From the NCBI GenBank assembly GCA_022647575.1, contig JALCKY010000001.1:558001-622000 (forward strand): a stretch of DNA of 64,000 nt, given 5' to 3'. The stretch comes from Lachnospiraceae bacterium. GTDB lineage: Bacteria > Bacillota > Clostridia > Lachnospirales > Lachnospiraceae. A program made the translations under genes and the position numbers. Below the pieces are notes generated by a model. The model was not told the DNA's origin, did not search any database, and was given only the letters and a program-made list of their open reading frames with translations. Of this stretch, positions 1 to 64,000 are shown piece after piece (position 1 is the stretch's first letter; each line of letters opens with the position of its first letter).

Positions 1-887
1 TCTTCCATTTTCCGCAGGGCCTGCATGACAACCGGCTTATCCGCCTTATAGGTTACGCCGTACCACTGGTCATGGCTCTTGAGCACTTTGACGGAAGCCC
101 GTCCTTCGCTGAGCAGTTCATTCACAACCGAAGGCAGGATATACTCGCCCTTGAGCGGATTATTCTGCAGGATCTCATCCAGATGCGCCGGGAACCGCTC
201 TTCCAGTTCCCTGAAAATGGCGTTAGAAAACCCCCACATGTTCATCGAGACGATGCTGTTCTCCGGAAGCGGATTCCAGGTGAGACCGTCGTCTTCGGAA
301 TAAGCAGCTCCGCCGTCTCTTTTCTCAATGCGCGTGCGTTCCCGGATGCCGGTCAGATTTTCATTTTCGTCCTCGGTACAGACTCCTCTGGACACATAGC
401 CGTGATCCGTCAGGGTATTCTTCAGCAGGAACCCTGCCATGGAAAACCGGTACAGGTCATCGTCGTCATGCATCCTCATATAATCCGCGACGACCCGGAA
501 AGCCTGGGAACCGTAAAAATCATCCGCATTGATGACCGCGCAGTCTTCCGGCACCTGGTTTGCACAGCAAAGCAGCGCCTGTCCCGTCCCCCACGGCTTC
601 ACCCGTCCCTCAGGCACCTCGAAGCCGTCAGGCAGATCATACATTTTCTGGAACGCATAGCTGACTTCAATCTTTTTCGAAATGCGGTCCCCGATAACTG
701 CCTTGAATTCTTCTTCATTTTCCTGGTTGATGACAAACACGACTTTTTCAAAGCCTGCCTCGACGGCATCGTGGATTGAAAAGTCCATGATGATATGTCC
801 GTCTTCATCCACCGGGTCAATCTGCTTGAGCCCGCCGTAGCGGCTGCCCATTCCCGCTGCCATAATGACCAATGAAAGTTTCTTCAT
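1..887 (-). CDS. Nucleotidyltransferase family protein, 3' end beyond window
   Basis: The reading frame opens at ATG 885-887 with a purine-rich G-run just upstream and stays open to base 1, giving at least 295 residues, so the C-terminus is missing. The N-terminus MKKLSLVIMAAGMGSRYGG carries the nucleotide-binding signature of the NTP-transferase (GlmU/RmlA/MobA-like) fold, followed by LKQIDPVDEDG. An acidic NADDFYGS motif near residue 145 fits the metal-binding Asp of this fold. Known family members activate sugars or sugar-like phosphates with NTP. The substrate cannot be read from the sequence. It stands alone; the next feature is a tRNA on the other strand. Confidence 0.85.
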   Translation of the reverse strand, partial: MKKLSLVIMAAGMGSRYGGLKQIDPVDEDGHIIMDFSIHDAVEAGFEKVVFVINQENEEEFKAVIGDRISKKIEVSYAFQKMYDLPDGFEVPEGRVKPWGTGQALLCCANQVPEDCAVINADDFYGSQAFRVVADYMRMHDDDDLYRFSMAGFLLKNTLTDHGYVSRGVCTEDENENLTGIRERTRIEKRDGGAAYSEDDGLTWNPLPENSIVSMNMWGFSNAIFRELEERFPAHLDEILQNNPLKGEYILPSVVNELLSEGRASVKVLKSHDQWYGVTYKADKPVVMQALRKME

Positions 888-972
888 TTTTATTCCCCCG
901 CATTTTCGGAACTGCTGCCATACCGGCTTCCGTTTCTTTTCAAGTTCCTACTTTAATTCATCCCGGAAGTGT

Positions 973-1001
973 TTGCAACCCGAAATACCTTATGTTATAA
1001 T
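973..1001 (+). promoter_or_regulatory. Promoter of tRNA-Val(CAC)
   Basis: TTGCAA at 973-978 and TATAAT at 996-1001 are separated by 17 bases. The -10 box ends 7 bases before the first base of the tRNA, so transcription should begin at or very near the tRNA 5' end. Confidence 0.75.
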
Positions 1002-1008
1002 ACCACTC

Positions 1009-1080
1009 GGAAGCTTAGCTCAGCGGGAGAGCACTCGCTTCACGTGTGAGGGGTCGCAGGTTCAAACCCTGTAGCTTCCA
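1009..1080 (+). tRNA. tRNA-Val (anticodon CAC)
   Basis: Cloverleaf of 72 nt. The acceptor strands GGAAGCT and AGCTTCC pair perfectly, the D arm is GCTC/GAGC, and the anticodon loop TTCACGT gives CAC, reading valine GTG. The T arm contains GGTTCAAACCC. Discriminator base A is at 1080. The 3' CCA is not encoded. Confidence 0.95.
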
Positions 1081-1090
1081 TCTCTCAGAG

Positions 1091-1137
1091 GTCCGGAATT
1101 CCTTGATTCTGTCAGGAATTCCGGGCTTCTCTTTTTT
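1091..1137 (+). terminator. Rho-independent terminator after tRNA-Val
   Basis: A ten-base stem CCGGAATTCC (1093-1102) pairs with GGAATTCCGG (1115-1124) and is followed by a T-rich run to 1137. It lies 12 bases after the tRNA. Confidence 0.8.
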
Positions 1138-1196
1138 CATGGATTTGGTGTCTTTTTGAGGCCTTGGTGTCTTTTTCTCATCCTATAATCCGCTGA

Positions 1197-2255
1197 TCAG
1201 TTTCTTCTTTTCCTCGGCGCCGGTGATATCGTACTGATATGGAGACGGTCCACTTCTGCAGAATGACCCGGAATTGAAGCAATCAGATTATAATCGCTCG
1301 TCTGATGCGCCATCCGTGAGGCAACTGTCCTTCGGATTGTCATCATACTCTTTCCCTGACTTTTCGCGATATCGAAAAATGGCATCTGCCCCGCTATTTC
1401 CTCATCAGACAGCATGCACCCATTCTTCCCGAGAAAGACTGACGGTTTCGTCTTACCGTGGTAATCGCTTCCGCAGGTAACGAAAAGCCCTCTTCTTTTC
1501 GCTTCATGGTAATAATGGAAACACTCTGCCGGGTTGTGATAACTGCTGAACGCCTCGATTCCGTCTATTCCAAGATCAAGAATGCCTTCCAGAAAAGTTT
1601 CTTTCCCTTTCAGGCTGACGCCCGGATGCGCAAGGACTGCCTTGCCTCCGCTGCCATGAATGATCCTGATCACTTCCTCCATCGGAGGATAGCTCATTTC
1701 CACATAGCATAATTTCCCCTGTGAATAGAAGTCCCAATAAAAATTGACATAGGGGTTGTCGCTTCGTCCTCCGCCTTCACGATAAGGACGAAGAAGCGGA
1801 TGCCCGGCATACTCCGGCTTCGCAAGAATCACCTCGGCAAAGAGATCCCCTGTCCAGCTTTCTTCCCAGTATGTATCCTTCGATTTCTGCCACATTTCAT
1901 CTTCCGTCACATGAAACCCCAAAAGCTGTGTCTTCTCAAGCCGTTCCAGAGAAGCCCTTAGCCCCTGTTCCCTTACGTCCCGTTCTATCTTCTCATAATC
2001 AGAGCTTCGATAATCGATTCCGTATCCCAGGACATGAAAGCCGGTGCCCTTATACATACAGTCAATCTCTGTACCGGGAATATAAGCTATTCCCAATGCG
2101 TGTGCTGCCCTCATGGCTGTCTCATTTGCTTTTACGCAGTTATGGTCCGTAATCGACATCATGGACATCCCCAGTGCTGCGCATTTCCGGATAAGCTCTT
2201 CCGGCTTCATTTCGCCGTCCTCGCTGAAAAAGCTGTGCATATGCAGGTCAATCAT
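1197..2255 (-). CDS. PHP-domain phosphoesterase
   Basis: 352 residues from ATG 2255. This start gives the canonical MIDLHMHSFFSEDGE beginning and overlaps the upstream stop by 8 bases. Metal-binding motifs of the PHP family are all present: HMHS, SITDHNC, the acidic GTEID, LAHPG and the C-terminal GSDYHG. The family includes TrpH/RNase AM-type 3',5'-bisphosphate phosphatases and histidinol phosphatase relatives. The order of motifs is closest to the TrpH-like group, but length and inserts differ, so the substrate is open. It is the last gene of an operon with an MFS transporter and a small HPr-like protein. Confidence 0.85.
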   Translation of the reverse strand: MIDLHMHSFFSEDGEMKPEELIRKCAALGMSMMSITDHNCVKANETAMRAAHALGIAYIPGTEIDCMYKGTGFHVLGYGIDYRSSDYEKIERDVREQGLRASLERLEKTQLLGFHVTEDEMWQKSKDTYWEESWTGDLFAEVILAKPEYAGHPLLRPYREGGGRSDNPYVNFYWDFYSQGKLCYVEMSYPPMEEVIRIIHGSGGKAVLAHPGVSLKGKETFLEGILDLGIDGIEAFSSYHNPAECFHYYHEAKRRGLFVTCGSDYHGKTKPSVFLGKNGCMLSDEEIAGQMPFFDIAKSQGKSMMTIRRTVASRMAHQTSDYNLIASIPGHSAEVDRLHISTISPAPRKRRN

Positions 2256-2487
2256 AAGCTGACTCTCCCATGTATCTGACGAAAGCAATGACATCATCCT
2301 TACAGGTGAAGCTGAGTCTTACATCGTTTTTTTTGGGTTTCATTTCACTAAAAATCTTCATGGCAGCTTCGTCGTGCTTAAGACTGCATACAGAACCGTC
2401 CTTCATATTCAGGAGAACATCCCCGCTGCTCTTTTTTACCAGATCGATAAACCGCTTAAAATCAGGAATCAAATAGAATGTAATCAT
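2248..2487 (-). CDS. Small HPr-like protein of unknown function
   Basis: 79 residues, preceded by an AAGGAAGGG ribosome binding site. The layout (MITFYLIPDFKRFIDLV, then VLLNMKDGSVCSLKHDEA, then VRLSFTCKDDVIAFVRYM) follows the beta-alpha-beta-beta-alpha-beta-alpha order of HPr-fold proteins common in Clostridia. The GLHARPA active-site loop and its phosphorylatable histidine are absent, so a classical PTS phosphocarrier role is unlikely. It lies 4 bases after the MFS gene and overlaps the PHP gene start, so it is probably co-translated with both. The HPr assignment is inference from pattern only. Confidence 0.6.
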   Translation of the reverse strand: MITFYLIPDFKRFIDLVKKSSGDVLLNMKDGSVCSLKHDEAAMKIFSEMKPKKNDVRLSFTCKDDVIAFVRYMGESAYD

Positions 2488-2491
2488 TTTT

Positions 2492-3667
2492 TCACCCTTC
2501 CTTTCGTGTTTTCAAAATTGTTTTTTCATGCATAAAGAACATCAGCAGAAGCAAAAGAAGAAGATAAAGCGGGAACAGGGAAATGCCGACATGCTGCGCG
2601 ATCCATCCGAACAGCGGCGGCATGAGACAGGTTCCGACATAGGCGCTGGCCATCTGGATGCCGATGACGGCCTGCGACCTGTCCGCCCCGAAACGGGAAG
2701 GCGTCGCATGGATGATGCTGGGATAGATCGGCGCACAGCCAAGGCCCACAAGGATGAGCCCGATCTCCACGGACAGGGACGGCAGCGGGAGCAGGATCAT
2801 GATAATTCCCGAAAGGATCAGCACTTCCCCGAGGCGTACCATCTTTGTATCATTGAGCGTCATCGTCAGGAAACCGCCCACGGCACGTCCCGCCGTGATT
2901 CCGATATAGAACAGACTGGCCAGGGAAGATGCCTCCGTTTCCGTGACGCCTTCATGAAGGACAAGGTAGCTGCTTCCCCAAAGTCCTGTCGTCTGCTCGA
3001 TCGCGCAGTAGCAGAAAAATGTCAGCATGACTTCCTTTGCCCCCGGAATGCGGATGACCTCACGGAGCGAAAGGGCCTTCCCGCCGGCTGCGGAGGCAGG
3101 CTGCGACTCCGGCGAATCTGTCTTCATTTTCCAAAGTGGAAGGCTGAAGACCAGGATTGCGGTAAGGACGACCTGCAGGATGGCGATATAGCGGTAGCCC
3201 ATGTTCCAGCCCTGCCCGTTCGTCAGGGCAAAGCTCATGATGTAAGGACCGACCGAAGCGCCGACACCCCACATGCAGTGCAGCCAGCTCATGTGCCTGC
3301 TCTTGAAATGGAGGGCCACGAAATTATTAAGTGCCGCGTCGACACTCCCGGCGCCGAGCCCGTACGGAATCGCCCACAGGCACAGCATCCAGAACGCAGA
3401 GCTGACCGAAAACCCGAAGAGGGCAAATGCGGTCATCCCGACGCTGATGGCCGTCACCTTTCCCGCCCCGAGTTTCCTTGTCAGACGGTCGCTTTGGAGA
3501 CTCGAGACGATGGTGCCCGCCGCGATGATCATGGAAATGATGCCGGCATACGAGACCGGTACGCCGAAGCTTCCGTACATGGAAGGCCACGCCGAGCCGA
3601 GCAGCGAATCCGGCAGTCCCAGGGAAATGAAAGCAAGATAGATGATGGCAAGAAGTAGCTGAATCAT
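2492..3667 (-). CDS. MFS transporter, FucP/sugar-porter-like
   Basis: 391 residues, start ATG 3667 behind GGGAGG. It has about twelve hydrophobic segments. The N-terminal IYLAFISLGLPDSLLGSAWP and the GLGAGSVDAALNNF segment of helix 4 match the FHS (FucP-like) branch of the major facilitator superfamily, which imports sugars or related solutes with protons. The ligand is not evident. It is first of a three-gene minus-strand operon with an HPr-like protein and a PHP phosphoesterase, suggesting uptake of a phosphorylatable or phosphate-bearing compound. That is inference. Confidence 0.8.
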   Translation of the reverse strand: MIQLLLAIIYLAFISLGLPDSLLGSAWPSMYGSFGVPVSYAGIISMIIAAGTIVSSLQSDRLTRKLGAGKVTAISVGMTAFALFGFSVSSAFWMLCLWAIPYGLGAGSVDAALNNFVALHFKSRHMSWLHCMWGVGASVGPYIMSFALTNGQGWNMGYRYIAILQVVLTAILVFSLPLWKMKTDSPESQPASAAGGKALSLREVIRIPGAKEVMLTFFCYCAIEQTTGLWGSSYLVLHEGVTETEASSLASLFYIGITAGRAVGGFLTMTLNDTKMVRLGEVLILSGIIMILLPLPSLSVEIGLILVGLGCAPIYPSIIHATPSRFGADRSQAVIGIQMASAYVGTCLMPPLFGWIAQHVGISLFPLYLLLLLLLMFFMHEKTILKTRKEG

Positions 3668-3700
3668 TTTGAAAACCTCCCGGATGAACTCTATGATGAC

Positions 3701-3729
3701 AGAATATCGCCGCGAGGCACTTGATTCAA
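3701..3729 (-). promoter_or_regulatory. Promoter of the MFS/HPr-like/PHP operon
   Basis: On the minus strand TTGAAT (3729-3724) and TATTCT (3706-3701) are 17 bases apart, about 35 bases before the MFS start codon. Confidence 0.5.
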
Positions 3730-3798
3730 TCTTCTTTCGGACCTATACTATAAGAAAAGCGACGTTTATGAACGTATGAAGCTGAATTGTAAGTCGGG

Positions 3799-3920
3799 AT
3801 GCCATTTTGTAACGTGACATGCATTTTTCGAAAACGAAACATTTACTTTTGTAAACGAAATGCAGTTTTTCAGATTCTTTGTAAGGCAGATGCAGTTTTT
3901 GTAATGGAGATGCAGCTTCC
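3799..3920. repeat. Sub-terminal short repeats of the IS30-type element
   Basis: Imperfect copies of a motif of the type (A/G)ATGCA-TTTTTGTAA occur at roughly 3799, 3818, 3838, 3859, 3888 and 3907. They lie between the transposase stop and the left inverted end. I see no gene in 3668-4079 apart from these repeats and the upstream operon promoter. Confidence 0.5.
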
Positions 3921-4079
3921 GGTATCATACAGGGTTTGCTTTGCGGCGAAGGAAGCGGTATGATGGAAAAGACGGATATGCCCTTTAAGAGGTAAGTTCC
4001 CTGCCGGCTTTTTTTGAAGCCTGAGAATCTACCCCTCCGGTCTTCCTGTTGAGATACCGGCGGCATTGCTTTTATCTGT

Positions 4080-5375
4080 CTATTTCTGAAGAAGGGCAGG
4101 CTTCAGCACGATGTCCCCGGGTGCGACCGGGGAACAGCCAAGAAGCCCTGCAGTTCCTTCCCCATGAAAAAAGCTGAACGCGTCGTAGGGACTGCGGTTG
4201 TTCAGCTTTTTTCTTTTGTATGAATTGATGTGGTTCATCATGAGCATGACATCCTCCTGCGTAAGGCTGTCGAAGCTCTTCCCTTTCGGAATGATGCGCC
4301 GGATGAGCTCATGGTTCACCTCGATCGCGCCCTTCTGAAATGGGCTGCCGGCATCGCAGTAGAACACGCGGGTCCGCAGGTGGCCTTTGCCGGACGGACC
4401 GAACTCGATCCTCTTCGGATTTGAGAATTCGCTTCCGTTATCCGTAAGGATCAGGGGGAAGAGTTCTGTAAAGGCATCCGCCCCGATCAGGCTGTAAAGA
4501 CCGTCGAAGATATCGATCACGGATTGTGAGGTGTTGGCATCCCGCAGGAAGGCAAGCATGAAACTGGATTCCACAAAGTGGACCGTAAGGAGGCTTTTCC
4601 CGCCGGGCGTCCCGATGACGCTGTCCATCTGGACGACAGCCGTCTCGGGGCTTGATCCCAGGAACCTCTGGAAATCAGCGTAGCTCCTTCCGATACGGCA
4701 GCCGCGGTCGACCTTGAATTCGGGCTTCTTATAGCGCTGTCGGAAACGTACCTTCCTGGGGAGGTCGATGTTCCGGACATCCATGAGGCAGGCGTCGATA
4801 TAATTGTAGACGGTCTTCTCGCAGCACATGAGCTCGTCCCTGTGATGGAGATAGATCTGATGGATGGACTGCCCCTGCTTCACAAGAGGGCTGATGACAG
4901 CATTCAGATGGCTGATCTCCTGTTCCGAGACGCATAGTCCGCTTCTCGCCGCGGAGAGCGATGCATGTGCTTCCAGATGTGCCTTCTCGGCATCATAGAA
5001 GTTCTTTGCCAGCGGACATTTTGGGAACCGGGAGCAGCCGTTGCAGACATACGGCACATGGAACCGTGCGGTGCAGACCTCTTCGATGTAGTCAGGGCAG
5101 ACATCCCGGCATGTCTGACAGAAGCGGCAGAATGATCCGGCGCTCCTGCGGCAGTCCCTGCAGAGCCCGCGCCGCTTGCAGGCACTTCTCCTGCGGCATG
5201 GATTATAAATACAGCCGGGCCGGCTGGTGGCAATTACCTTCATATGCTTTCTCACTTCCCGTGAGATCGTAGTGTCGTTCTTGCCGAGCAGGCCTGCGAT
5301 TTTTTTGAAGGAAAGACCTTCTTTCAGATATTTCTGAAGGAAAAGGCGTTCCTCATAAGTAAAGAAACTTGACAT
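4080..5375 (-). CDS. IS30-family transposase with cysteine-rich insert
   Basis: 431 residues, start ATG 5375 behind AAGGAGG. The N-terminal helix-turn-helix (LSFKKIAGLLGKNDTTISRE) is the IS30-type end-binding domain. It is followed by an unusual stretch, about residues 58-125, with CxxC-like pairs (CRDCRR, CRFCQTC, CNGCSRFPKC) that should bind zinc. The DDE catalytic core is visible: VVQMDSVIG, ILTDNGSEF and QKGAIEVNHE supply the two Asp and the Glu. The closing NRSPYDAF motif is typical of the family. The frame is intact, so it may be active. Confidence 0.9.
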   Translation of the reverse strand: MSSFFTYEERLFLQKYLKEGLSFKKIAGLLGKNDTTISREVRKHMKVIATSRPGCIYNPCRRRSACKRRGLCRDCRRSAGSFCRFCQTCRDVCPDYIEEVCTARFHVPYVCNGCSRFPKCPLAKNFYDAEKAHLEAHASLSAARSGLCVSEQEISHLNAVISPLVKQGQSIHQIYLHHRDELMCCEKTVYNYIDACLMDVRNIDLPRKVRFRQRYKKPEFKVDRGCRIGRSYADFQRFLGSSPETAVVQMDSVIGTPGGKSLLTVHFVESSFMLAFLRDANTSQSVIDIFDGLYSLIGADAFTELFPLILTDNGSEFSNPKRIEFGPSGKGHLRTRVFYCDAGSPFQKGAIEVNHELIRRIIPKGKSFDSLTQEDVMLMMNHINSYKRKKLNNRSPYDAFSFFHGEGTAGLLGCSPVAPGDIVLKPALLQK

Positions 5376-5532
5376 GGCGCCTCCTTATCCGCCGCCGGTA
5401 CAGGATAAGAATACCGTCAGGACAGGATTCGCGCAAGCACTTGTACGGCAAGAGGCAGTCCTTTTCAGAACAATAAACGGCACACATAACGGTACGGTTA
5501 CAGATGCAAACACAGCTTTTAAATTTACAATT

Positions 5533-5595
5533 AACGTATGAACGTATGAACGTATGAACGTATGAACGTATGAACGATGAACGTATGAACGTATG
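5533..5595. repeat. Tandem repeat (AACGTATG)8 upstream of araC-type gene
   Basis: Eight head-to-tail copies of the octamer AACGTATG, the sixth lacking one base (AACGATG), end 17 bases before the ribosome binding site of the AraC-type gene. One exact copy and one degenerate copy recur on the far side of the IS30-type element (3762-3778). Confidence 0.9.
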
Positions 5596-5628
5596 CAGCG
5601 GTTTCATTTTCAAAAAAGGGGGTATGGC

Positions 5629-6678
5629 ATGGGACTTGAACAATGCGGCCTGGACATGAATGCCTCAAGGCGTGAACTAAAGGCACACGGAACCCTGGAT
5701 TTTCCGTGTGCAGGCTATCTGGAACATTATGGAAACGCTCCCGGTGAAGGAATCCCCTGGCACTGGCATGATGAAATCGAAGTGATCTATGTCTCCTCGG
5801 GTACGCTGAACGTCCATGTGCCCGGCAGCTCTTATCTTCTTTCTGCCGGCGGATGCCTGGCTGTCAGTTCCGGAGTCCTGCACAGTGCCGAGGCGAAGCC
5901 GCAGTGCAAACTGCGCTGCCTTGTCTTCAGTCCCCTCCTGATTACGGGAAGCCAGGACTCCGTATACGCGAAAAAATACCTGAACCCGCTGCTGTCCAAT
6001 CCTGCCTTCCGTGCCTATGTATTTGACAGCGATACGGAAAGCATGCCCATCCGGGACTTCACGGAGGCATTCGATGCATTGGCATCGGATGCACCGGATT
6101 TTGAATTCACCGTAAGGGAGCATCTCTCCTCCCTGTGCTGTTTTCTTTCCCATTCTTTTAAACACAATCCGGAAGCCGCACCGGCCGGGCGCAGCGAGGA
6201 CAATGTACGCTTACAGAAGATGATTGGATATATCCAGGAGCATTATACGGAAGATATTTCGCTGGAACAGGTTGCCGGAGCAGCAGATATCGGAGAGCGG
6301 GAATGCCTGCGGTGCTTCAAACGCACCATACAGCTTTCCCCCATGCAGTATCTTCTGAAGTACCGCATCATGCAGGGAGCTGATTGCCTGCTTGCCGCTC
6401 CTTCCGACAGCATCTCGGAAATATCCATTGCCTGCGGCTTTGAGAGCCCGAGCAACTTCTCCATGCTGTTTAAAAGATTCCTTGGATGTACACCGCGTGA
6501 ATACCGGAACAGCAGATCCACTGATGGCAGCGCACACCATATTTCTGGATTCCCGCCCAGCCGGAGCGCGTCAGGTTCACGACTGGTTTCATCGGCTGGT
6601 TTTCAAATATTCCCTTCGCATGAAAAAGAGCATATGCAGTCTGAAGCATGGCTGTTGCCCCAGACAGCCGCTTTTTAA
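5629..6678 (+). CDS. AraC-family transcriptional regulator with cupin sensor
   Basis: 349 residues from ATG 5629, chosen because AAAAAAGGGGG lies 6 bases upstream; an earlier in-frame ATG (5593) falls in the tandem repeat and lacks a binding site. The N-terminal cupin (around residue 45, HWHDEIEVIYVSSG, then LSAGGCLAVSSGVLHSAE) should bind a small effector. The C-terminal double helix-turn-helix (about 190-290) has the AraC signature ending SNFSMLFKRFLGCTPREYR. The target is unknown; no metabolic operon follows. Its stop codon abuts the stop of the convergent TetR-kinase gene. Octamer copy number just upstream could alter its expression. Confidence 0.9.
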   Translation: MGLEQCGLDMNASRRELKAHGTLDFPCAGYLEHYGNAPGEGIPWHWHDEIEVIYVSSGTLNVHVPGSSYLLSAGGCLAVSSGVLHSAEAKPQCKLRCLVFSPLLITGSQDSVYAKKYLNPLLSNPAFRAYVFDSDTESMPIRDFTEAFDALASDAPDFEFTVREHLSSLCCFLSHSFKHNPEAAPAGRSEDNVRLQKMIGYIQEHYTEDISLEQVAGAADIGERECLRCFKRTIQLSPMQYLLKYRIMQGADCLLAAPSDSISEISIACGFESPSNFSMLFKRFLGCTPREYRNSRSTDGSAHHISGFPPSRSASGSRLVSSAGFQIFPSHEKEHMQSEAWLLPQTAAF

Positions 6679-9600
6679 TCAGGAACTGCTATTTTCAATA
6701 TACTGCTGCAGCGTTTCATACATCTTTCTCGGTTCGACCGGCTTGGTGATATACGCATCCATGCCCGCTTCCTTTGCCGCGCGCACGCTTTCCTCAAAAG
6801 CGTCTGCGGTCATGGCGATGATCGGGATTATGAGGGCATCCTGCCTCTCCAGCGCGCGGATATTTCTCGTCGCTTCGTAGCCGTCCATTTCCGGCATGCG
6901 GATATCCATCAGTATCAGATCGTAATATCCTTCCTTGGAAGCGACAAACTTTTTCAGTCCGATCAGGCCGTTTTCTGCTGAATCCACCATCATTCCTTTA
7001 TTCTTCAGCAGCATGGACGCGATTTCCGTATTCATCTGGTTATCCTCGCACAGCAGGATGCGCCGCCCCTTCAGGACTTCCGGACTTTCCGCCTTCGGCT
7101 TTTCTTCCAGACCGTTCTGAAGCTTTGTCACGGGAATGACAACCTCCCATCGGGTACCTGCATGCAGATGGCTTTCAACCTGGATTGTACCGCCCAGAAG
7201 GTCGACATATTTTTTGACGATGGAGAGACCCAGGCCGGTGCCCGGCGTCTGTACGGACTCCGACCGTTTTTCCTGTGAAAATGGTTCATACATGTGCTTC
7301 ATGAATTCTTCGCTCATGCCGATGCCGGTGTCCTCGATGATGAAGCCGCAGCATTCTTTTTCAGAGCCTGCGGAACGGCAGTACGGCGTTACCGTGACAG
7401 TCCCGCCGGCATGCGTAAATTTAATGGAATTGGAAATCAGGTTCAGGGCGATCTTGTTTATTTTGAGTCTGTCTGCCCAGACAGGCTCATTTTGGTAATG
7501 ACTGAGTTTTTCGATCAGCTGCACGCCCTTCAGTTCCGCGGTCGGCCTGAGGGCCGTAACGACCGCCGGGACCAGGTCATCGGACATCACGGTTTCAGGC
7601 TCCGGTACTGCCTTGCCGCTCTCGATCCTCGACAGGTCCAGCGTGTCATTGACCAGATCGAGCAGAAGCTGGCCGGAGGATGCAATCTTTTTCAGATATT
7701 CCTGTTTTTTCTTCGGATTCTTCTCCTCCAGAGCAAAAGAGGTGAAACCGAGGACTCCGTTTAAAGGCGTGCGCAGATCATGGCTCATGCCGGACAGGAA
7801 CTCCGACTTTGCGGCGGTTGCCGTCTCTGCCCGTTCAAGTGCCCTGCGCAGGCGCGCCTCCTGCTCAAGCTGCTGCTGCTGTGCCTCCGTGATATCCGTT
7901 TTAACCAGGGAAAGCAGGCCGTTTGCTTTGTCGAGATAGGAGAATTCCAGCAGTTTGCTGCGAATGCCGCTTTCCTCATTACTGTGGAACAAAGCCGAAA
8001 TACTCTCTTTCTTTTCCAGCAATGCCAGCACATTGGATAGTTTCATAAACTCTCTGTATCTGCCGCGTTCTTCCAACAGCACGTATTTCGTGAAAATGGT
8101 ATTCAGCGTCTCCTCATAGTCGGAATCGACATGAACCGTTTCTCTTCCCTTCCAGCGTTTATTCGGAATGAACAGCATGATCCGCTGTCTTTTTGCATCA
8201 ATGCAGCTGACATAATCACATTGCTCCGCCACGATTTTTTTGATGATTGCTTCGGACAGTTTCTTTTCCCGTATGCTGCTGACCGCAAAAAAAGCAAAGA
8301 TATCACCGCTCTTCGGGTGCTTGGAAAGCGTCGTGACGCCCTGCAGCCAGAGAGTCTCCTGCCCGTCAGGCGTGGAGCGGAATTCTCTGGTGATCGTCCG
8401 GTTTCCCTTTTCAAAACTGCTGAACAGACAGGACCGGTCAATCAGTTCCGCAAGGTTTTTGCGGTCCTTTTCTTCTTTGACTCCGCGCATCATCCTTTCG
8501 GTAAGTTCTTCGTAGCTGCGGCCCTCCCAGCTTACCGAAGGAGCTCCGTATCCGCGCAGCGCGTCGACTTTGTTCTGCGTAAGATTGGAGCGCTGCGTCA
8601 TCAGATAAGAGTCCGCGACAGAGTCTAAAAAAGACTGTGCAGCATCGTACTGGTCCTGAAGCAGCTGATCCTGCTTTTTCAGTTCATCGATATCCGTGAA
8701 TACGACATAGAGATATTTGACTTCCGAAATGAAAAACCAGGTGAAATTCGCGCTGACCCACTTATACCCGTCGCCCCGGATGAGAATCCGTACGACAACA
8801 GGATGCATTCCGCGCTCCCCATGGCTTGCCGCCAGTTCCCGGATGACGCAGTCCCTGTCATCAGGGTGAACCGTCTGCAGAAAACCGTTCTCTTTGGCAT
8901 CAGGAGTTTCATTTTCCGCGTAACCCCTGAAGCACAGATATTCTTTGGAAAAACGTTCGGGCACGATGGGGCCGTCCTTGTTTTCCCTGTAAAGAATGGA
9001 ACAGGTGGGAAGGCGGCCAATGGTATCCAGAAGCGTTTTCTCGACATTCTTCTGCCTCTGACTGTCAAGCTCCTGCCGAAGCTGAACTTCTTTTGAAATA
9101 TCCCGGTAGGAGGCATAGAACAGCTTGCCGTTCGGCAGATTCTCCCGGAGCGTTACATCCATCTCTACCCAGATATAAGTTCCGCTGCTTGTTCTGAGCC
9201 GGATCTGCGGAATCCGGAACTGTTTTTCGTTGAAGCATGTCCGGAACACCTCAAGCGCAGCAGGCAGGTCGTCCGGGTGGACACCGCTGAACGCATTTTT
9301 ATAATACGCGGACCGGACCGCGCTCTGCTTCGGATCTACTTTCTCCGGAGCCGGCATATCGGGACTGATGAGCCGCATCTGCTGCGTATTGGCAAAGAGG
9401 ATCTCCTGGTGCGCCTCATCGGGCATAAACAGCACGCAGACTCCTGTCGGAATATTATTCAGGATGTCAGAAACGCTGTCTGCCTGGCTGGCCGGATTGA
9501 ATGAGGATTCATCGGTGCTGCTCTGTATTTTCCTGTAGGACTCGGAGATGCTGGACATAGGCAGAAGTTTCTGATAGCCGGCCATCAGGCGGACCGTAAT

Positions 9601-10104
9601 ATCGGCCATCTCCTCCGTCGATTCGCGGAATCCGTTTTCCGCCCATTTCCGCATCAGGGAAACGACGGTTGCCGACAGATATTCCGGCATATATTCCCGC
9701 TGAAAGCCCTCAAGCCCGCTGCCTTCCTGCACTGCCATATAGCGCAGATAGCTGTTCCTGATCTCTGACTCAAAAAGAGGATATAAATTATTTTTTACAA
9801 ACAGCAGGTCAAAATACTTGTTGGTTTTTATGAAAGAATAGAACTCCTGAAAACGTAAGTGGATTTCTCCGTCAAAGGAGTGTTTCCTGTTATAGCCCTT
9901 TTCCACCTGCGACAGCTTATAGAGAACCACGTCGTCCATGGACGTAAAATTCTTGTAGAATGCCGTCCTGGAAATTCCGGCACAGGCACATACCTGTGAG
10001 ACCCTGACCTTGCAGTAGGGCACGGTTTTAAGCAATTCCATGAGCGCGGAGCAGATCTGGGTCTTGGATCTTTCCATGGCTTTTTTATTATTGATCTCGT
10101 TCAT
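6679..10104 (-). CDS. TetR regulator fused to PAS-hybrid histidine kinase
   Basis: 1141 residues in one unbroken frame, no membrane segment. Residues 10-65 are a TetR DNA-binding domain (LKTVPYCKVRVSQVCACAGI then SRTAFYKNFTSMDDVV). Residues 80-180 match a TetR ligand/dimer domain of the DhaS-like kind (LYPLFES, MRKWAENGFRESTEEMADI). Two PAS-like domains (about 211-345 and 355-475) end in ISKE and DIDEL. A further PAS-like stretch runs to a coiled coil near 740-765. The kinase has SHDLRTPLNG with the phospho-His near 775, a HATPase with EDTGIGM and GTGLGLSIVKK, and a receiver with LMDIRMPEMDG (phospho-Asp near 1066). A soluble kinase carrying its own repressor-like domain is unusual. The Nif11-type gene is divergent from it. 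Confidence 0.9.
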   Translation of the reverse strand: MNEINNKKAMERSKTQICSALMELLKTVPYCKVRVSQVCACAGISRTAFYKNFTSMDDVVLYKLSQVEKGYNRKHSFDGEIHLRFQEFYSFIKTNKYFDLLFVKNNLYPLFESEIRNSYLRYMAVQEGSGLEGFQREYMPEYLSATVVSLMRKWAENGFRESTEEMADITVRLMAGYQKLLPMSSISESYRKIQSSTDESSFNPASQADSVSDILNNIPTGVCVLFMPDEAHQEILFANTQQMRLISPDMPAPEKVDPKQSAVRSAYYKNAFSGVHPDDLPAALEVFRTCFNEKQFRIPQIRLRTSSGTYIWVEMDVTLRENLPNGKLFYASYRDISKEVQLRQELDSQRQKNVEKTLLDTIGRLPTCSILYRENKDGPIVPERFSKEYLCFRGYAENETPDAKENGFLQTVHPDDRDCVIRELAASHGERGMHPVVVRILIRGDGYKWVSANFTWFFISEVKYLYVVFTDIDELKKQDQLLQDQYDAAQSFLDSVADSYLMTQRSNLTQNKVDALRGYGAPSVSWEGRSYEELTERMMRGVKEEKDRKNLAELIDRSCLFSSFEKGNRTITREFRSTPDGQETLWLQGVTTLSKHPKSGDIFAFFAVSSIREKKLSEAIIKKIVAEQCDYVSCIDAKRQRIMLFIPNKRWKGRETVHVDSDYEETLNTIFTKYVLLEERGRYREFMKLSNVLALLEKKESISALFHSNEESGIRSKLLEFSYLDKANGLLSLVKTDITEAQQQQLEQEARLRRALERAETATAAKSEFLSGMSHDLRTPLNGVLGFTSFALEEKNPKKKQEYLKKIASSGQLLLDLVNDTLDLSRIESGKAVPEPETVMSDDLVPAVVTALRPTAELKGVQLIEKLSHYQNEPVWADRLKINKIALNLISNSIKFTHAGGTVTVTPYCRSAGSEKECCGFIIEDTGIGMSEEFMKHMYEPFSQEKRSESVQTPGTGLGLSIVKKYVDLLGGTIQVESHLHAGTRWEVVIPVTKLQNGLEEKPKAESPEVLKGRRILLCEDNQMNTEIASMLLKNKGMMVDSAENGLIGLKKFVASKEGYYDLILMDIRMPEMDGYEATRNIRALERQDALIIPIIAMTADAFEESVRAAKEAGMDAYITKPVEPRKMYETLQQYIENSSS

Positions 10105-10129
10105 CTGTGGTTCCCCTTATGCGCTTTCC

Positions 10130-10157
10130 TGAAACGGAGATGATGAAACGGAAATGA
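10130..10157. repeat. Tandem 14-bp direct repeat in the kinase leader
   Basis: TGAAACGGAGATGA (10130-10143) is followed directly by TGAAACGGAAATGA (10144-10157), one mismatch. A partial copy TGAAAC lies at 10173. The repeats sit between the minus-strand promoter and the ATG of the TetR-kinase gene. This position would suit an autoregulatory operator. Confidence 0.7.
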
Positions 10158-10179
10158 CAAAACAATCTATCCTGAAACT

Positions 10180-10208
10180 ATCATATTCCTTAAGCCATGA
10201 GTTTACAA
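10180..10208 (-). promoter_or_regulatory. Promoter of the TetR-kinase gene
   Basis: On the minus strand TTGTAA (10208-10203) and TATGAT (10185-10180) are 17 bases apart. This would give a leader of about 70 bases containing the 14-bp direct repeats. Confidence 0.55.
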
Positions 10209-10264
10209 GTGAAAACGCATAGCCCGGGATCAGGCAGTCATAGAAGCCGTGCGTCAAAAAAATA

Positions 10265-10294
10265 TTGCATATCTGCCGTGAACTGTACTAATAT
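10265..10294 (+). promoter_or_regulatory. Candidate promoter of the Nif11-type precursor gene
   Basis: TTGCAT (10265-10270) and TAATAT (10289-10294) are 18 bases apart and about 50 bases before the start codon. GGGAG sits 7 bases before the ATG. Confidence 0.45.
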
Positions 10295-10346
10295 CTATGT
10301 GACAAATCGGTTTGCACCATAAGCAGATAAGCTTGGGAGAATCATC

Positions 10347-10706
10347 ATGATGACGATAAAGGAATTCGGTGAAATCATGTGCAGGGATGAGGCATTGCGC
10401 AATGAATATCTCCTTGCGGAGAAAGAAGGCAGCATCGACCGGTTCTTCAGGGAACATGATGTGGATGCCACAGCCCGGGACATAGAAAACCTGTATCAGG
10501 CACATCAAAACTGTCAGCTTGATGATTCCGAACTGGATAATGTCTCCGGCGGACGGGATTACAGTACATGCCATACATCATCTGGTGTCGGCAGTTCCGG
10601 TACGGATTCTTCATTCAGCGGATCGGATACCTGCCACACAGCCTCCTCTGTCAGGAAGACCTCTTCCGTGCAGAAAAGAAAACCCTTTTTATGGTGGCTA
10701 TGGTAA
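10347..10706 (+). CDS. Nif11-type leader RiPP precursor peptide
   Basis: 119 residues. The first 69 form a Nif11-like leader: MTIKEFGEIMCRDEALRNEY, then an acidic helical part, ending LDDSELDNVSGG. The ELxxVSGG end is the classic double-glycine site cut by C39-peptidase exporters. The 50-residue core is rich in Ser and Thr, contains two Cys in a repeated TCHT motif (STCHTSS and DTCHTAS, 22 residues apart), and ends in a basic and aromatic tail (KRKPFLWWLW). Such composition suits lanthionine or similar crosslinks. No modifying enzyme or exporter is within the window, so maturation would have to occur in trans. It is divergent from the TetR-kinase fusion gene. Start: ATG 10347; a second ATG follows immediately. 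Confidence 0.8.
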   Translation: MMTIKEFGEIMCRDEALRNEYLLAEKEGSIDRFFREHDVDATARDIENLYQAHQNCQLDDSELDNVSGGRDYSTCHTSSGVGSSGTDSSFSGSDTCHTASSVRKTSSVQKRKPFLWWLW

Positions 10707-10725
10707 AACCCGCGGCACGGACAGT

Positions 10726-11601
10726 TTACCGGCACTTGAGATAATCCAGAAAGGTCTTTGTCGCCAGTGAAGCCGTTCTGCTGTTTTTCAGAATCACTCC
10801 GATATTTCTGACAAGCGGTTCCGACAGCGGAATCGCTTTGATTTTATAGGGAATCCTCCTGAGGATCAGATTCGGCAGGATGCTGATTCCCAGTCCGCTT
10901 TCAACCATGGACATAATGGCATAGTCATCCCATGTCGTAAAATGGGTCTTCGGCACGATTCCCAGACGGTCGAAGTATTCCGAAACTTCTTCTTTTTTCC
11001 CGTGCTCCAGAAGAAGGAACGGTTCCTTCTCAAACTCCGAAACAGGAAAGACTTCTGCATCTGACTGCGGATGGTTTTTCGGCAGGATAGCCTTAAAGGA
11101 ATCCTGTTCCAGAAAGATGGTTTCCAGATCGGAGGATACGGGAAGCCTGGTAAAGCCGCAGTCCACGCGGCCTTCCTGAACCCATTCCTCGATTTCCTCA
11201 TAGTCGCCCATCAGAAGTTCATAATCTATATTCGGATAATTCTTCTGAAATTTCCTGATGATATTCGGCAGCCAGTGCGTCGCCACGCTTGAAAAAGTCC
11301 CGATGCGGATCATGCCGGATTTCAGCCCGTTGAGTTCATCGACCTGCATCTGGAGATTCCTGTATACATTTACCATATCTCTTGCATACGGCAGAAGAAG
11401 CTGACCGGCCGACGTCGGAGATACCCCGCTGCGGTCCCGTTCAAGAAGCGAGAGCTTCCATTCCTTTTCAAGGTCGCCGATCATCCGGCTGATTCCTGAC
11501 TGAGAGTAATGGAGCCTGTCCGCCGCCTTGGTAAAGCTGCCGCACTCAACGGTCGTGATAAAGGCTATATACTTCTGAATCGAGATGTCTTTTCCATCCA
11601 T
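10726..11601 (-). CDS. LysR-family transcriptional regulator
   Basis: 291 residues. N-terminal winged helix (IQKYIAFITTVECGSFTKAA, then LHYSQSGISRMIGDLEKEWK) and a C-terminal effector domain from about 92 (IRIGTFSSVATHWLPNIIRK) complete the family pattern. The window shows no second regulator for the divergent EamA-type exporter 96 bases away, so that gene is the likely target along with itself. A perfect ATGAATA-T-TATTCAT palindrome lies in the shared gap. The gene ends 19 bases from the Nif11-type gene, tail to tail, with no terminator between. Confidence 0.9.
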   Translation of the reverse strand: MDGKDISIQKYIAFITTVECGSFTKAADRLHYSQSGISRMIGDLEKEWKLSLLERDRSGVSPTSAGQLLLPYARDMVNVYRNLQMQVDELNGLKSGMIRIGTFSSVATHWLPNIIRKFQKNYPNIDYELLMGDYEEIEEWVQEGRVDCGFTRLPVSSDLETIFLEQDSFKAILPKNHPQSDAEVFPVSEFEKEPFLLLEHGKKEEVSEYFDRLGIVPKTHFTTWDDYAIMSMVESGLGISILPNLILRRIPYKIKAIPLSEPLVRNIGVILKNSRTASLATKTFLDYLKCR

Positions 11602-11621
11602 TTGATTTTGTCATCCATTCT

Positions 11622-11636
11622 ATGAATATTATTCAT
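11622..11636. promoter_or_regulatory. Candidate LysR operator between lysR and eamA genes
   Basis: Perfect 7+1+7 palindrome ATGAATA-T-TATTCAT. It abuts a -35-like TTTCCA (11637-11642), which is 17 bases before TATAAT (11660-11665) of the plus-strand exporter. This geometry fits a LysR activation/autorepression site. Confidence 0.5.
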
Positions 11637-11659
11637 TTTCCAAATGCATTCTATCACAC

Positions 11660-11665
11660 TATAAT
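11660..11665 (+). promoter_or_regulatory. -10 element of the EamA-type exporter
   Basis: TATAAT with TTTCCA 17 bases upstream. The GGAGG ribosome binding site is at 11684-11688, 9 bases before ATG 11698. Confidence 0.5.
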
Positions 11666-11697
11666 CAATATGAAAATGCTGACGGAGGCGATTTCCC

Positions 11698-12693
11698 ATG
11701 TTTTATTTTCCTGCCTTTAACCGGGCACGAAGCAGCAATACTGCTTCTGCATATACCAAATATCTTTTTTCCCTGCTGCTCTTCGGCTCCAATGGAATTA
11801 TCGCCGGAAGCATCCGTCTGGAAAGCTATCAGATCATTCTCCTCAGGACTTTTCTCGGAAGCCTGCTGCTCCTCATGGTCTGCGCCGCGACGCATTCTCT
11901 CAGGGGCGTCATGAAGCATAAGCGGGAACTTCTTTTCGTCATCCTCTCCGGCGTGTGCATGGGGATCAGTTGGATGTTCCAGTACGAAGCATACCGCCGG
12001 ATCGGGATCGGCATCACATCGCTGCTCTACTGTCTCGGTCCGATTCTCGTCGTCATCCTTGCACGGGTTCTGTTCAGAGAAGGCATCACGCTGAAAAAAG
12101 GGGTCTGTCTTGCGGCGGTCACCATCGGTGCGATCCTGACCGGCGGAGTTTCCGTCCGGCAGGGCGCAAATGCCATCGGAATTCTCTGTGCCCTGATGTG
12201 TGCATTTGCTTATGCGGGGATGATTCTCCTTAACAAGAAAAACAAAAGCATTGCCGGTCTTTCCAATCCGGCCATTCAGCTGACAGCCGCTTTTGCGACC
12301 GCGCTTCTTTACAGTTCGGTGCGGTGGCTGGCAAACAGTGCACCGTCCATTCATCTTTCTTCCGATGAATGGCTACCGGTTCTTCTGCTCGGTCTGGTGA
12401 ACACGGGAATCGGATGCTACCTGTATTTTTCAAGCATCCCGAAGATTCCTGCTCAGACCGTTGCCGTGTGCGACTACATTGAGCCGCTTTCCGCTTTTAT
12501 TCTTGCCGCCCTGATTCTTCATGAATCCATCTCCGGACTGCAGATAGCCGGCGCCGTACTGATCGTCATCGGAGCAGCTGCCTGGAATATTGTGCCGCGT
12601 CCCCGGACTTCTGACCGCGCTTTGAATCTCTCCGGCCAGAGGAAGAGATCCGCCGTCTTTCACGTGCCGGATGTCAGGATGGAATTGAAATGA
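11698..12693 (+). CDS. EamA/DMT-family metabolite exporter
   Basis: 331 residues with about ten hydrophobic segments arranged as two EamA repeats. The first starts near YLFSLLLFGSNGIIAGSI; the second around IGILCALMCAFAYAGMILL. Segments such as PAQTVAVCDYIEPLSAFILA are characteristic. The family exports amino acids, purines and other metabolites. The substrate is not evident. It is divergent from a LysR gene with a palindrome between. The 3' end overlaps the 3' end of the convergent solute-binding gene by 34 bases. Confidence 0.85.
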   Translation: MFYFPAFNRARSSNTASAYTKYLFSLLLFGSNGIIAGSIRLESYQIILLRTFLGSLLLLMVCAATHSLRGVMKHKRELLFVILSGVCMGISWMFQYEAYRRIGIGITSLLYCLGPILVVILARVLFREGITLKKGVCLAAVTIGAILTGGVSVRQGANAIGILCALMCAFAYAGMILLNKKNKSIAGLSNPAIQLTAAFATALLYSSVRWLANSAPSIHLSSDEWLPVLLLGLVNTGIGCYLYFSSIPKIPAQTVAVCDYIEPLSAFILAALILHESISGLQIAGAVLIVIGAAAWNIVPRPRTSDRALNLSGQRKRSAVFHVPDVRMELK

Positions 12694-13841
12694 TCGATGA
12701 TTTTTTCTTTATCCGCAGCTGACCAGCTGAAATCGTAATCGACAAGCCTGATGCTGTTGATCGGGCAGAGCCCTTCCGGAAGTGAAACATCATTTCTGGA
12801 AGGCCGCCGGTTCCAGTCTTTGCTTTGTTCTTCCTGCGCATCGCGCGAAAGAATGAAATCTTCAAAGATTTTCGCATTTTCCTCATGACTGCAGTTTTTG
12901 ATGATGGCAATTGCATCCGGAACGGCAGACGTCCCCTCCGACGGATAGCAGTATCCGATATCCGGATTATCCAGGTAAAGAGCCGCGGATTTTTCAATCG
13001 TGATTCCCACCGCAAAATCTCCGGAGGCCACCAGCTTGTGGCATTTTCCGGAAGAATCCAGAATCCTGCCGTCAAGATTGACGGCAAGCTTCTCAATATA
13101 TTCCCATCCGTCCGCCTCTCCTCCCATGGCAAGAATCATCGTGCAGAGCTGCGTATAGGCTGAGCCGGACTTGGACGGCTGACAGTAGGCTATCTTTCCC
13201 TTGAGCGCAGGATTGAGCAGGTCTTTCCAGGAAGAAGGTTCTGCGATTCCTGCTTCCGACAGCAGTTTTTTATTGTAAATGATGACCATCGGGAGGGGAC
13301 TTTCCCCTGTCCATTTCCCGTCGGAGTCGATGAACTTCGAATCGATTGCCTCAGCGTTGACGGAAGAATATTGTTCAAAACAGTCGCCGTAAGCGGAAAG
13401 GGTATCCGCGCCGCCTCCCCAGAGCACGTCCGCTTCCGGAGAGTCGCCCTGGCTCCGTATCTTGTCGCACAGTTCCACGGTTCCGCCTGCAACCAGCACG
13501 ACCTTGATGGAAGGATAGGCATTCATGAAGGCGACGATATCCGCGTTAAGCGGATCGGCATCATGCGGCGAGTAAACGACGACCGTCCCTGTATCCGTAT
13601 CGGAGCCGGTGCTTTCCGAAGACAGGTCTGAATCCACCGGCGTACTTCCGGCAGATGATTCTCCCGACAGGCCGGCACCGTCTGATGTCTCCGTTCCGGA
13701 AAGTGAGCTGCCATCCGCGGAATTTCCGCCGGCTGTTTCATTTCCCGCAGACATCCCGCTCCCGCATGCCGTCATCAGGGAAATGAGACCGGCCGCGGCC
13801 ATCAGAAGTGCTGTCGCTTTCACGGGCATTCCTCTCCTCAT
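12660..13841 (-). CDS. Extracellular solute-binding lipoprotein (iron/thiamine-type fold)
   Basis: 393 residues from ATG 13841. This start overlaps the kinase stop as ATGA and follows GGAGGG; an ATG 15 bases earlier lacks such a site. A signal peptide ends in the lipobox LMTAC (Cys about 26). A Ser/Gly/Asp-rich linker of about 70 residues follows, then a type 2 binding-protein fold (VVVYSPHDADPLNADIVAFM, VLWGGGADTL, NLDGRILDSS). This fold binds ferric iron, phosphonates or other small ligands. No permease or ATPase lies nearby. Coupling to the membrane kinase suggests that it presents ligand to that sensor rather than to an importer. That role is inferred. Confidence 0.8.
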   Translation of the reverse strand: MRRGMPVKATALLMAAAGLISLMTACGSGMSAGNETAGGNSADGSSLSGTETSDGAGLSGESSAGSTPVDSDLSSESTGSDTDTGTVVVYSPHDADPLNADIVAFMNAYPSIKVVLVAGGTVELCDKIRSQGDSPEADVLWGGGADTLSAYGDCFEQYSSVNAEAIDSKFIDSDGKWTGESPLPMVIIYNKKLLSEAGIAEPSSWKDLLNPALKGKIAYCQPSKSGSAYTQLCTMILAMGGEADGWEYIEKLAVNLDGRILDSSGKCHKLVASGDFAVGITIEKSAALYLDNPDIGYCYPSEGTSAVPDAIAIIKNCSHEENAKIFEDFILSRDAQEEQSKDWNRRPSRNDVSLPEGLCPINSIRLVDYDFSWSAADKEKIIDHFNSILTSGT

Positions 13842-16615
13842 GATTTCCCTCCGCATGCTTTCTCCAGGGCATCAAACATCTTCACATTGTCGATCGGCTT
13901 GGAAATATGGCCGTTCATCCCGGCCCGGCGGCATTTTTCGATATCCTCCTCGTAAGCGTCGGCGGACATCGCAAGGATCTGCACGGAGGAAGCATCCGCA
14001 CGGTCCAGCTTCCGGATTTCTTCGGCAGCCGTAAAGCCGTCCATCACCGGCATCCTCAGATCCATGAGGATGACATCATAATAGCCGACAGCCGAATCTG
14101 AAAATTTCCTGACGCCGATCTCCCCGTTTTCCGCAGAGCTTACGACAAGCCCACGGCTTTCAATGACCTTCCTGGCAATTTCCGTATTCATTTCATTGTC
14201 TTCACATAAAAGGACATGTTTTCCGCGAAGCACGTCCGCTGCCGTTTGATCAGTTTCCTTCTTGTCCGCGCCTTCCACTTTTTTCACAGGCAGAAGGATT
14301 TCGAATCTTGTTCCTTTTCCCTGACTGCTTTTCACGGAAATCGTTCCGCCCATCATGGTGACGATCTGTTTGACGATAGAAAGCCCGAGGCCTGTTCCCT
14401 GCGTATTCCGCACTGCAGGCGATACTTCCTGCGTAAACGGCTCAAACATTTTCTTCTGGAATTCTTCATCCATTCCGATGCCGTTGTCTTCAATGATAAA
14501 GCGGCAGTTCTTCTGATTCAGGGGCGGATCGATCGCTTCAATCGTCAGTTTCACGGTTCCGCCTTCCGGCGTAAATTTCACTGCATTGGAAAGAAGATTG
14601 AGAAGGACCTTCTGGGTATTGATGACATCGGCTTCAAAATACCCTTTGGGCGCGCGTTCCGTGTCAACCAGGAAATGAACTCCTTTTTCTTCTGCGGAAA
14701 TCTCAATCGGCACGACCGCATTCCGGATGATCTCACTGCCCGATACAATTTCCGGGTTCAGCGTATATTTCCCGCTCTCGATCTTGCTGATGTCCAGCGT
14801 ATCGTTGATGAGATTCAGCAGGAATTCTCCGGAGATCTTGATCTTTTCAAGATAGCCTTCTTTTTCCGCCGGATCGGAAGTACTTCTTGCAAGTCCGGTA
14901 TATCCGATAATTCCATTCAAAGGAGTGCGCATGTCATGGCTCATGTTCGATAAAAATTCAGACTTGGCATTGGCTGCCTTCTTCAGCTCCGCATTCTTGT
15001 TTTTCATTCTCCGTGCGGAAATGAATCCTGCAAGCAGCATGGCGGCAGCGAATCCCAGAATCGTGAATACCAGGATCATCAGCCGCTGGTTATCATAGAG
15101 CATGTCCATAAAAGACAGCGACTTTGTGGAAAGCGAAGTATTCTCCATCGCCTGGTTCACGGTTTCCGAGCCGATGGAGGCAGCGGCCTTGCTCAGGATA
15201 GAATAGAGGCGGTCATCCGCCTTGTCGGATACGGCTGCGGACAGGGAATAGTTTGTTCCGGTCGCTTTGTACACGACGTTCTGATAGGCAAATCTCTTGC
15301 TGTAATACCCCATTTCATAGGAATCCACGAAGGCCACATCTGCCTGATTGCTCAGGACTGCCATCAGGCATTCCTCCGTTGAAAGATAATCGGCAAAGCT
15401 GTAGGGATCCTTCAGGATATTGCCGGAGAAGTATTTCAGGTAATCTCCCGAGACCGTAGCGGCACGGTTTCCGCCCGTACTGTCCGTACGGGTGGCTATG
15501 AAAATCGGAAGCGACGAAAAAGGCACGGTAATCTTCGCACTGTTCTGCGCGGCCCAGGTATAATCATAGGGGAATCCGGCAAAGATATCCGCTTCGCCGC
15601 TCCGGAATTTCTCCAGGGCTTCTTCTTCCGAACTGCAGGACAGATAAGAAAAACGGAGCCCGGTATTTTCGGAAATCTTTTCGAAAATGACCGACAGCGC
15701 TCCGTCAAAATTTCCCTTGTCGTTCGTGTAGGACAGCGGAACCCATTTCGGGTCATAGACCACCTTCACGTCCTCTCCGGAATTGATATATTCTTTTTCG
15801 GATTCCGAAATGACCGTCAGCTCGTTTCCCGTGCTGCTGTGGTATTTCTGATAGAGGCCCTCCTCGAAATACGGATTCTCGGTTTTCAGCTTGTTCATGG
15901 CGACATTCAGTTCCTGCAGAAGATCATTATTTCCCTTCGTCACCGCGAAATAATAGGAATGGACGCCGATCCTTGCGACCGTCCGCATGCCGCTGTCCGT
16001 AAGGCTGCTCACAAGATAGGAGTTGACTTCCCCGCTCTTCATTCCCTGCAGCACATGCTCCCAGTCATGATAATAGATCAGCTTCGGCAGGCAGTCGTTG
16101 TCTTTGCAGTAATCGACGAACGCACTGTTGTTGACACTGTCCGTATAGGATAGGCCCACTGTGAGCGAGGACAGCGCTGTGAAATCTTCATAGGATATCT
16201 CCGAATTCCCCGGGCTCACGACAAGACAGGTGCTGCTCTCTCCCGATGCCAGGGAGGAAAATGAAAGCCGGTCTGTGAGTTCATCCGTCCTGTCGACATT
16301 GTTCATAAGGTCCAGTTCCCCGTCTTCCAGCATCTTCAGGCCTTCCTCATAGGTCACCGGGACGAACTGATACTGCCATCCGGCATACTGCGCGATGGCC
16401 TGCAGATAATCATAGCTGTATCCCCGGTATTCCTGACTGGAAGAATTGTATTCCTGAAAATTCGTAAGGGTATAATAGCCGACACGTACCGTACGTTTTT
16501 CACTTCCGGCACGGACAGAAAGGGGAAGAAGCGAAACAAAGAAAACTGCAGATAAAACTGCGGCTAAAAGGCGGAGCATGCATTTGCGGCATCTGCCCGT
16601 ATTTCTCTTTTCCAT
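13838..16615 (-). CDS. Hybrid histidine kinase with two SBP_bac_3 sensor domains
   Basis: 925 residues, BvgS/EvgS-like layout. Signal peptide 1-36 (ending LPLSVRA), first extracellular amino-acid-binding-like domain about 40-265 (VRVGYYTLTNFQEY), second about 275-495 (VKVVYDPKWVPLSYTNDKG). A membrane helix near 509-532 precedes the kinase core with SHDMRTPLNG (phospho-His near 560), HATPase motifs EDNGIGM and GTGLGLSIVKQ, and a receiver with LMDLRMPVMDG (Asp near 849). No separate response regulator is adjacent, so its output must lie elsewhere. A -10 box lies only 13 bases before the ATG with no ribosome binding site. It is translationally coupled to the solute-binding lipoprotein. Confidence 0.92.
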   Translation of the reverse strand: MEKRNTGRCRKCMLRLLAAVLSAVFFVSLLPLSVRAGSEKRTVRVGYYTLTNFQEYNSSSQEYRGYSYDYLQAIAQYAGWQYQFVPVTYEEGLKMLEDGELDLMNNVDRTDELTDRLSFSSLASGESSTCLVVSPGNSEISYEDFTALSSLTVGLSYTDSVNNSAFVDYCKDNDCLPKLIYYHDWEHVLQGMKSGEVNSYLVSSLTDSGMRTVARIGVHSYYFAVTKGNNDLLQELNVAMNKLKTENPYFEEGLYQKYHSSTGNELTVISESEKEYINSGEDVKVVYDPKWVPLSYTNDKGNFDGALSVIFEKISENTGLRFSYLSCSSEEEALEKFRSGEADIFAGFPYDYTWAAQNSAKITVPFSSLPIFIATRTDSTGGNRAATVSGDYLKYFSGNILKDPYSFADYLSTEECLMAVLSNQADVAFVDSYEMGYYSKRFAYQNVVYKATGTNYSLSAAVSDKADDRLYSILSKAAASIGSETVNQAMENTSLSTKSLSFMDMLYDNQRLMILVFTILGFAAAMLLAGFISARRMKNKNAELKKAANAKSEFLSNMSHDMRTPLNGIIGYTGLARSTSDPAEKEGYLEKIKISGEFLLNLINDTLDISKIESGKYTLNPEIVSGSEIIRNAVVPIEISAEEKGVHFLVDTERAPKGYFEADVINTQKVLLNLLSNAVKFTPEGGTVKLTIEAIDPPLNQKNCRFIIEDNGIGMDEEFQKKMFEPFTQEVSPAVRNTQGTGLGLSIVKQIVTMMGGTISVKSSQGKGTRFEILLPVKKVEGADKKETDQTAADVLRGKHVLLCEDNEMNTEIARKVIESRGLVVSSAENGEIGVRKFSDSAVGYYDVILMDLRMPVMDGFTAAEEIRKLDRADASSVQILAMSADAYEEDIEKCRRAGMNGHISKPIDNVKMFDALEKACGGKS

Positions 16616-16627
16616 TTATGAATATAT

Positions 16628-16633
16628 ATTATA
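16628..16633 (-). promoter_or_regulatory. -10 box very close to the kinase start codon
   Basis: TATAAT (minus strand) ends 12 bases before the ATG at 16615, with a weak TTCATT 17 bases further upstream. The leader would be about 6 bases with no Shine-Dalgarno motif. Confidence 0.5.
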
Positions 16634-16666
16634 CACTAATTGGGCGTTCAATGAAAAAAATTTTTT

Positions 16667-17878
16667 TCAGGGAGTGAAAATATACTGTTTCATCCTTCTG
16701 AGCGCCTCTTCCACACGGGAAACGGGCAGCGCCGCGTTGATCCGGACGCTCCATTTCCCATGGAACGGTCTCCCGTCCTGCCAGATGACTCCGTACCGGA
16801 CGCCCCTTTTCTGAAGCTCATCGATTGTAATCCCGTGTTCTCTGCAGTAGCCTTCGCAGTCGGGGAAAAGCATGTAAGTGCCTTCCGGTTCTGCCAGTTC
16901 TACCCCCGGCACGCACTCATTCAGATAAGAATAGATCATCCGGACATTGGTTCCCAGAACCTGCCTGAGTTCATCCACCCATTCCATTCCTTCTTCACTG
17001 TATGCTCCGATCAGGGCATGCATGGAAAGGACATTCATGGAATTGTAATGCGACAGCGCGGACTGGTTCTCCACCCGTTCCTTCAGCCATCTGTCGTAAA
17101 TGATGTGATAAGAACCGATCAGGCCGGCAAGATTGAACGTCTTGGAAGGCGCATAGAGTGCAGCCGTATGGCTCCTCGCATAATCGCTGACGGTCTGTGT
17201 CGGAATATGCGTATGCCCGTTCAGCAGAAGATCCGACCAGATTTCGTCTGACAGGATATAGACCTCATATTTCTCAAATAAGTCAATGGCTTCCTTCAGT
17301 TCTTCCCTGGTCCAGACCCGCCCGGTCGGATTGTGGGGAGAGCACAGGATTGCCGTGTGGATATGGTATTTCCTGATCTTCTCCTCCATATCCGCAAGGT
17401 CCATCCGCCAGGTGCCTTCCGCATCGCGCTTCAGCGGACTCAGCGCCAGATGGAATCCATTCTCTTCCAGCGTCTCCGTAAACCCGATATACGTCGGTGA
17501 ATGGAGCAGAACATAATCGCCTCTTGAACAAAGCACGTTGAGCGCACTGACCACCCCTCCGAGCACGCCGTTCTCATAGCCGATATTTTCTTCCTTCATG
17601 CCGGTCACATGATTCCGCTCCTGATGCCAGCGGATGATTGACTGAAAGTATTCCGGACGCGGAACATAATAACCGAAAGCCGGATGCTGTGCCCTCCGGA
17701 TAATGGCCTCCGTCACAGACGGTGCGGTCGGAAAGTTCATGTCTGCCACCCACATCGGAATACGGTCAAATTCCGGGAGCGTTTCTCCCTGCGGCCTGAA
17801 AGCTCCCGCCGTCTCAAGATCCACCGCTATGGAATCCATTCCCTGCCTGTCAAGAATGCTGGTAAAGTCGTATTTCAT
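16667..17878 (-). CDS. MalY/PatB-type cystathionine beta-lyase / aminotransferase
   Basis: 403 residues, full length for the family. Fold type I PLP enzyme: MWVADMNFPTAPSV is the MalY/PatB hallmark, CSPHNPTGRVWT and LSDEIWSDLLL bind cofactor, and the PLP lysine lies in YAPSKTFNLAGL. Members cleave C-S bonds of cystathionine or cysteine, giving pyruvate, ammonia and homocysteine or sulfide. Some also act as regulators. It lies just upstream of, and on the same strand as, the SBP-kinase gene; 51 bases separate them. The Q-rich membrane-protein gene lies 54 bases upstream of its start. Confidence 0.88.
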   Translation of the reverse strand: MKYDFTSILDRQGMDSIAVDLETAGAFRPQGETLPEFDRIPMWVADMNFPTAPSVTEAIIRRAQHPAFGYYVPRPEYFQSIIRWHQERNHVTGMKEENIGYENGVLGGVVSALNVLCSRGDYVLLHSPTYIGFTETLEENGFHLALSPLKRDAEGTWRMDLADMEEKIRKYHIHTAILCSPHNPTGRVWTREELKEAIDLFEKYEVYILSDEIWSDLLLNGHTHIPTQTVSDYARSHTAALYAPSKTFNLAGLIGSYHIIYDRWLKERVENQSALSHYNSMNVLSMHALIGAYSEEGMEWVDELRQVLGTNVRMIYSYLNECVPGVELAEPEGTYMLFPDCEGYCREHGITIDELQKRGVRYGVIWQDGRPFHGKWSVRINAALPVSRVEEALRRMKQYIFTP

Positions 17879-17932
17879 TGCAGCCCCCTCCTGCTGCAGC
17901 CGATGCCTGTGCAGCCTCTCTGTTTAAATGTC

Positions 17933-18478
17933 CTACTCTCCGAAGGAATAAACATTTCCATTGAAGTATCCCGAACCGTAATTCTCACCGATATTGTTCC
18001 CGTACGAATACGGGAAGCTCCCGCTGCCTGATGCAATCCTGCCCGCAAGAGCCATGATGGCTGCAAAAGCGAACACGCTGACGAGAATCTCGATTCCGAT
18101 GATGATGGCCACCATGATCAGCTCTGCCTGTGCCCAGTGCTTCTTGTTCTCATTGGCATCGCTTCCGAATCCCCAGATAAACAGAAACACAATATTGGCA
18201 ATCGGAATCAGCATCAGAAGGAGTGTAATGAGCCAGTCCTTCATCGACATGACCGAGGTCTTGTCCGGCTGCTGAGGGTACGGAGGCTGTCCGTACGGCG
18301 AATTCTGATACGGCTGTCCCTGATAGGGCTGTCCCTGGTAATTCTGGTTCTGATAGGGCTGGCCCTGATACGACTGTCCCTGATAGGACTGTCCCTGATT
18401 CGGCTGTCCCTGATAGGACTGGCCCTGATTCGGCTGCCCCTGGTTCTGTCCGTTCTGCTGCGTATTCTGATAATCCAT
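17933..18478 (-). CDS. Gln/Tyr/Pro-repeat membrane protein, function unknown
   Basis: 181 residues from ATG 18478, chosen for GGGAGG 8 bases upstream. Residues about 10-75 are tandem units of the type QGQPYQ / QGQSYQ / NQGQ, a low-complexity, probably cytoplasmic arm. Two membrane helices follow (WLITLLLMLIPIANIVFLFI and IMVAIIIGIEILVSVFAFAA) around a polar loop GFGSDANENKKHWAQAEL that recurs in Bacillota membrane proteins. The C-terminus is Gly/Tyr/Asn-rich. The repeats are encoded by near-identical DNA (about 18295-18450) and so are prone to copy-number change. Function is not known; secretion-system or envelope roles are possible but unproven. Confidence 0.75.
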   Translation of the reverse strand: MDYQNTQQNGQNQGQPNQGQSYQGQPNQGQSYQGQSYQGQPYQNQNYQGQPYQGQPYQNSPYGQPPYPQQPDKTSVMSMKDWLITLLLMLIPIANIVFLFIWGFGSDANENKKHWAQAELIMVAIIIGIEILVSVFAFAAIMALAGRIASGSGSFPYSYGNNIGENYGSGYFNGNVYSFGE

Positions 18479-18637
18479 TTTTTTGCCTCCCACTATTTTA
18501 GTCATAGCCTTTACCTGACTTGAACCGTAAGGGCTATGCCGATGTTCCATACTGTTCCCCTTATATGTATCTTACACATTGATTCATCCATAAATCAACA
18601 CCTAACCTGTAAAATAAACCGCTGAACATATCATAAA

Positions 18638-18679
18638 GATGCCGCCCTGCGACAACGGGGTGAAGTGCAGGGCGGCATC
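18638..18679. other. Perfect 13-bp hairpin in intergenic region
   Basis: GATGCCGCCCTGC (18638-18650) pairs perfectly with GCAGGGCGGCATC (18667-18679) across a 16-base loop. It lies in the 438-base gap between two divergent genes and no T-run follows closely on either strand. Apart from this hairpin and the leader further right, I see no gene in 18479-18916. Confidence 0.6.
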
Positions 18680-18802
18680 CAAGGGGATAATAGGATCTAT
18701 CCTCATAAAGGATACCTGATTTTTCCCGTCCGGTACTTGATTTGTTGCAATCGGGATATTTTTTGCTGTGAATTTCTTCATGCATTTTAAAAAATTGCGT
18801 GC

Positions 18803-18808
18803 TATAAT
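18803..18808 (+). promoter_or_regulatory. Extended -10 promoter of the DUF2798-like gene
   Basis: TGCTATAAT, an extended -10 (TGnTATAAT), with TATAAT at 18803-18808. There is no strong -35, as expected for this class. It places the transcript start near 18815. Confidence 0.55.
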
Positions 18809-18814
18809 AAGCCC

Positions 18815-18900
18815 CGGCGTGTAGCAAAGATTTCAACAGGATAAATTGTAGCCAAGCGTGTGATGCATAATTTTTATGCATCAGGCGTTTTTTTTATGAT
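18815..18900 (+). promoter_or_regulatory. Structured leader with intrinsic terminator (attenuator candidate)
   Basis: Between the extended -10 and the gene lies a leader of about 100 bases. It ends in TGATGCATAA-TTT-TTATGCATCA followed by GGCG and eight T. This is a strong intrinsic terminator placed before, not after, the coding sequence, so transcription must read through it. Upstream bases contain paired candidates GTGTAGC and TTGTAGCC. I could not match it to a named riboswitch class. Confidence 0.55.
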
Positions 18901-18916
18901 AAAGGAGAATGTGAAA

Positions 18917-19450
18917 ATGCCAAGAACAAAAACACAGGGTGTTATTTTCGGTCTGATCATGTCATATGCCATGGCCTGCGGAATGGAGGTATACAATATC
19001 GCCATCAAGGAAGGCTTCTCTCTGAAACCGGGCGGCTTCAGCAGCATGACCAATCAGGTATTCCTGGATGCCTTGATTGAGGCCACGTACATGGGCGTCT
19101 TCGTATTTATTTTCTCCAGCCTCTGGGGAAACCGCATCGGTGCAGCTTTTGCTGAAAAATATACAGATCCCTCAAAAGACAATCCCTATTTCTGCAGAAT
19201 CATGCGTCAGGCAGGCACGGTTGCGATCATGTGCCCGACCATGAGCCTGTGCGCTTCCATCCTCTTCAATGTCATCATGGCAGGAGCCTCTGTCACTCAG
19301 CTTCCGGCCATCTGGGCAGGTACCGTCCTCAAGAATTTCCCGATGGCTTTCTTCTGGAACATGTTCGCGGCAGCGCCTTTCACCCACTGGCTGTTCGACA
19401 GAATCTTTACTGCCCCGGTTTCTTCCCCCGAACCCGATACCGTACAATGA
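18917..19450 (+). CDS. DUF2798-like membrane protein
   Basis: 177 residues from ATG 18917, selected for AAGGAG 9 bases upstream. Three or four membrane helices. GLIMSYAMACGMEVYNIAI and AFFWNMFAAAPFTHWLFDRI follow the pattern of DUF2798 proteins, whose role is unknown. A leader with an intrinsic terminator precedes it, suggesting expression controlled by attenuation. The 3' end overlaps the convergent YwaF-type gene by 44 bases. Confidence 0.75.
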   Translation: MPRTKTQGVIFGLIMSYAMACGMEVYNIAIKEGFSLKPGGFSSMTNQVFLDALIEATYMGVFVFIFSSLWGNRIGAAFAEKYTDPSKDNPYFCRIMRQAGTVAIMCPTMSLCASILFNVIMAGASVTQLPAIWAGTVLKNFPMAFFWNMFAAAPFTHWLFDRIFTAPVSSPEPDTVQ

Positions 19451-20159
19451 TTCCGTATGCAAGATAAAACAGAAGCATGAATCCGAAAATGATTCCGGCA
19501 TAGGCCGCCAGATATCCTGTCGTTCCGAACTTCTCCTGGATTCCCATCAGCGGCGAACCGTAGGACGCTTCAAACAGGAAACCGTAATTGACAAAGAAGA
19601 CATGGTCGAAAATCCAGACCGGAATTCCCCAGCAGACAAGAAAGAGGACTGGTTTCCAGATCCGGTTCCATGAAGCGGCAATCGTGCTGTCCGCAAGACG
19701 CATGCAGACATAAAGGATGACGGCTGCATGGATCAGGAATCCTTCCAGCGACATGAAGCTGAAGACAGGATACCGCGTCCAGTCCGGAAAAAGCAGGGCG
19801 CAGCAGGCTCCCGGCATCAGCGGATAAAAGAGGCTCTGACCGAGAATGTCCCAGTTGAAAACCGCATGCAGAAAAGCAAGATAGGATGCCAGGCTGCAGA
19901 GATGAAGGGGAAGAGAATAGATGACATTCACCCCGACCGCCGCAAAATAAACCGCCATCAGGACCTGCATGGTCAGGGCCGCGGATGCCGTCGCAAGATA
20001 AATCCGTCTCTGGGTTTTCCTGGAAGAACGGTTGTAAAAATGAAGGATGATAAAAATCGCCGCAAGGATTCCGGCAAGGAAAGACAGATGAACGGGACCG
20101 TAGGCTGAAAACCCGATCCCGTCCGGAAGCTCCGTCTCGTAAATGAAGAAGTTTTCCAT
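19407..20159 (-). CDS. TIGR02206/YwaF-family integral membrane protein
   Basis: 250 residues with six or seven hydrophobic helices. SLPLHLCSLASYLAFLHAVF and the preceding short loop match the YwaF (TIGR02206) family, a conserved membrane protein of unknown function in Bacillota. The start is ATG 20159 behind AAAGGAAG. It follows the NSS symporter gene by 24 bases on the same strand and is probably the last gene of that run. Confidence 0.8.
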   Translation of the reverse strand: MENFFIYETELPDGIGFSAYGPVHLSFLAGILAAIFIILHFYNRSSRKTQRRIYLATASAALTMQVLMAVYFAAVGVNVIYSLPLHLCSLASYLAFLHAVFNWDILGQSLFYPLMPGACCALLFPDWTRYPVFSFMSLEGFLIHAAVILYVCMRLADSTIAASWNRIWKPVLFLVCWGIPVWIFDHVFFVNYGFLFEASYGSPLMGIQEKFGTTGYLAAYAGIIFGFMLLFYLAYGIIVRYRVRGKKPGQ

Positions 20160-20183
20160 TTCCGTCTTCTTCCTTTCCGTTTC

Positions 20184-21566
20184 TCAGCCTGCGAATTTGG
20201 TATACAGCCCCATCACGATCAGGATGAAAATGATAGCCGGAAGAATAAAGCGCAGATAGAATCTCAGGGCTTTCGTCCCGAGGAATTTGCGTCCGGTTCC
20301 TTCATTTGCCTCCGCAAGGAAATGGTCCAGTCCCCATCCGAAACGGCTGGTGCAGAACAGCACGTACAGCAGGGCGCCGATCGGAAGAAGCAGGTTGCTG
20401 ACGATGAAATCCTCCAGATCCATGACGCCGGAACCATTTCCGAAAGGCATGAAGCCGCTCCAGAGATTGAAGCCCAGGACGCACGGAATCGATCCGGCCA
20501 GGATGATCGGAAGACTGACGGCAATTGCTTTTTTGATGCTGCAGCCGGTCAGGTCGGTCGTGAAGGAAATAATATTCTGGAACACGGCGATGACGGTTGA
20601 CCATGCCGCAAAAATCATGAACAGGAAAAACAGGGCACCCCAGAAGCGTCCGAAGTGCATGTGGTTGAAAACATTCGGCAGCGTGATGAAAATCAGGCTC
20701 GGGCCCGAAGTCGTCTCAATATTGTAGGCGAAGCATGCGGGGAAAATAATGAAGCCCGCCATGATCGCAACAAGCGTGTCCAGGGACACGATATGGATTC
20801 CTTCGTTCAGAAGACTCTTCTCTTTCCCGATATAGGATCCGAAAATTTCCATGGATCCGATGCCGATGGAAAGCGTAAAGAAAGACTGCGCCAGTGCCGC
20901 ACTGATGACGCTCGGCCAGCCGGCCTTTTTGATGTTCTCCACATTCGGGAGCAGATAGAACGCCAGGCCTTTTGCCGAATCCGTAAAGAAAACCGAATTC
21001 GCCGCCAGGACGACCATCAGGACAATGAGCAGAAGCATCATGACCTTCGTGATCTTTTCAACGCCTTCCTGCAGTCCTCCCGAGCAGATGAGGAAGCAGC
21101 ACAGAATCGTAATGGCAGTGAAAGCCATCATGAGCCAGGGCTCTCCCAGCATTGCCGTAAACTGTCCGCCGATAGCCTCGGCAGACTGTTCTTCAAAATC
21201 TCCCTTGATTTCTTTGATGAAATACAGCACAAGCCAGCCGGCAATCGTCGTGTAGTAGAACATCAGCAGATAGTTTCCGGCGATGCCGATGTATTTGTGC
21301 AGATGCCATTTCGTGCCTTTCGGCTCAAGGATTTCAAATGCTTTTACTTCGGATTTCTGAGACGCACGGCCGACGGAAAATTCCATGACAATGACCGGCA
21401 GGCCGAGGATGCAGAGAAACAGCAGATAGATCAGTACGAAAATGGCTCCGCCGTACTGACCGACAATGTAAGGAAAGCGCCAGACATTTCCAAGTCCGAT
21501 TGCACACCCCGCAGAAATCAGAATAAAACCCAGCCTCGATGAAAATCTCTCACGTTCCACTTCCAT
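20184..21566 (-). CDS. Sodium-dependent NSS-family symporter
   Basis: 460 residues, about eleven or twelve helices. The N-terminal FSSRLGFILISAGCAIGLGN followed by VWRFPYIVGQYGG is the strongly conserved sodium/substrate site of LeuT-type transporters. Bacterial members import amino acids or tryptophan-like compounds with Na+. It follows a TetR gene by 29 bases, suggesting that TetR controls it. The GGGGAG motif is only one base from ATG 21566, so GTG 21560 is an alternative start. Confidence 0.9.
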   Translation of the reverse strand: MEVERERFSSRLGFILISAGCAIGLGNVWRFPYIVGQYGGAIFVLIYLLFLCILGLPVIVMEFSVGRASQKSEVKAFEILEPKGTKWHLHKYIGIAGNYLLMFYYTTIAGWLVLYFIKEIKGDFEEQSAEAIGGQFTAMLGEPWLMMAFTAITILCCFLICSGGLQEGVEKITKVMMLLLIVLMVVLAANSVFFTDSAKGLAFYLLPNVENIKKAGWPSVISAALAQSFFTLSIGIGSMEIFGSYIGKEKSLLNEGIHIVSLDTLVAIMAGFIIFPACFAYNIETTSGPSLIFITLPNVFNHMHFGRFWGALFFLFMIFAAWSTVIAVFQNIISFTTDLTGCSIKKAIAVSLPIILAGSIPCVLGFNLWSGFMPFGNGSGVMDLEDFIVSNLLLPIGALLYVLFCTSRFGWGLDHFLAEANEGTGRKFLGTKALRFYLRFILPAIIFILIVMGLYTKFAG

Positions 21567-21595
21567 ACTCCCCGTATTTTTTTAAATTTTATGTC

Positions 21596-22312
21596 TTAAC
21601 CGTCTTCCGTAAAACCCGGTGACAGACCCGCAGGGCTGTTTTCCGGACCCGATGCATTTTCCTGTGCAACTTCCGGAACGGATGCACTTACCGCTGCAGC
21701 TTTCGGAACGGCTGCAGTTTCCGCTTCAGTTTCCGGACCGGCTGCAGTTACCGCTGCAGGCTTCGGTTCCGGATCGTCCAGATAATGGGCCAGATGCCAC
21801 ACTTCATCAAATTCGATTTCCGGGTTCCGCGCCGCTGCCGTCAGAAACTGGATCAGCAAATAGGAGGCTTTCCGCGGGGCGATGGATTTCGCCAGTTCTC
21901 CATCATCCTGCAGGTTCTGGATTCTCTCCGCCAGAAGATCTTCCAGTTTCTTCATCGAATCTTCTTCCGAAAGCTTGACCTTTTCCGATTTGTTCAGGTG
22001 TTCTTTTCCGGTAAAATGATACCGCTTCTGGAACTCCCGGATGCTTTCAAACATGAAGCGCGTATTGTCGTAATGCCGGTGCCCGCCTCCCAGATACAGC
22101 CTGACATCTGCCACCACCACATACCAGTCTTCCGTGATGATCTGCATCACAAAATCATTTTTGCTGACAAAATAGCGGTAAAATGTTCCGGTCGCCATCC
22201 CGCACGACTTCGTCAGTTCCGGAATGGAAATCTCTTCGGGTCCTTTCGAAAGAAGGATTTCCTTTCCTGCCCTCATCAGTTTCTCTCTTGCATTCTTCAG
22301 TCTCGGACGCAT
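21596..22312 (-). CDS. TetR-family regulator with Ala/Pro/Glu-rich tail
   Basis: 238 residues. DNA-binding domain near residues 8-55 (EEISIPELTKSCGMATGTFY, then RYFVSKNDFVMQI). The ligand domain continues to about 175. The last 60 residues are a low-complexity tail built from units like AAVxAxGPE and SVPE, encoded by near-repeats at about 21640-21770, and not expected in ordinary TetR proteins. It sits between the aldo-keto reductase and the NSS symporter on the same strand and probably regulates one or both. Confidence 0.85.
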   Translation of the reverse strand: MRPRLKNAREKLMRAGKEILLSKGPEEISIPELTKSCGMATGTFYRYFVSKNDFVMQIITEDWYVVVADVRLYLGGGHRHYDNTRFMFESIREFQKRYHFTGKEHLNKSEKVKLSEEDSMKKLEDLLAERIQNLQDDGELAKSIAPRKASYLLIQFLTAAARNPEIEFDEVWHLAHYLDDPEPKPAAVTAAGPETEAETAAVPKAAAVSASVPEVAQENASGPENSPAGLSPGFTEDG

Positions 22313-22338
22313 ATTCCCCTCTCTTTCTGCATCAGACC

Positions 22339-23370
22339 TTAATCGGTAATCTGTCCTCCGTTTGCCAGAATCCTTTCATAATCTTCCAAATTCCTGGCAA
22401 GCAATGACGGAGTATCCAGACCATAAGGACATCTGCTGCTGCAATGACCGCAGTGCCGGCAGTCTTTAATTCTCATCATCTTATCCTGCGTTTCTTTTTC
22501 CAGAAGAACTGCACTCGGCGATCTCCGAAGAAGCAGGGACATGCGGGCGCAGTTATTGATTTCAATCCCGGCCGGACACGGCATGCAGTAGCCGCAGCCG
22601 CGGCAGAAATCACCGGACAGCTCTGCCCTGTCGCGGGCAATCACAGCCTTCAGTTCTTCCGTCATGACCGGCGGGTGCTCGATGTAGGAAAGGAATTCAT
22701 CCAGTTCTTTTTCTCTCTGGACTCCCCACAGCGGCACGATAAACGGATACCGGGCTTCAAAGGCATAGGCAGCTGCGGAGTTCGTGATCAGTCCTCCCGA
22801 CAGCCCTTTCATGGCAAAGAACCCCATGCCTGCCTCCCGGCATTCTTCCGCCACTTTCTCGTCCACTTCCGTTGCCAGATAGTTGAACGGAAACTGCAGT
22901 GTCTCATAAAGACCGGAAGCGATGGCTTCTTCTGCGACTTTGATCCGGTGGTTCGTAATGCCGATATGACGGATTTTTCCCTGAGCCTTTGCTTCCAGCA
23001 TCGCTTCGTAAAGCCCCGTTCCGTCCCCGGGCTTCGGGCAGAAGGAAGGATTATGGAACTGATAGATATCGATATAATCCGTCTGCAGTTTCTCCAGGGA
23101 AATTTCCAGATCCTTCCGGAAGTCTTCAGCTTTGACTGCTGCTGTCTTGGTGGCAAGGATGACTTTTTCTCTCATGCCGGCAAAGGCAGCGCCGACCTTT
23201 TCTTCGCTGTCCGTATAGAGTCTGGCGGTATCATAATAATTGACGCCGGCTTCATACGCCCTGCGGAGAAGATGCACGGCTTCTTCCTTCGAAATGCGCT
23301 GGATGGGAAGGGCTCCGAAGCCGTTCTTCTGCACCGTTATCCCGGTTCTTCCTATCGTGACCGTTTCCAT
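22339..23370 (-). CDS. Aldo/keto reductase with two C-terminal 4Fe-4S motifs
   Basis: 343 residues, start ATG 23370 behind AAGGAGG. A TIM-barrel aldo/keto reductase domain covers about 1-260 (catalytic Asp/Tyr in YYDTARLYTDSEEKVG, LATKT, DIYQFHNPS). The C-terminus has two ferredoxin-like cysteine clusters, CRGCGYCMPCP and CRHCGHCSSRCPYG. This ferredoxin-fused branch is frequent in anaerobes, where electrons may come from reduced iron-sulfur carriers. It follows the cysteine synthase gene by 34 bases. The physiological substrate is unknown. Confidence 0.9.
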   Translation of the reverse strand: METVTIGRTGITVQKNGFGALPIQRISKEEAVHLLRRAYEAGVNYYDTARLYTDSEEKVGAAFAGMREKVILATKTAAVKAEDFRKDLEISLEKLQTDYIDIYQFHNPSFCPKPGDGTGLYEAMLEAKAQGKIRHIGITNHRIKVAEEAIASGLYETLQFPFNYLATEVDEKVAEECREAGMGFFAMKGLSGGLITNSAAAYAFEARYPFIVPLWGVQREKELDEFLSYIEHPPVMTEELKAVIARDRAELSGDFCRGCGYCMPCPAGIEINNCARMSLLLRRSPSAVLLEKETQDKMMRIKDCRHCGHCSSRCPYGLDTPSLLARNLEDYERILANGGQITD

Positions 23371-23404
23371 GGATTCCTCCTTTCACTGCCGTACGGAAAA
23401 CTGT

Positions 23405-24337
23405 TCAGTCTCCGCCGAAAAGTTCCGTCGTGAAATATCTCTCTGCCGTATCAGGCAGGACCGTCACGACCGTCTTTCCCGGACCGAGCTTCTTTGCCAG
23501 CTTCAGGGCAGCCGCAACATTTGTCCCGCTGGAAATGCCGCACATGATGCCTTCCCTGCGGGCCAGGTCCTTGGATGTCTGAATGGCTTCGTCATCCGTG
23601 ACCGTGTAAATGTCGTTGTAGATTTCCTGATCCAGATTCTTCGGAATGATGCCGTCGCCGATTCCCATCTGCAGGTGCGTTCCGATGTTGCCTCCTGCCA
23701 GGATTGCGGCATGCTCCGGTTCCACGGCCCAGATCTCGATGTCCGGATTCTTTTCCCGCAGGGCTTTTCCGATTCCGCTGATGGTTCCGCCGGTGCCGAT
23801 GCCGGAGCAGAATCCGTGAATCGGGCAGCCTGCCTGTTCCAGGATTTCCTGTCCGGTTGCGGCATACTGGATCTCCGGGTTCGCCGGATTTTCAAACTGC
23901 TGCGGAATGAAGACGTGCGGATCTTCCTTTGCCATCTTCTGCGCCGTTTCCAGGCACTCCGTCATGCATTTTCCGATATTGCCCGCATCGTGGATCAGGA
24001 TCGTCTCCGCTCCGTAATGGTGCACCAGTTTCCGCCGTTCCTCGCTGACGGAATCCGGCATGATGATGACGGTCCTGAGTCCCATGACGGCTCCGATGAG
24101 CGCCAGTCCGATTCCCTGGTTTCCGCTGGTCGGTTCGACAATGACCGTATCATTTTTTACCAGTCCTTCTTTTTCCGCATTCCGTATCATGTTGTAGGCG
24201 GTGCGGGTCTTGATGGAACCGCCGACATTCAGTCCTTCGAATTTCACCAGGATTTCGGCTCCGTCTTTCTCATTCATGTGATTCAGCCGTATCAGCGGCG
24301 TATGTCCCATTGCATCCAGTATATTGCTGCAGACCAT
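23405..24337 (-). CDS. cysK: Cysteine synthase family PLP enzyme (CysK-like)
   Basis: 310 residues from ATG 24337 behind GGGGAGG; an upstream in-frame start lacks a site. Fold type II PLP enzyme. The cofactor lysine lies in GGSIKTRTAYNMI, the substrate loop is PTSGNQGIGLAL, and the phosphate-cup is GTGGTISGIGKAL. O-acetylserine sulfhydrylases normally have SVKDR and SGNTG; the KTRTA and SGNQG variants occur in clostridial homologues. Exact chemistry (cysteine synthesis or a related beta-replacement) is therefore slightly uncertain. It is divergent from dxs with 151 bases between. Confidence 0.82.
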   Translation of the reverse strand: MVCSNILDAMGHTPLIRLNHMNEKDGAEILVKFEGLNVGGSIKTRTAYNMIRNAEKEGLVKNDTVIVEPTSGNQGIGLALIGAVMGLRTVIIMPDSVSEERRKLVHHYGAETILIHDAGNIGKCMTECLETAQKMAKEDPHVFIPQQFENPANPEIQYAATGQEILEQAGCPIHGFCSGIGTGGTISGIGKALREKNPDIEIWAVEPEHAAILAGGNIGTHLQMGIGDGIIPKNLDQEIYNDIYTVTDDEAIQTSKDLARREGIMCGISSGTNVAAALKLAKKLGPGKTVVTVLPDTAERYFTTELFGGD

Positions 24338-24488
24338 TGAAAGGAATCCTCCCCTTTTTTGCTTCATCTATAATAGCATAATTCAGCCGGATTTCCACAG
24401 AAAACGTATGCGGCAAATGCACCATGGCGTTTTTTTGCGCAAGTCGTATAATAGGAAGGGGGAAAATGACAATAGGAGGAACTCCATC

Positions 24489-26351
24489 TTGATTCTCGAA
24501 AGAATCAGCGCACCGGATGACATCCGGAAAATCGATCCGAAGGATTATGACGCCCTTGCAGCGGAAATCCGTGCCTTCCTGCTCGAAAAGATCAGTCAGA
24601 ACGGCGGCCACCTTTCCAGCAATCTGGGAACGGTTGAACTGACGATGGCCCTGTTTCTGTCCTTTGCCCCGCCCAAAGACAAAATCATCTGGGATGTCGG
24701 CCATCAGTCCTACACGCATAAGATCCTGAGCGGACGCAGGAAGGAATTCGACGGGCTGAGAACCTTCGGCGGCATTGCCGGTTTCCCGAAATCTTCGGAA
24801 AGCAGCTGCGACGCCTTCAATACAGGACACTCTTCGACTTCCATTTCCGCAGGTCTCGGAATCGTCCAGGCCCGCGACGTCCTGCATGAAGATTTTTCCG
24901 TCGTTTCCGTCATCGGCGACGGCGCACTGACCGGAGGCATGGCCTACGAAGCGCTGAACAACGCTTCCCGCGTAAAAAAGAATTTCATCATCGTGCTGAA
25001 CGACAACCGCATGTCGATTGAGAAAAATGTGGGCGGCATGTCCGCCTACCTGAACAGGATCCGTACCGCCGACAGCTACACAAGCCTGAAGAAATCGGTC
25101 ATGAATTCGCTGGAGAAAATTCCTTCTCTGGGCGAACCGATGATCCGCCATATCCGCAATACCAAGAACGGCATCAAACAGCTTCTCATTCCCGGCATGC
25201 TTTTCGAGAACATGGGCATCACGTACCTCGGTCCGGTCGACGGACATAATATCCGGGAAATGACCAGCACTTTCGAGGAGGCGAAAAAGCTCGATCACGC
25301 CGTCCTCATCCATGTCCTGACCCAGAAGGGCCGCGGCTACCGGCCGGCCGAGCTTCACCCGGAACGCTACCACGGCGTCGCGCCTTTTGATATCCGGACC
25401 GGAGAACCGAAACAGAAAAAAACGCTGCCCAGCTACACGGATACCTTTTCCCATGAGCTGGTAAAGCTTGCACGAAAGGATCCGAAAATTGTCGCCGTCA
25501 CGGCTGCCATGGCAGGCGGGACCGGACTGATGCGCTTTGCGCATGAATTCCCGGACCGCTTCTTCGACGTCGGCATTGCCGAACAGCATGCCGTCACCTG
25601 TGCGGCCGGCATGGCTTCCGCCGGCCTGAAGCCGGTCTTCGCCGTCTATTCATCCTTCCTGCAGCGGGCTTTCGATCAGATTATACACGATGTCTGCCTT
25701 CAGAAGCTGCCGGTGGTCTTTGCCATCGACCATGCCGGTCTGGTCGGGGAAGACGGAGAAACCCATCAGGGAATTTTCGATCTTTCCTTCCTTACCTGCA
25801 TCCCGGGCATGACCGTGCTGGCTCCGAAGAATCTGCACGAGCTGGAAGACGAGCTGGAATTTGCCTTTTCCTTCGGCGGTCCCGTCGCCATCCGCTATCC
25901 GCGCGGCACGGCCTATCAGGGCCTGTCCGGGTTCCGTGCTCCGGTCGTATACGGCAGGGGCGAAATGATTTACCGCGAAAAGGAAATTGCCCTCCTTGCC
26001 GCCGGCACTTCCGTCAGCACCGCCGAGCATATCCGGACCGCCCTGAAGGAACGGGGGCATTCCTGTTCCCTGGCCAATGCCCGTTTTATCAAGCCGATTG
26101 ATACCGCCCTGCTGGACGAGCTTTCGGAAAACCACCGCCTGATCATCACGATGGAAGAGAATGTCCGGACCGGAGGCTTCGGAATGCAGGCCGCAGACTA
26201 TCTCCGCGAGCATCATCCGGAAGTCCGGGTCTGCACGGTCGCGCTTCCGGACGCCTATGTCGAACATGGAGATGTATCTGTTCTCCGCGCCCATCTGGGA
26301 ATTGATTCCGCTTCTGTCCTGAAGATGCTGGAAACAGAATATCAGCTGTAG
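24489..26351 (+). CDS. dxs: 1-deoxy-D-xylulose-5-phosphate synthase
   Basis: 620 residues from a TTG start at 24489. TTG is chosen because AGGAGG lies 9 bases before it and homologues begin at ILERISAPDDIRKI. The frame is open further upstream but that part is not conserved. It condenses pyruvate and glyceraldehyde 3-phosphate in the non-mevalonate isoprenoid pathway using thiamine diphosphate. Motifs: VGHQSYTHKILSGR, thiamine-site GDGALTGGMAYEALNNAS, central DVGIAEQHAVTCAAGMA, IDHAGLVGEDGETHQG, AIRYPRG. Length is normal. A -10-like TATAAT at 24447-24452 precedes it. It converges on the esterase gene. Confidence 0.95.
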   Translation: MILERISAPDDIRKIDPKDYDALAAEIRAFLLEKISQNGGHLSSNLGTVELTMALFLSFAPPKDKIIWDVGHQSYTHKILSGRRKEFDGLRTFGGIAGFPKSSESSCDAFNTGHSSTSISAGLGIVQARDVLHEDFSVVSVIGDGALTGGMAYEALNNASRVKKNFIIVLNDNRMSIEKNVGGMSAYLNRIRTADSYTSLKKSVMNSLEKIPSLGEPMIRHIRNTKNGIKQLLIPGMLFENMGITYLGPVDGHNIREMTSTFEEAKKLDHAVLIHVLTQKGRGYRPAELHPERYHGVAPFDIRTGEPKQKKTLPSYTDTFSHELVKLARKDPKIVAVTAAMAGGTGLMRFAHEFPDRFFDVGIAEQHAVTCAAGMASAGLKPVFAVYSSFLQRAFDQIIHDVCLQKLPVVFAIDHAGLVGEDGETHQGIFDLSFLTCIPGMTVLAPKNLHELEDELEFAFSFGGPVAIRYPRGTAYQGLSGFRAPVVYGRGEMIYREKEIALLAAGTSVSTAEHIRTALKERGHSCSLANARFIKPIDTALLDELSENHRLIITMEENVRTGGFGMQAADYLREHHPEVRVCTVALPDAYVEHGDVSVLRAHLGIDSASVLKMLETEYQL

Positions 26352-26364
26352 CCGGAGTCCTTTT

Positions 26365-27561
26365 TCATTTCTTCAGAAGCTTCAGACCGCTGCTTCCGAC
26401 TTTTCCCTCTGTCGCCTCAAAGAGCCACTGCATCATCGTGCGTCCGTCCGCGTTCGGCCAGAAGAACTGTTTCTGCCGGACAGCGGTATGGACCGTGCCT
26501 CCCCTCAGTCCCGGATAGACGGAAAAGTTCGGCCAGCTGTTGATGAAAAAGCCGGCATTCGGGGCCATTTCCCTGAACTCTTCAAGCATCCCGCAGAGCT
26601 GTCGGAAATATTCCTCCTGCACATCCTCGTCCGTGCTGTATTTCCTGCGGACAATATCGTTGTAATAGGCACTCAGGAGATAGTCCCGGGTCGAGCTCGC
26701 ATACAGATACCGGATGCTGTCCCCGTATTTTCCGTACAGGGAATGGTACCAGTCCATCGTGATGTTCGGGGTATGCAGGACCTTCCAGATCTTCTCATCC
26801 GCTTTCCAGACTTCCCTGGCCGTCTTTCTCCAGTGAGGATAAAGAAGCTGGCCGCTGTCGGAAAAAACCGTCACGTCCCGGCAGTCCGGATAGACATTTT
26901 CCAGGATCTCATCCGTCAGGGCCGGCACGGCAAATGCACCCGCGCTGTCTCCTGCGATCAGCAGCTTCTCCGTCTCCGGGAAATAAGCCTTCGCCTTCTC
27001 CATCGCCGCTTCAAAGTTCCTGTGCCCGTGGAAATGCACCGTCTGCAGCGAGCCGTCTTCCGCCTTATACGGAAAATCATGGCTGCCCACATGGAGATCG
27101 CCGGTCGCATAGGTCACGATGATGAAATTCCAGAACCGGAACAGATTCATGGGATTCGAGGTATCGGTCAGGCCCGTGCGGATATTCATGATCTGCGTAA
27201 AAGGACGCAGGTTGTTCCAGTAATAGTTCGGCATGCCTGCCGTCAGCTTGCCGCCGCTCACCGGGCGTGCCGCCGTATACTCATTCCAGGCAAGGCCGCC
27301 TCCCGAGAAGAAGATGCAGAGATTCCGGCTGCCTCCTTTTCGGAGGTAAATGTAATAGCCGGAGCCGTCGCCGGACATTCCTTTCTCCAGCGGGATCCGG
27401 TACCAGGCGCCCGCGCGCGGTTTCCCGTTCAGGATGGGCGCTTCCAGCGGCGTGCCGGAAAGAGCGCTCCCCACCGTTTTCTCGACGATATCCCCGATCC
27501 GGTAGGCGAAGGCAATGCCGTTCTTCAGATTGAAGCGGTTGCTGCTGTTTTTATCCTGCAT
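26365..27561 (-). CDS. Pectinacetylesterase-family hydrolase
   Basis: 398 residues, no signal peptide. Alpha/beta hydrolase of the pectin acetylesterase/Notum type: oxyanion region LCIFFSGGGLAWN, nucleophile Ser in LLIAGDSAGAFAV, Asp in TVFSDSGQL, and His in GGTVHTAVR. Family enzymes remove acetyl or acyl groups from glycans or lipids. It is last in a three-gene minus operon after an acyltransferase-like gene and a DUF6320 membrane protein (15 bases apart), so the three may act on one acylated cell product. That is inference. Confidence 0.85.
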   Translation of the reverse strand: MQDKNSSNRFNLKNGIAFAYRIGDIVEKTVGSALSGTPLEAPILNGKPRAGAWYRIPLEKGMSGDGSGYYIYLRKGGSRNLCIFFSGGGLAWNEYTAARPVSGGKLTAGMPNYYWNNLRPFTQIMNIRTGLTDTSNPMNLFRFWNFIIVTYATGDLHVGSHDFPYKAEDGSLQTVHFHGHRNFEAAMEKAKAYFPETEKLLIAGDSAGAFAVPALTDEILENVYPDCRDVTVFSDSGQLLYPHWRKTAREVWKADEKIWKVLHTPNITMDWYHSLYGKYGDSIRYLYASSTRDYLLSAYYNDIVRRKYSTDEDVQEEYFRQLCGMLEEFREMAPNAGFFINSWPNFSVYPGLRGGTVHTAVRQKQFFWPNADGRTMMQWLFEATEGKVGSSGLKLLKK

Positions 27562-27576
27562 CGTTCCTGCCGCCTT

Positions 27577-28248
27577 TCACATCCGGAAATACTTTTCTGC
27601 CGCGTTCTTCATGTCCCGCCAGCGGAAAAGGAATGACACCGCAACAATGACCAGGTAAATAGCCATGCAGGCAATGGCTGCCGGCGGGAAATGATTCTGT
27701 CCCGTCAGAAGGGGAATGAGCTGCAGAAGGCTCAGCGCCGCATCCGCCAGAAGATAGATGCCGAAATCTCCGAGCCGCATCCGGGCATAGGCGGCAACTG
27801 CGATCGTCGCGGTTCCAAGTCCCAGGAACGTGAGCGGAATCATCCAGTCCAGCGACCACCCGATGGCGCCTGTGCTCCGGTCGAGGAAAAATTCCAGCAG
27901 CATGACGATACAGCCTTCAAAAGTCAGAACCTTCAGGACATTGTTCCTTAAATAAAAAGCAAGGGCAATGTCGATCCAGGCGATGGCTGCGCAGAGCATG
28001 ACGATCGGCACCCACGGGAGCGGTTTCCGCATTGCCTGCGAAGAAATCATCCGTGCCGTCACGATCGCCGCTTCAAAGGCGATGAATATCCAGAAGGAGA
28101 TCTTCACGACAGACTTGCCGGACAGAGCCCTCTTCGGCATGGCCGGAAAAGCGTGTTCTTCCGGAGTCCCCGAAAGGACTCCTCCGCACAGGGGACAGCA
28201 GGTTTTATTTCCGCGGACGGAAATGCCGCATTTCTCACAGTACTGCAT
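27577..28248 (-). CDS. DUF6320 zinc-ribbon membrane protein
   Basis: 223 residues. N-terminal zinc ribbon (YCEKCGISVRG, then TCCPLCGGVLSG) and about six membrane helices, beginning near VVKISFWIFIAFEAAIV. This is the DUF6320 architecture, usually found next to condensation-like acyltransferases, as here. Its ATG shares one base with the acyltransferase stop (TGATG), so the pair is translationally coupled. Function is unknown; a membrane partner of the acyltransferase is a fair guess. Confidence 0.8.
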   Translation of the reverse strand: MQYCEKCGISVRGNKTCCPLCGGVLSGTPEEHAFPAMPKRALSGKSVVKISFWIFIAFEAAIVTARMISSQAMRKPLPWVPIVMLCAAIAWIDIALAFYLRNNVLKVLTFEGCIVMLLEFFLDRSTGAIGWSLDWMIPLTFLGLGTATIAVAAYARMRLGDFGIYLLADAALSLLQLIPLLTGQNHFPPAAIACMAIYLVIVAVSFLFRWRDMKNAAEKYFRM

Positions 28249-29597
28249 CAGCTTACCTCATAATCGTTCGTGGCGATCTCAACCGGAATGCCCATCTGCA
28301 CCAGTTTCCGGAAGAAACGGCACATGACGCCGTGCGTCACGTAAGGACTCATTTCCCCGAAGACCAGGCGGTCGCCGAACGTTACGGCACAGATCTGTTC
28401 ATAGGGGGCCGTGGCAAATACAGAAGCTTTCTCCACGTACTTCTCCGCCTCCTCCGGAAGCCTGATGACTCCGAGGTTGGAAAAGGTACAGGTCACTCCC
28501 TGCGATGCGAGGAAGCTCAGCCCCTGCGTCGCTCCGTCCTTGACCGTAAGAGGCACGATCCGGATGCCGAAATTGTGCTCCAGTTTTGCATAGGAATTCA
28601 TGACCCGCTCAATCCGTTCCGGCTCCAGCTGTTTTGCAAAGGAAGCCTTCACTTCGCTGAGAATGCTTTCCGGCGTTCCGTCGAAATGCCTCGGCTGATA
28701 GGCCACGTTGATGACGCCGAAGAAATTGCGGACCGTTTCCGACGGGAAATATTTCCGGAGATCGACCGGCACGCTGACGACGATCTGCCTGTCTTTTTCA
28801 TTCTCCTCCATCTCCTCGATTGCCGAAGCGATGTAGAGACTTACCGAAAAGACGCCGGCTGACACTCCGTATTTCTTCGCTTCCGCCAGGAAAAGCTTTG
28901 CGGAAACCGTCCCTTCCACAAGATGCGGCAGAAGGTCGGGATCGAGTTCTCCCTTCATGTGCCAGGCCTGATGCATCGTCATGTTCTTCAGCTGTTTCAG
29001 TCCTCTTTGCTTCCGCGGCCGGTCTTCCGGGATCCCGTCTTCCGGTATTCTTGCTTCCCTGATTTTTTCCTTCCGCTTTTTCTCTTTCCGCGCCGGTCTG
29101 TAGTAGTCTCTGAAGGCATCGGCCGTTTTCTGTTCAGCCGTGCTCTTCTCCCCGATCATCTCCTGAAGCGGCAGGTGATGGCAAAGAGACAGATAGGTCA
29201 GGATCAGCTCACGGAAAAAAAGGAAAGCCCCGAGACCGTCCGCCAGTACGTGAAAGATTTCCAGACTGATTCTTTTGCGGTAATACAAAACGCGCAGGAG
29301 CAGGCTTTTCCTTCCCGGGAAATAAAGCGGACTGCAGGCCGGCAGTTTTTCTTCTTCGACCTGAAGAGGAAGATCGCGCGAATCCAGGTAATACCAGAAC
29401 AGGCCTTTGCGCAGGACGCTCCGGAAATACGGATAGTCCTTCATCGTAAGGTCGACTGCCTGCTGCAGAAGTTCAGGGTTCACTTCCTCCCTGAGTTCAC
29501 AGGACAGACGAAAAACTCTCGTATCCGCCCCATGGGCGGAAGAGGGAACGATTGCCGCCGCATTATCCAGTTTGTACCATTTTCTGGGCTGTTTCAA
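28248..29597 (-). CDS. Alcohol acetyltransferase / condensation-fold acyltransferase
   Basis: 449 residues from a TTG codon (29597) behind GAGAGG. The HVLADGLG motif (HxxxDG) is the active site of the BAHD/condensation and alcohol-acetyltransferase fold. Other family features include YFRSVLRKG near residue 57 and the late channel motif FSNLGVIRLP. The closest known group is bacterial alcohol acetyltransferase-like proteins that move acyl groups from CoA or a carrier to an acceptor. It heads the operon with DUF6320 and an esterase. A strong hairpin (29624-29655) lies before it. Confidence 0.8.
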   Translation of the reverse strand: MKQPRKWYKLDNAAAIVPSSAHGADTRVFRLSCELREEVNPELLQQAVDLTMKDYPYFRSVLRKGLFWYYLDSRDLPLQVEEEKLPACSPLYFPGRKSLLLRVLYYRKRISLEIFHVLADGLGAFLFFRELILTYLSLCHHLPLQEMIGEKSTAEQKTADAFRDYYRPARKEKKRKEKIREARIPEDGIPEDRPRKQRGLKQLKNMTMHQAWHMKGELDPDLLPHLVEGTVSAKLFLAEAKKYGVSAGVFSVSLYIASAIEEMEENEKDRQIVVSVPVDLRKYFPSETVRNFFGVINVAYQPRHFDGTPESILSEVKASFAKQLEPERIERVMNSYAKLEHNFGIRIVPLTVKDGATQGLSFLASQGVTCTFSNLGVIRLPEEAEKYVEKASVFATAPYEQICAVTFGDRLVFGEMSPYVTHGVMCRFFRKLVQMGIPVEIATNDYEVS

Positions 29598-29623
29598 TTC
29601 CTGCCTCTCTGTTCCTTCCGTCA

Positions 29624-29655
29624 GTAAAGGGCACGGGATTGACCGTGCCCTTTAC
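29624..29655. terminator. Hairpin between kinase remnant and acyltransferase operon
   Basis: GTAAAGGGCACGG (29624-29636) pairs perfectly with CCGTGCCCTTTAC (29643-29655), loop six bases. It follows the stop of the split kinase gene in the direction of transcription. There is no long T-run beyond the stem's own TTT, so termination is probable but not certain. Confidence 0.55.
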
Positions 29656-29691
29656 GTATCATCATAGTACATCCGGACTGTTTTTGCAATT

Positions 29692-32096
29692 TCACAGATG
29701 CGCCTTTGTGTGAGGCTGCTGCCTCTCCGCGATTGCCTCTTTGATCGTCTGCCCCATTTTAACCGGGTCGATCGGCTTGGCAATATGGGCATTCATTCCG
29801 GCATCCAGGCATTTCTGGATGTCTTCCTCGAAAGCATCCGCCGTCATGGCGATAATCGGAATGTCCTTTGCATCCCGGCGCCGCATGGCACGGATGGCCT
29901 TCGTCGCCTCATAGCCGTTCATGACCGGCATCTGGATATCCATCAGGATGGCCGCAAAGGTTCCTTTCGGAGACCTGCGGAAGATTTCCGCAGCTTTCTT
30001 TCCGTCTTCGGCACGGACGCTTTCAAAGCCGGTTTTCTTCAGCAGCCTCTGGGCGATTTCCGCATTCATGTCATGGTCCTCCGCCAGAAGGATGCACGGA
30101 TTCTTTTCTTCCGCCGTATGAATCACCGTCTGTTTCCTATCTCTGCCGTCGCTCTCCGGTGCTGCCGGCTGAGTCTCCCTGACGGCGTTCACTTCTTCAG
30201 GCACATCCGGGCAGACAAACCTGACGGTCATTTTCGTTCCTTTTCCCGGACTGCTCTCCACCTCAATGGTGCTGTTCATCATATCAAGAATTTTCTTGAC
30301 AATGGAAAGTCCGAGGCCGGTTCCCTGTTCAGTCAGCGTCTTTCTCCAGCCGTCCGTCTCCCGCGTAAAGGAATCGAACATGACCTTCTGAAATTCTTTG
30401 CTCATGCCGATGCCGCTGTCTTTCACGCAGATCGTGCATTCCCGCATCCCGTCCGCCCGGAGGGTGCAGCTCCGCGTGAACGCAACCGTCCCGCCTTCCG
30501 GCGTATACTTGACCGCATTGGAAATCAGGTTCAGCGTGACCTGGTCCAGACGCACTTTATCGATCAGGACCGTGCAGTCTTCCCCATCGTTCCTCATCAC
30601 GAAATGAATCTTTTTCTTTCTGCAGAGAGGCTCGAACATGGCACGGATTGTCGCTTCATAGTTCCGGCACGCATACGGTTCCGGATGCAGTTCCATCACT
30701 CCGCTGTCGATCTTGGAAATATCCAGGATATCGTTGATCAGGCTCAGCAGGAAATGATTCGCGGTGCGGATATCCTGAAGGTCTTTCACCAGCTTCTCCA
30801 TGTCTCCGATATCTTCAAAAGCAAAATCCGTCTTGCTCTTGATGACGTTCATCGGCGTACGGATGTCATGGCTGATTCGCGACAGGAAATTCGACTTCGC
30901 GGCATTGGCGGCAATGGCTTCATTTCTCAGTTTCTTTTCCATTTCGAAATTCGCCGCCAGCTCATCCTGCATGCGCTTCTCTTCCGTCACATCCCGGAAG
31001 GAGGCATAGAAGATCCGCCCCTCCTTCGTGATTTCCCTTAAGTTCTCCCTGACCTCGACCCAGATCGGGGAGCCGTCTGCGCACAGCATGCGGAACGGCT
31101 CGATCCGGAAATGCTTCGAATGATAATGGTCATGGAAAGTCCTGCGGACTCTTTCCCGGTCCTCTTCGTACACCGTCAGGAAAGCATCGGCAAACCGCGC
31201 TGCCCTTCCGGCATCTCTTGTTTCCGAAGGACGCTGTGCGACGCCAACCGACAGATCATATTTCAGAAGAAGGAAAGTCTGCAGGTTGACATAATCGACG
31301 ACCAGATGATCCGGATCCGGCATGTGCATGATGCTGATGCCGCTGGAAATGAAATTCAGGAGGTCGTTCATGTGCTCTGTTTCCGCCTTCGCCGCTTCGG
31401 CCTCGTCCTTCTGCTGCCGGACTGCTTCCGTTACGTCGGAGGCCAGGACCAGGGCCGTCCTGTCTTCCCGCGACAGATAATAATTCTGGAATTTATGGCA
31501 GGTCGTCCCGCTGCGGTAGGAAGGCATGATTTCTTCCGTCATGTATTCATAATAGCCGTCTCTCTCCAGACTCTGCGCAATCATTCTGCCGGATGCGAAG
31601 CGGGCATATTTCTTCCTTTTTTCGGGGTCCTGCACTTTCGTCAGGGCAGTCCGGAGCAGGTCCTTCAGATCATACAAGGCATCTTCCCCGCTTGCAATGT
31701 CCCCGAATTCATGCTTGAAATCGGCCGATGCATGCAGCAGCTGAAAGCGCCCGGTTTCCAGGCTGACGAGTGCCACAAAGTCATAGGCCTGGCCCGTAAT
31801 GATCCGGATGATTTCTTCCTGACGCTTCTCCCTGGAAATATCCATGGAATAAAGGACGCCGGAAATGTCGCCCGTTTCCGGATTTCTCAGCATGCTGGCA
31901 TACGTCCTGACCCAGATCATCAGTCCGTCTTCACCCTTCCTCCTGTATTCCGCGCTGAGGTTTGTCCTGCCGCTTTCAAAAGAGACCAGAAGGTTCCTGC
32001 GTCCGAAGGTTTTCCGGAATTTTTCCTTATCCGCCTTTTCAGGGATCAGTCTCATGACAGCGGAAACCAGGCTGTCGTAGGTCTGGCCCCGGACTG
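29692..32096 (-). pseudogene. Hybrid histidine kinase, 3' part of IS-split gene
   Basis: This part continues in frame, after removing the insertion at 32097-33092 and one 15-bp repeat, from the fragment at 33093-34167. The restored gene would encode 1154 residues. It carries PAS-like domains (VRTYASMLRNPETGDISGVL; later IWVEVRENLREITKEGRIFY), a kinase core with SRISHDIRTPMNV, HATPase motifs KDSGIGMS and GTGLGLSIVKK, and a receiver with LMDIQMPVMNG. All catalytic residues are intact. An internal ATG at 32055 could still start a 787-residue kinase lacking the GAF sensor, so the fragment may not be dead. Confidence 0.85.
32082..32096. repeat. Left copy of 15-bp direct repeat flanking the IS4 fragment
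   Basis: TCTGGCCCCGGACTG, identical to 33093-33107. One copy is kinase coding sequence; the other is the likely target duplication. It is longer than the 10-12 bp usual for IS4 relatives. Confidence 0.85.
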
Positions 32097-33092
32097 ACCC
32101 TCGACAACTGTATTGCAGACCTTGATGAGATTCACTTCATGTTCTGCCAAAATCCGGAGGCTGATTTTACAAGAAATCGTAAACTCTCTTTCCATGATTA
32201 TATTCAGCTCATGCTTCAAATGCAGAGTAAGTCTGTTTCAAATGAAATCCTGGATTTCTTCGAACATTCTCTTTCAGCTCCTACAAAATCTGCTTTTACA
32301 CAGCAGCGATTCAAACTTCAACCAGAAGGATGGAATTTCCTGTTCCATATATTTGTGGAACAGTGCAGGGAACTGTCTGATCAGCTCTATTGCGGCTATC
32401 GCCTTTTAGCATGCGATGGTTCTGATGTCAACATAGCACGCAACCCAGAGGATGAAAGAACTTTTATCCATGAAGGTGAAAAAGGTTACAATGCAATTCA
32501 CGTCAATGCACTTTATGATATCACTAACCATACATACTGTGATTTTCTGGTTCAGGGCAAAAAGAAGCTTCATGAACGTGCTGCACTAAATTCCATGATT
32601 GACCGTTACTCCGATCCTGTACCAGCTATTTTAATGGCAGATCGGGGATATGAAAGCTTCAATGTCTTTGCTCACCTTATTCAAAAAGATATGAAATTTG
32701 TTATCCGTATGAAGGACATCAACAGTAATGGCATCCTTTCCACTTACAGTCTTCCTGACAGTGAGTTTGATACCTATATAAGAACTACGCTTACCAGACG
32801 ACATACGAAGGAAACACTCGAAAATCCGAATACGTATACCATTCTTCAGCCGATTACCGATTTTGATTTCTTTGATGATGGTTGTACTTATTTTGCTATT
32901 GAATTTCGCATTGTTCGTATTCTTCTTGATAATGGAACTTACATTTGTATTGCAACCAATCTATCAGAAGAAGAATTTCCTTTGGAAGAGATTAAAAAGC
33001 TTTACAGAATGAGATGGAGCGTGGAAACAAGTTTTCGGGAACTGAAATATACGATTGGTCTCGTCAACTGGCACAGTAGCAAGTATGACGGA
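32097..33092 (+). mobile_element. IS4-family element fragment inserted in kinase gene
   Basis: 996 bases, visibly AT-richer than the surroundings, lie between exact 15-bp direct copies TCTGGCCCCGGACTG (32082-32096 and 33093-33107). Removing the insert with one copy restores the host frame exactly. The insert contains almost nothing but a transposase gene. I see no convincing terminal inverted repeats. The transposase is cut at its 3' end, so the element is incomplete even though it is flanked like a fresh insertion. Confidence 0.8.
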
Positions 33093-33116
33093 TCTGGCCC
33101 CGGACTGCCTGCCTGA
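32139..33116 (+). pseudogene. IS4-family transposase, C-terminally truncated
   Basis: 325 codons from ATG 32139; the frame is also open upstream to the element edge. DDE motifs are visible: YRLLACDGSDVNIA (first Asp), ILMADRGYES (second Asp) and the signature YRMRWSVETSFRELKYTIGL (Glu). In full-length relatives some 80 more residues follow this signature. Here the reading frame runs into the direct repeat and host sequence (DGSGPGLPA) and stops at 33116. The N-terminus also looks some 20 residues short. It is probably inactive. Confidence 0.8.
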
Positions 33117-34167
33117 TGAGAGGAGATGTTCCGTGGCCTTTCCCGCGCAGGTTTGCGGTCAGATTGATTTCAAAGGCACCGAGAGATTCCGGATTGACGG
33201 AAATAATGTTCTGCATCGCACGCTGGAAATTTTTCTCTTCCAGCTTTTCCGCCGTAATGACATGGCTGACGCCGAAGGCCTTCTGCGGTTTTCCTTCGGC
33301 ATCTTTCACGACATAATAGGCGGCATGTTCGCACTGCGGCTCCCCGCTGTCGGTGCGGCGGAACCAGATGTCCGCTTCGGCAGAATCGGCACCGCCGGCA
33401 ATCTCCGAAAAAAGACGCCGGAATTCCCTGCGGTCCTCTTCCTCAAGGCAGAGGTATTCCATGGAATCCGGAACATTCTCCAGAATGCCTTCATTTCCCA
33501 TTCCGTATACCACCGACGTCTTCTCTTCGGTGAGCCCCGGTGAAAGGAGAATCCTCTTTCCGGGAATATCGTATTCCCAGACCGTCAGACGTGCCCCGCG
33601 GATAGCGGCCGCATATCGCTTCTCCTGAACATAGCTTTCCTCTTCCCGTGACATGACCCCGGAAAGGACATAGCCGAAGGACGGAAGCACGACTTCCATG
33701 GCATTCATTTTTTCTGACTGCGGATTGTCAATCCCGAGAATGCCGATCAGATTTCCCCCGATGATCAGGGGAATTTCATAGTAGCGGACAATCTTCCATT
33801 TCCGCATGATCTCATACTCATCCGGATATTTCTTTTCGATGGACCGGACATCCGAAACCAGGACCGTCTTTTTCCTGTTCAGGATCGGCAGCCACCTGCG
33901 GATGTATTTCAGATCAAGAGTCCGGAAAGCTTCCAGCGAACAGGGCACTCCCCGGCGGTCCCATTCATGGGTGCTGCCGAATCCGTTTTCCGTCAGGGCA
34001 AAAATATAGACGCGGTCGGCCTTCAGTTCCCTGCCGATTTTTCCGAATGCTTCCTGAATATGTCCGTTGAAATCTCCCGGCGAATCCAGGATACGGATTG
34101 CCTCGATCACGGCGTTCTGCAGTTTCATAAGGGATTCTGCATATTGTTCGGAACCGCTTTCAGTCAT
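33093..34167 (-). pseudogene. GAF-PAS hybrid histidine kinase, 5' part of IS-split gene
   Basis: The N-terminal part of the split kinase starts at ATG 34167. Residues about 15-165 form a GAF sensor (IGRELKADRVYIFALTENGF, IPLIIGGNLIGILGIDNPQ). A PAS-like domain follows (LTVWEYDIPGKRILLSPGL, ending GVSHVITAEK). The frame leaves the host gene at the insertion and stops inside it at 33064. It lies 45 bases after the diguanylate cyclase gene and was probably co-transcribed with it, which would link this kinase to cyclic-di-GMP signalling before the disruption. Confidence 0.85.
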
Positions 34168-34212
34168 ATCTTCCGTTTCCTCTCCGTGCTGCCTTATTTG
34201 ATAAAACGATTC

Positions 34213-35361
34213 CTATTTTTCAGCCGGCGCCTCACACCGCTTTTTCTTCTTGTCTTCGTACATGCTGCTGTCCGCTGCCGCGAACAGTTTCCGGAAATCA
34301 AGATCCTTCCCGAACTGGGTGGCATAACCGATGCTCAGACCGACACAATACGGCTTTTCGTGCGTCTCATTTTCCCATTTCAGATTATGGCGGATCAGAT
34401 AGATCAGGTCCGCGATCTTATCTTCATTTGTCGCAGGAAGGATGATCGCAAATTCATCTCCTCCGATCCGGGCCAGGAACCCATGTTCATCGGACATGGA
34501 TTTCTTCAGGATGGCAGCCGTACGGACCAGGGCCTGATCTCCCTCTTCATGACCGTACGTATCGTTGATGGATTTGAAATGATCGATGTCCAGAATCATC
34601 ATGCAGTATTCCGCGTAATAATCCGGTGACTCCTCCTGCCCTGCAATATATTCATCGAAGCGCCGGCGGTTATTCAGTCCGGTCAGCGGATCCATTGCCA
34701 GATTGCTGTTCTGGAGGTAGACATAGCACATCAAAAGCGAAAGCGTCACTCCGATCCAGGTCGTCACCAGACCGTAGATACATACCTGCAGCAGGCCTCC
34801 CGCCAGGGAAATCAGAAGGAACGAGGTCAGCATCAGGTATGGCTTGCGTTCCTGTTTTTTCACGCTTATGGCTTTCCGGACGGCGACGATAAAGGCTGCC
34901 GCCAGATGGATGAAGGAAACTCCTCCTGCCGCAAGGAAAAGCGGTCCGCGGACATAGACATTTTCAGCAGTAAAGTAAAAGATAGAGCCATTGAAGGGAT
35001 TCATAAGAATCAGAATGAATCCGGCCGCCAGCGGAACGGCAAAAATCACGGCCACTTTGCGGTCAAGACTTTCATGGGTAAAGACCCAGCAGTACAGAAA
35101 AAGGACGTAGCAGACTGAAACGGAAACAAACCAGTAAGCGTATTCCGACAGATACAAAAGGACAATGCCTGCCTGATTCTGTGCACCGTCAAAAACCCAG
35201 GTGCCGGTATCAAAGACCAGAAGCAAGGCTAAAAGAATCAGGACCAGTTTGAAAATTCTCTGATCCAGGCTGAGACGCGCAAATGCTCCCCGTCTCATGA
35301 TGATCACGAGCACCAGGGCAGCGAAGATATCAATTTCTGCGTACAGGACAGAATGGATCAT
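34213..35361 (-). CDS. Membrane diguanylate cyclase (GGDEF)
   Basis: 382 residues. Seven or so membrane helices fill the first 215 residues. The GGDEF domain begins at DPLTGLNNRRRFDEYI and contains the active motif IGGDEFAIILP and SIGYATQFG. It should make cyclic di-GMP from two GTP. I see no RxxD inhibitory site before the motif (the residues there are HGFLAR), so product inhibition may be lacking. It precedes the GAF kinase fragment on the same strand. No EAL or PilZ protein is in the window. Confidence 0.9.
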   Translation of the reverse strand: MIHSVLYAEIDIFAALVLVIIMRRGAFARLSLDQRIFKLVLILLALLLVFDTGTWVFDGAQNQAGIVLLYLSEYAYWFVSVSVCYVLFLYCWVFTHESLDRKVAVIFAVPLAAGFILILMNPFNGSIFYFTAENVYVRGPLFLAAGGVSFIHLAAAFIVAVRKAISVKKQERKPYLMLTSFLLISLAGGLLQVCIYGLVTTWIGVTLSLLMCYVYLQNSNLAMDPLTGLNNRRRFDEYIAGQEESPDYYAEYCMMILDIDHFKSINDTYGHEEGDQALVRTAAILKKSMSDEHGFLARIGGDEFAIILPATNEDKIADLIYLIRHNLKWENETHEKPYCVGLSIGYATQFGKDLDFRKLFAAADSSMYEDKKKKRCEAPAEK

Positions 35362-35394
35362 ATCCTCTCGTATCTCCCTTATTTAAGAATTATT

Positions 35395-35424
35395 TTACTC
35401 CCTTTTTTCGTGATATGCTATAAT
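35395..35424 (+). promoter_or_regulatory. Promoter of the PH-like membrane protein
   Basis: TGCTATAAT, an extended -10 with TATAAT at 35419-35424, and a weak TTACTC 18 bases upstream. The start codon lies 38 bases further on. Confidence 0.5.
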
Positions 35425-35462
35425 AAATAAAATGTTAAAAACTAAGCAGGGGGCTCGGACAG

Positions 35463-36758
35463 ATGTCTGATCAGATGGGGAATCAGGAACCGAATGTCCA
35501 TGAGGAAAACTCTCAGTCTTCGGAACCGGAAAACACTGCTTTAAGCGCTTCCGGAAACGGAACGGATAAGAAGCCATTCTCCGTGAGAATGTATTCCTGG
35601 CTTTCCGAGCACGAAGAAAAGCGCGCAAAGGAAGATTATTTCCGTGCCGAAGAGCTTGTCAGAAAAACGACGCTGCACACGGAAAAGAGCCTCCGGGAAA
35701 GCCGTCTGGCGCTGAGACATGAAAGCATCGTCGGCAATATCGTCGCCCCCGCAGAAGGCGAAATCCCGATCCGCCAGTACCATCTGGCAAAGTACCGCTA
35801 TTATCCGAGACTGATGTTTGCGGACGGCCGCCTCGAGCTTACGAACAAGCGCATCATTTACCGGGTATCCGGCGTCTCTCTTTTCGGTCCGATCCTGTAC
35901 CATAACGAATATGAAATGGACCACGCTTCCGGCCTCAACATCGAGAGCGGAAGACGCGTCAGCCGGCCGCGTTTTATCCTGACGCTGCTTTTTCTGGGAC
36001 CGGCTCTGTACCTGATCACGGATATGATCGTTGTCCTGTTCCTGTCCCTGATCATGATGTTCACACCCGATTTCCCGTTTTTCATCTGGGTGCTGCTTTT
36101 CGTCGGTCTCTTTGCCGCATTCTTCATTGCCGGCGAAAAGAAATTCCTCAAGCTGCTTCTTTCCCAGGCTGCCCTGACGGTCGCCGTCAATGCGACCGGC
36201 TTCTCGGAGATCTACAACACCGAGCTCCCGAAAGGCTTCTGGCCGGCCACCAAATACTTTTTCTCCTTCCTGGGCTCACTGGGACCGATGCTGCTTTTCC
36301 TGATCCTGGGAATCGTATTTGCGGTATTCGGCTGCTACTCCTTCTCCATGAGGAAGAATATCTCCGTCATGATTCTTTCTTCCCATGCGGCAGGTACGCC
36401 GATTGAACTCTCCAATTCCAAGAGTTTCCTTCTGCACGCCTCCACGCTGACCGTTTTCGGTGCGGATGCCAACCAGGCCGTCACGGAAGTCGGAGCCATC
36501 ATTTCCGATCTGCATTCCATGGGAGATGCCGCTGTCGAGAAATGGACGCATATCTCCAGCTCCGACTGGTCGCTCCGCAACCGCAACTACCGCGAGAAAA
36601 TTTTCAGCGATGTCGCCAGGGATGAGAAGAAAGAAGGCATCATCCACAAGACTCTGAGGAGCCGGGCTGAAAAAGAACTAGAATCCGAAGAGAAGGACAC
36701 GCAGGCCGACATTGGGGAAATCGTCGAAAATACCCTTGACAGCGGTCCCAAAGAATAG
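35463..36758 (+). CDS. Membrane protein with bacterial PH-like domain, unknown function
   Basis: 431 residues, start ATG 35463. An acidic, disordered N-terminus (1-40) and a charged helix (WLSEHEEKRAKEDYFRAEEL) precede a bacterial pleckstrin-like stretch near 105-165. The RLELTNKRIIYRVSG strand pair there is typical of that fold. Three or four membrane helices follow (LTLLFLGPALYLITDMIVVL, FIWVLLFVGLFAAFFIA, and FLGSLGPMLLFLILGIVFAV). A soluble C-terminus holds a second small domain (SVMILSSHAAGTPIELSNS) and a charged coil. I do not recognise a named family. It is monocistronic. Confidence 0.7.
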   Translation: MSDQMGNQEPNVHEENSQSSEPENTALSASGNGTDKKPFSVRMYSWLSEHEEKRAKEDYFRAEELVRKTTLHTEKSLRESRLALRHESIVGNIVAPAEGEIPIRQYHLAKYRYYPRLMFADGRLELTNKRIIYRVSGVSLFGPILYHNEYEMDHASGLNIESGRRVSRPRFILTLLFLGPALYLITDMIVVLFLSLIMMFTPDFPFFIWVLLFVGLFAAFFIAGEKKFLKLLLSQAALTVAVNATGFSEIYNTELPKGFWPATKYFFSFLGSLGPMLLFLILGIVFAVFGCYSFSMRKNISVMILSSHAAGTPIELSNSKSFLLHASTLTVFGADANQAVTEVGAIISDLHSMGDAAVEKWTHISSSDWSLRNRNYREKIFSDVARDEKKEGIIHKTLRSRAEKELESEEKDTQADIGEIVENTLDSGPKE

Positions 36759-36784
36759 CCTTCCGGACCTTCGGAAATGAGGAC

Positions 36785-36813
36785 TTGCAAACCATCAGAA
36801 AGTGATTTATGAT
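36785..36813 (+). promoter_or_regulatory. Promoter of folT riboswitch transcript
   Basis: TTGCAA (36785-36790) and TATGAT (36808-36813), spacer 17. The predicted start is near 36820, directly before the riboswitch. Confidence 0.65.
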
Positions 36814-36824
36814 ATCTGCAATCA

Positions 36825-36924
36825 GGCAGAGTAGGAATACATGTGAGGAGTGCCGGAAGGACGGGGAGTTGTCTTCCGGACAAAAGGACGTGAGTCCGCA
36901 GTATGTATTCCGCATCCCGCTGCC
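36825..36924 (+). promoter_or_regulatory. Tetrahydrofolate (THF, folT-type) riboswitch aptamer
   Basis: P1 is GGCAG/CTGCC (36825-36829 with 36920-36924). P2 is a perfect 9-bp helix GGAATACAT (36834-36842) with ATGTATTCC (36903-36911). P3 is CCGGAAG (36853-36859) with CTTCCGG (36873-36879), with a GGGGAGTTGT loop. A small GGAC-GTGA-GTCC stem follows. Conserved THF-riboswitch elements AGAGTAG after P1, the GGAGTG internal loop, and GCATCC before the P1 3' strand are all present and ordered as in the described class. The downstream gene is a folate ECF substrate-binding protein, the class's usual target. Confidence 0.85.
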
Positions 36925-36938
36925 GTATCAGGAAAAAA

Positions 36939-36986
36939 ACCTCCTGCATACGGCATTCCGAAAGGACTGCCATGTTGCAAGGAGGT
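36939..36986 (+). promoter_or_regulatory. Shine-Dalgarno-sequestering expression platform of folT
   Basis: ACCTCCTGCA (36939-36948) can pair with TGCAAGGAGGT (36976-36986), which contains the folT ribosome binding site. A short T-run follows (CTTTTT). The helix could hide the ribosome site or end transcription when folate is bound. Which outcome applies cannot be told by eye. Confidence 0.65.
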
Positions 36987-36992
36987 CTTTTT

Positions 36993-37538
36993 ATGTCCAA
37001 AACCAAGGTTCTGTGCCGCACCGCGATGACCGGTGCCCTGTGTTTCGTCCTCACGCTGGTTTCCGTAAGGGCCGGCAATCTGAAGGTTTCCTTCGGATCC
37101 CTTCCCGCCGTCATCAGTGCTCTTCTGTTCGGCCCGTGGGAAGCGGCGGCCGCCGCCTTCATCGGGGAGCTTCTCAGCCAGCTTCTGACTTACGGCCTCA
37201 CGGCCACGACTGTTCTCTGGCTGATTCCGCCGTGCCTGCGCGTCATTTTGATCGGCCTCGCTGCACGCCGCTGCCATGCCGTTTTCTCCGTGTACCCTGA
37301 AGAAAAGCCTGCCGTTCTTTTTCCGGTCTGCCTCTGCGCTGCCGTCGTCACGACGTCGGCGAACACCGTCGGCATCTGGCTGGACAGCCTCATTTACGGC
37401 TATTATACCTTTGCCTATGTTTTCGGGGATTTTGTCCTGAGGATCATCACCGGACTTCTGACGGCATCGGCAATTGCCGCAGTCTCTATTCCGGTCGTCC
37501 GCGCTTTAAGACGCGTCCCCTTCCTTACTCAGGACTGA
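36993..37538 (+). CDS. folT: Folate ECF transporter substrate-binding component FolT
   Basis: 181 residues from ATG 36993 behind AAGGAGG (7-base spacing); the open frame extends back into the riboswitch but is not coding there. Five or six helices of an ECF S-component: TAMTGALCFVLTLVSVRAG, the substrate-facing KVSFGSLPAVISALLFGPWE, and AAVVTTSANTVGIWL. It binds folate in the membrane and is powered by the shared EcfAA'T module encoded elsewhere. The upstream THF riboswitch supports folate as ligand; sequence alone would allow another vitamin. The 3' end overlaps bioY tail to tail by 33 bases. Confidence 0.85.
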   Translation: MSKTKVLCRTAMTGALCFVLTLVSVRAGNLKVSFGSLPAVISALLFGPWEAAAAAFIGELLSQLLTYGLTATTVLWLIPPCLRVILIGLAARRCHAVFSVYPEEKPAVLFPVCLCAAVVTTSANTVGIWLDSLIYGYYTFAYVFGDFVLRIITGLLTASAIAAVSIPVVRALRRVPFLTQD

Positions 37539-38102
37539 TGATTTTTCCTTCTCCGGATGCCGGCCTTCCATCGGCAGCACGCCTGAAAGACGGCTCCTGA
37601 GAACCGGCCCGAGGAATGCGGACAGGACGATTTTGATCAGGTCTTCCCAGATGAACGGCAGGACGCCGGCTGCCAGCGCTGCTCCAAAGGTCAGGCTTGC
37701 CTCAAACATCAGCCAGACCGTTCCCAGCGCATACATGACGGCCGTGGCAAGTACCATTCCGAGAATGCAGATTACCTTGTTCCTGCGGAAGCGGTCCGTA
37801 AAGAGTCCCGCGATCACGGCCATCAGAAAGAAACCGATCAGATAGCCCCCGGTCGGACCGAGCACTTTTGCCGGTCCGCCTGTATAGCCCGAAAAGACGG
37901 GTACGCCGGCAAGTCCCAAGAGGAAATAAATCAGGTAGCTGACCGCCCCGTATTTCATTCCCAGAAGATAAACCGTTATGAAAATGACCAGATTGGTCAG
38001 GGTGATGGGAACCGGCCCGATAGGTATGGAAAGCGGTCCCAGGATGCACATGACCGCGCTCATCAGCGCAATGCAGGTCATGGTCTTAACACTGTTCTTC
38101 AT
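37506..38102 (-). CDS. bioY: Biotin ECF transporter substrate-binding protein BioY
   Basis: 198 residues from ATG 38102 behind GGGAGG; an upstream in-frame start lacks a site. Six helices and the BioY signature SIPIGPVPITLTNLVIF, then YLLLG-like YLIYFLLGLAGVPVFSGYTG with GPTGGYLIGF. It imports biotin, alone or with EcfAA'T. A BirA-like operator overlaps the promoter, so transcription should fall when biotin is plentiful. No biotin biosynthesis gene is near, which fits a scavenging role. Confidence 0.93.
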   Translation of the reverse strand: MKNSVKTMTCIALMSAVMCILGPLSIPIGPVPITLTNLVIFITVYLLGMKYGAVSYLIYFLLGLAGVPVFSGYTGGPAKVLGPTGGYLIGFFLMAVIAGLFTDRFRRNKVICILGMVLATAVMYALGTVWLMFEASLTFGAALAAGVLPFIWEDLIKIVLSAFLGPVLRSRLSGVLPMEGRHPEKEKSSVLSKEGDAS

Positions 38103-38148
38103 TTTCTGTCCTCCCTGTTGCTTTTTAATCACGCACGTTAATCAGTAT

Positions 38149-38195
38149 ATTGGTTTCGGGAGCATTGTCAACCTTTTTATTATAGTGGTTTACAA
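38149..38195 (-). promoter_or_regulatory. bioY promoter with BirA-like operator
   Basis: TTGTCAACC (38165-38173) and GGTTTACAA (38187-38195) form the inverted repeat typical of BirA operators, with 13 bases between instead of the usual 14-16. On the minus strand the half-site GGTTGACAA contains the -35 box TTGACA, and TATACT follows after about 16 bases. Bound BirA would therefore block RNA polymerase. Confidence 0.75.
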
Positions 38196-38203
38196 TTAAC
38201 TTT

Positions 38204-38238
38204 CTAAAAAAAGAGCCGCCCCTTCCGGAACGGCTCTT
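38204..38238 (-). terminator. Terminator after katA-perR
   Basis: AAGAGCCG (38211-38218) pairs with CGGCTCTT (38231-38238); in the minus-strand direction the stem is followed by a run of seven T. It lies 20 bases after the perR stop. Confidence 0.85.
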
Positions 38239-38258
38239 CTGTCTGAATCATTTCCCTG

Positions 38259-38672
38259 TCATGACGGTTTCTTTTGTTTTTCTGCTGCTTCTTTTTTCTG
38301 GCACTCCGGGCAGATGCCTTCGAAGATCAGACGGTGGCGGCTGATCTGATAACCGCTTTCCCGGGCAATCTTCCGGTCAAGCTTCGAATCATAAGGATCC
38401 GCAAGATCCGTCAGCTTTCCGCATTCCGAGCAGAGAAGATGATAATGAAGATCCTGTCTGCTGTCGAAGCGGTCGACTCCCGGTACCTTGACATGAAGGA
38501 TCTCCCCTTCTTCCGAAAGAATATTCAGGTTGCGGTATACGGTCCCGCGGCTGATTTTTTCGTCTTTCTTCCGGACATAGAAATAAATCTGATCCGCCGT
38601 CGGATGGTCGCAGTGTTCAAGAACCGTCTCCAGAACAATCTGCCTCTGCTTTGTATTCCTGAGCTGTTTCAC
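38259..38672 (-). CDS. perR: Fur-family peroxide regulator (PerR-like)
   Basis: 137 residues. N-terminal winged helix (PTADQIYFYVRKKDEKISRG, TVYRNLNILSEEG) and the regulatory metal site with FDSRQDLHYHLLC. Two zinc-type pairs, CSECGK and CPECQ, hold the structural zinc. The location 27 bases after a catalase gene on the same strand points to a peroxide sensor rather than an iron sensor. The DLHYH cluster is compatible with PerR metal-catalysed oxidation. Zur or Fur function cannot be fully excluded. Confidence 0.8.
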   Translation of the reverse strand: MKQLRNTKQRQIVLETVLEHCDHPTADQIYFYVRKKDEKISRGTVYRNLNILSEEGEILHVKVPGVDRFDSRQDLHYHLLCSECGKLTDLADPYDSKLDRKIARESGYQISRHRLIFEGICPECQKKEAAEKQKKPS

Positions 38673-38699
38673 ATTGATCCCCTCTTTTCACCAGCTTTT

Positions 38700-40226
38700 T
38701 TAATCCTGCATGTCCGGATTCATCGTCGCCGCGTTCAGCTCATCATTGGTAAGCTTTGACAGTTTCTGCACTGTCGGCATCGAAAGACCCAGGGCTTTTG
38801 TCATGCGTTTCCCGTATTCCGGGTCTGCCTTCAGGCAGTGTACCGCGTGACGGTATTTGATGTTCTTTGTAACAGATGCCATATCGTCTGCTGTGTTCTG
38901 GATCAGAATCTTTTTCTTGTCTTCCGCAAGCACTCTCCAGAGATTTCCGCCTGCCCGGAAGCAGTCGTCCGTCGGATCATCCTTCGGGTCGAAAGCATAG
39001 AGCGCGCCGGACAGATCAAGAGGCGGTTCCATGACTTCAGGCTGCGGGCACCAGTCGCCGAGGCTGTTCGGCGTATACGCCGGTTCCCTGCCGTAATTTC
39101 CGTCCGTCCTCATCGCGCCGTCCCGGTGATAATCGTGAACCGTCGCATGCTTGGCCTGATTGACAGGAATCTGGTTATAGTTGATGCCGAGGCGGTACCT
39201 CTGCGCATCGCCGTAAACAAAGAGCCTGCCCTGCAGGAATTTGTCCGGTGAGAACCCGATGCCCGGAACCACGTGTGCCGGCGTAAAGGCCGCCTGCTCC
39301 ACCTCTGCGTAATAGTTCTCCGGGTTCCTGTTCAGTTCCAGTTCTCCGACTTCATGCAGCGGATATTCCTTCTGGCTCCAGACCTTCGTGATGTCAAACG
39401 GATTCTCATAATGGTTCTTCGCCTGTTCCTCGGTCATGATCTGAACATACATCTTCCACTTCGGGAAATCGCCTTTTTCAATGTGCTCGAAAAGATCGCG
39501 TCCGTGCGACTCACGGTCCCTGGCAATCAGTTCCGCGGCTTCTTTATTTGACAGACATTTGATTCCCTGCTCCGTCAGGAAATGGAACTTGCACCATACG
39601 CGTTCATTCTTCTTGTTGTACAGGGAGAAGGTATGCTCGCCGTAAAAATGCATGTTGCGGAAGGATGCCGGAATTCCCCTGTCGGACATGACAACCGTGA
39701 TCTGGTGGAAGCATTCCGGGAGAAGCGTCCAAAAGTCCCAGTTGTTCTGGGCGGAACGCATGCCGGTATGCGGATCACGCTTGACGGCGCGGTTCAGGTC
39801 CGGGAAATTATGTACGTCGCGGATAAAGAACGTCGGAGTATTATTTCCGACAAGATCCCAGTTGCCTTCTGTCGTATAGAATTTCACTGCAACGCCGCGG
39901 ATGTCTCTTTCGGCATCAGCAGCTCCTCTTTCACCGGCCACCGTCGAAAAACGAATGAAACAGTCGGTCTTCGTGCCCGGCTTAAAGACAGCCGCTTTTG
40001 ACCATTGTGTAATGTCCTGAGTAATCTTCAGCGTTCCGTACGCGCCCCATCCTTTTGCATGCATGCGGCGTTCCGGAATGACCTCGCGGTCGAAATGCGC
40101 AAGCTTTTCCAATAACCATACGTCCTGCATGGCTACCGGACCTCTCGGTCCGAAGGTGAGGGAATTTTCATTCTCTGCCACCGGTGCTCCCACTTCATTG
40201 GTAAGACGCATCTCTTTTTTCTTCAT
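38700..40226 (-). CDS. katA: Monofunctional haem catalase
   Basis: 508 residues from ATG 40226 behind AGGAGG. Active-site histidine in [16 protein letters not shown], distal Asn in [17 protein letters not shown], and the haem-ligand tyrosine in [14 protein letters not shown]. Length fits small-subunit clade 3 catalases. It removes hydrogen peroxide, and with the downstream regulator and the superoxide reductase at 54 kb indicates real oxygen exposure. Upstream, an imperfect TTATTGATAATA lies where a PerR box might be, but it does not match the consensus well enough to call. Confidence 0.95.
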
Positions 40227-40390
40227 TTCGGCCTCCTTTTGTTTTTGGCTGTCCCTTGCGTTATTGATAATAGGATTCAGTCTTAATTTTATGATAGCGC
40301 AGCTGAAATGATTTTGCAAGCAAATCTTTTATGTATTCAATTTTTTCTGATGCGTACAGCTCTTTCTGCAGATTTTTATTCCGAGGATTC

Positions 40391-41677
40391 TTATTTCTTC
40401 CCCACCATGATGTCCAGGATTTCCCGGTCGGTTTCCCGCATGCCTTCCTTCGCCATCCGTCCGACGTTGCGGATGGTATTGTCGACCCCTTTGGTCACGA
40501 TTCCGTCGCCGCTGAAGAACTGCCGTCCGTGCCGGTACATTTCCCAGCCCATGATTCCGGCATCGACGGACGAGGCGATTTTGGCAGCGCACGAAGGCTT
40601 TGCACCGTCGCACACCATTCCCGAGACGACGGCGAGCGCATTCACGATCGTATGGGCAACGCCCTTATACCCTCCGCCGCACAGATAGGCGATTCCCGCG
40701 CCGGCACCCGACCCGGCGCAGACAGTTCCGCAGAAAGCCGAGAGTCTTCCGATGCGTTCCTTCTGTTCCAGCGTCACCAGATCCGAAAGGGCGACCGCCC
40801 GGTAAATGAGTCCTTCCTCCGCTCCCGTTTCTTTTCCGTACACCGCAACCGGCACGCTGGCCGTGATGCCCTGGTTTCCCGAGCCGGCTACAATGATGAC
40901 CTGCATCTCGCAGCCGCTCATCCTCGCATCGGAACCGGCCGCAGCCATCGCACGGGCACGCACGCGGACATCCTCTCCGCAGGTGTCCAGCAGGACCTTC
41001 CCGACGCCGGCTCCCCAGTTCCCCCGGATTCCCTCCTCGGCAATGGCCATGTTCCGTTCAATCTGACGCCCGACAAGCGGCCTCAGGTCTTCCGGATCGG
41101 CACTGTCGGCAAAGTCCGTGATATCGCGGACCGTGAGGGCGCTCCGGCAGCCGGATTCATTTCCCGGAGCATCGGAAGACTTACATTCCTTCGAAAAAAG
41201 AATGCGGCCGTCTTTCAGAATCTTCGTGATGTTCGTGTGATAGTCTTCGACGATGACGCAGGCTTCATGCCCTGCTGAGCGGAGCGTGACGGCAATATAA
41301 AAGACAGCCGGCTGCCCGGACGGAATGATCTTCACCGGATGCTGCTTCGCAAACGCGCTGATCTTCCCGGTGTCTTCAGGCCGGACTTCCGAGAGCACCT
41401 CCAGAAGGAGATCGGCACGGCCGACGGTCACGCCGGCGGCAACGGCCGACTCAATGCCGCGCAGTCCTCCGGTATTCGGTACGATGACGCTCTTCACATT
41501 CTTGATGATGTTCCCGCTGACCTCGATCTCACAGCTTTGCGGAAGTTCCCCCAGAACCTCCTTTGCTTTGGCAGCGACATACGCGATGGCGATGGGCTCC
41601 GTGCATCCTGTGGCAGGAATCAGCTCTTCTTTCAGAATGTTGAGATAGTCCTGATAAATGCGGTCTGTTTTTTTCAT
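40391..41677 (-). CDS. L-cysteine desulfidase / serine dehydratase-alpha-like protein (CyuA/YhaM family)
   Basis: 428 residues, complete UPF0597/serine dehydratase alpha-like fold. The early IPATGCTEPIAIAYVAA motif and cysteines in MSGCEMQ and CGTVCAGSGAGAG supply the iron-sulfur ligands and oxygen-sensitive centre known in CyuA. CyuA breaks cysteine into pyruvate, ammonia and sulfide. No cysteine transporter or CyuR regulator is adjacent, so the exact substrate remains unproven. Its ATG comes 7 bases after a -10 box (TATAAT, 41689-41684 on the minus strand), so the mRNA may be leaderless, though GAGG also lies just before the ATG. Confidence 0.85.
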   Translation of the reverse strand: MKKTDRIYQDYLNILKEELIPATGCTEPIAIAYVAAKAKEVLGELPQSCEIEVSGNIIKNVKSVIVPNTGGLRGIESAVAAGVTVGRADLLLEVLSEVRPEDTGKISAFAKQHPVKIIPSGQPAVFYIAVTLRSAGHEACVIVEDYHTNITKILKDGRILFSKECKSSDAPGNESGCRSALTVRDITDFADSADPEDLRPLVGRQIERNMAIAEEGIRGNWGAGVGKVLLDTCGEDVRVRARAMAAAGSDARMSGCEMQVIIVAGSGNQGITASVPVAVYGKETGAEEGLIYRAVALSDLVTLEQKERIGRLSAFCGTVCAGSGAGAGIAYLCGGGYKGVAHTIVNALAVVSGMVCDGAKPSCAAKIASSVDAGIMGWEMYRHGRQFFSGDGIVTKGVDNTIRNVGRMAKEGMRETDREILDIMVGKK

Positions 41678-41703
41678 GCCTCAATTATAACTCGCATTTT
41701 GCA

Positions 41704-41797
41704 GAACCACCACCCCCGTCCCCGTGGTTCGGAACCACGGGGACGGGGGTGGTGGTTCCGGCGGGACCGGCGGGACCGGCGTCCCGCCGGTCCCGCC
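41704..41797. repeat. Tandem GC-rich perfect palindromes
   Basis: First palindrome: 27-base arms 41704-41730 and 41732-41758 around one base, perfect, arm beginning GAACCACCACCCCCG. Second: 17-base arms 41760-41776 and 41781-41797 around CGGC, perfect, arm GGCGGGACCGGCGGGAC. They lie between the LRR gene stop and the start of the desulfidase gene. A close relative of the first arm recurs at 55885-55948. Confidence 0.9.
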
Positions 41798-41807
41798 TAT
41801 TCCTTCT

Positions 41808-43067
41808 TTAAAGTTCCATATCCGGCAGGCAGTCCGGGAAATGTTCCTGTTTATAGCGCAGGACGGGCTCCGTCAGCAGCGGGCCTGCAGCGGTACTGAA
41901 ATAGTCCAGGACATGGAAAATGTTCTCTTCCGTGAAGAAGCCGTACTGCATCATTTTCCGGAGGCTTGCGGAATCTTCTTTTTCGGCAATGACCTTCAGG
42001 ATTTTATCAAGATGGGAGGAAAGATATTCCCGGTAATGTTCACTCACTGCCCGGCTCAGAAGAACGGGCGCATCGAAACGGCAGAATGCCATTTTCATCC
42101 GGTACTCCGTGTAGGGATAGGTATCGAAGAGGGCATCGTAGCCTTCGTAGTCAAAGACCGACTCCGCCTTTTCCGCCGGGTCTTCCGAAGATCTTTCCAC
42201 TCTGTCGCCGAGCAGCCGGAAGACTTCTTCTTTCCGGAACGCAAGGGCCGGCACATAGATTTCCGAGCCGTCTGCCTCCAGGCAGATCTTTTCGATTTCC
42301 GTGCAGTCCTTCAGCGCTTCCGCTCCGATCCGGCAGATGCCGGCGGGAATGCGGAGCGTTTTCAGGCGTGCTCCGCGGAAGGCGCGCGGCCCGACAGAAG
42401 TGATTCCTCCGGAAATGCGGCAGTCCTCCGCATCGCCGAAGTAGCGCAGGAGCACGTCCCCCTCTTCTGCCCTCCCGGCCGCTGACGCATTCCGGCTGCC
42501 TTTTCCGCTGAAGATCAGCGCCTGATCTTCGATGCGGAAATACGGATTCCCTTCGCGCACCAGAATCTCCCGAAGGCCGCCGTCTTTCGTCCTGCCGTCC
42601 GAAGAATCGAGGGCACATTCCCCGAGGATTTCAAGGGATGCCGGCAGCACGATTCTTGCAAGATGCGGACATCCCCGGAAGGCGCCGGGAACGATTTCCG
42701 TTGTTCCTTCCAGGACTTCATATTCGTCTCGTCCGTCCGCCATGCTGACGCCGCAGAGGATCTTCCCGTTTTCCGTCTGATGGTAAATGGCACAGCCGTC
42801 TGCTGAATAATAAGGATTCTTCTCATCGATCACCAGACGGACGGCACATAAGTCCGCCGGATCCTCAATGAACTTCACCGAAGCCGGCACCGTCACTTTC
42901 TCAGCCAAAGTAAAGCTGAACGCTTCCGCGCCCAGTTCCGTTACCGGCTTCCCGCCGATGCTCTCCGGAATCACGACGTCGTCGTCTTCGCCGGTGTAGG
43001 AGAGGATTCTGATGCCGCCTGATACCGTTTCATACTGAAACAGGCCGGCCTCCCTGCTTTCGGACAT
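41808..43067 (-). CDS. Cytoplasmic leucine-rich-repeat (BspA-like LRR_5) protein
   Basis: 419 residues from ATG 43067, sharing one base with the MoxR stop (TGATG). No signal peptide or anchor. LRR_5-type repeats over about 15-270 (VVIPESIGGKPVTELGAEAF, EKVTVPASVKFIE, LARIVLPASLEILGECAL, LKTLRIPAGICRIGAEAL). The last 110 residues are helical with no clear family (YPYTEYRMKMAFCRF, YLSSHLDKILKVIAEKEDSA). These may be ankyrin-like. It is the final gene of the PAP2/vWA/MoxR operon. The LRR is likely a protein-recognition module for the ATPase, but this is inferred. Confidence 0.85.
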   Translation of the reverse strand: MSESREAGLFQYETVSGGIRILSYTGEDDDVVIPESIGGKPVTELGAEAFSFTLAEKVTVPASVKFIEDPADLCAVRLVIDEKNPYYSADGCAIYHQTENGKILCGVSMADGRDEYEVLEGTTEIVPGAFRGCPHLARIVLPASLEILGECALDSSDGRTKDGGLREILVREGNPYFRIEDQALIFSGKGSRNASAAGRAEEGDVLLRYFGDAEDCRISGGITSVGPRAFRGARLKTLRIPAGICRIGAEALKDCTEIEKICLEADGSEIYVPALAFRKEEVFRLLGDRVERSSEDPAEKAESVFDYEGYDALFDTYPYTEYRMKMAFCRFDAPVLLSRAVSEHYREYLSSHLDKILKVIAEKEDSASLRKMMQYGFFTEENIFHVLDYFSTAAGPLLTEPVLRYKQEHFPDCLPDMEL

Positions 43068-44668
43068 CAAGCCTTTTCTTCCTCCGTCCCGGCCTCCGCC
43101 GCCTGCTTTTCCGTGATCAGCTTATCCATGTCGAGGGCGTCGAGTTTTTTCAGAAGTTCCTGCTGCCTCTCATACAGCTGCAGATTCCGGCTGTTCTCAT
43201 AATAGGCATCGCAGCCGTTCTCCCCGATGAAGACGACGCTGTCGGAATGGACCGTCAGCTCCGTCGTCAGAATCAGCATTTCATTGCCCTGGCCGAACAC
43301 TCTTGAGATGAAGGCAAACAGGCAGTCGAGATGGCCGCGGATGCGGGCCGCCTCCTGTCTCATTTCCTGCACCTGTCCGTCGTAGTCTTTTTTGATGAGC
43401 GCAAAGGCCTCTTCCTGATCCTGCGCCGATTCCATCTTCAGAAGCGTGCGGTATCTCTTCAGATTCTCCAGCACGAAGCAGAAGCAGTCCTTCTTTTCGG
43501 GAAGCAGCGATTCCTCCGCCTCCTCCTTCTCCATTTCCGAAGTGACTTTCTTGGAGCAGGCCTTCAGCACCATGCCCGGGCTGAGGGCTGCCTCTCCGGT
43601 CAGCACGCCCGCGGTATTTTCATGCGCAAGGAGACGCTCCTTCACTTCCTTCAGGACGGTGCGCAGGCTCTTCAGCTCCCGCTCCCTGCGGACGCTGTCC
43701 GTCATCTCGCTCTGGACCGCATCGAGAAGCAGCCCTGTCAGGGAAATGCGTTCGTCAAACGGCGCCGCCTCTGCCCTTCTGTCCACCTCCCGGTTCTCCG
43801 TCCCGCTTAGGATGTCGAAGACCTGGTAGTCGGTCTTGTATTTATTGAACAGTTCGTAGTACTGCGAAAAATCAAGCGCGATCCTGCGGCTGCGGATATA
43901 CTGCCCGATCAGCACCTCATCGATCGGATACCCCTTCTTCTCGTACTGCAGCATCATTTCCGAAAGGTCTTCCCAGCCGCGGGCCGTCACATAGGACTTG
44001 CCGTCGACCGTCGTCTCGACCTGATAGAAATTGTCTTTTTTAATGTCGAGATACGTCAGGATCGCCCGGTGGATTTTCCGGTTCTGCGCATACTCCCGCC
44101 ACGCCGGATAATCCGGGTCGATCTCGAGGATCTTCATGCGGTCCATCGTCACGACGTCGAACTCCCGCACGGAACGGTTGAACTGCGGCGGGTTACCCGC
44201 GGTCACGACTACCCAGCCGTCCGGCACGCGGTGCGTACCGAAGACCTTGTACTGCAGGAACTGCAGCATCGACGGGGACAGCGTTTCCGAAACGCAGTTG
44301 ATCTCATCGAGGAAAAGGATTCCTTCTTTTTTCCCGGTCTTCTCCATTTCCTCGTAGACCGAAGCGATGATCTCGCTCATCGTGTATTCGGTGACCTGGT
44401 ATTCCTTCCCGGCGAAAACCTTCCGGCGGATCAGCGGAAGGCCGAGGGCGCTCTGCCTGGTGTGATGCGTCATCGAATAGGACACCAGCGCAATGCCCAG
44501 TTCCCTCGCGATCTGTTCCATGATTGCCGTCTTGCCGATGCCGGGCGCGCCCAGCATGAAGACCGGCCTCTGCTTCTCGACCGGAATCAGATAGTTTCCG
44601 TATTCGTCCTTTGTCAGATAGACCGCCGCCGTCTGTTCGATCTGCTCCTTGGCTTCCTTGATGTTCAC
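43067..44668 (-). CDS. MoxR-type AAA+ ATPase
   Basis: 533 residues from GTG 44668, behind GGAGG and overlapping the vWA stop as GTGA. Walker A FMLGAPGIGKTAIMEQIA, Walker B ILFLDEINCVSETL, sensor 1 VVVTAGNPPQFNRSV. This is the MoxR/RavA-like AAA+ type that works with vWA partners to remodel or assemble protein complexes. The 270-residue C-terminal part with long helices is less conserved and may bind its partners. Tight coupling with the vWA gene indicates a stoichiometric complex. Confidence 0.9.
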   Translation of the reverse strand: MNIKEAKEQIEQTAAVYLTKDEYGNYLIPVEKQRPVFMLGAPGIGKTAIMEQIARELGIALVSYSMTHHTRQSALGLPLIRRKVFAGKEYQVTEYTMSEIIASVYEEMEKTGKKEGILFLDEINCVSETLSPSMLQFLQYKVFGTHRVPDGWVVVTAGNPPQFNRSVREFDVVTMDRMKILEIDPDYPAWREYAQNRKIHRAILTYLDIKKDNFYQVETTVDGKSYVTARGWEDLSEMMLQYEKKGYPIDEVLIGQYIRSRRIALDFSQYYELFNKYKTDYQVFDILSGTENREVDRRAEAAPFDERISLTGLLLDAVQSEMTDSVRRERELKSLRTVLKEVKERLLAHENTAGVLTGEAALSPGMVLKACSKKVTSEMEKEEAEESLLPEKKDCFCFVLENLKRYRTLLKMESAQDQEEAFALIKKDYDGQVQEMRQEAARIRGHLDCLFAFISRVFGQGNEMLILTTELTVHSDSVVFIGENGCDAYYENSRNLQLYERQQELLKKLDALDMDKLITEKQAAEAGTEEEKA

Positions 44669-46071
44669 TGTACTTCGTCCTCCTGCAGAATCATCTGTAT
44701 CGCCCACGCGGGCACTTTCGGAATCGGTTTTCCTTCATAGATGGAAATGAACGCCGTCTTGTAGCCGGGCATGGTTTCCGGGAATGTCCCGCGGCAGTCC
44801 GTGAAATAAAGCAGCCCTTTCAGGTGCCGGAATTCGCCCTTCCGGATGAGATCGTCGACGTGCGTGAAAACGGGACGGAAATCCGTTCCGCCGTAGCCGG
44901 CGATTTCCACATTTCCCATATAACGTTCAAACTCCGCATCCGTCGTGATCTTCACGTCCCTGTGAATCACCGTGTCGCACTGAAGAATATGAAGATTGAA
45001 CTTCTCAAAGAACTCATTGCCCGACTTCAGGATGGAATAGGTTTTCTCGAGGAATTTCTTCACCATCTCGCCCTGGCACGAGCACGAGGTATCGATGGCC
45101 ACGACAAATTCGCGGATCTTGTTTTCGTCCCGGTATTCCAGCGGCTCGATGAGCGGCATGTCCGTGTAAAGCTTCAGTCCGTACGTGTAGTAAATGTAAT
45201 CGAATTCATCGTCGTTGATCAGCAGCTCTTCGTCCGGCATGGAAAACTTCTTCAGGAATTCACTGTAGTCCTGCTTCTCCCGGTTCACGGCATTCAGGTT
45301 CATGAGCATCGCGCCGGCGCCCTTTCCCTGACCGCGCACAAAGGACTCCATGTTGGAGACAGCTTCCTGTCCCATTTTATCCCAGTCCTCGCTGCCGCCT
45401 TTACCGGCCATGCCTTCCTGGTCGCCCGGCTCGCCTTCGCCTTTTTCCTCCGCGTCATGGCATCCCATGTCCGCGGCCCTGACATTCTTCCGGTTATGCC
45501 GGCCGCCCCGGCTCTCCGTCTCTTCCGCGTGCCAGAAAGCGTGCTCGTCCCGGAAGAAAAGTTTTTCCTTCGAAAGGAAATCCTGCGTCTCCTCCGGATG
45601 CGTTATCAGGTAGCGGCAGATCCGGTCCGCATTCAGCATGCCGATTTTTTCCCGCGCCGTGCCCAAGAACTTTTCGATTTCCTCATCCCGGTCCGACGCC
45701 GTCGAGGCAAGGCCCATTTCCAGAATCACATTTTCAACCGCCATGTCACAGGAAAAATTCCAGAGAAGGGGATCCCTCTCCGCGCTTTCAAACGGATGCC
45801 GGAACAGACAGTGGAGCACCATATGCAGAAAAGCCCGCGAGCAGCTGCCGCGGTCTTTCCTTGCCTGGGAAATGACGCAGAGACTGCTGTAGCGGATCCA
45901 TTTCCCGTTGGTTCCGAAAGAAGCGATGTCCTCGTCCGCCAAAAGAGGCATATGGAAAAAAGCTCTGTTCAGATAGGGCAGGTCCGCCATCAGGCAGTCG
46001 CGCGAAAATTCCATGACCTTCCGGGCAAGGGTACCGACCTCGGAGGGTACGGCAGCTGCGGCCGGCTTCAT
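44665..46071 (-). CDS. vWA-domain metallopeptidase-like partner of MoxR (DUF2201 type)
   Basis: 468 residues. The N-terminal half contains FLHMVLHCLFRHPF, a HxxxH...H putative metal site like that of DUF2201/COG3864 metallopeptidase-like proteins. A charged linker (EKGEGEPGDQEGMAGKGG) follows. The C-terminal vWA domain has the metal-ion-dependent adhesion motif VVAIDTSCSCQGE (DxSxS) and GYGGTDFRPVF. It overlaps PAP2 by ATGA and the ATPase by GTGA. The pair resembles MoxR-vWA chaperone modules; the substrate is unknown. Confidence 0.88.
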   Translation of the reverse strand: MKPAAAAVPSEVGTLARKVMEFSRDCLMADLPYLNRAFFHMPLLADEDIASFGTNGKWIRYSSLCVISQARKDRGSCSRAFLHMVLHCLFRHPFESAERDPLLWNFSCDMAVENVILEMGLASTASDRDEEIEKFLGTAREKIGMLNADRICRYLITHPEETQDFLSKEKLFFRDEHAFWHAEETESRGGRHNRKNVRAADMGCHDAEEKGEGEPGDQEGMAGKGGSEDWDKMGQEAVSNMESFVRGQGKGAGAMLMNLNAVNREKQDYSEFLKKFSMPDEELLINDDEFDYIYYTYGLKLYTDMPLIEPLEYRDENKIREFVVAIDTSCSCQGEMVKKFLEKTYSILKSGNEFFEKFNLHILQCDTVIHRDVKITTDAEFERYMGNVEIAGYGGTDFRPVFTHVDDLIRKGEFRHLKGLLYFTDCRGTFPETMPGYKTAFISIYEGKPIPKVPAWAIQMILQEDEVQ

Positions 46072-46733
46072 GCCGGATCCGCTTTCTTTCTGTCAAAGCG
46101 GAAGACGAGTCCGAATTTGAAAATCAGAAGGGCGACGATGCCCACCATGATCCAGGCCGTCACGTGGTCGAACAGCGCATGCTGCTTGATGAAGAGCGTT
46201 CCGATAATGATGAGGAAAGCCCAGATCACCATCACGGCCCTGACCGGGAATTTCTTCATCCAGCGTGCATGGCTTACAAGAAGCATCAGCACGATCACGG
46301 CACTGTCGTAAACGTGGATGCTCGGCCAGACATTTTCCGCCGAGTCCGCTTTCCAGAGTCCGGCAATCAGCATCGTGAAGAAATTATTCCGCGGAAGGAC
46401 TTCCGGACGGAGATCCAGATGGTTCGGGAAAAAAGTGGAGATCAGAAGGAAGGCGGTCATGCCGATCATCAGGAAAGTCGACAGCTTGTCGTAAGCATCC
46501 TCGTCCTGGAAAAGCAGGAGCAGGATGCCGAACGGCAGCAGGGCAAACCAGGAAAGATACGGGATGACGAAAGCTTCCACAAAAGGAATGGCCCTGTCGA
46601 TCGGCCATTCGATGAGCATGGAATCCGGGCGCTCGATTCCGTCGATGATCAGGAACCACGTCACATAGACAGCCATGTAAACAGCCAGCGGCACCAGATG
46701 CTTGAGTTTTTTCTTCAGGACATTTTTTGACAT
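46068..46733 (-). CDS. PAP2-family membrane phosphatase
   Basis: 221 residues from ATG 46733. Six helices. The acid-phosphatase signatures are WPSIHVYDS (PSxH motif) and LFIKQHALFDHVTAW (catalytic His). Members dephosphorylate lipid phosphates or undecaprenyl diphosphate. No ribosome binding site is seen. A full promoter places the transcript start at the ATG itself, hinting at a leaderless mRNA. It is the first gene of the operon with the vWA, MoxR and LRR genes. Confidence 0.85.
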   Translation of the reverse strand: MSKNVLKKKLKHLVPLAVYMAVYVTWFLIIDGIERPDSMLIEWPIDRAIPFVEAFVIPYLSWFALLPFGILLLLFQDEDAYDKLSTFLMIGMTAFLLISTFFPNHLDLRPEVLPRNNFFTMLIAGLWKADSAENVWPSIHVYDSAVIVLMLLVSHARWMKKFPVRAVMVIWAFLIIIGTLFIKQHALFDHVTAWIMVGIVALLIFKFGLVFRFDRKKADPA

Positions 46734-46739
46734 AGTATG

Positions 46740-46767
46740 ATTATACCAAAGCCCTTTTTGAATGCAA
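46740..46767 (-). promoter_or_regulatory. Promoter of PAP2/vWA/MoxR/LRR operon
   Basis: On the minus strand TTGCAT (46767-46762) and TATAAT (46745-46740), spacer 16. The -10 ends 7 bases before the A of ATG 46733. Confidence 0.65.
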
Positions 46768-46772
46768 ATATA

Positions 46773-46803
46773 CAAAAAGAGGTTTGCGTATACCGCAAAC
46801 CCC
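46773..46803 (-). terminator. Terminator after tRNA-Val(GAC)
   Basis: GGTTTGCG (46781-46788) pairs with CGCAAACC (46794-46801) and is followed, in the minus direction, by a run of T. It lies 20 bases beyond the tRNA 3' end. Confidence 0.75.
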
Positions 46804-46821
46804 TTCTCTTCTTAAAAAAGA

Positions 46822-46894
46822 TGGAAGGTGCAGGATTCGAACCTGTGACCTTTCACACGTCAAGCGAATGCTCTCCCAGCTGAGCTAACCTTCC
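46822..46894 (-). tRNA. tRNA-Val (anticodon GAC)
   Basis: 73-nt cloverleaf. Acceptor GGAAGGT pairs with ACCTTCC, D arm GCTC/GAGC, anticodon loop TTGACGT gives GAC (valine GTC/GTT), and the T loop is TTCGAATC. CCA is not encoded. It is a second valine tRNA beside the CAC one at 1009. Confidence 0.95.
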
Positions 46895-46912
46895 ATTTTT
46901 CAAGCAAAAATG

Positions 46913-46941
46913 ATTATAACAAACAAAACGTCAAATGTAAA
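46913..46941 (-). promoter_or_regulatory. Promoter of tRNA-Val(GAC)
   Basis: On the minus strand TTTACA (46941-46936) and TATAAT (46918-46913), spacer 17, 18 bases before the tRNA. Confidence 0.65.
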
Positions 46942-46951
46942 CCTCAAATTT

Positions 46952-48316
46952 TCAGAAATACCAGTTTCCGCCGATCTGCACATAAGTTCCGGTACGGTTG
47001 CTGCTCCGGAAATACAGATATCCGTGGTTGCGGATTCCTTTGGTGAGGCAGTCGTTCACCGCCTGCTTGACGTAGTCCGGTACATTTCCCCCGAGCCGTC
47101 TCTGCCAGTAGATGCTGGAGGAAATGGTCGGTGAATAGCAGAACTGGTTGTAGGCCGTCAGCTGTCCGAGGGCTGTCGTGCCGTGTCCTCCGTAATTGAT
47201 GTCGGCGCGGTTCATGGCGCAGGAAATGACAGCCAGTGCGCCAGTATAGCTTCTGTCGTCCTCCTGTCCCACGATGGCCCAGATGAGTTCGAGCTCGCTC
47301 TGCGTATAGCCGGTATCCGTCGAAGCACTGCCGGAAGCCGAAGACACTTCTGCTGAAGTTTCGGCGACGGATGCGGAGGATGCCGGTGAAGACGATTCTG
47401 TCTGCGCTGCTGCTGAAGATGCTGCCTCGGAAGCTGCCTTCTGAGCTGCTTCATTTGCCGCTTTCTGGGCTGCCGCCTCATCTGCTGCCTTCCGCGCTGC
47501 CTCTGCCGCCGCTGCCTGCTGTGCCGCAAGAGCTGCCGCGGCTTCTTCTTCCGCTTTTCTCTTCGCTTCCGCTTCGGCTGCCGCACGTGCCTGAAGTTCC
47601 GTCAGCAAGTTCTGCTGTTCGGAAATCTGGCTCTGCAGGTCAGATGCGAGATCTTCCTGGGCGCTGATGTTTGCCACGTATTCGCTGATTTTTTCATTGG
47701 TCGAATCAGCCAGGGCCTGGACTTCCGCCTGTTTATTCTGCTGCTCGCTCTGAAGGGATTCCAGGGCATCTTCTTCGGAAAGAAGGGCAAGCTCCTTATT
47801 TTCCACTTCCTCGCGGGCATTCTTGTATTCATCAAGGCACTGACGGTCATAGTCCTGCATCTGACGGATTTCGTCGACCCGGTTAATGAAGTCGGTAATG
47901 CTCTCCGATTCCACGACGGTCGTCAGCAGATCGTTCTGCCCGTTCTCATACATGTACTGGATCCGGGTCTCCATGTCGTCGTACTGGTCTTCTTCCGCGG
48001 CTTTTGCATTCTGGACATCCGTGCGCGTCTGCTCGATTTCCGACTGCTTGGCCGTAATCTGCGAAGCAAGATTGTTCAGAGAATTCGTCAGCTCCGCGAT
48101 CTGGCTGTTCAGGTCATTCAGGTATGACGAAAGACCGTCCTTCTCCGTCTGAAGCGAATCAATCGTATTTTCGGTCTCTCCAAGGTTTGCTTCTGCCGAA
48201 TCCTTCTTTGCCTGCGCATCAGCGATATCCGACTGCGTATCCGCATACGCCGGACAGACTGATGAGACCGCAATCGCGGCCGACAGCAGAAGGATACCTA
48301 GCTTCTTCCTCAGCAT
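46952..48316 (-). CDS. Secreted CwlO-like coiled-coil, SleB-like cell-wall hydrolase
   Basis: 454 residues. Signal peptide 1-25 (LLLSAAIAVSSVCPAYA). Residues about 28-235 form a long coiled coil of the PcsB/CwlO type. An Ala/Glu/Lys- then Ser-rich linker follows (about 235-335). The C-terminus from ELELIWAIVGQEDDRSY is a SleB-like hydrolase domain (HYDROLASE_2) with CAMNRADI and GQLTAYNQFCYSP. It should cleave peptidoglycan and be controlled by the divisome or FtsEX through the coiled coil, as in known CwlO/PcsB proteins; that control is inferred. Start ATG 48316. Confidence 0.88.
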   Translation of the reverse strand: MLRKKLGILLLSAAIAVSSVCPAYADTQSDIADAQAKKDSAEANLGETENTIDSLQTEKDGLSSYLNDLNSQIAELTNSLNNLASQITAKQSEIEQTRTDVQNAKAAEEDQYDDMETRIQYMYENGQNDLLTTVVESESITDFINRVDEIRQMQDYDRQCLDEYKNAREEVENKELALLSEEDALESLQSEQQNKQAEVQALADSTNEKISEYVANISAQEDLASDLQSQISEQQNLLTELQARAAAEAEAKRKAEEEAAAALAAQQAAAAEAARKAADEAAAQKAANEAAQKAASEAASSAAAQTESSSPASSASVAETSAEVSSASGSASTDTGYTQSELELIWAIVGQEDDRSYTGALAVISCAMNRADINYGGHGTTALGQLTAYNQFCYSPTISSSIYWQRRLGGNVPDYVKQAVNDCLTKGIRNHGYLYFRSSNRTGTYVQIGGNWYF

Positions 48317-48470
48317 AAAAAATCCTGCCTTTCTCTGAAATCTGAGATCAGCAGGAATTATATCATGTTATGGAAACTAAAGAAAGACTTTTTTACCAAT
48401 TTTGTAATATTATTGTAATAAATAGTAATTTATGTGTCACATTCAACTATATCTTGTGGTTTTCCGATGC

Positions 48471-49004
48471 TTACGACGCAGATGCGGAAGCCGATGCCGA
48501 CGCCGAAGATCCCGACCCGTCTGATACGGAAACCGAAGCAGACGCACCGGATCCGGCAGCGGAAGCACCTGCCGAAACGCCGGAGCCGTCCGCGAACTTC
48601 TCATTGATCGAGGAAATGTTTCCCTTGGAATCAACCTCGACCGTCACGCTCTGCGTTTCCGCCTTCTCTCCGCCTTCCCAGTTCTGTCCGTATGTGAAGG
48701 TCACGACAGCTGTGCCTTCGGCAAGACTTTTGAATGTGAAATGGTCATAGCCTCCCGCACCGTCGAGTGCGCTTCCCGTGCTGTCCGTCTTCGACACATA
48801 GGTGTCGCTTGTGAATTCCAGGATGCTCGGGTTTGAAATCGACTGTTCCCATGTATAGCCGGTCGTCGGATTCGATTCCAGGGTAACCGTCAGCGTGTTG
48901 CCGCTGAAATCGGCGCCTTCTTTTACCCCGGAAGATTTCGAGCAGCCGGCAAGAACCGTAACGGCCAGAATCAGGCAGAGCAGCAGTGCAGTTAATTTTT
49001 TCAT
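48471..49004 (-). CDS. Chagasin-type (I42) cysteine protease inhibitor lipoprotein
   Basis: 177 residues. Signal peptide and lipobox VTVLAGC. Inhibitor loops of the I42/chagasin family: NPTTGYTW (loop L4) and GAGGYDHFTF (loop L2). The third loop near TYGQNWEGG is less canonical. The tail from about residue 140 is Ser/Ala/Gly-only. It would block papain-type cysteine proteases at the cell surface. It is close to the wall hydrolase on the same strand but 154 bases apart, with the gap 48317-48470 holding only a promoter-like TATAAT near 48360. Confidence 0.85.
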   Translation of the reverse strand: MKKLTALLLCLILAVTVLAGCSKSSGVKEGADFSGNTLTVTLESNPTTGYTWEQSISNPSILEFTSDTYVSKTDSTGSALDGAGGYDHFTFKSLAEGTAVVTFTYGQNWEGGEKAETQSVTVEVDSKGNISSINEKFADGSGVSAGASAAGSGASASVSVSDGSGSSASASASASAS

Positions 49005-49034
49005 CAGATCAGAACTCCTTTCAGATCAGACGCC

Positions 49035-50999
49035 TCAGGCCACGACGGCCTTCCCGGTGTAAAGCTGGTAATATTTTCCTTTCTCGGCAAGCAGCTGCGC
49101 ATGCGTGCCTTTTTCGATGATGTGTCCGTTCTCCATGACCATGATGCAGTCGGAGTTCTGAATCGTCGAAAGACGGTGGGCAATGACGAACGTCGTCCTG
49201 CCCCTCATCAGCCTGTCCATTCCTTCCTGTACGATCTTCTCGGTACGGGAGTCGATGGAAGACGTCGCTTCATCGAGAATGAGCACCGGCGGATCCGCGA
49301 TTGCCGCCCTGGCAATTGCCAGAAGCTGCCTCTGGCCCTGGGAAAGATTTGCTCCGTCCCCGCTCAGCATCGTGTCATAGCCTTCCGGAAGACGTTCGAT
49401 GAAGCCGTCCGCATTGGCAAGTCTGGCTGCCGCCTGCACTTCCTCATCCGTCGCATCCAGCTTCCCGAAGCGGATGTTCTCGCTCACGGTGCCGGTAAAA
49501 AGATGCGTATCCTGAAGAACGATGCCCAGCGAATGCCGCAGGTCCTCTTTCCGGATCTTGTTGATATTGATGCCGTCGTAGCGGATCTTTCCATCCTGGA
49601 CGTCATAGAACCGGGTAATCAGGTTCATGATGGTCGTCTTGCCGGCACCGGTTGAACCGACAAAAGCAATCTTCTGTCCCGGCGTCGCAAAGAGGTCGAT
49701 GTCATGCAGGATGACACGTTCCGGCACGTAGCCGAAATCGACGCTGTCCATGACGATGTCGCCCTTCAGTTCCTTGTATTCCGTCGTTCCGTCCGTCTTA
49801 TGGAAATGTTTCCATGCCCACAGTTCGGTCCGCTCTTTTGCTTCCGTCAGCTTTCCGTCTTTGTATTCCGCATTGACAAGCGTTACATAGCCGTCATCCG
49901 TTTCCGGCGTCTCATCGAGCAGCTTGAAGACTCTGTCCGCGCCGGCCAGGGCCATGACGATGGAATTGAGCTGCTGGCTCAGCTGGCTGATCGGCATATT
50001 GAAGCTCTTGTTGAAGGTAAGGAAAGAAGCAAGTCCTCCGACCGTAAGCGCTCCCGCGCCCCCGCCGAAATTGATGACGAGAATGCCGCCGACAATCGCA
50101 CACAGGACATAGCTGGCATTTCCCAGCTGGGCTGTCACAGGCATGAGGACGTTTGCAAAACGGTTGGCCTTATTTGCCGAATCATACAGTTCGTCATTGA
50201 GCTTCTCGAATTCACTGATGGCTTCTTCCTCATGGGAGAACACCTTGACAACTTTCTCGCCTGCCATCATTTCCTCGATAAAGCCGTTCACGGTTCCGAG
50301 ATTCCTCTGCTGCTTCACGAAATACTTTCCGGATGCACCGGCAAGGTACTTCGTCGCCACCATCATCACGGCGACCATCGCCACCGTAAGGACTGTCAGC
50401 GGAAGGCTCAGGATGATCATGCTGACAAACGTGCTGACGATGGTAATCGCCGAAGAGAGCATCTGCGTAAGGCTCTGGCTGATCATCTGACGCAGCGTAT
50501 CGACATCGTTCGTGTAAATGGACATGATGTCGCCGCGCGAATGCGTATCGAAATAGCGGATCGGCAGACTCTCCATATGCGTGAAGAGTTCCTTGCGGAG
50601 ACGCAGAAGCGTTCCCTGTCCGACATAGATCATCAGCCGGCTCTGCGCAAAGACGGCCAGGACGCCGACGCCATAGAAGATTCCCACGCGCACCATGGCC
50701 CACAGAAGCGGTCCGAAATCCGGATCCGGCTTTCCGAGGAGCGGGGTGATGTAGCTATCGATCAGGGTCTTCGTGAACAGCGTTCCCTGGATGGATGCAT
50801 ACACGTTCACGATGATGCAGATCACGACGATGATCATATGAAGCGCATAGTGCTTCATGACATAGCCCAGGAGCCTTTTCAGGATCTTCCCCGGGTTCTC
50901 GACGCGGATCTTCACTCCGCGCGGCATTCCTCCGCGGGGGCCGCGGGTACGGAGGTCCTTCGCCTCATCGGCGTTCATCACATTTTCTTCTTTCTTCAT
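49035..50999 (-). CDS. ABC exporter subunit, canonical nucleotide site
   Basis: 654 residues from ATG 50999, one base after the partner's stop and behind GGGAGG. Six-helix membrane domain (about 45-360) followed by an ATPase domain with Walker A GSTGAGKTT, signature LSQGQRQLLA, Walker B VLILDEATSSID and H-loop IAHRLST. A 40-residue extension (DDGYVTLVNAEYKDGKLTE) lies between membrane and ATPase parts. With the preceding subunit it should form a heterodimeric drug or lipid exporter of the BmrCD/TM287-288 kind. Confidence 0.92.
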   Translation of the reverse strand: MKKEENVMNADEAKDLRTRGPRGGMPRGVKIRVENPGKILKRLLGYVMKHYALHMIIVVICIIVNVYASIQGTLFTKTLIDSYITPLLGKPDPDFGPLLWAMVRVGIFYGVGVLAVFAQSRLMIYVGQGTLLRLRKELFTHMESLPIRYFDTHSRGDIMSIYTNDVDTLRQMISQSLTQMLSSAITIVSTFVSMIILSLPLTVLTVAMVAVMMVATKYLAGASGKYFVKQQRNLGTVNGFIEEMMAGEKVVKVFSHEEEAISEFEKLNDELYDSANKANRFANVLMPVTAQLGNASYVLCAIVGGILVINFGGGAGALTVGGLASFLTFNKSFNMPISQLSQQLNSIVMALAGADRVFKLLDETPETDDGYVTLVNAEYKDGKLTEAKERTELWAWKHFHKTDGTTEYKELKGDIVMDSVDFGYVPERVILHDIDLFATPGQKIAFVGSTGAGKTTIMNLITRFYDVQDGKIRYDGININKIRKEDLRHSLGIVLQDTHLFTGTVSENIRFGKLDATDEEVQAAARLANADGFIERLPEGYDTMLSGDGANLSQGQRQLLAIARAAIADPPVLILDEATSSIDSRTEKIVQEGMDRLMRGRTTFVIAHRLSTIQNSDCIMVMENGHIIEKGTHAQLLAEKGKYYQLYTGKAVVA

Positions 51000-51000
51000 C

Positions 51001-52755
51001 TCACTGACCTCCCTTCTCATCAAAGTCGCCTCCGGAACCCTGCTGGGCCTCGAAGACTTCCCGGAAGATCGTATTGTTCTTCTTCAGATTTTCAGGAGTG
51101 TCAAAGCCGTTGACGCGGCCGTTGTCCATGACGATGACGCGGTCCGCCTCCATGACGGCACTGACTCTCTGTGTAATGATCAGCTTCGTCGTACCCGGAA
51201 TGGCATTTCTCATGCCTTCCCGGATTTTCTTTTCCGTTGCCGTATCGACCGCTGACGTACTGTCGTCCATGACCAGCACCTTCGGTTTTTTCAAAAGGGC
51301 GCGCGCAATGCACAGCCTCTGCTTCTGTCCGCCCGACACGTTGCTTCCGCCCTGCTCGATATGCGTATGGTATTTATCCGGGAACTGTTCGATGAATTCA
51401 TCGGCGCAGGCAATCCGGCAGGCTTCCATGCATTCCTCTTCGGTCGCCTCTTTATTTCCCCAGCGGAGATTGTCAAGAATGGTGCCGGAGAAAAGGACAT
51501 TGTTCTGGAGGACGACGGCGACCGCGTCGCGCAGTGTCTTCTTATCATACTGTCTCACGTCGATTCCGCCGACCTTCACGTCGCCCTGCGTCACGTCATA
51601 GAGACGCGAAATCAGATTGACCAGCGAAGACTTTGCAGAACCCGTACTGCCGATGATGCCGATCACCTCGCCGGACCGGATGTGCAGGTCGATATCCTTG
51701 AGGACAGCGGCCCTGCTTCCTTTTACATAGGAGAAATCGACGCCGTCAAAATCGATACTTCCGTCCTTCACCTCAAGAACCGGATTTTCCGGCTCCGCGA
51801 TCGACGTCTTCTGGTTCAGCACTTCCGCGATACGCTGTGCCGAAGCCGTGGACATCGTGACCATGACGAAGACCATCGCAACCATCATGAGGCTCATCAG
51901 GATATTCATGCAGTAAGCCAGAAGGCTCATCAGCTCGCCGGTGGTCAGGTTCCCGGTTACGATCATGTTGGCGCCGAGCCAGGAAATGATGAGGATGCAG
52001 GCATAGACCGTCGCGTTCATCAGCGGCGCCACGAGGACCACATTTCCCTCCGCCTTCACGAAGAGACCGTAAAGATTTGTGACGGCCTTGATGAATTTGT
52101 TATTTTCATAATCTTCACGGACATAGGCCTTGACGACGCGGATGCCGGACAGATTCTCTTCGACCGACTCATTCAGGGCATCGTATTTCTCAAAGACCTG
52201 GCGGAAATATCTGGTCGTTCTCGTCATGATGAGTACCAGGAAAACCGCAAGGATGATTACGGCAACCAGATAGACCGTGGCAATCCTGCCGTTGATCAGA
52301 AAGGCAGCCCCCATCGCAAAAATGATGGAGAGCGGTGCCCGGACGAACATGCGCAGAATCATCTGATAGGCATTCTGGATATTCGTGACATCCGTCGTCA
52401 GACGCGTCACAAGACCCGACGTGCTGTATTTGTCGATTTCCGCAAAAGAAAAATCCTGGATGTTCCGGAACATGGCGCTGCGCAGGTTCCGGGCAAAACC
52501 GGTCGAAGCCTTGGCTCCGAAAAAGCCGCCCATGAAGCCGGCAAACAGACCGATCAGGGCGCATCCCAGCATCATGAGCCCCACCTGGATGATGCGGTTC
52601 ATGTCGCTTTTGTAGATTCCTTCATCGACGATCATCGACATGAGGAACGGGAGCAGCGTATCGGCGATAACCTCCAGCACCATGAAAAGAGGCGTGAGGA
52701 TCGACGATGCCTTAAACTCTTTTACTTCTTTAGTTAATGTTTTTATCGTTTCCAT
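51001..52755 (-). CDS. ABC exporter subunit, degenerate nucleotide site
   Basis: 584 residues. Membrane domain about 15-300; ATPase with Walker A GSTGSAKSS, where the usual glycine before the lysine is alanine, and Walker B VLVMDDSTSAVD, with Asp in place of the catalytic Glu. The signature VSGGQKQRL is intact. Such asymmetry, with one weak site made by this chain and one active site from the partner, is known from heterodimeric exporters. It is the first gene of the pair. No ribosome site is seen; a promoter places the transcript start within a base of the ATG. Confidence 0.92.
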   Translation of the reverse strand: METIKTLTKEVKEFKASSILTPLFMVLEVIADTLLPFLMSMIVDEGIYKSDMNRIIQVGLMMLGCALIGLFAGFMGGFFGAKASTGFARNLRSAMFRNIQDFSFAEIDKYSTSGLVTRLTTDVTNIQNAYQMILRMFVRAPLSIIFAMGAAFLINGRIATVYLVAVIILAVFLVLIMTRTTRYFRQVFEKYDALNESVEENLSGIRVVKAYVREDYENNKFIKAVTNLYGLFVKAEGNVVLVAPLMNATVYACILIISWLGANMIVTGNLTTGELMSLLAYCMNILMSLMMVAMVFVMVTMSTASAQRIAEVLNQKTSIAEPENPVLEVKDGSIDFDGVDFSYVKGSRAAVLKDIDLHIRSGEVIGIIGSTGSAKSSLVNLISRLYDVTQGDVKVGGIDVRQYDKKTLRDAVAVVLQNNVLFSGTILDNLRWGNKEATEEECMEACRIACADEFIEQFPDKYHTHIEQGGSNVSGGQKQRLCIARALLKKPKVLVMDDSTSAVDTATEKKIREGMRNAIPGTTKLIITQRVSAVMEADRVIVMDNGRVNGFDTPENLKKNNTIFREVFEAQQGSGGDFDEKGGQ

Positions 52756-52762
52756 AGATGAT

Positions 52763-52791
52763 ATGATAACTTCTTTATTTTTTAATGTCCA
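52763..52791 (-). promoter_or_regulatory. Promoter of the ABC exporter pair
   Basis: On the minus strand TGGACA (52791-52786) and TATCAT (52768-52763), spacer 17; the -10 ends 8 bases before ATG 52755. Confidence 0.5.
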
Positions 52792-52806
52792 GCCTTATCT
52801 TTATTA

Positions 52807-52835
52807 TTGCATTTCGCCGGAGGCGTGCGTAAAAT
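52807..52835 (+). promoter_or_regulatory. Promoter of asnA
   Basis: TTGCAT (52807-52812) and TAAAAT (52830-52835), spacer 17; AAGGA lies before ATG 52867. No T-box is visible in this short leader. Confidence 0.55.
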
Positions 52836-52866
52836 AAGACTATCTTTTTTTCTGAAAGGAAAACTT

Positions 52867-53874
52867 ATGACACTGATTATTCCGAAAGATTACGATCCGC
52901 ACATGGATGTCCGCACGACGGAAGCTGCGATCAAGTTCATCCACGACATCTTCACGAAGGAATTCGGCCGGAAAATGAACCTGGAGCGCATCTCCGCTCC
53001 CCTCTTCGTCGACAAGTCCACCGGCCTCAACGATAACCTGAACGGCGTCGAGCGCCCGGTCAGCTTTGACATCAAAGCCATCCCGGGAGAGACGATCGAA
53101 GTCGTCCAGTCTCTTGCCAAATGGAAGCGTCTTGCCCTGAAGCAGTACGATTTCAAGCCCGGCGAAGGACTCTACACGAACATGAACGCCATCCGCCGCG
53201 ACGAGGATCTCGACAATCTTCATTCGGTCTACGTGGACCAGTGGGACTGGGAAATGTGCATCGAGAAGAAAGACCGCACGGAGAAGAAGCTGAAGGCAGT
53301 CGTCCAGAAGATATTCCAGGTCATCAAGCACATGGAGCACGAGGTCTGGTATCAGTATCCGGATGCCGTCTATAAGCTTCCGGACAAGATCAGCTTCGTC
53401 ACGACCTCAGAACTCGAAAAACGCTGGCCGAAGAAGACCCGCAAGGAACGCGAGAACCTGATTGCCAAAGAACTGGGCTGCGTCTTCATCATGCAGATCG
53501 GCTGGCCGCTGGAAGACGGGAAGCCGCATGACGGACGGGCACCGGACTACGACGACTGGAATTTAAACGGGGATATCATTTTCTGGTTCGAACCGCTGCA
53601 GTGCGCCCTGGAGATTTCCAGCATGGGCATCCGCGTCGATGAGACGGCCCTGAAGAAACAGCTGGAAGCTTCAAACTGCATGGACCGCGCGGTCCTTCCG
53701 TTCCACAAGGCTCTGCTCGACGGCGAGCTGCCCTACTCGATCGGCGGCGGCATCGGACAGTCCAGGCTGTGCATGCTCCTTCTGGGACGCGCGCACATCG
53801 GGGAAGTCCAGGCGTCCATCTGGCCGGACAGCATACGGAAGAAGTGCGCGAAGGGCGGAATCATTCTGCTGTAA
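52867..53874 (+). CDS. asnA: Aspartate-ammonia ligase (asparagine synthetase A)
   Basis: 335 residues from ATG 52867, near the 330 usual for AsnA. A class II tRNA-synthetase-like fold: [40 protein letters not shown], and C-terminal ATP motif [14 protein letters not shown]. It makes asparagine from aspartate, ammonia and ATP (to AMP). It is divergent from the ABC exporter with 111 bases between and is monocistronic. Confidence 0.96.
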
Positions 53875-53987
53875 AACTGTATTTTCTGCAGAGCATCTGG
53901 TTTTCTGACGGGGCCATGCAGGATATGGAGCGGAAAACGAAGAATCCTGCCACGGATTCCTAACCCTCTTTTCAAAAAATACAAAAT

Positions 53988-54075
53988 GGCTGTCTCCTGC
54001 GGAACTCGCCTTGAGGCTCAGATTTGATAAGAAGTCTGAGAGCTCATACAGTCCTCGGAGACAGCCGTATTTTTT
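53988..54075. terminator. Long structured hairpin element between asnA and dfx
   Basis: GGCTGTCTCC (53988-53997) pairs with GGAGACAGCC (54057-54066). Inside is a second stem CTCAGA/TCTGAG. On the plus strand GTATTTTTT follows, and on the minus strand the stem is followed by ATTTTGTATTTTTT, so it can end both convergent transcripts. The internal branched structure is larger than a simple terminator needs. Confidence 0.65.
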
Positions 54076-54094
54076 GATACCTAATTACTGATTT

Positions 54095-54463
54095 TTAACT
54101 CTTCCACAGACCGTGCAGATTGCAGTAAGCATAGGCTGCGACGAATTCATCTCCGTCAACCATGGAGAATTCCGCTGCCGGAACAGCTCCTGCGCCGAGC
54201 ACCTTGCGCTGTCTTCCCATCTTTGTCTCGATCATGATCCATTCAATGTGATGGGCTTCCTCCATCGGATGCGATACCTCGCCGACTTTGACGACAACTT
54301 CATTTCCCTGAATCACGACTACCGGTACGTGTTTCTCCTTGGCAGCCTCTGTCGAGTTCGGCAGGACTTCTGTCATCGGTGAGCCGCAGCAGACCAGCTG
54401 GCCGCCGCCTTCATGAACCAGAGCCACCATATTTCCGCATGACTTGCATAAATAGAATTTCAT
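54095..54463 (-). CDS. dfx: Desulfoferrodoxin (superoxide reductase)
   Basis: 122 residues behind AGGAGG. N-terminal desulforedoxin iron site (LCKSCGNMV and LVCCGSPM) and the C-terminal catalytic iron centre with KHVPVVV, SHPMEEAHHIEWI and CNLHGLW providing His4-Cys ligands. It reduces superoxide to peroxide without producing oxygen, as in anaerobes. The peroxide would then fall to catalase. It is monocistronic. Confidence 0.94.
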   Translation of the reverse strand: MKFYLCKSCGNMVALVHEGGGQLVCCGSPMTEVLPNSTEAAKEKHVPVVVIQGNEVVVKVGEVSHPMEEAHHIEWIMIETKMGRQRKVLGAGAVPAAEFSMVDGDEFVAAYAYCNLHGLWKS

Positions 54464-54648
54464 TCAGACCACCTCCTGTGCAATGTCATATGCATCAGTT
54501 TTATTATACTATTTTTCAGGCCGGCTGACTGTCTTTTTTATCATTTCGGGGTACCGGAAAACAGAAAAGCACCCACAGGCAGATAATGAGTGATAAAATA
54601 GAATTAAACAGGCATTCAAATAAATGCCGGATCCCCGGGGGAACTCAA

Positions 54649-55878
54649 ATGAAGAACAGAATCAGGAAATTCTTATTACTTGCTCTTTCTTCCATACTGA
54701 TGCTCAGCACATCGACAGGCTGCTCACAGCAGGCGGCCGGAACGGATACCGGAAAAGTCAGGCTCGGCATCGACAACCTGGAGAAGGATTTCAGCATCCT
54801 TGCCAATAAGAAAGTAGGCCTTATTACAAATGCGACCGGCGTCGATTCCAGCTTCAGCAGCACGATCGATATCCTGAACGCAAATGCAAAGCTGACTGCC
54901 CTTTTTGCGCCGGAGCACGGCATCCGGGGCGCGGCCTCCGCAGGCGATGCGGTCGGCGGGGAAACAGATGCCAAGACAGGGCTGCCGGTTTACAGCCTTT
55001 ACGGCGAGACGCGCAAGCCCACGGATGAGATGCTGTCCGATGTGGATGTCCTCGTATACGATATCCAGGACGTCGGCTGCCGTTTCTATACCTATATCAG
55101 CACGATGCAGTACGCCATGCAGGCGGCTGCCGAAAAGAACATCCCCTTCATCGTGCTGGACCGCCCGAACCCGCTGAACGGAAATACCGTGCAGGGAGAC
55201 ATCCTGGAAGACGGCTTTGAAAGCTTTGTCGGGATTACGCACATTCCCCAGCGCTACGGCCTGACATCCGGCGAGCTGGCCCAGTATATGAATACGGAAG
55301 ACAAGATCGGCTGCGACCTGACCGTCATCAAAATGAGCAATTGGAAGAGAGACATGTACTATGAAGATACCGGACTCACCTGCTGGGTTCTGCCCTCACC
55401 GAACATGCCGACCGTGGATACCGCAGAAGTGTATCCCGGAACCTGCATATTTGAAGGGACAAACGTATCGGAAGGCAGAGGAACCACGAAGCCGTTCGAA
55501 ATCATCGGCGCTCCGTGGATCGATGCGCAGGCGCTGGCTGACAAAATGAACAGCCTCGGCCTGAACGGGGTACATTTCCGTGCCACATCCTTCACGCCCT
55601 CCGCCTCCAAATTCTCCGGTGAAAGCTGCAACGGCGTCGAAGTGCACGTGACGGACCGTTCTGTGTACGACAGCGTGCTATCCGGCATGACGCTCATGTA
55701 TACGATCCGGGAACTGTACCCGGATGATTTCCAGGTTCTTGACAGCGGCCAGTTTGAACGGCTGAGCGGAACCGATGCCATTAAAAACGGCACCTGCTCC
55801 CTCGATGATCTGAAGGCCAAATGTGAAAGCGACTCCAAAAGTTTCAAAGCCGCTTCCGCCAAGTACTATCTGTACTGA
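54649..55878 (+). CDS. NamZ-type (DUF1343) exo-N-acetylmuramidase lipoprotein
   Basis: 409 residues from ATG 54649; an earlier in-frame start lacks a ribosome site. Signal peptide with lipobox STSTGC. The DUF1343 family pattern is clear: VGLITNATGVD, APEHGIRGAASAGDAVGGE, VYDIQDVGCRFYTYIST, ERPNP-like LDRPNPLNG, and WVLPSPNMPTVDTAEVYPG. In Bacillus subtilis NamZ this family releases N-acetylmuramate from the non-reducing end of muropeptides. It probably recycles wall fragments at the cell surface. No murQ/murP genes lie in the window. Confidence 0.87.
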   Translation: MKNRIRKFLLLALSSILMLSTSTGCSQQAAGTDTGKVRLGIDNLEKDFSILANKKVGLITNATGVDSSFSSTIDILNANAKLTALFAPEHGIRGAASAGDAVGGETDAKTGLPVYSLYGETRKPTDEMLSDVDVLVYDIQDVGCRFYTYISTMQYAMQAAAEKNIPFIVLDRPNPLNGNTVQGDILEDGFESFVGITHIPQRYGLTSGELAQYMNTEDKIGCDLTVIKMSNWKRDMYYEDTGLTCWVLPSPNMPTVDTAEVYPGTCIFEGTNVSEGRGTTKPFEIIGAPWIDAQALADKMNSLGLNGVHFRATSFTPSASKFSGESCNGVEVHVTDRSVYDSVLSGMTLMYTIRELYPDDFQVLDSGQFERLSGTDAIKNGTCSLDDLKAKCESDSKSFKAASAKYYLY

Positions 55879-55884
55879 AGTGAA

Positions 55885-55948
55885 GAACCACCACCCCCGT
55901 CCCCGTGGTTCCGGAGTTCCGGAACCACGGGGACGGGGGTTGTGGTCC
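55885..55948. repeat. GC-rich palindrome, relative of the one at 41704
   Basis: 31-base arms (55885-55915 and 55918-55948) around two bases with two mismatches. The arm starts GAACCACCACCCCCG, as in 41704-41730, but extends by CCGGA at the centre. CCCTTTTATTT follows, so it could also terminate the plus transcript. It lies between the convergent NamZ and dnaK genes. Confidence 0.85.
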
Positions 55949-55956
55949 CTTTTATT

Positions 55957-57723
55957 TCAGATCGTCATATTGAGAATCGATGAGACATCCTGCTCGAGCT
56001 TGTATTTCGCATTGCGGATCTCGCCGACTTCCTGTTCCGTCATCCGCTCCGGGTTGGTCTTGATGATAATCTTCCGCAGGTACTCGATGTCCGCATGCAG
56101 CGTTTTCGCCCCCTGCTTGTCGAGACTTCCCTTGCGCGCCTGGTATTCCTTGTCGACCGCATACACGTATGTTTCGGCGCTGTTGCGGATGTCGAGAAGT
56201 TCCTGTCTCCTGGCATCCTCGCCTTCGTAGCGGGCAGCATCCGCCTGCGCGCGGCGGATTTCCTCTTCTGTCATATTCGAGCTGGACGTAATCGTGATCT
56301 GCTGCTGGTGTCCGGTTCCCATGTCCTTCGCCGATACTTTCACGATGCCGTTCGCATCGATATCGAAAGTAACCTCGATCTGCGGCACGCCGGCCGGCGC
56401 CCTGCGGATGCCGTCCAGGCGGAAGGTTCCCAGGAGCTTATTGTCCCGGACGAATCTTCTCTCGCCCTGGTAGACATTGACATCGACGGCTGTCTGGAAA
56501 TTCCCGGCCGTCGTAAAGATCTGGCTTTTCCTCGTCGGAATCGTCGAGTTGCGTCCGATGAGCACCGAGGAAATGCCCCCGACCGTCTCAATCGAAAGGG
56601 ACAGCGGAGTCACGTCGAGAAGAACGAGCGATGCGGCGGCGGAGCCGACGGAAAGTTCATTTCCCAGCTTGCCTCCCTGAACGGCCGCTCCCAGGGCGAC
56701 GCATTCATCCGGATTGATGTTCCGGCTCGGATCCTTGCCGAGCAGCGAGCGCACCTTTCCCACGACGCAGGGCATACGCGTGCTGCCGCCGACAAGAAGC
56801 ACCCGGTCGATCTGCTGCGGGGAAAGCTTGGCATCCGCAAGCGCTGAACGCACCGGCTGCTCCGTGCGGCCCAGCAGGTCCGCCGTCAGGGATTCGAACA
56901 GCTGTCGCGTGACAGGGATATCCAGATTCACAGGCTGACCTTTTACATTGGCAATGAACGGCAGATTGAAGGAATAATGATCGGCTGTGGAAAGCGCGAT
57001 CTTCGCCTTCTCCGCTTCTTCCTTTACGCGGCTCATGGCGACCGGATCTTTTTCGAGCTTGACCTTCGCTTCTTTCCTGAATTCCTTCACGATGTAATCC
57101 GTAAGCCGTGCATCCCAGTCGTCGCCGCCCAGATGGTTGTCGCCGGCTGTTGCCAGCACTTCAAGAATGCCGTCGCCCATGCGGATGATCGACACGTCAA
57201 ATGTCCCGCCGCCCAGGTCATACACGAGAATCGTCTGTGCCTGTCCGTGGTCGAGACCGTACGCCAGTGCCGCGGCAGTCGGCTCATTGATGATGCGCTT
57301 CACGCTGAGTCCGGCAATGCGTCCGGCATCTTTCGTCGCCTGTCTCTGGGCATCGGAAAAATAGGCCGGAACCGTAATGACGGCATCGCTGACCGGACCG
57401 CCCAGATATGCTTCGGCATCTTTCTTCAGCTTCATCAGGATCATCGCGGAAATTTCCTGCGGCGTATAATTTTTGCCGTCGATGTTCTTCGTCCATCGGC
57501 TGCCCATTTCCCTCTTGATGCTGGAAATGGTTCTGTCCGTATTGATGGCTTCCTGTCTTCTTGCCGCCGCGCCGACGATGCGCGTGCCGTCTTTGGAAAA
57601 TGCGACGACGGACGGAGTCGTACGCATGCCTTCCTTATTCGGGATAACCGCCGGCACATCTCCTTCGAGTACCGCCACACAGCTGTTGGTCGTTCCCAGA
57701 TCGATTCCGATTGTCTTGGACAT
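55957..57723 (-). CDS. dnaK: Hsp70-family chaperone DnaK (orphan)
   Basis: 588 residues from ATG 57723 behind AAAGGA. ATPase domain motifs IGIDLGTTNSCVAVLEG, VPAYFSDAQRQATKDAGRIA, IINEPTAAALAYGL, YDLGGGTFDVSI and VLLVGGSTRMP; the substrate domain starts near LLDVTPLSLSIETVGG. The C-terminal acidic GGxxDA-EVV tail of standard DnaK is missing; the protein ends EQDVSSILNMTI. There is no hrcA, grpE or dnaJ nearby and I see no CIRCE element (TTAGCACTC-type repeat) upstream. It is either a second DnaK or a short lineage form. Confidence 0.9.
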   Translation of the reverse strand: MSKTIGIDLGTTNSCVAVLEGDVPAVIPNKEGMRTTPSVVAFSKDGTRIVGAAARRQEAINTDRTISSIKREMGSRWTKNIDGKNYTPQEISAMILMKLKKDAEAYLGGPVSDAVITVPAYFSDAQRQATKDAGRIAGLSVKRIINEPTAAALAYGLDHGQAQTILVYDLGGGTFDVSIIRMGDGILEVLATAGDNHLGGDDWDARLTDYIVKEFRKEAKVKLEKDPVAMSRVKEEAEKAKIALSTADHYSFNLPFIANVKGQPVNLDIPVTRQLFESLTADLLGRTEQPVRSALADAKLSPQQIDRVLLVGGSTRMPCVVGKVRSLLGKDPSRNINPDECVALGAAVQGGKLGNELSVGSAAASLVLLDVTPLSLSIETVGGISSVLIGRNSTIPTRKSQIFTTAGNFQTAVDVNVYQGERRFVRDNKLLGTFRLDGIRRAPAGVPQIEVTFDIDANGIVKVSAKDMGTGHQQQITITSSSNMTEEEIRRAQADAARYEGEDARRQELLDIRNSAETYVYAVDKEYQARKGSLDKQGAKTLHADIEYLRKIIIKTNPERMTEQEVGEIRNAKYKLEQDVSSILNMTI

Positions 57724-57930
57724 TGTATTCCTTTCCCGCGGCTGTTTTCTGCCGCGGATTCTCTTATATGATTCGGATATCATACACCCGATTTGTGTTC
57801 AAACTGTTTTCATGCAGAATTTTCATCCGATGAATTTTCTGCTTCAGCCGTATAAAAAATCCTCCGTCTTCACCCAATGCCTTCATTCGGCATTCCGGTC
57901 GGACGGGGGATTCCTGCACTGAATAAAAAT

Positions 57931-58725
57931 TCATTCCTTTTTCAGCAGGATCAGTTCGCTCTTCTTTACGCCTGCCGCACGGGCAACCACCGAGGACGGT
58001 CCCCTGAAGGATATCGGCTTTCCGTAAATGTCGCAGATTTTTCCGCCGGCTTCCGTCACGATCAGCGCTCCGGCGCAGTAGTCCCACAGGCCCAGGCACA
58101 TTTCAAAGAAAAGCACGGTCGAGCCGCAGGCCACCTTGCAGAGGTCGTACGCAGCCGAGCCGGAACGGCGGAGATCCGCGCAGCGGCCCAGATAATCATA
58201 GGCCATCTTCATGGAGATCTTTGAGAACTTCGCCTGGTACGGCGTCGTCCCGAAGGAAATGAGGCATCTCTTCATCGGCTCTTTGGAAACATGGATCGGT
58301 TTTCCGTTGAGCGTGCTGCCCTTTCCCTTCATTGCCGAAAACAATTCATCCGTGTAGGGGTTGTAGACCACGCCGATGAAAGGTTTCCCGTCTTTCAGAA
58401 GTCCGATCGAAATCATCGACGGCCTGTAGGCATAGATGAAATTCGTCGTTCCGTCAATCGGGTCGATGACAAATGCATATCCTTTTTTATAGGTGCTTTT
58501 GAAAGCATCCTCGCCGTTTTCTTCTCCGACGAAATTGGCTTCCGGAAGAAGTTCCCTGAGTTTTCCCTCGAGGAATTGCTGGCTCTTCTTATCATACGCC
58601 GTCACGAAATTCGCATGTCCGTCTTTATCCGACGTGACGCTTTCGGGATCTTTCGCTTCCAGCAGGATGTGCCCGCCTTCCCTGATGATTTTTTCGATGC
58701 CTTCCTGAATCTCTCTGTCTGTCAT
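57931..58725 (-). CDS. suhB: Inositol monophosphatase family protein
   Basis: 264 residues. Metal and substrate motifs of the family: VGEENGED (Glu-Glu), IDPIDGTTNFIY, and a C-terminal GLWDYCAGALIVTEAGG (WDxAAG-like). It should remove phosphate from inositol phosphate or related compounds in a Mg2+-dependent way; SuhB-type proteins also have RNA-polymerase roles in some bacteria. Its ribosome binding site AAAGGA lies just downstream of a 14-bp tandem repeat, inside a last degenerate unit. The gap 57724-57930 holds only promoter-like A/T sequence. Confidence 0.9.
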   Translation of the reverse strand: MTDREIQEGIEKIIREGGHILLEAKDPESVTSDKDGHANFVTAYDKKSQQFLEGKLRELLPEANFVGEENGEDAFKSTYKKGYAFVIDPIDGTTNFIYAYRPSMISIGLLKDGKPFIGVVYNPYTDELFSAMKGKGSTLNGKPIHVSKEPMKRCLISFGTTPYQAKFSKISMKMAYDYLGRCADLRRSGSAAYDLCKVACGSTVLFFEMCLGLWDYCAGALIVTEAGGKICDIYGKPISFRGPSSVVARAAGVKKSELILLKKE

Positions 58726-58742
58726 GTTCTGTCCTTTCTCTG

Positions 58743-58840
58743 CTGCCCTTGCTGTGCTGCTCTTCCTGTACTGCCCTTGCTCTGCTGCTCTTTCTCTGCT
58801 GCCCTTCCTGTACTGCCCTTGCTGTGCTGCCCTTGCTGTG
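58743..58840. repeat. Seven-unit 14-bp tandem repeat before suhB
   Basis: Units of the type CTGCCCTTGCTGTG, CTGCTCTTCCTGTA and CTGCTCTTTCTCTG run head to tail with changes at a few positions. On the minus strand each unit contains an AAGGG, AAGAG or AAAGAG core. The sequence just past the array, AGAAAGGACAGAAC, supplies the actual suhB ribosome site. Confidence 0.9.
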
Positions 58841-58876
58841 CTTCCCTGACCGTCCGGCTGCAGAAGTAAGTTCTTC

Positions 58877-60148
58877 TCAGTCGCGGTAGATATACGTCTG
58901 CATAATGTCTTCCCAGGTCTCGACTCTCTTCATGAGGGAAGTCGTTCCGTCCGGCTTCTCTTCGATCATCGCGCACTGCGGAAGAATGAACGGGGGTTTC
59001 TGCGTATTGGTATAGCCGCCGACATTTCCGAAAATAATCAGGTCGCCGACGGAAACAGGTCCGCTGTAATCCCGGTAGACCACATCGTATTCCAGGCAGG
59101 TGTATCCGACAAAATCAGCGTGCACGACCGTCTCGCTTTCGCTGCCTGTCGGCAGGACTTCGATCGGAAGATTGAAATCGGTGCTGATTTTCCCGAGATT
59201 GAATTTGCTGGTATCCAGCACGACAAAGGTCTTTCCTTTGATGTGCTTGACCGCGGTCACGGACGCGATCATGGTAACATAGCGGTTGTCGAGATCCGTC
59301 CCCGGCTCCGTAAAGAGCACCGGTCTTTGCTCCGGCTGATAGGAGTCGTAGTGCTCGGCAATGGGCCGGATGGCCGCTTCCGCATAATCTTCATAAGAGG
59401 GAATTTCCATTTTGAAAAATGAAGCAACTTCCGGCTGGACGACGCCGAACATGCCGCTTCCCAGATCCAGGTATTCCGGCGGATCGTTCGGGAAATACCG
59501 GTCGGCAATCTCCAGCATCTGCGTGGCGCGGCTGTTCCAGCTTTCGACCGTACGGGATTTGCTGATGTGGCAGTGCAGTCCGGAAAGCGTGACATTCTTC
59601 GCGGCACGGATTCTGCTGACGGCTTCATCGAAATCGCCGTTGTCCGTATCGATGCCGAACCGGGAAACAAACGGCTGGCCCACATCGATGTTGGCGCGAA
59701 GTCCGAGCTTGAAATTCCTGTCCGGATGGGCTGCCGCAAAAGCAAGGTCGCGTTCCAGTTCATCGAGGCTGTCGACATTGACAATGCCGCCGTTCATCAT
59801 ATGCTCTTCCAGCAGCGGTCCCTTGGCCGGACCGTTGTAGAGAATGTGAGGGCTGTCGTATCCCAGACGCTTTGCAAAGTTGTACTCCATGTCGGAAACA
59901 ACTTCCGCATAGCCGCCCAGATCCTTGATGATCTCGCAGATGCGGGGCGTATAATTCGTCTTGACGGAATAGGCTGTCTCGTATTTCGGGTAAGCCTCTT
60001 TCAGCGCTTTCTCATGGGCACTGTAATTTCCGGTGAATTCCGCCGAATGGAAAACATAGCACGGCGAACCGTACTGCTCCAGGATTTTCTTTGATTCCGC
60101 GATCGTGTCCTGAACAGACCTGATCTGTTCTTCTGATGTCTTCTTCAT
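58877..60148 (-). CDS. LysA/ornithine decarboxylase-fold PLP enzyme
   Basis: 423 residues from ATG 60148 behind GAGGG; upstream in-frame sequence lacks a site. Fold type III PLP enzyme: the cofactor lysine lies in TAYSVKTNYTPRI, GLHCHIS and LDLGSGMFG bind PLP phosphate. C-terminal EPGTDLDNRYVTM and VGYTCLEYDVVY carry partner-subunit residues. The pattern differs from classical LysA (EPGR, CDSGD) at several places (EPGT, VGYTCLEYD), so the substrate may be another diamino acid or a carboxylated polyamine precursor. suhB follows 151 bases downstream. Confidence 0.82.
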   Translation of the reverse strand: MKKTSEEQIRSVQDTIAESKKILEQYGSPCYVFHSAEFTGNYSAHEKALKEAYPKYETAYSVKTNYTPRICEIIKDLGGYAEVVSDMEYNFAKRLGYDSPHILYNGPAKGPLLEEHMMNGGIVNVDSLDELERDLAFAAAHPDRNFKLGLRANIDVGQPFVSRFGIDTDNGDFDEAVSRIRAAKNVTLSGLHCHISKSRTVESWNSRATQMLEIADRYFPNDPPEYLDLGSGMFGVVQPEVASFFKMEIPSYEDYAEAAIRPIAEHYDSYQPEQRPVLFTEPGTDLDNRYVTMIASVTAVKHIKGKTFVVLDTSKFNLGKISTDFNLPIEVLPTGSESETVVHADFVGYTCLEYDVVYRDYSGPVSVGDLIIFGNVGGYTNTQKPPFILPQCAMIEEKPDGTTSLMKRVETWEDIMQTYIYRD

Positions 60149-60277
60149 TTTTATTCCCTCTTTCAGCTTTTTATTTTTGTTCGCAGTCCATGACATTTCC
60201 TGATCCTGCGAACAGATTATCACCTGTCTGCTTCATTCATTAAGATTTTGCTGCTGCTCTAGTTTAATATCCTGATG

Positions 60278-62482
60278 TCAGGACGTCAAGCCCTGAAGCG
60301 GTGCGGAAAACTGCAAATTTCTCTCCGTATTCAGGGAATCGAACTTGATGACGTAGTACCCTTCTCCCGCCTCGACCTTCAGGACCGTTCCCGGGCCGAA
60401 AACTTCATGCCGGACCCGGCTGCCTTCTTCAAAGAGATTCCGCCTCTTTTCAAGCTTTTCCTCATCCTGCCGGATGAAGCGCGTGCTCCTCTCAACGATT
60501 TCCCGGTCCGGCTCCGTCACGCATTCGATGTTCTCAAGACCTGCCTCGAAAATGAACCGGCTCGGATATTTGAAGACTCCGTCGTTCGTGACCCCTTCCG
60601 AATCCGAAAGGTACAGCCTGTCTTTGGCGCGCGTCATTGCCACGTACGCCAGTCTTCTCTCCTCGTCCATATCGTCCGGCATCAGCACTTTCCTGCTGGG
60701 AAATACTCCCTCGTTGAGGCCGCATAAAAAGACGCAGGGATATTCCATTCCCTTGGCGGTGTGCACGGTCATGAGCTTGACGGTGTCCGCTTTTTCTTCC
60801 TGGTCGAGATTCGTAAAAAGGGCAATGCGGCCAAGGAAATCCCGGAGCGTCGTATCGCAATCCTGTCCGGCATCGGCGACCGCCCTTTTGAATTCCGCTT
60901 CATTGTCGAGTCTTTCCTGATCGCCCTGCAGGCGCAGGTACGATTCATACCCCGTCCGGTCCAGCACCATCTGCAGGATGTCCGAAAGCATCGGTGCCTC
61001 CCGGTCCGGATCCCGCATGAGGCCCTGTGCGACCGCTTCTTCCTGCAGGATCACTTCGAGCCTCACGCTTTCCACCGCTTCCGCGTAAGACTTTGCGCCC
61101 GTCTTTTCAAAGATCTCATTTTCCAGATTGTCCTTCAGCGAATCGTAGAGGGACTTTCCGTGCGATTCGGAATATTCCCGCAGGAACTCCAGCTTCTTCT
61201 TTCCGATTTTTCTCGAAGGAAGATTCACCGTCCGCAGGAAGGCATTGTCGTCGCCGTCCGTGAGCATGCGCAGGAAGCAGACCATGTCGCGGATTTCCCT
61301 GCGCCCGTAGAATTCAACGCCGCTGAAAATGCGGTACGGAATCTTTTCCTTAATAAAAGCTTCCTCCAGCGCCCGGGAAAGATAATGTGCCCGGTACAGC
61401 ACGCCGATGCGGCCGTACGGAATGCCCTCGTCCTTCAGCGTCAGGATTTCCCCGGAGATCCACTCCGCTTCCTCCTTCTCGCTTTTGGCATGGAAATAGA
61501 GCGGCTTCTTTCCGCCCGGCCTGACCGCCCTGAGCTTCTTCGGATAGCGGAGCTTATTATTGGAAATGACGCAGTCAGCGGCCTTCAGGATTTCCGGCGT
61601 CGAACGGTAATTTGCATCGAGCACGATCGTCTTCGCATCCGGGAACTTCTTATCGAAGTCCAAAAAAAGGTGCATGTGCGATCCTCTCCAGGTATAGATC
61701 GTCTGGTCCGGATCGCCGACGATGAACAGGTTCTTATGCTTCCCCGAAAGAACTTGCGCGATCGTGTACTGCCGAAGGCTTACGTCCTGGAACTCGTCGA
61801 TCATCACGTATTCCATGCGGTCCTGCCATTTCGCGCGGATGTCCGGAAAGTTCTTCAGGATATAGGACGCAAAATTGATCAGGTCGTTGAAATCAAGGCC
61901 GAAGCATTTCTTCTGTTCATACAGATAGCGCAGGAAGATTTCCTCGTCGCGGTCTTTGGCCGCTGCGAAACGCGCCTTGAGCTCGTCATTGTTCAGCAGA
62001 TAGAAATCATCGATGTACGACTCCGTCTGCATTTTCTTTCCTTCCAGCACTTCGTCGATGGTCCGCTTGATCGTCGTGTCTCGGAGCGTCAGGTGCATGT
62101 CCTCGAAGACCCTCTCCAGAATATCCTTTTCATCCTCCGTGTCCAGGATCAAAAATTCTTTCGGGAAATGAAGCACGTGCACGTCTTCTCTTAACAGCTG
62201 CACGCAGAACGCATGGATGGTGCAGACATAGCCGAGATCGAGATTGTCCCCGAGCATCGAACGGACGCGGCTCTTCATTTCATTTGCCGCACGGTTCGTA
62301 AACGTCACGCAGAGAATGTTCTTCGGCGCGACGCCGAGCTTCGAGACCAGATAGCAGTACCGGGACGTCAGGGCACGCGTCTTGCCGGTGCCGGCTCCTG
62401 CCAGCACGCGCACATAGCCCTCGGTCGCAAGAACCGCGGCCTTCTGCTCCTCATTTAATTTTTCCATAAAATCATCCGGCAT
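60278..62482 (-). CDS. UvrD/PcrA-type ATP-dependent DNA helicase
   Basis: 734 residues. Superfamily 1A motifs in order: LNEEQKAAV (Q), VLAGAGTGKTRALTSR (I), TFTNRAANEMKSRV (Ia), YVMIDEFQDVSLRQY (II), VGDPDQTIYTWRGS (III), LDANYRST (IV), LMTVHTAKGMEYPCVFL (V), EERRLAYVAMTRAKDRLYL (VI). The C-terminus has a Tudor-like module (GSRVRHEVFGPGTVLKVE) as in PcrA, which binds RNA polymerase there. Likely roles are DNA repair and clearing replication or transcription conflicts. It follows the DUF3810 gene by 31 bases. Confidence 0.94.
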   Translation of the reverse strand: MPDDFMEKLNEEQKAAVLATEGYVRVLAGAGTGKTRALTSRYCYLVSKLGVAPKNILCVTFTNRAANEMKSRVRSMLGDNLDLGYVCTIHAFCVQLLREDVHVLHFPKEFLILDTEDEKDILERVFEDMHLTLRDTTIKRTIDEVLEGKKMQTESYIDDFYLLNNDELKARFAAAKDRDEEIFLRYLYEQKKCFGLDFNDLINFASYILKNFPDIRAKWQDRMEYVMIDEFQDVSLRQYTIAQVLSGKHKNLFIVGDPDQTIYTWRGSHMHLFLDFDKKFPDAKTIVLDANYRSTPEILKAADCVISNNKLRYPKKLRAVRPGGKKPLYFHAKSEKEEAEWISGEILTLKDEGIPYGRIGVLYRAHYLSRALEEAFIKEKIPYRIFSGVEFYGRREIRDMVCFLRMLTDGDDNAFLRTVNLPSRKIGKKKLEFLREYSESHGKSLYDSLKDNLENEIFEKTGAKSYAEAVESVRLEVILQEEAVAQGLMRDPDREAPMLSDILQMVLDRTGYESYLRLQGDQERLDNEAEFKRAVADAGQDCDTTLRDFLGRIALFTNLDQEEKADTVKLMTVHTAKGMEYPCVFLCGLNEGVFPSRKVLMPDDMDEERRLAYVAMTRAKDRLYLSDSEGVTNDGVFKYPSRFIFEAGLENIECVTEPDREIVERSTRFIRQDEEKLEKRRNLFEEGSRVRHEVFGPGTVLKVEAGEGYYVIKFDSLNTERNLQFSAPLQGLTS

Positions 62483-62513
62483 GCCTGTCTCCGCTTTTAA
62501 TGCCGTCAGTTTC

Positions 62514-63581
62514 TCAGCTTCCGTTTTTCAGATATTCCGTCACGATCAGGTCGACGGCCTTGTCGTAGCTCAGGATTCCTTCGCTCTCACCCTGCGACTT
62601 CAGATAGGAATCGTTCAGGCTGTCGGCCGTTTCCCGGGCCTTGCCCTTGCGGGCATCCCAGTATTTTGAATTCGCTTCCAGATCCAGATTGGCTCTCTGA
62701 TCCAGCTGTCCCGCAGCCGACTCCCACAGGGACTTGTCACGCGCATAGAGTTCGTTTCCGACATAGACCCAGCCGGTCAGGTATCCGCTGTAGGAAATAT
62801 CCGCATCCGATGAATCCCGGCAGGCGAGGTAGGCGATAAAATTGCATTCATCTTCCGGCATCGAGCCATGCAGATGCGAAAGCTCATGGCACATCGTAAA
62901 CGGAATGTTGTAGGCCGTCATGTCGACGTTGACATTCGCTTCCATCGTCGCAGCTGAAAAGACACCCGTGATCCCCAGGTAGGAAAGCGCCCAGGAATTG
63001 AATACGTCTTTTGTTTCCGGATAATAGCCCGACAGGATGGGATAAATTTTCGCTTCATTTTCCATGGCGGTCCGGATCCGTTCCTTAAGGTTCCCGGACA
63101 CCGTCATGATTTCATTTTCATCCCGGCTGACGGAACCCGCCCGCGCATTGATATTCTGAATCAGCATCCGTCCTGTCGCCGCCAGATTCTCCGTCGAATA
63201 GGAACCGCTTGAAAGTCCGTATCTTTCGGAAAAACTCGGCTGGGAAAACGGCACGTCCTGATTGGCTTCGTACAGGAAGAAAAGAACCGCGGCAATGAGA
63301 AGAAGCACGGCTCCCCTGTTCAGCATGTATTTTCCGGCGCCGGTTCTCCGCACGCCTTTTACGATGCTCCGCACGATCCACACGACAAGGAGAAGGATCA
63401 GCAGATAGATCAGCATCTCGGCCAGCGAAAAAGGAAGGAAGCCGCTCAGGCGTCCCAGCGTATTCACCGCGATCGGGTTCATGATCTGCGTGAACCTTTC
63501 GGCAAAGCCTGACACGCCGCAGAGAAGGCGCAGGACAACCGCTGCCGCAGCAAAAGCTGCGGCGGTGTAAACCTTGCTCAT
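62514..63581 (-). CDS. DUF3810 membrane protein with HExxH motif
   Basis: 355 residues. Three N-terminal membrane helices (AAFAAAAVVLRLLCGV; LAEMLIYLLILLLVVWIV; VLLLIAAVLFFLYEA), then an extracytoplasmic domain. The DUF3810 core has FTMCHELSHLHGSMPEDECN, a zinc-metallopeptidase-like HELSH with a downstream Glu. The family's substrate is unknown. It overlaps the upstream PPOX gene by 4 bases and precedes the helicase gene. Confidence 0.85.
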   Translation of the reverse strand: MSKVYTAAAFAAAAVVLRLLCGVSGFAERFTQIMNPIAVNTLGRLSGFLPFSLAEMLIYLLILLLVVWIVRSIVKGVRRTGAGKYMLNRGAVLLLIAAVLFFLYEANQDVPFSQPSFSERYGLSSGSYSTENLAATGRMLIQNINARAGSVSRDENEIMTVSGNLKERIRTAMENEAKIYPILSGYYPETKDVFNSWALSYLGITGVFSAATMEANVNVDMTAYNIPFTMCHELSHLHGSMPEDECNFIAYLACRDSSDADISYSGYLTGWVYVGNELYARDKSLWESAAGQLDQRANLDLEANSKYWDARKGKARETADSLNDSYLKSQGESEGILSYDKAVDLIVTEYLKNGS

Positions 63582-64000
63582 ACGCGGAGGCTCTTCTTTT
63601 TGAATTCGGTGACATAGACCTGCTTGACATCGAACCCGTGCGCGGCAAATTTCGAATTCAGGAATTCATACACATAAGGCGTGATGCGGATCAGATTGAG
63701 ACGGACCGGAAACTTCGCCAGCTTCTCCGGATCATGTCCGGCGGCTTCCGCCGCTTTCCGGTATTCATCATTCATATACGGAATAATGGAGGCACGGCCG
63801 GTGATCTGCAGCCCGCCCAGCTTGTCCATTCCGGCATACGGATCGTAAATCGCTGCAGAGACTTTTTCATTTACCAGAAGGCCGCGGAACTTGCTGCCGC
63901 CTTCCGAGAAAATGTAAAACATTTCATCGAGATAGGTATAGCCCACCGGAGTGCAGCGCACGTCCTTCTCGGTGCTGGTCGCAAGCGCCATCGTATCATG
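63578..64000 (-). CDS. Pyridoxamine 5'-phosphate oxidase-like protein, 5' end beyond window
   Basis: The frame is open past ATG 63991 to base 64000 (HDTMALATSTEKDVRCTPVG), so the true start probably lies outside, as the ALATxxxxxPVxY segment is usually some 20-30 residues into such proteins. FIFSEGGSKFRGLLVNEKVS-like wording (YIFSEGGSKFRGLLVNEKVS) is the flavin-binding split-barrel pattern. Family members bind FMN or haem or reduce small substrates. It is translationally coupled (4-base overlap) to the DUF3810 gene. Confidence 0.8.
   Translation of the reverse strand, partial: HDTMALATSTEKDVRCTPVGYTYLDEMFYIFSEGGSKFRGLLVNEKVSAAIYDPYAGMDKLGGLQITGRASIIPYMNDEYRKAAEAAGHDPEKLAKFPVRLNLIRITPYVYEFLNSKFAAHGFDVKQVYVTEFKKKSLRV

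Follow-up and report, generated by a model that had tools for sequence, protein, structure and literature searches.

The Precursor Gene and Its Surroundings

The window, that is, the whole 64,000-nucleotide stretch of DNA that was analyzed (C1:558001-622000), contains an open reading frame (ORF) for a double-glycine precursor peptide (Table 1). The window was read ORF by ORF over positions 1-24,000. The leader ends in ELDNVSGG, and the predicted core, RDYSTCHTSSGVGSSGTDSSFSGSDTCHTASSVRKTSSVQKRKPFLWWLW, has a computed pI of 9.3 and a computed mass of 5500 Da. The gene is confirmed as it was first described; the leader, the VSGG site, the 50-residue core, the twin TCHT motifs and the KPFLWWLW end are all present in the ORF. 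Its kind is ordinary; its core is unusual and unproven.

The ORF is flanked by a divergent gene (6679-10104), which encodes a TetR_C_8 region, a PAS domain, a histidine kinase and a receiver domain, and by a convergent LysR regulator gene, which is itself beside a gene for an EamA-family transporter. No promoter-like site was found upstream of the ORF on the plus strand. The terminator-like hairpin downstream is a consensus match only, and four such sites are present on both strands of 10050-10900 against 0.9 expected.

Table 1. Coordinates of the features discussed. Positions without a locus name are those of the window.
Feature	Position	Strand	Remarks
Double-glycine precursor ORF	10347-10706	+	119 aa, ATG start
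GGGAG, likely ribosome-binding site	10335..10339	+	7 nt 5' of ATG; from sequence
Leader, Nif11-like	10347..10553	+	69 aa; end L(-12)DDSE(-8)L(-7)DNV(-4)SGG
Predicted core	10554..10703	+	50 aa; Ser/Thr/Gly-rich, 2 Cys, 2 His
TCHT unit 1	10566..10577	+	sequence
TCHT unit 2	10629..10640	+	sequence
KPFLWWLW tail	10680..10703	+	sequence
Terminator-like hairpin, T-rich tail	10813..10838	+	inside convergent LysR gene; possible transcript end
C3 maturase halves, radical SAM / SPASM	L019 14916-15737 / 15578-16315	+	read in two frames
Nif11-like leader + 2-6-residue core ending Lys-Cys	L019 16417-16635	+	just behind exporter/radical SAM operon
Nif11-like leaders + 2-6-residue cores ending Lys-Cys	L003 1411-1641; L008 9840-10070	-	sequence
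Short double-glycine leaders + cold-shock-domain-like cores	L008 7855-8109; 8757-9002	-	Pfam CSD
G029 cluster	L012 5538-16931		LanM-like, LanC-like, B12 radical SAM C-methyltransferase, NHLM-type exporter, Nif11-like precursor ending in Cys

The LysR gene has a match at E <= 1e-80 in three of the 42 genomes of the genus, the own genome included. The relative in G019 (64% identity) still has a permease-like gene on the opposite flank, and the 93 bases between this LysR gene and the next gene contain no ORF of at least 40 aa. The relative in G017 (47%) has different neighbors. Based on one comparison, that with G019, the peptide looks like a lineage-specific gain or loss. The neighboring genes lend no support to a linked function.

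Leader Homology and Structure

The end of the leader, with L(-12), E(-8), L(-7), V(-4) and GG, follows the pattern of C39-exported double-glycine peptides. The preliminary description called the leader Nif11-type, and a distant relationship is observed. The NCBIfam Nif11 leader model (TIGR03798) aligns with leader residues 4-69 at 17.8 bits (E = 0.0029), below its cut-off of 32.3, and the Pfam scan of the precursor returned no family, PF07862 included. A profile built from five leaders finds seven places in the own genome and further places in G029, G012 and G015, which makes four of the 42 genus genomes. It recovers three of the four loci detected in the own genome by the Pfam Nif11 model (E = 8e-8 to 3e-6). 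Because the profile finds Nif11 loci and TIGR03798 stays below its cut-off, the leader is considered to be Nif11-like by descent, only distantly, and not a member of the curated family. Weak matches in G402, G315, G375 and G015:C37 (E = 0.003-0.009) were dropped, as no ORF with a GG motif was seen there on inspection.

The preliminary description had also proposed a search for paralogous leaders. One is present in the same genome at C3:122637 (39% identity, E = 1.1e-7); it has the GG site in common with this leader, and its core is unrelated. Relatives of the leader are found in G029 and G012 of the genus and in G309 of the family, and those of G029 and G012 share both leader and GG site. That the leader is real is indicated by its paralogue, by related leaders in sister genomes and by its residues at L(-12), L(-7) and V(-4).

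The AlphaFold2 model of the precursor has a mean pLDDT of 61.1 and a pTM of 0.40. The leader is predicted to be helical, with a mean pLDDT of 79-85 for residues 1-40 and about 50-68 closer to GG. The core is modeled without structure (pLDDT mostly below 50).

A 64-aa Nif11-like leader protein that has neither a GG site nor a core is encoded at L058 1501-1695 on the plus strand (profile E = 8e-10).

Other Double-Glycine Precursors

The genome encodes at least 15 double-glycine precursors, 14 in addition to the one studied here. Leucine at -7 and valine at -4 are present in all 15, leucine at -12 in 12 and glutamate at -8 in nine; the -7 and -4 residues are favored by the pattern or motif that found most of these leaders, and only the -12 and -8 positions are free evidence. 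The GG pattern at the DNA level gave 18 matches, compared with seven for the reversed control. After the ORFs were read, ten were judged to be real leaders, and eight (L028, L030, L031, L034 and L042-L045) were set aside as chance matches. The other five leaders came from the Nif11 search or from a motif scan limited to fetched stretches, and 15 is thus a minimum. For the related NHLP family, leader conservation has been argued to track the transport system and not the modifying enzyme (Haft and colleagues, PMC2887384).

The cores behind these GG tags are unrelated, with a Lys-Cys dipeptide at one extreme and a cold-shock-like domain at the other. The three cores that end in Lys-Cys, from the L019, L003 and L008 loci, are KC, KKC and GAGMKC. 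Cleavage at GG could free a Lys-Cys dipeptide from such precursors; alternatively, the peptide may act as a small-molecule scaffold. The two cold-shock-like precursors (Pfam CSD, E = 1.2e-8 for L008 7855-8109 and 0.0079, under the cut-off, for L008 8757-9002) sit in a cluster of six double-glycine precursors at C4:128.2-130.9 kb. This set of mostly unlinked precursors is more interesting than the single ORF.

The leader relative in G029 has a different setting. It adjoins a LanM-like protein with Pfam DUF4135 and LANC_like domains, which scores 292.4 bits with TIGR03897, just under the cut-off of 304. The B12 radical SAM C-methyltransferase of this cluster is over the cut-off of TIGR03975; the best models for the NHLM-type exporter pair are TIGR03796 and TIGR03797, both with scores below the cut-offs. 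A precursor related to that of G029 is present in G012 (L026).

LahT-like Exporters

A genome-wide domain search detected three full C39 exporters, at C7:139706, C2:369417 and C3:323589. At C1:800040 there is a weak C39 match whose best Pfam family is Peptidase_C39_2. No C39 match lies inside the window, and genome-wide searches for LanC, YcaO, SPASM and radical SAM domains also place none there, in agreement with what was first reported for the window. The word "orphan" therefore suits the locus; it does not suit the genome, with its three C39 exporters and at least 15 such leaders. A precursor can appear orphaned in a 64 kb window while fitting exporters sit elsewhere in the genome.

All three exporters exceed 853.3 bits, the cut-off of the NHLM peptidase/ABC exporter model TIGR03796 (902.8, 900.9 and 900.9 bits). 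Each is followed by a second ABC subunit with TIGR03797 as the best model; at a cut-off of 709.4, the C2 subunit is over (716.1 bits), and those of C7 (699.6) and C3 (614.6) are under. The short ORF that precedes each of them is weakly similar to the initial portion of the NHLM HlyD model and to no more of it, with scores below the cut-off (E = 2e-7 to 2e-12). The protease of the C3 exporter aligns with LahT147 (PDB 6MPZ) over 147 residues at E = 1e-62 with Cys27, His101 and Asp117 in register, and these catalytic residues are kept in all three exporters. The LahT match also suggests kinship of the host with the Lachnospiraceae.

The LahT protease is described as reading Val-4, Leu-7 and Leu-12 and as accepting very different cores (PMC6363468; PMC10885120). 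As in the lah cluster of Lachnospiraceae bacterium C6A11 (LahT, LahA1-9; PMC6363468), a LahT-type protease is present here, and the precursors combine Nif11-type leaders carrying L-12/L-7/V-4 and GG with very different cores. Unlike the lah precursors, which are described from a lanthipeptide operon (PMC6363468), the precursor here is unlinked to its presumed exporter, and a LanC-type gene was not found. For the double-glycine peptides of this genome, most of which are unlinked, a connection can be made to LahT-like exporters, whose protease is known to accept many cores.

Modification Enzymes

The preliminary description named lanthipeptide synthetases, YcaO enzymes and radical SAM enzymes as candidates to be searched for in the whole genome. 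In the genome of the window, LANC_like (PF05147) and YcaO (PF02624) have no match, and with these results the lanthipeptide reading and the azole (TOMM) reading were dropped. With the completeness of the assembly estimated at 94.3%, an enzyme may have been missed. Radical SAM enzymes do exist, with 23 matches, and a separate search gave three SPASM matches. Only one such gene, at C3:328191 in an exporter operon, is beside an exporter, and its radical SAM and SPASM halves lie in different frames. Either the organism carries a damaged gene or the assembly is wrong here. The gene adjoins a precursor with a two-residue core. The lanthipeptide and azole readings are unsupported because there is no LanC-type or YcaO gene and the exporter-side radical SAM gene is split.

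The NCBIfam scan covered eight of the 23 radical SAM matches and the first half of the C3 gene. The SPASM enzyme at C5:104986 exceeds the cut-off set for the SCIFF maturase model. For the radical SAM/SPASM gene at C1:546448, about 21 kb from the ORF, no model is over its cut-off among the matches listed at E <= 1e-20.

Three adjacent radical SAM matches in short separate frames are seen at L081-L083 (G000:C6:185955-187603), perhaps a broken or misassembled gene.

Repeats and Homologues of the Core

TCHT occurred twice in none of 100,000 shuffles of the core, and any repeated 4-mer occurred in 7.6% of them. The TCHT repeat exceeds simple composition. At the DNA level, the best pair of 27-base stretches within the core agrees at 19 of 27 positions, a score that was equaled in one of 300 codon shuffles (18 or more in four of 300). 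The repeat in the TCHT region is degenerate, as shown by this best match. In a separate 27-base comparison of the two units, third positions account for four of the nine differences. Compared by eye in the annotated frame, the TCHT units themselves show just two differences, both silent and at third positions.

We found no core homologue in the own genome and 60 relatives (61 genomes), where only leader relatives were seen, in 397 genomes drawn from the family, or in 42 genus genomes. Whole-protein searches of the genome_contigs, plasmids and phages collections did not find one either, nor did a search of viral_contigs with the leader profile. A literature search of open-licence papers found the peptide named nowhere. 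The preliminary description had set two findings against itself, a genome lacking maturation enzymes and C39 exporters and a core that is not conserved in relatives; core conservation was not found in the relatives, but C39 exporters are present.

Interpretation

We incline, with a confidence slightly better than even, to the reading that the precursor is encoded alone, that a shared LahT-like exporter cuts it at GG and secretes it, and that it probably receives no further modification except perhaps a disulfide. The precursor would be translated, and its Nif11-like leader would act as a tag for export and cleavage. By homology with LahT, the C-terminal leader helix (L-12, L-7, V-4) would be bound by one of the three exporters, which would cut after Gly-Gly and release a cationic core of ~5.5 kDa. 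No lanthionine or azole chemistry would be put on this core. The two core cysteines could pair as a disulfide, and the KRKPFLWWLW end would lie at the membrane surface. The likely role would be that of a narrow-spectrum peptide against neighbors, or a role at the cell surface. If really made, the core would be a small peptide that is secreted and whose sequence type is absent from the collections searched. Class II bacteriocins and ComC-type peptide pheromones also have double-glycine leaders and undergo GG cleavage and export without enzymatic modification, as proposed here; their leaders are much shorter than 69 aa.

It is possible, though on the whole somewhat unlikely, that the leader is real and the core in the annotated frame is not an evolved product. 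A small indel near GG (a true one or an assembly artifact) or a fusion with foreign DNA would then have produced TCHT and WWLW as out-of-frame by-products. The frame signal falls at the leader/core junction. The synonymous codon score of the core is -0.20, and none of 3000 simulated back-translations with genome codons was as low. The frame model, which was built on 1920 control windows from long ORFs and misassigned 58 of them, favors the +2 frame over the annotated core frame (log-likelihood 3.4 vs -7.9). Given the core amino-acid sequence, the +2 score was reached in 0 of 3000 simulations with genome codons and in 2 of 3000 with background codons. A minus-strand frame of 47 codons across the core has normal synonymous usage (P = 0.23). 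Split frames elsewhere in the genome (the C3 maturase and the C6:185955-187603 matches) and the lack of core homologues in the collections searched would also fit. However, six of the 11 other double-glycine cores of at least 11 aa are abnormal in synonymous codons as well (P <= 0.007), and one of seven longer cores also prefers a different frame, so the codon and frame test is not specific. Synonymous usage in the +2 frame of the core is itself poor (P = 0.0035 to 0.0125), and the best-of-six frame score is at least as high as that of the core in 53% of 212 intergenic windows. The +2 reading has no relative in genome_contigs and no family match, and the minus-strand reading has no family match. 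The silent differences between the TCHT units also argue for the annotated frame. Codon usage gives the annotated core frame no support; on sequence alone this frame is a candidate, and TCHT and WWLW, which may be features of a young or out-of-frame core, are best treated as provisional.

Modification of the core Ser, Thr and Cys before export, by a radical SAM/SPASM enzyme encoded elsewhere or by an enzyme missed in the draft, is considered quite improbable. The Ser/Thr/Cys-rich core, the radical SAM/SPASM genes at C3:328191 and C1:546448, and the LanM-like, LanC-like and B12 radical SAM enzymes beside the G029 leader relative are consistent with such modification, and in picocyanobacteria a solitary promiscuous ProcM-type enzyme is described as serving many Nif11-family precursors (PMC10783134). 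They are countered by the absence of LANC_like and YcaO matches in the genome and by the state of the known candidates: the C3 maturase is split and beside a two-residue-core precursor, the C5 enzyme is over the SCIFF maturase cut-off, and the C1 enzyme is over no cut-off among the matches listed at E <= 1e-20.

Beyond the single, probably unmodified exported peptide that we prefer, a dispersed "tag and ship" secretome can be imagined, although we regard it as unlikely. A common GG tag would precede unrelated cores, three broad exporters would serve them, and new cores would arise when out-of-frame or foreign DNA is captured downstream of a leader, with the TCHT/WWLW core as a newborn.

The precursor resembles the Nif11/NHLP families with the NHLM cassette (TIGR03798, TIGR03794/6/7; PMC2887384, PMC4289311) in its long leader, its VSGG site and its variable Ser/Thr/Cys-rich core. 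It differs from them in a leader under the TIGR03798 cut-off and in that LanC-type and YcaO genes were not found in the genome. The ranges given for anaerobes are 66-85 for the leader and 14-59 for the core (PMC4289311), and the 69:50 split of this precursor falls inside both.
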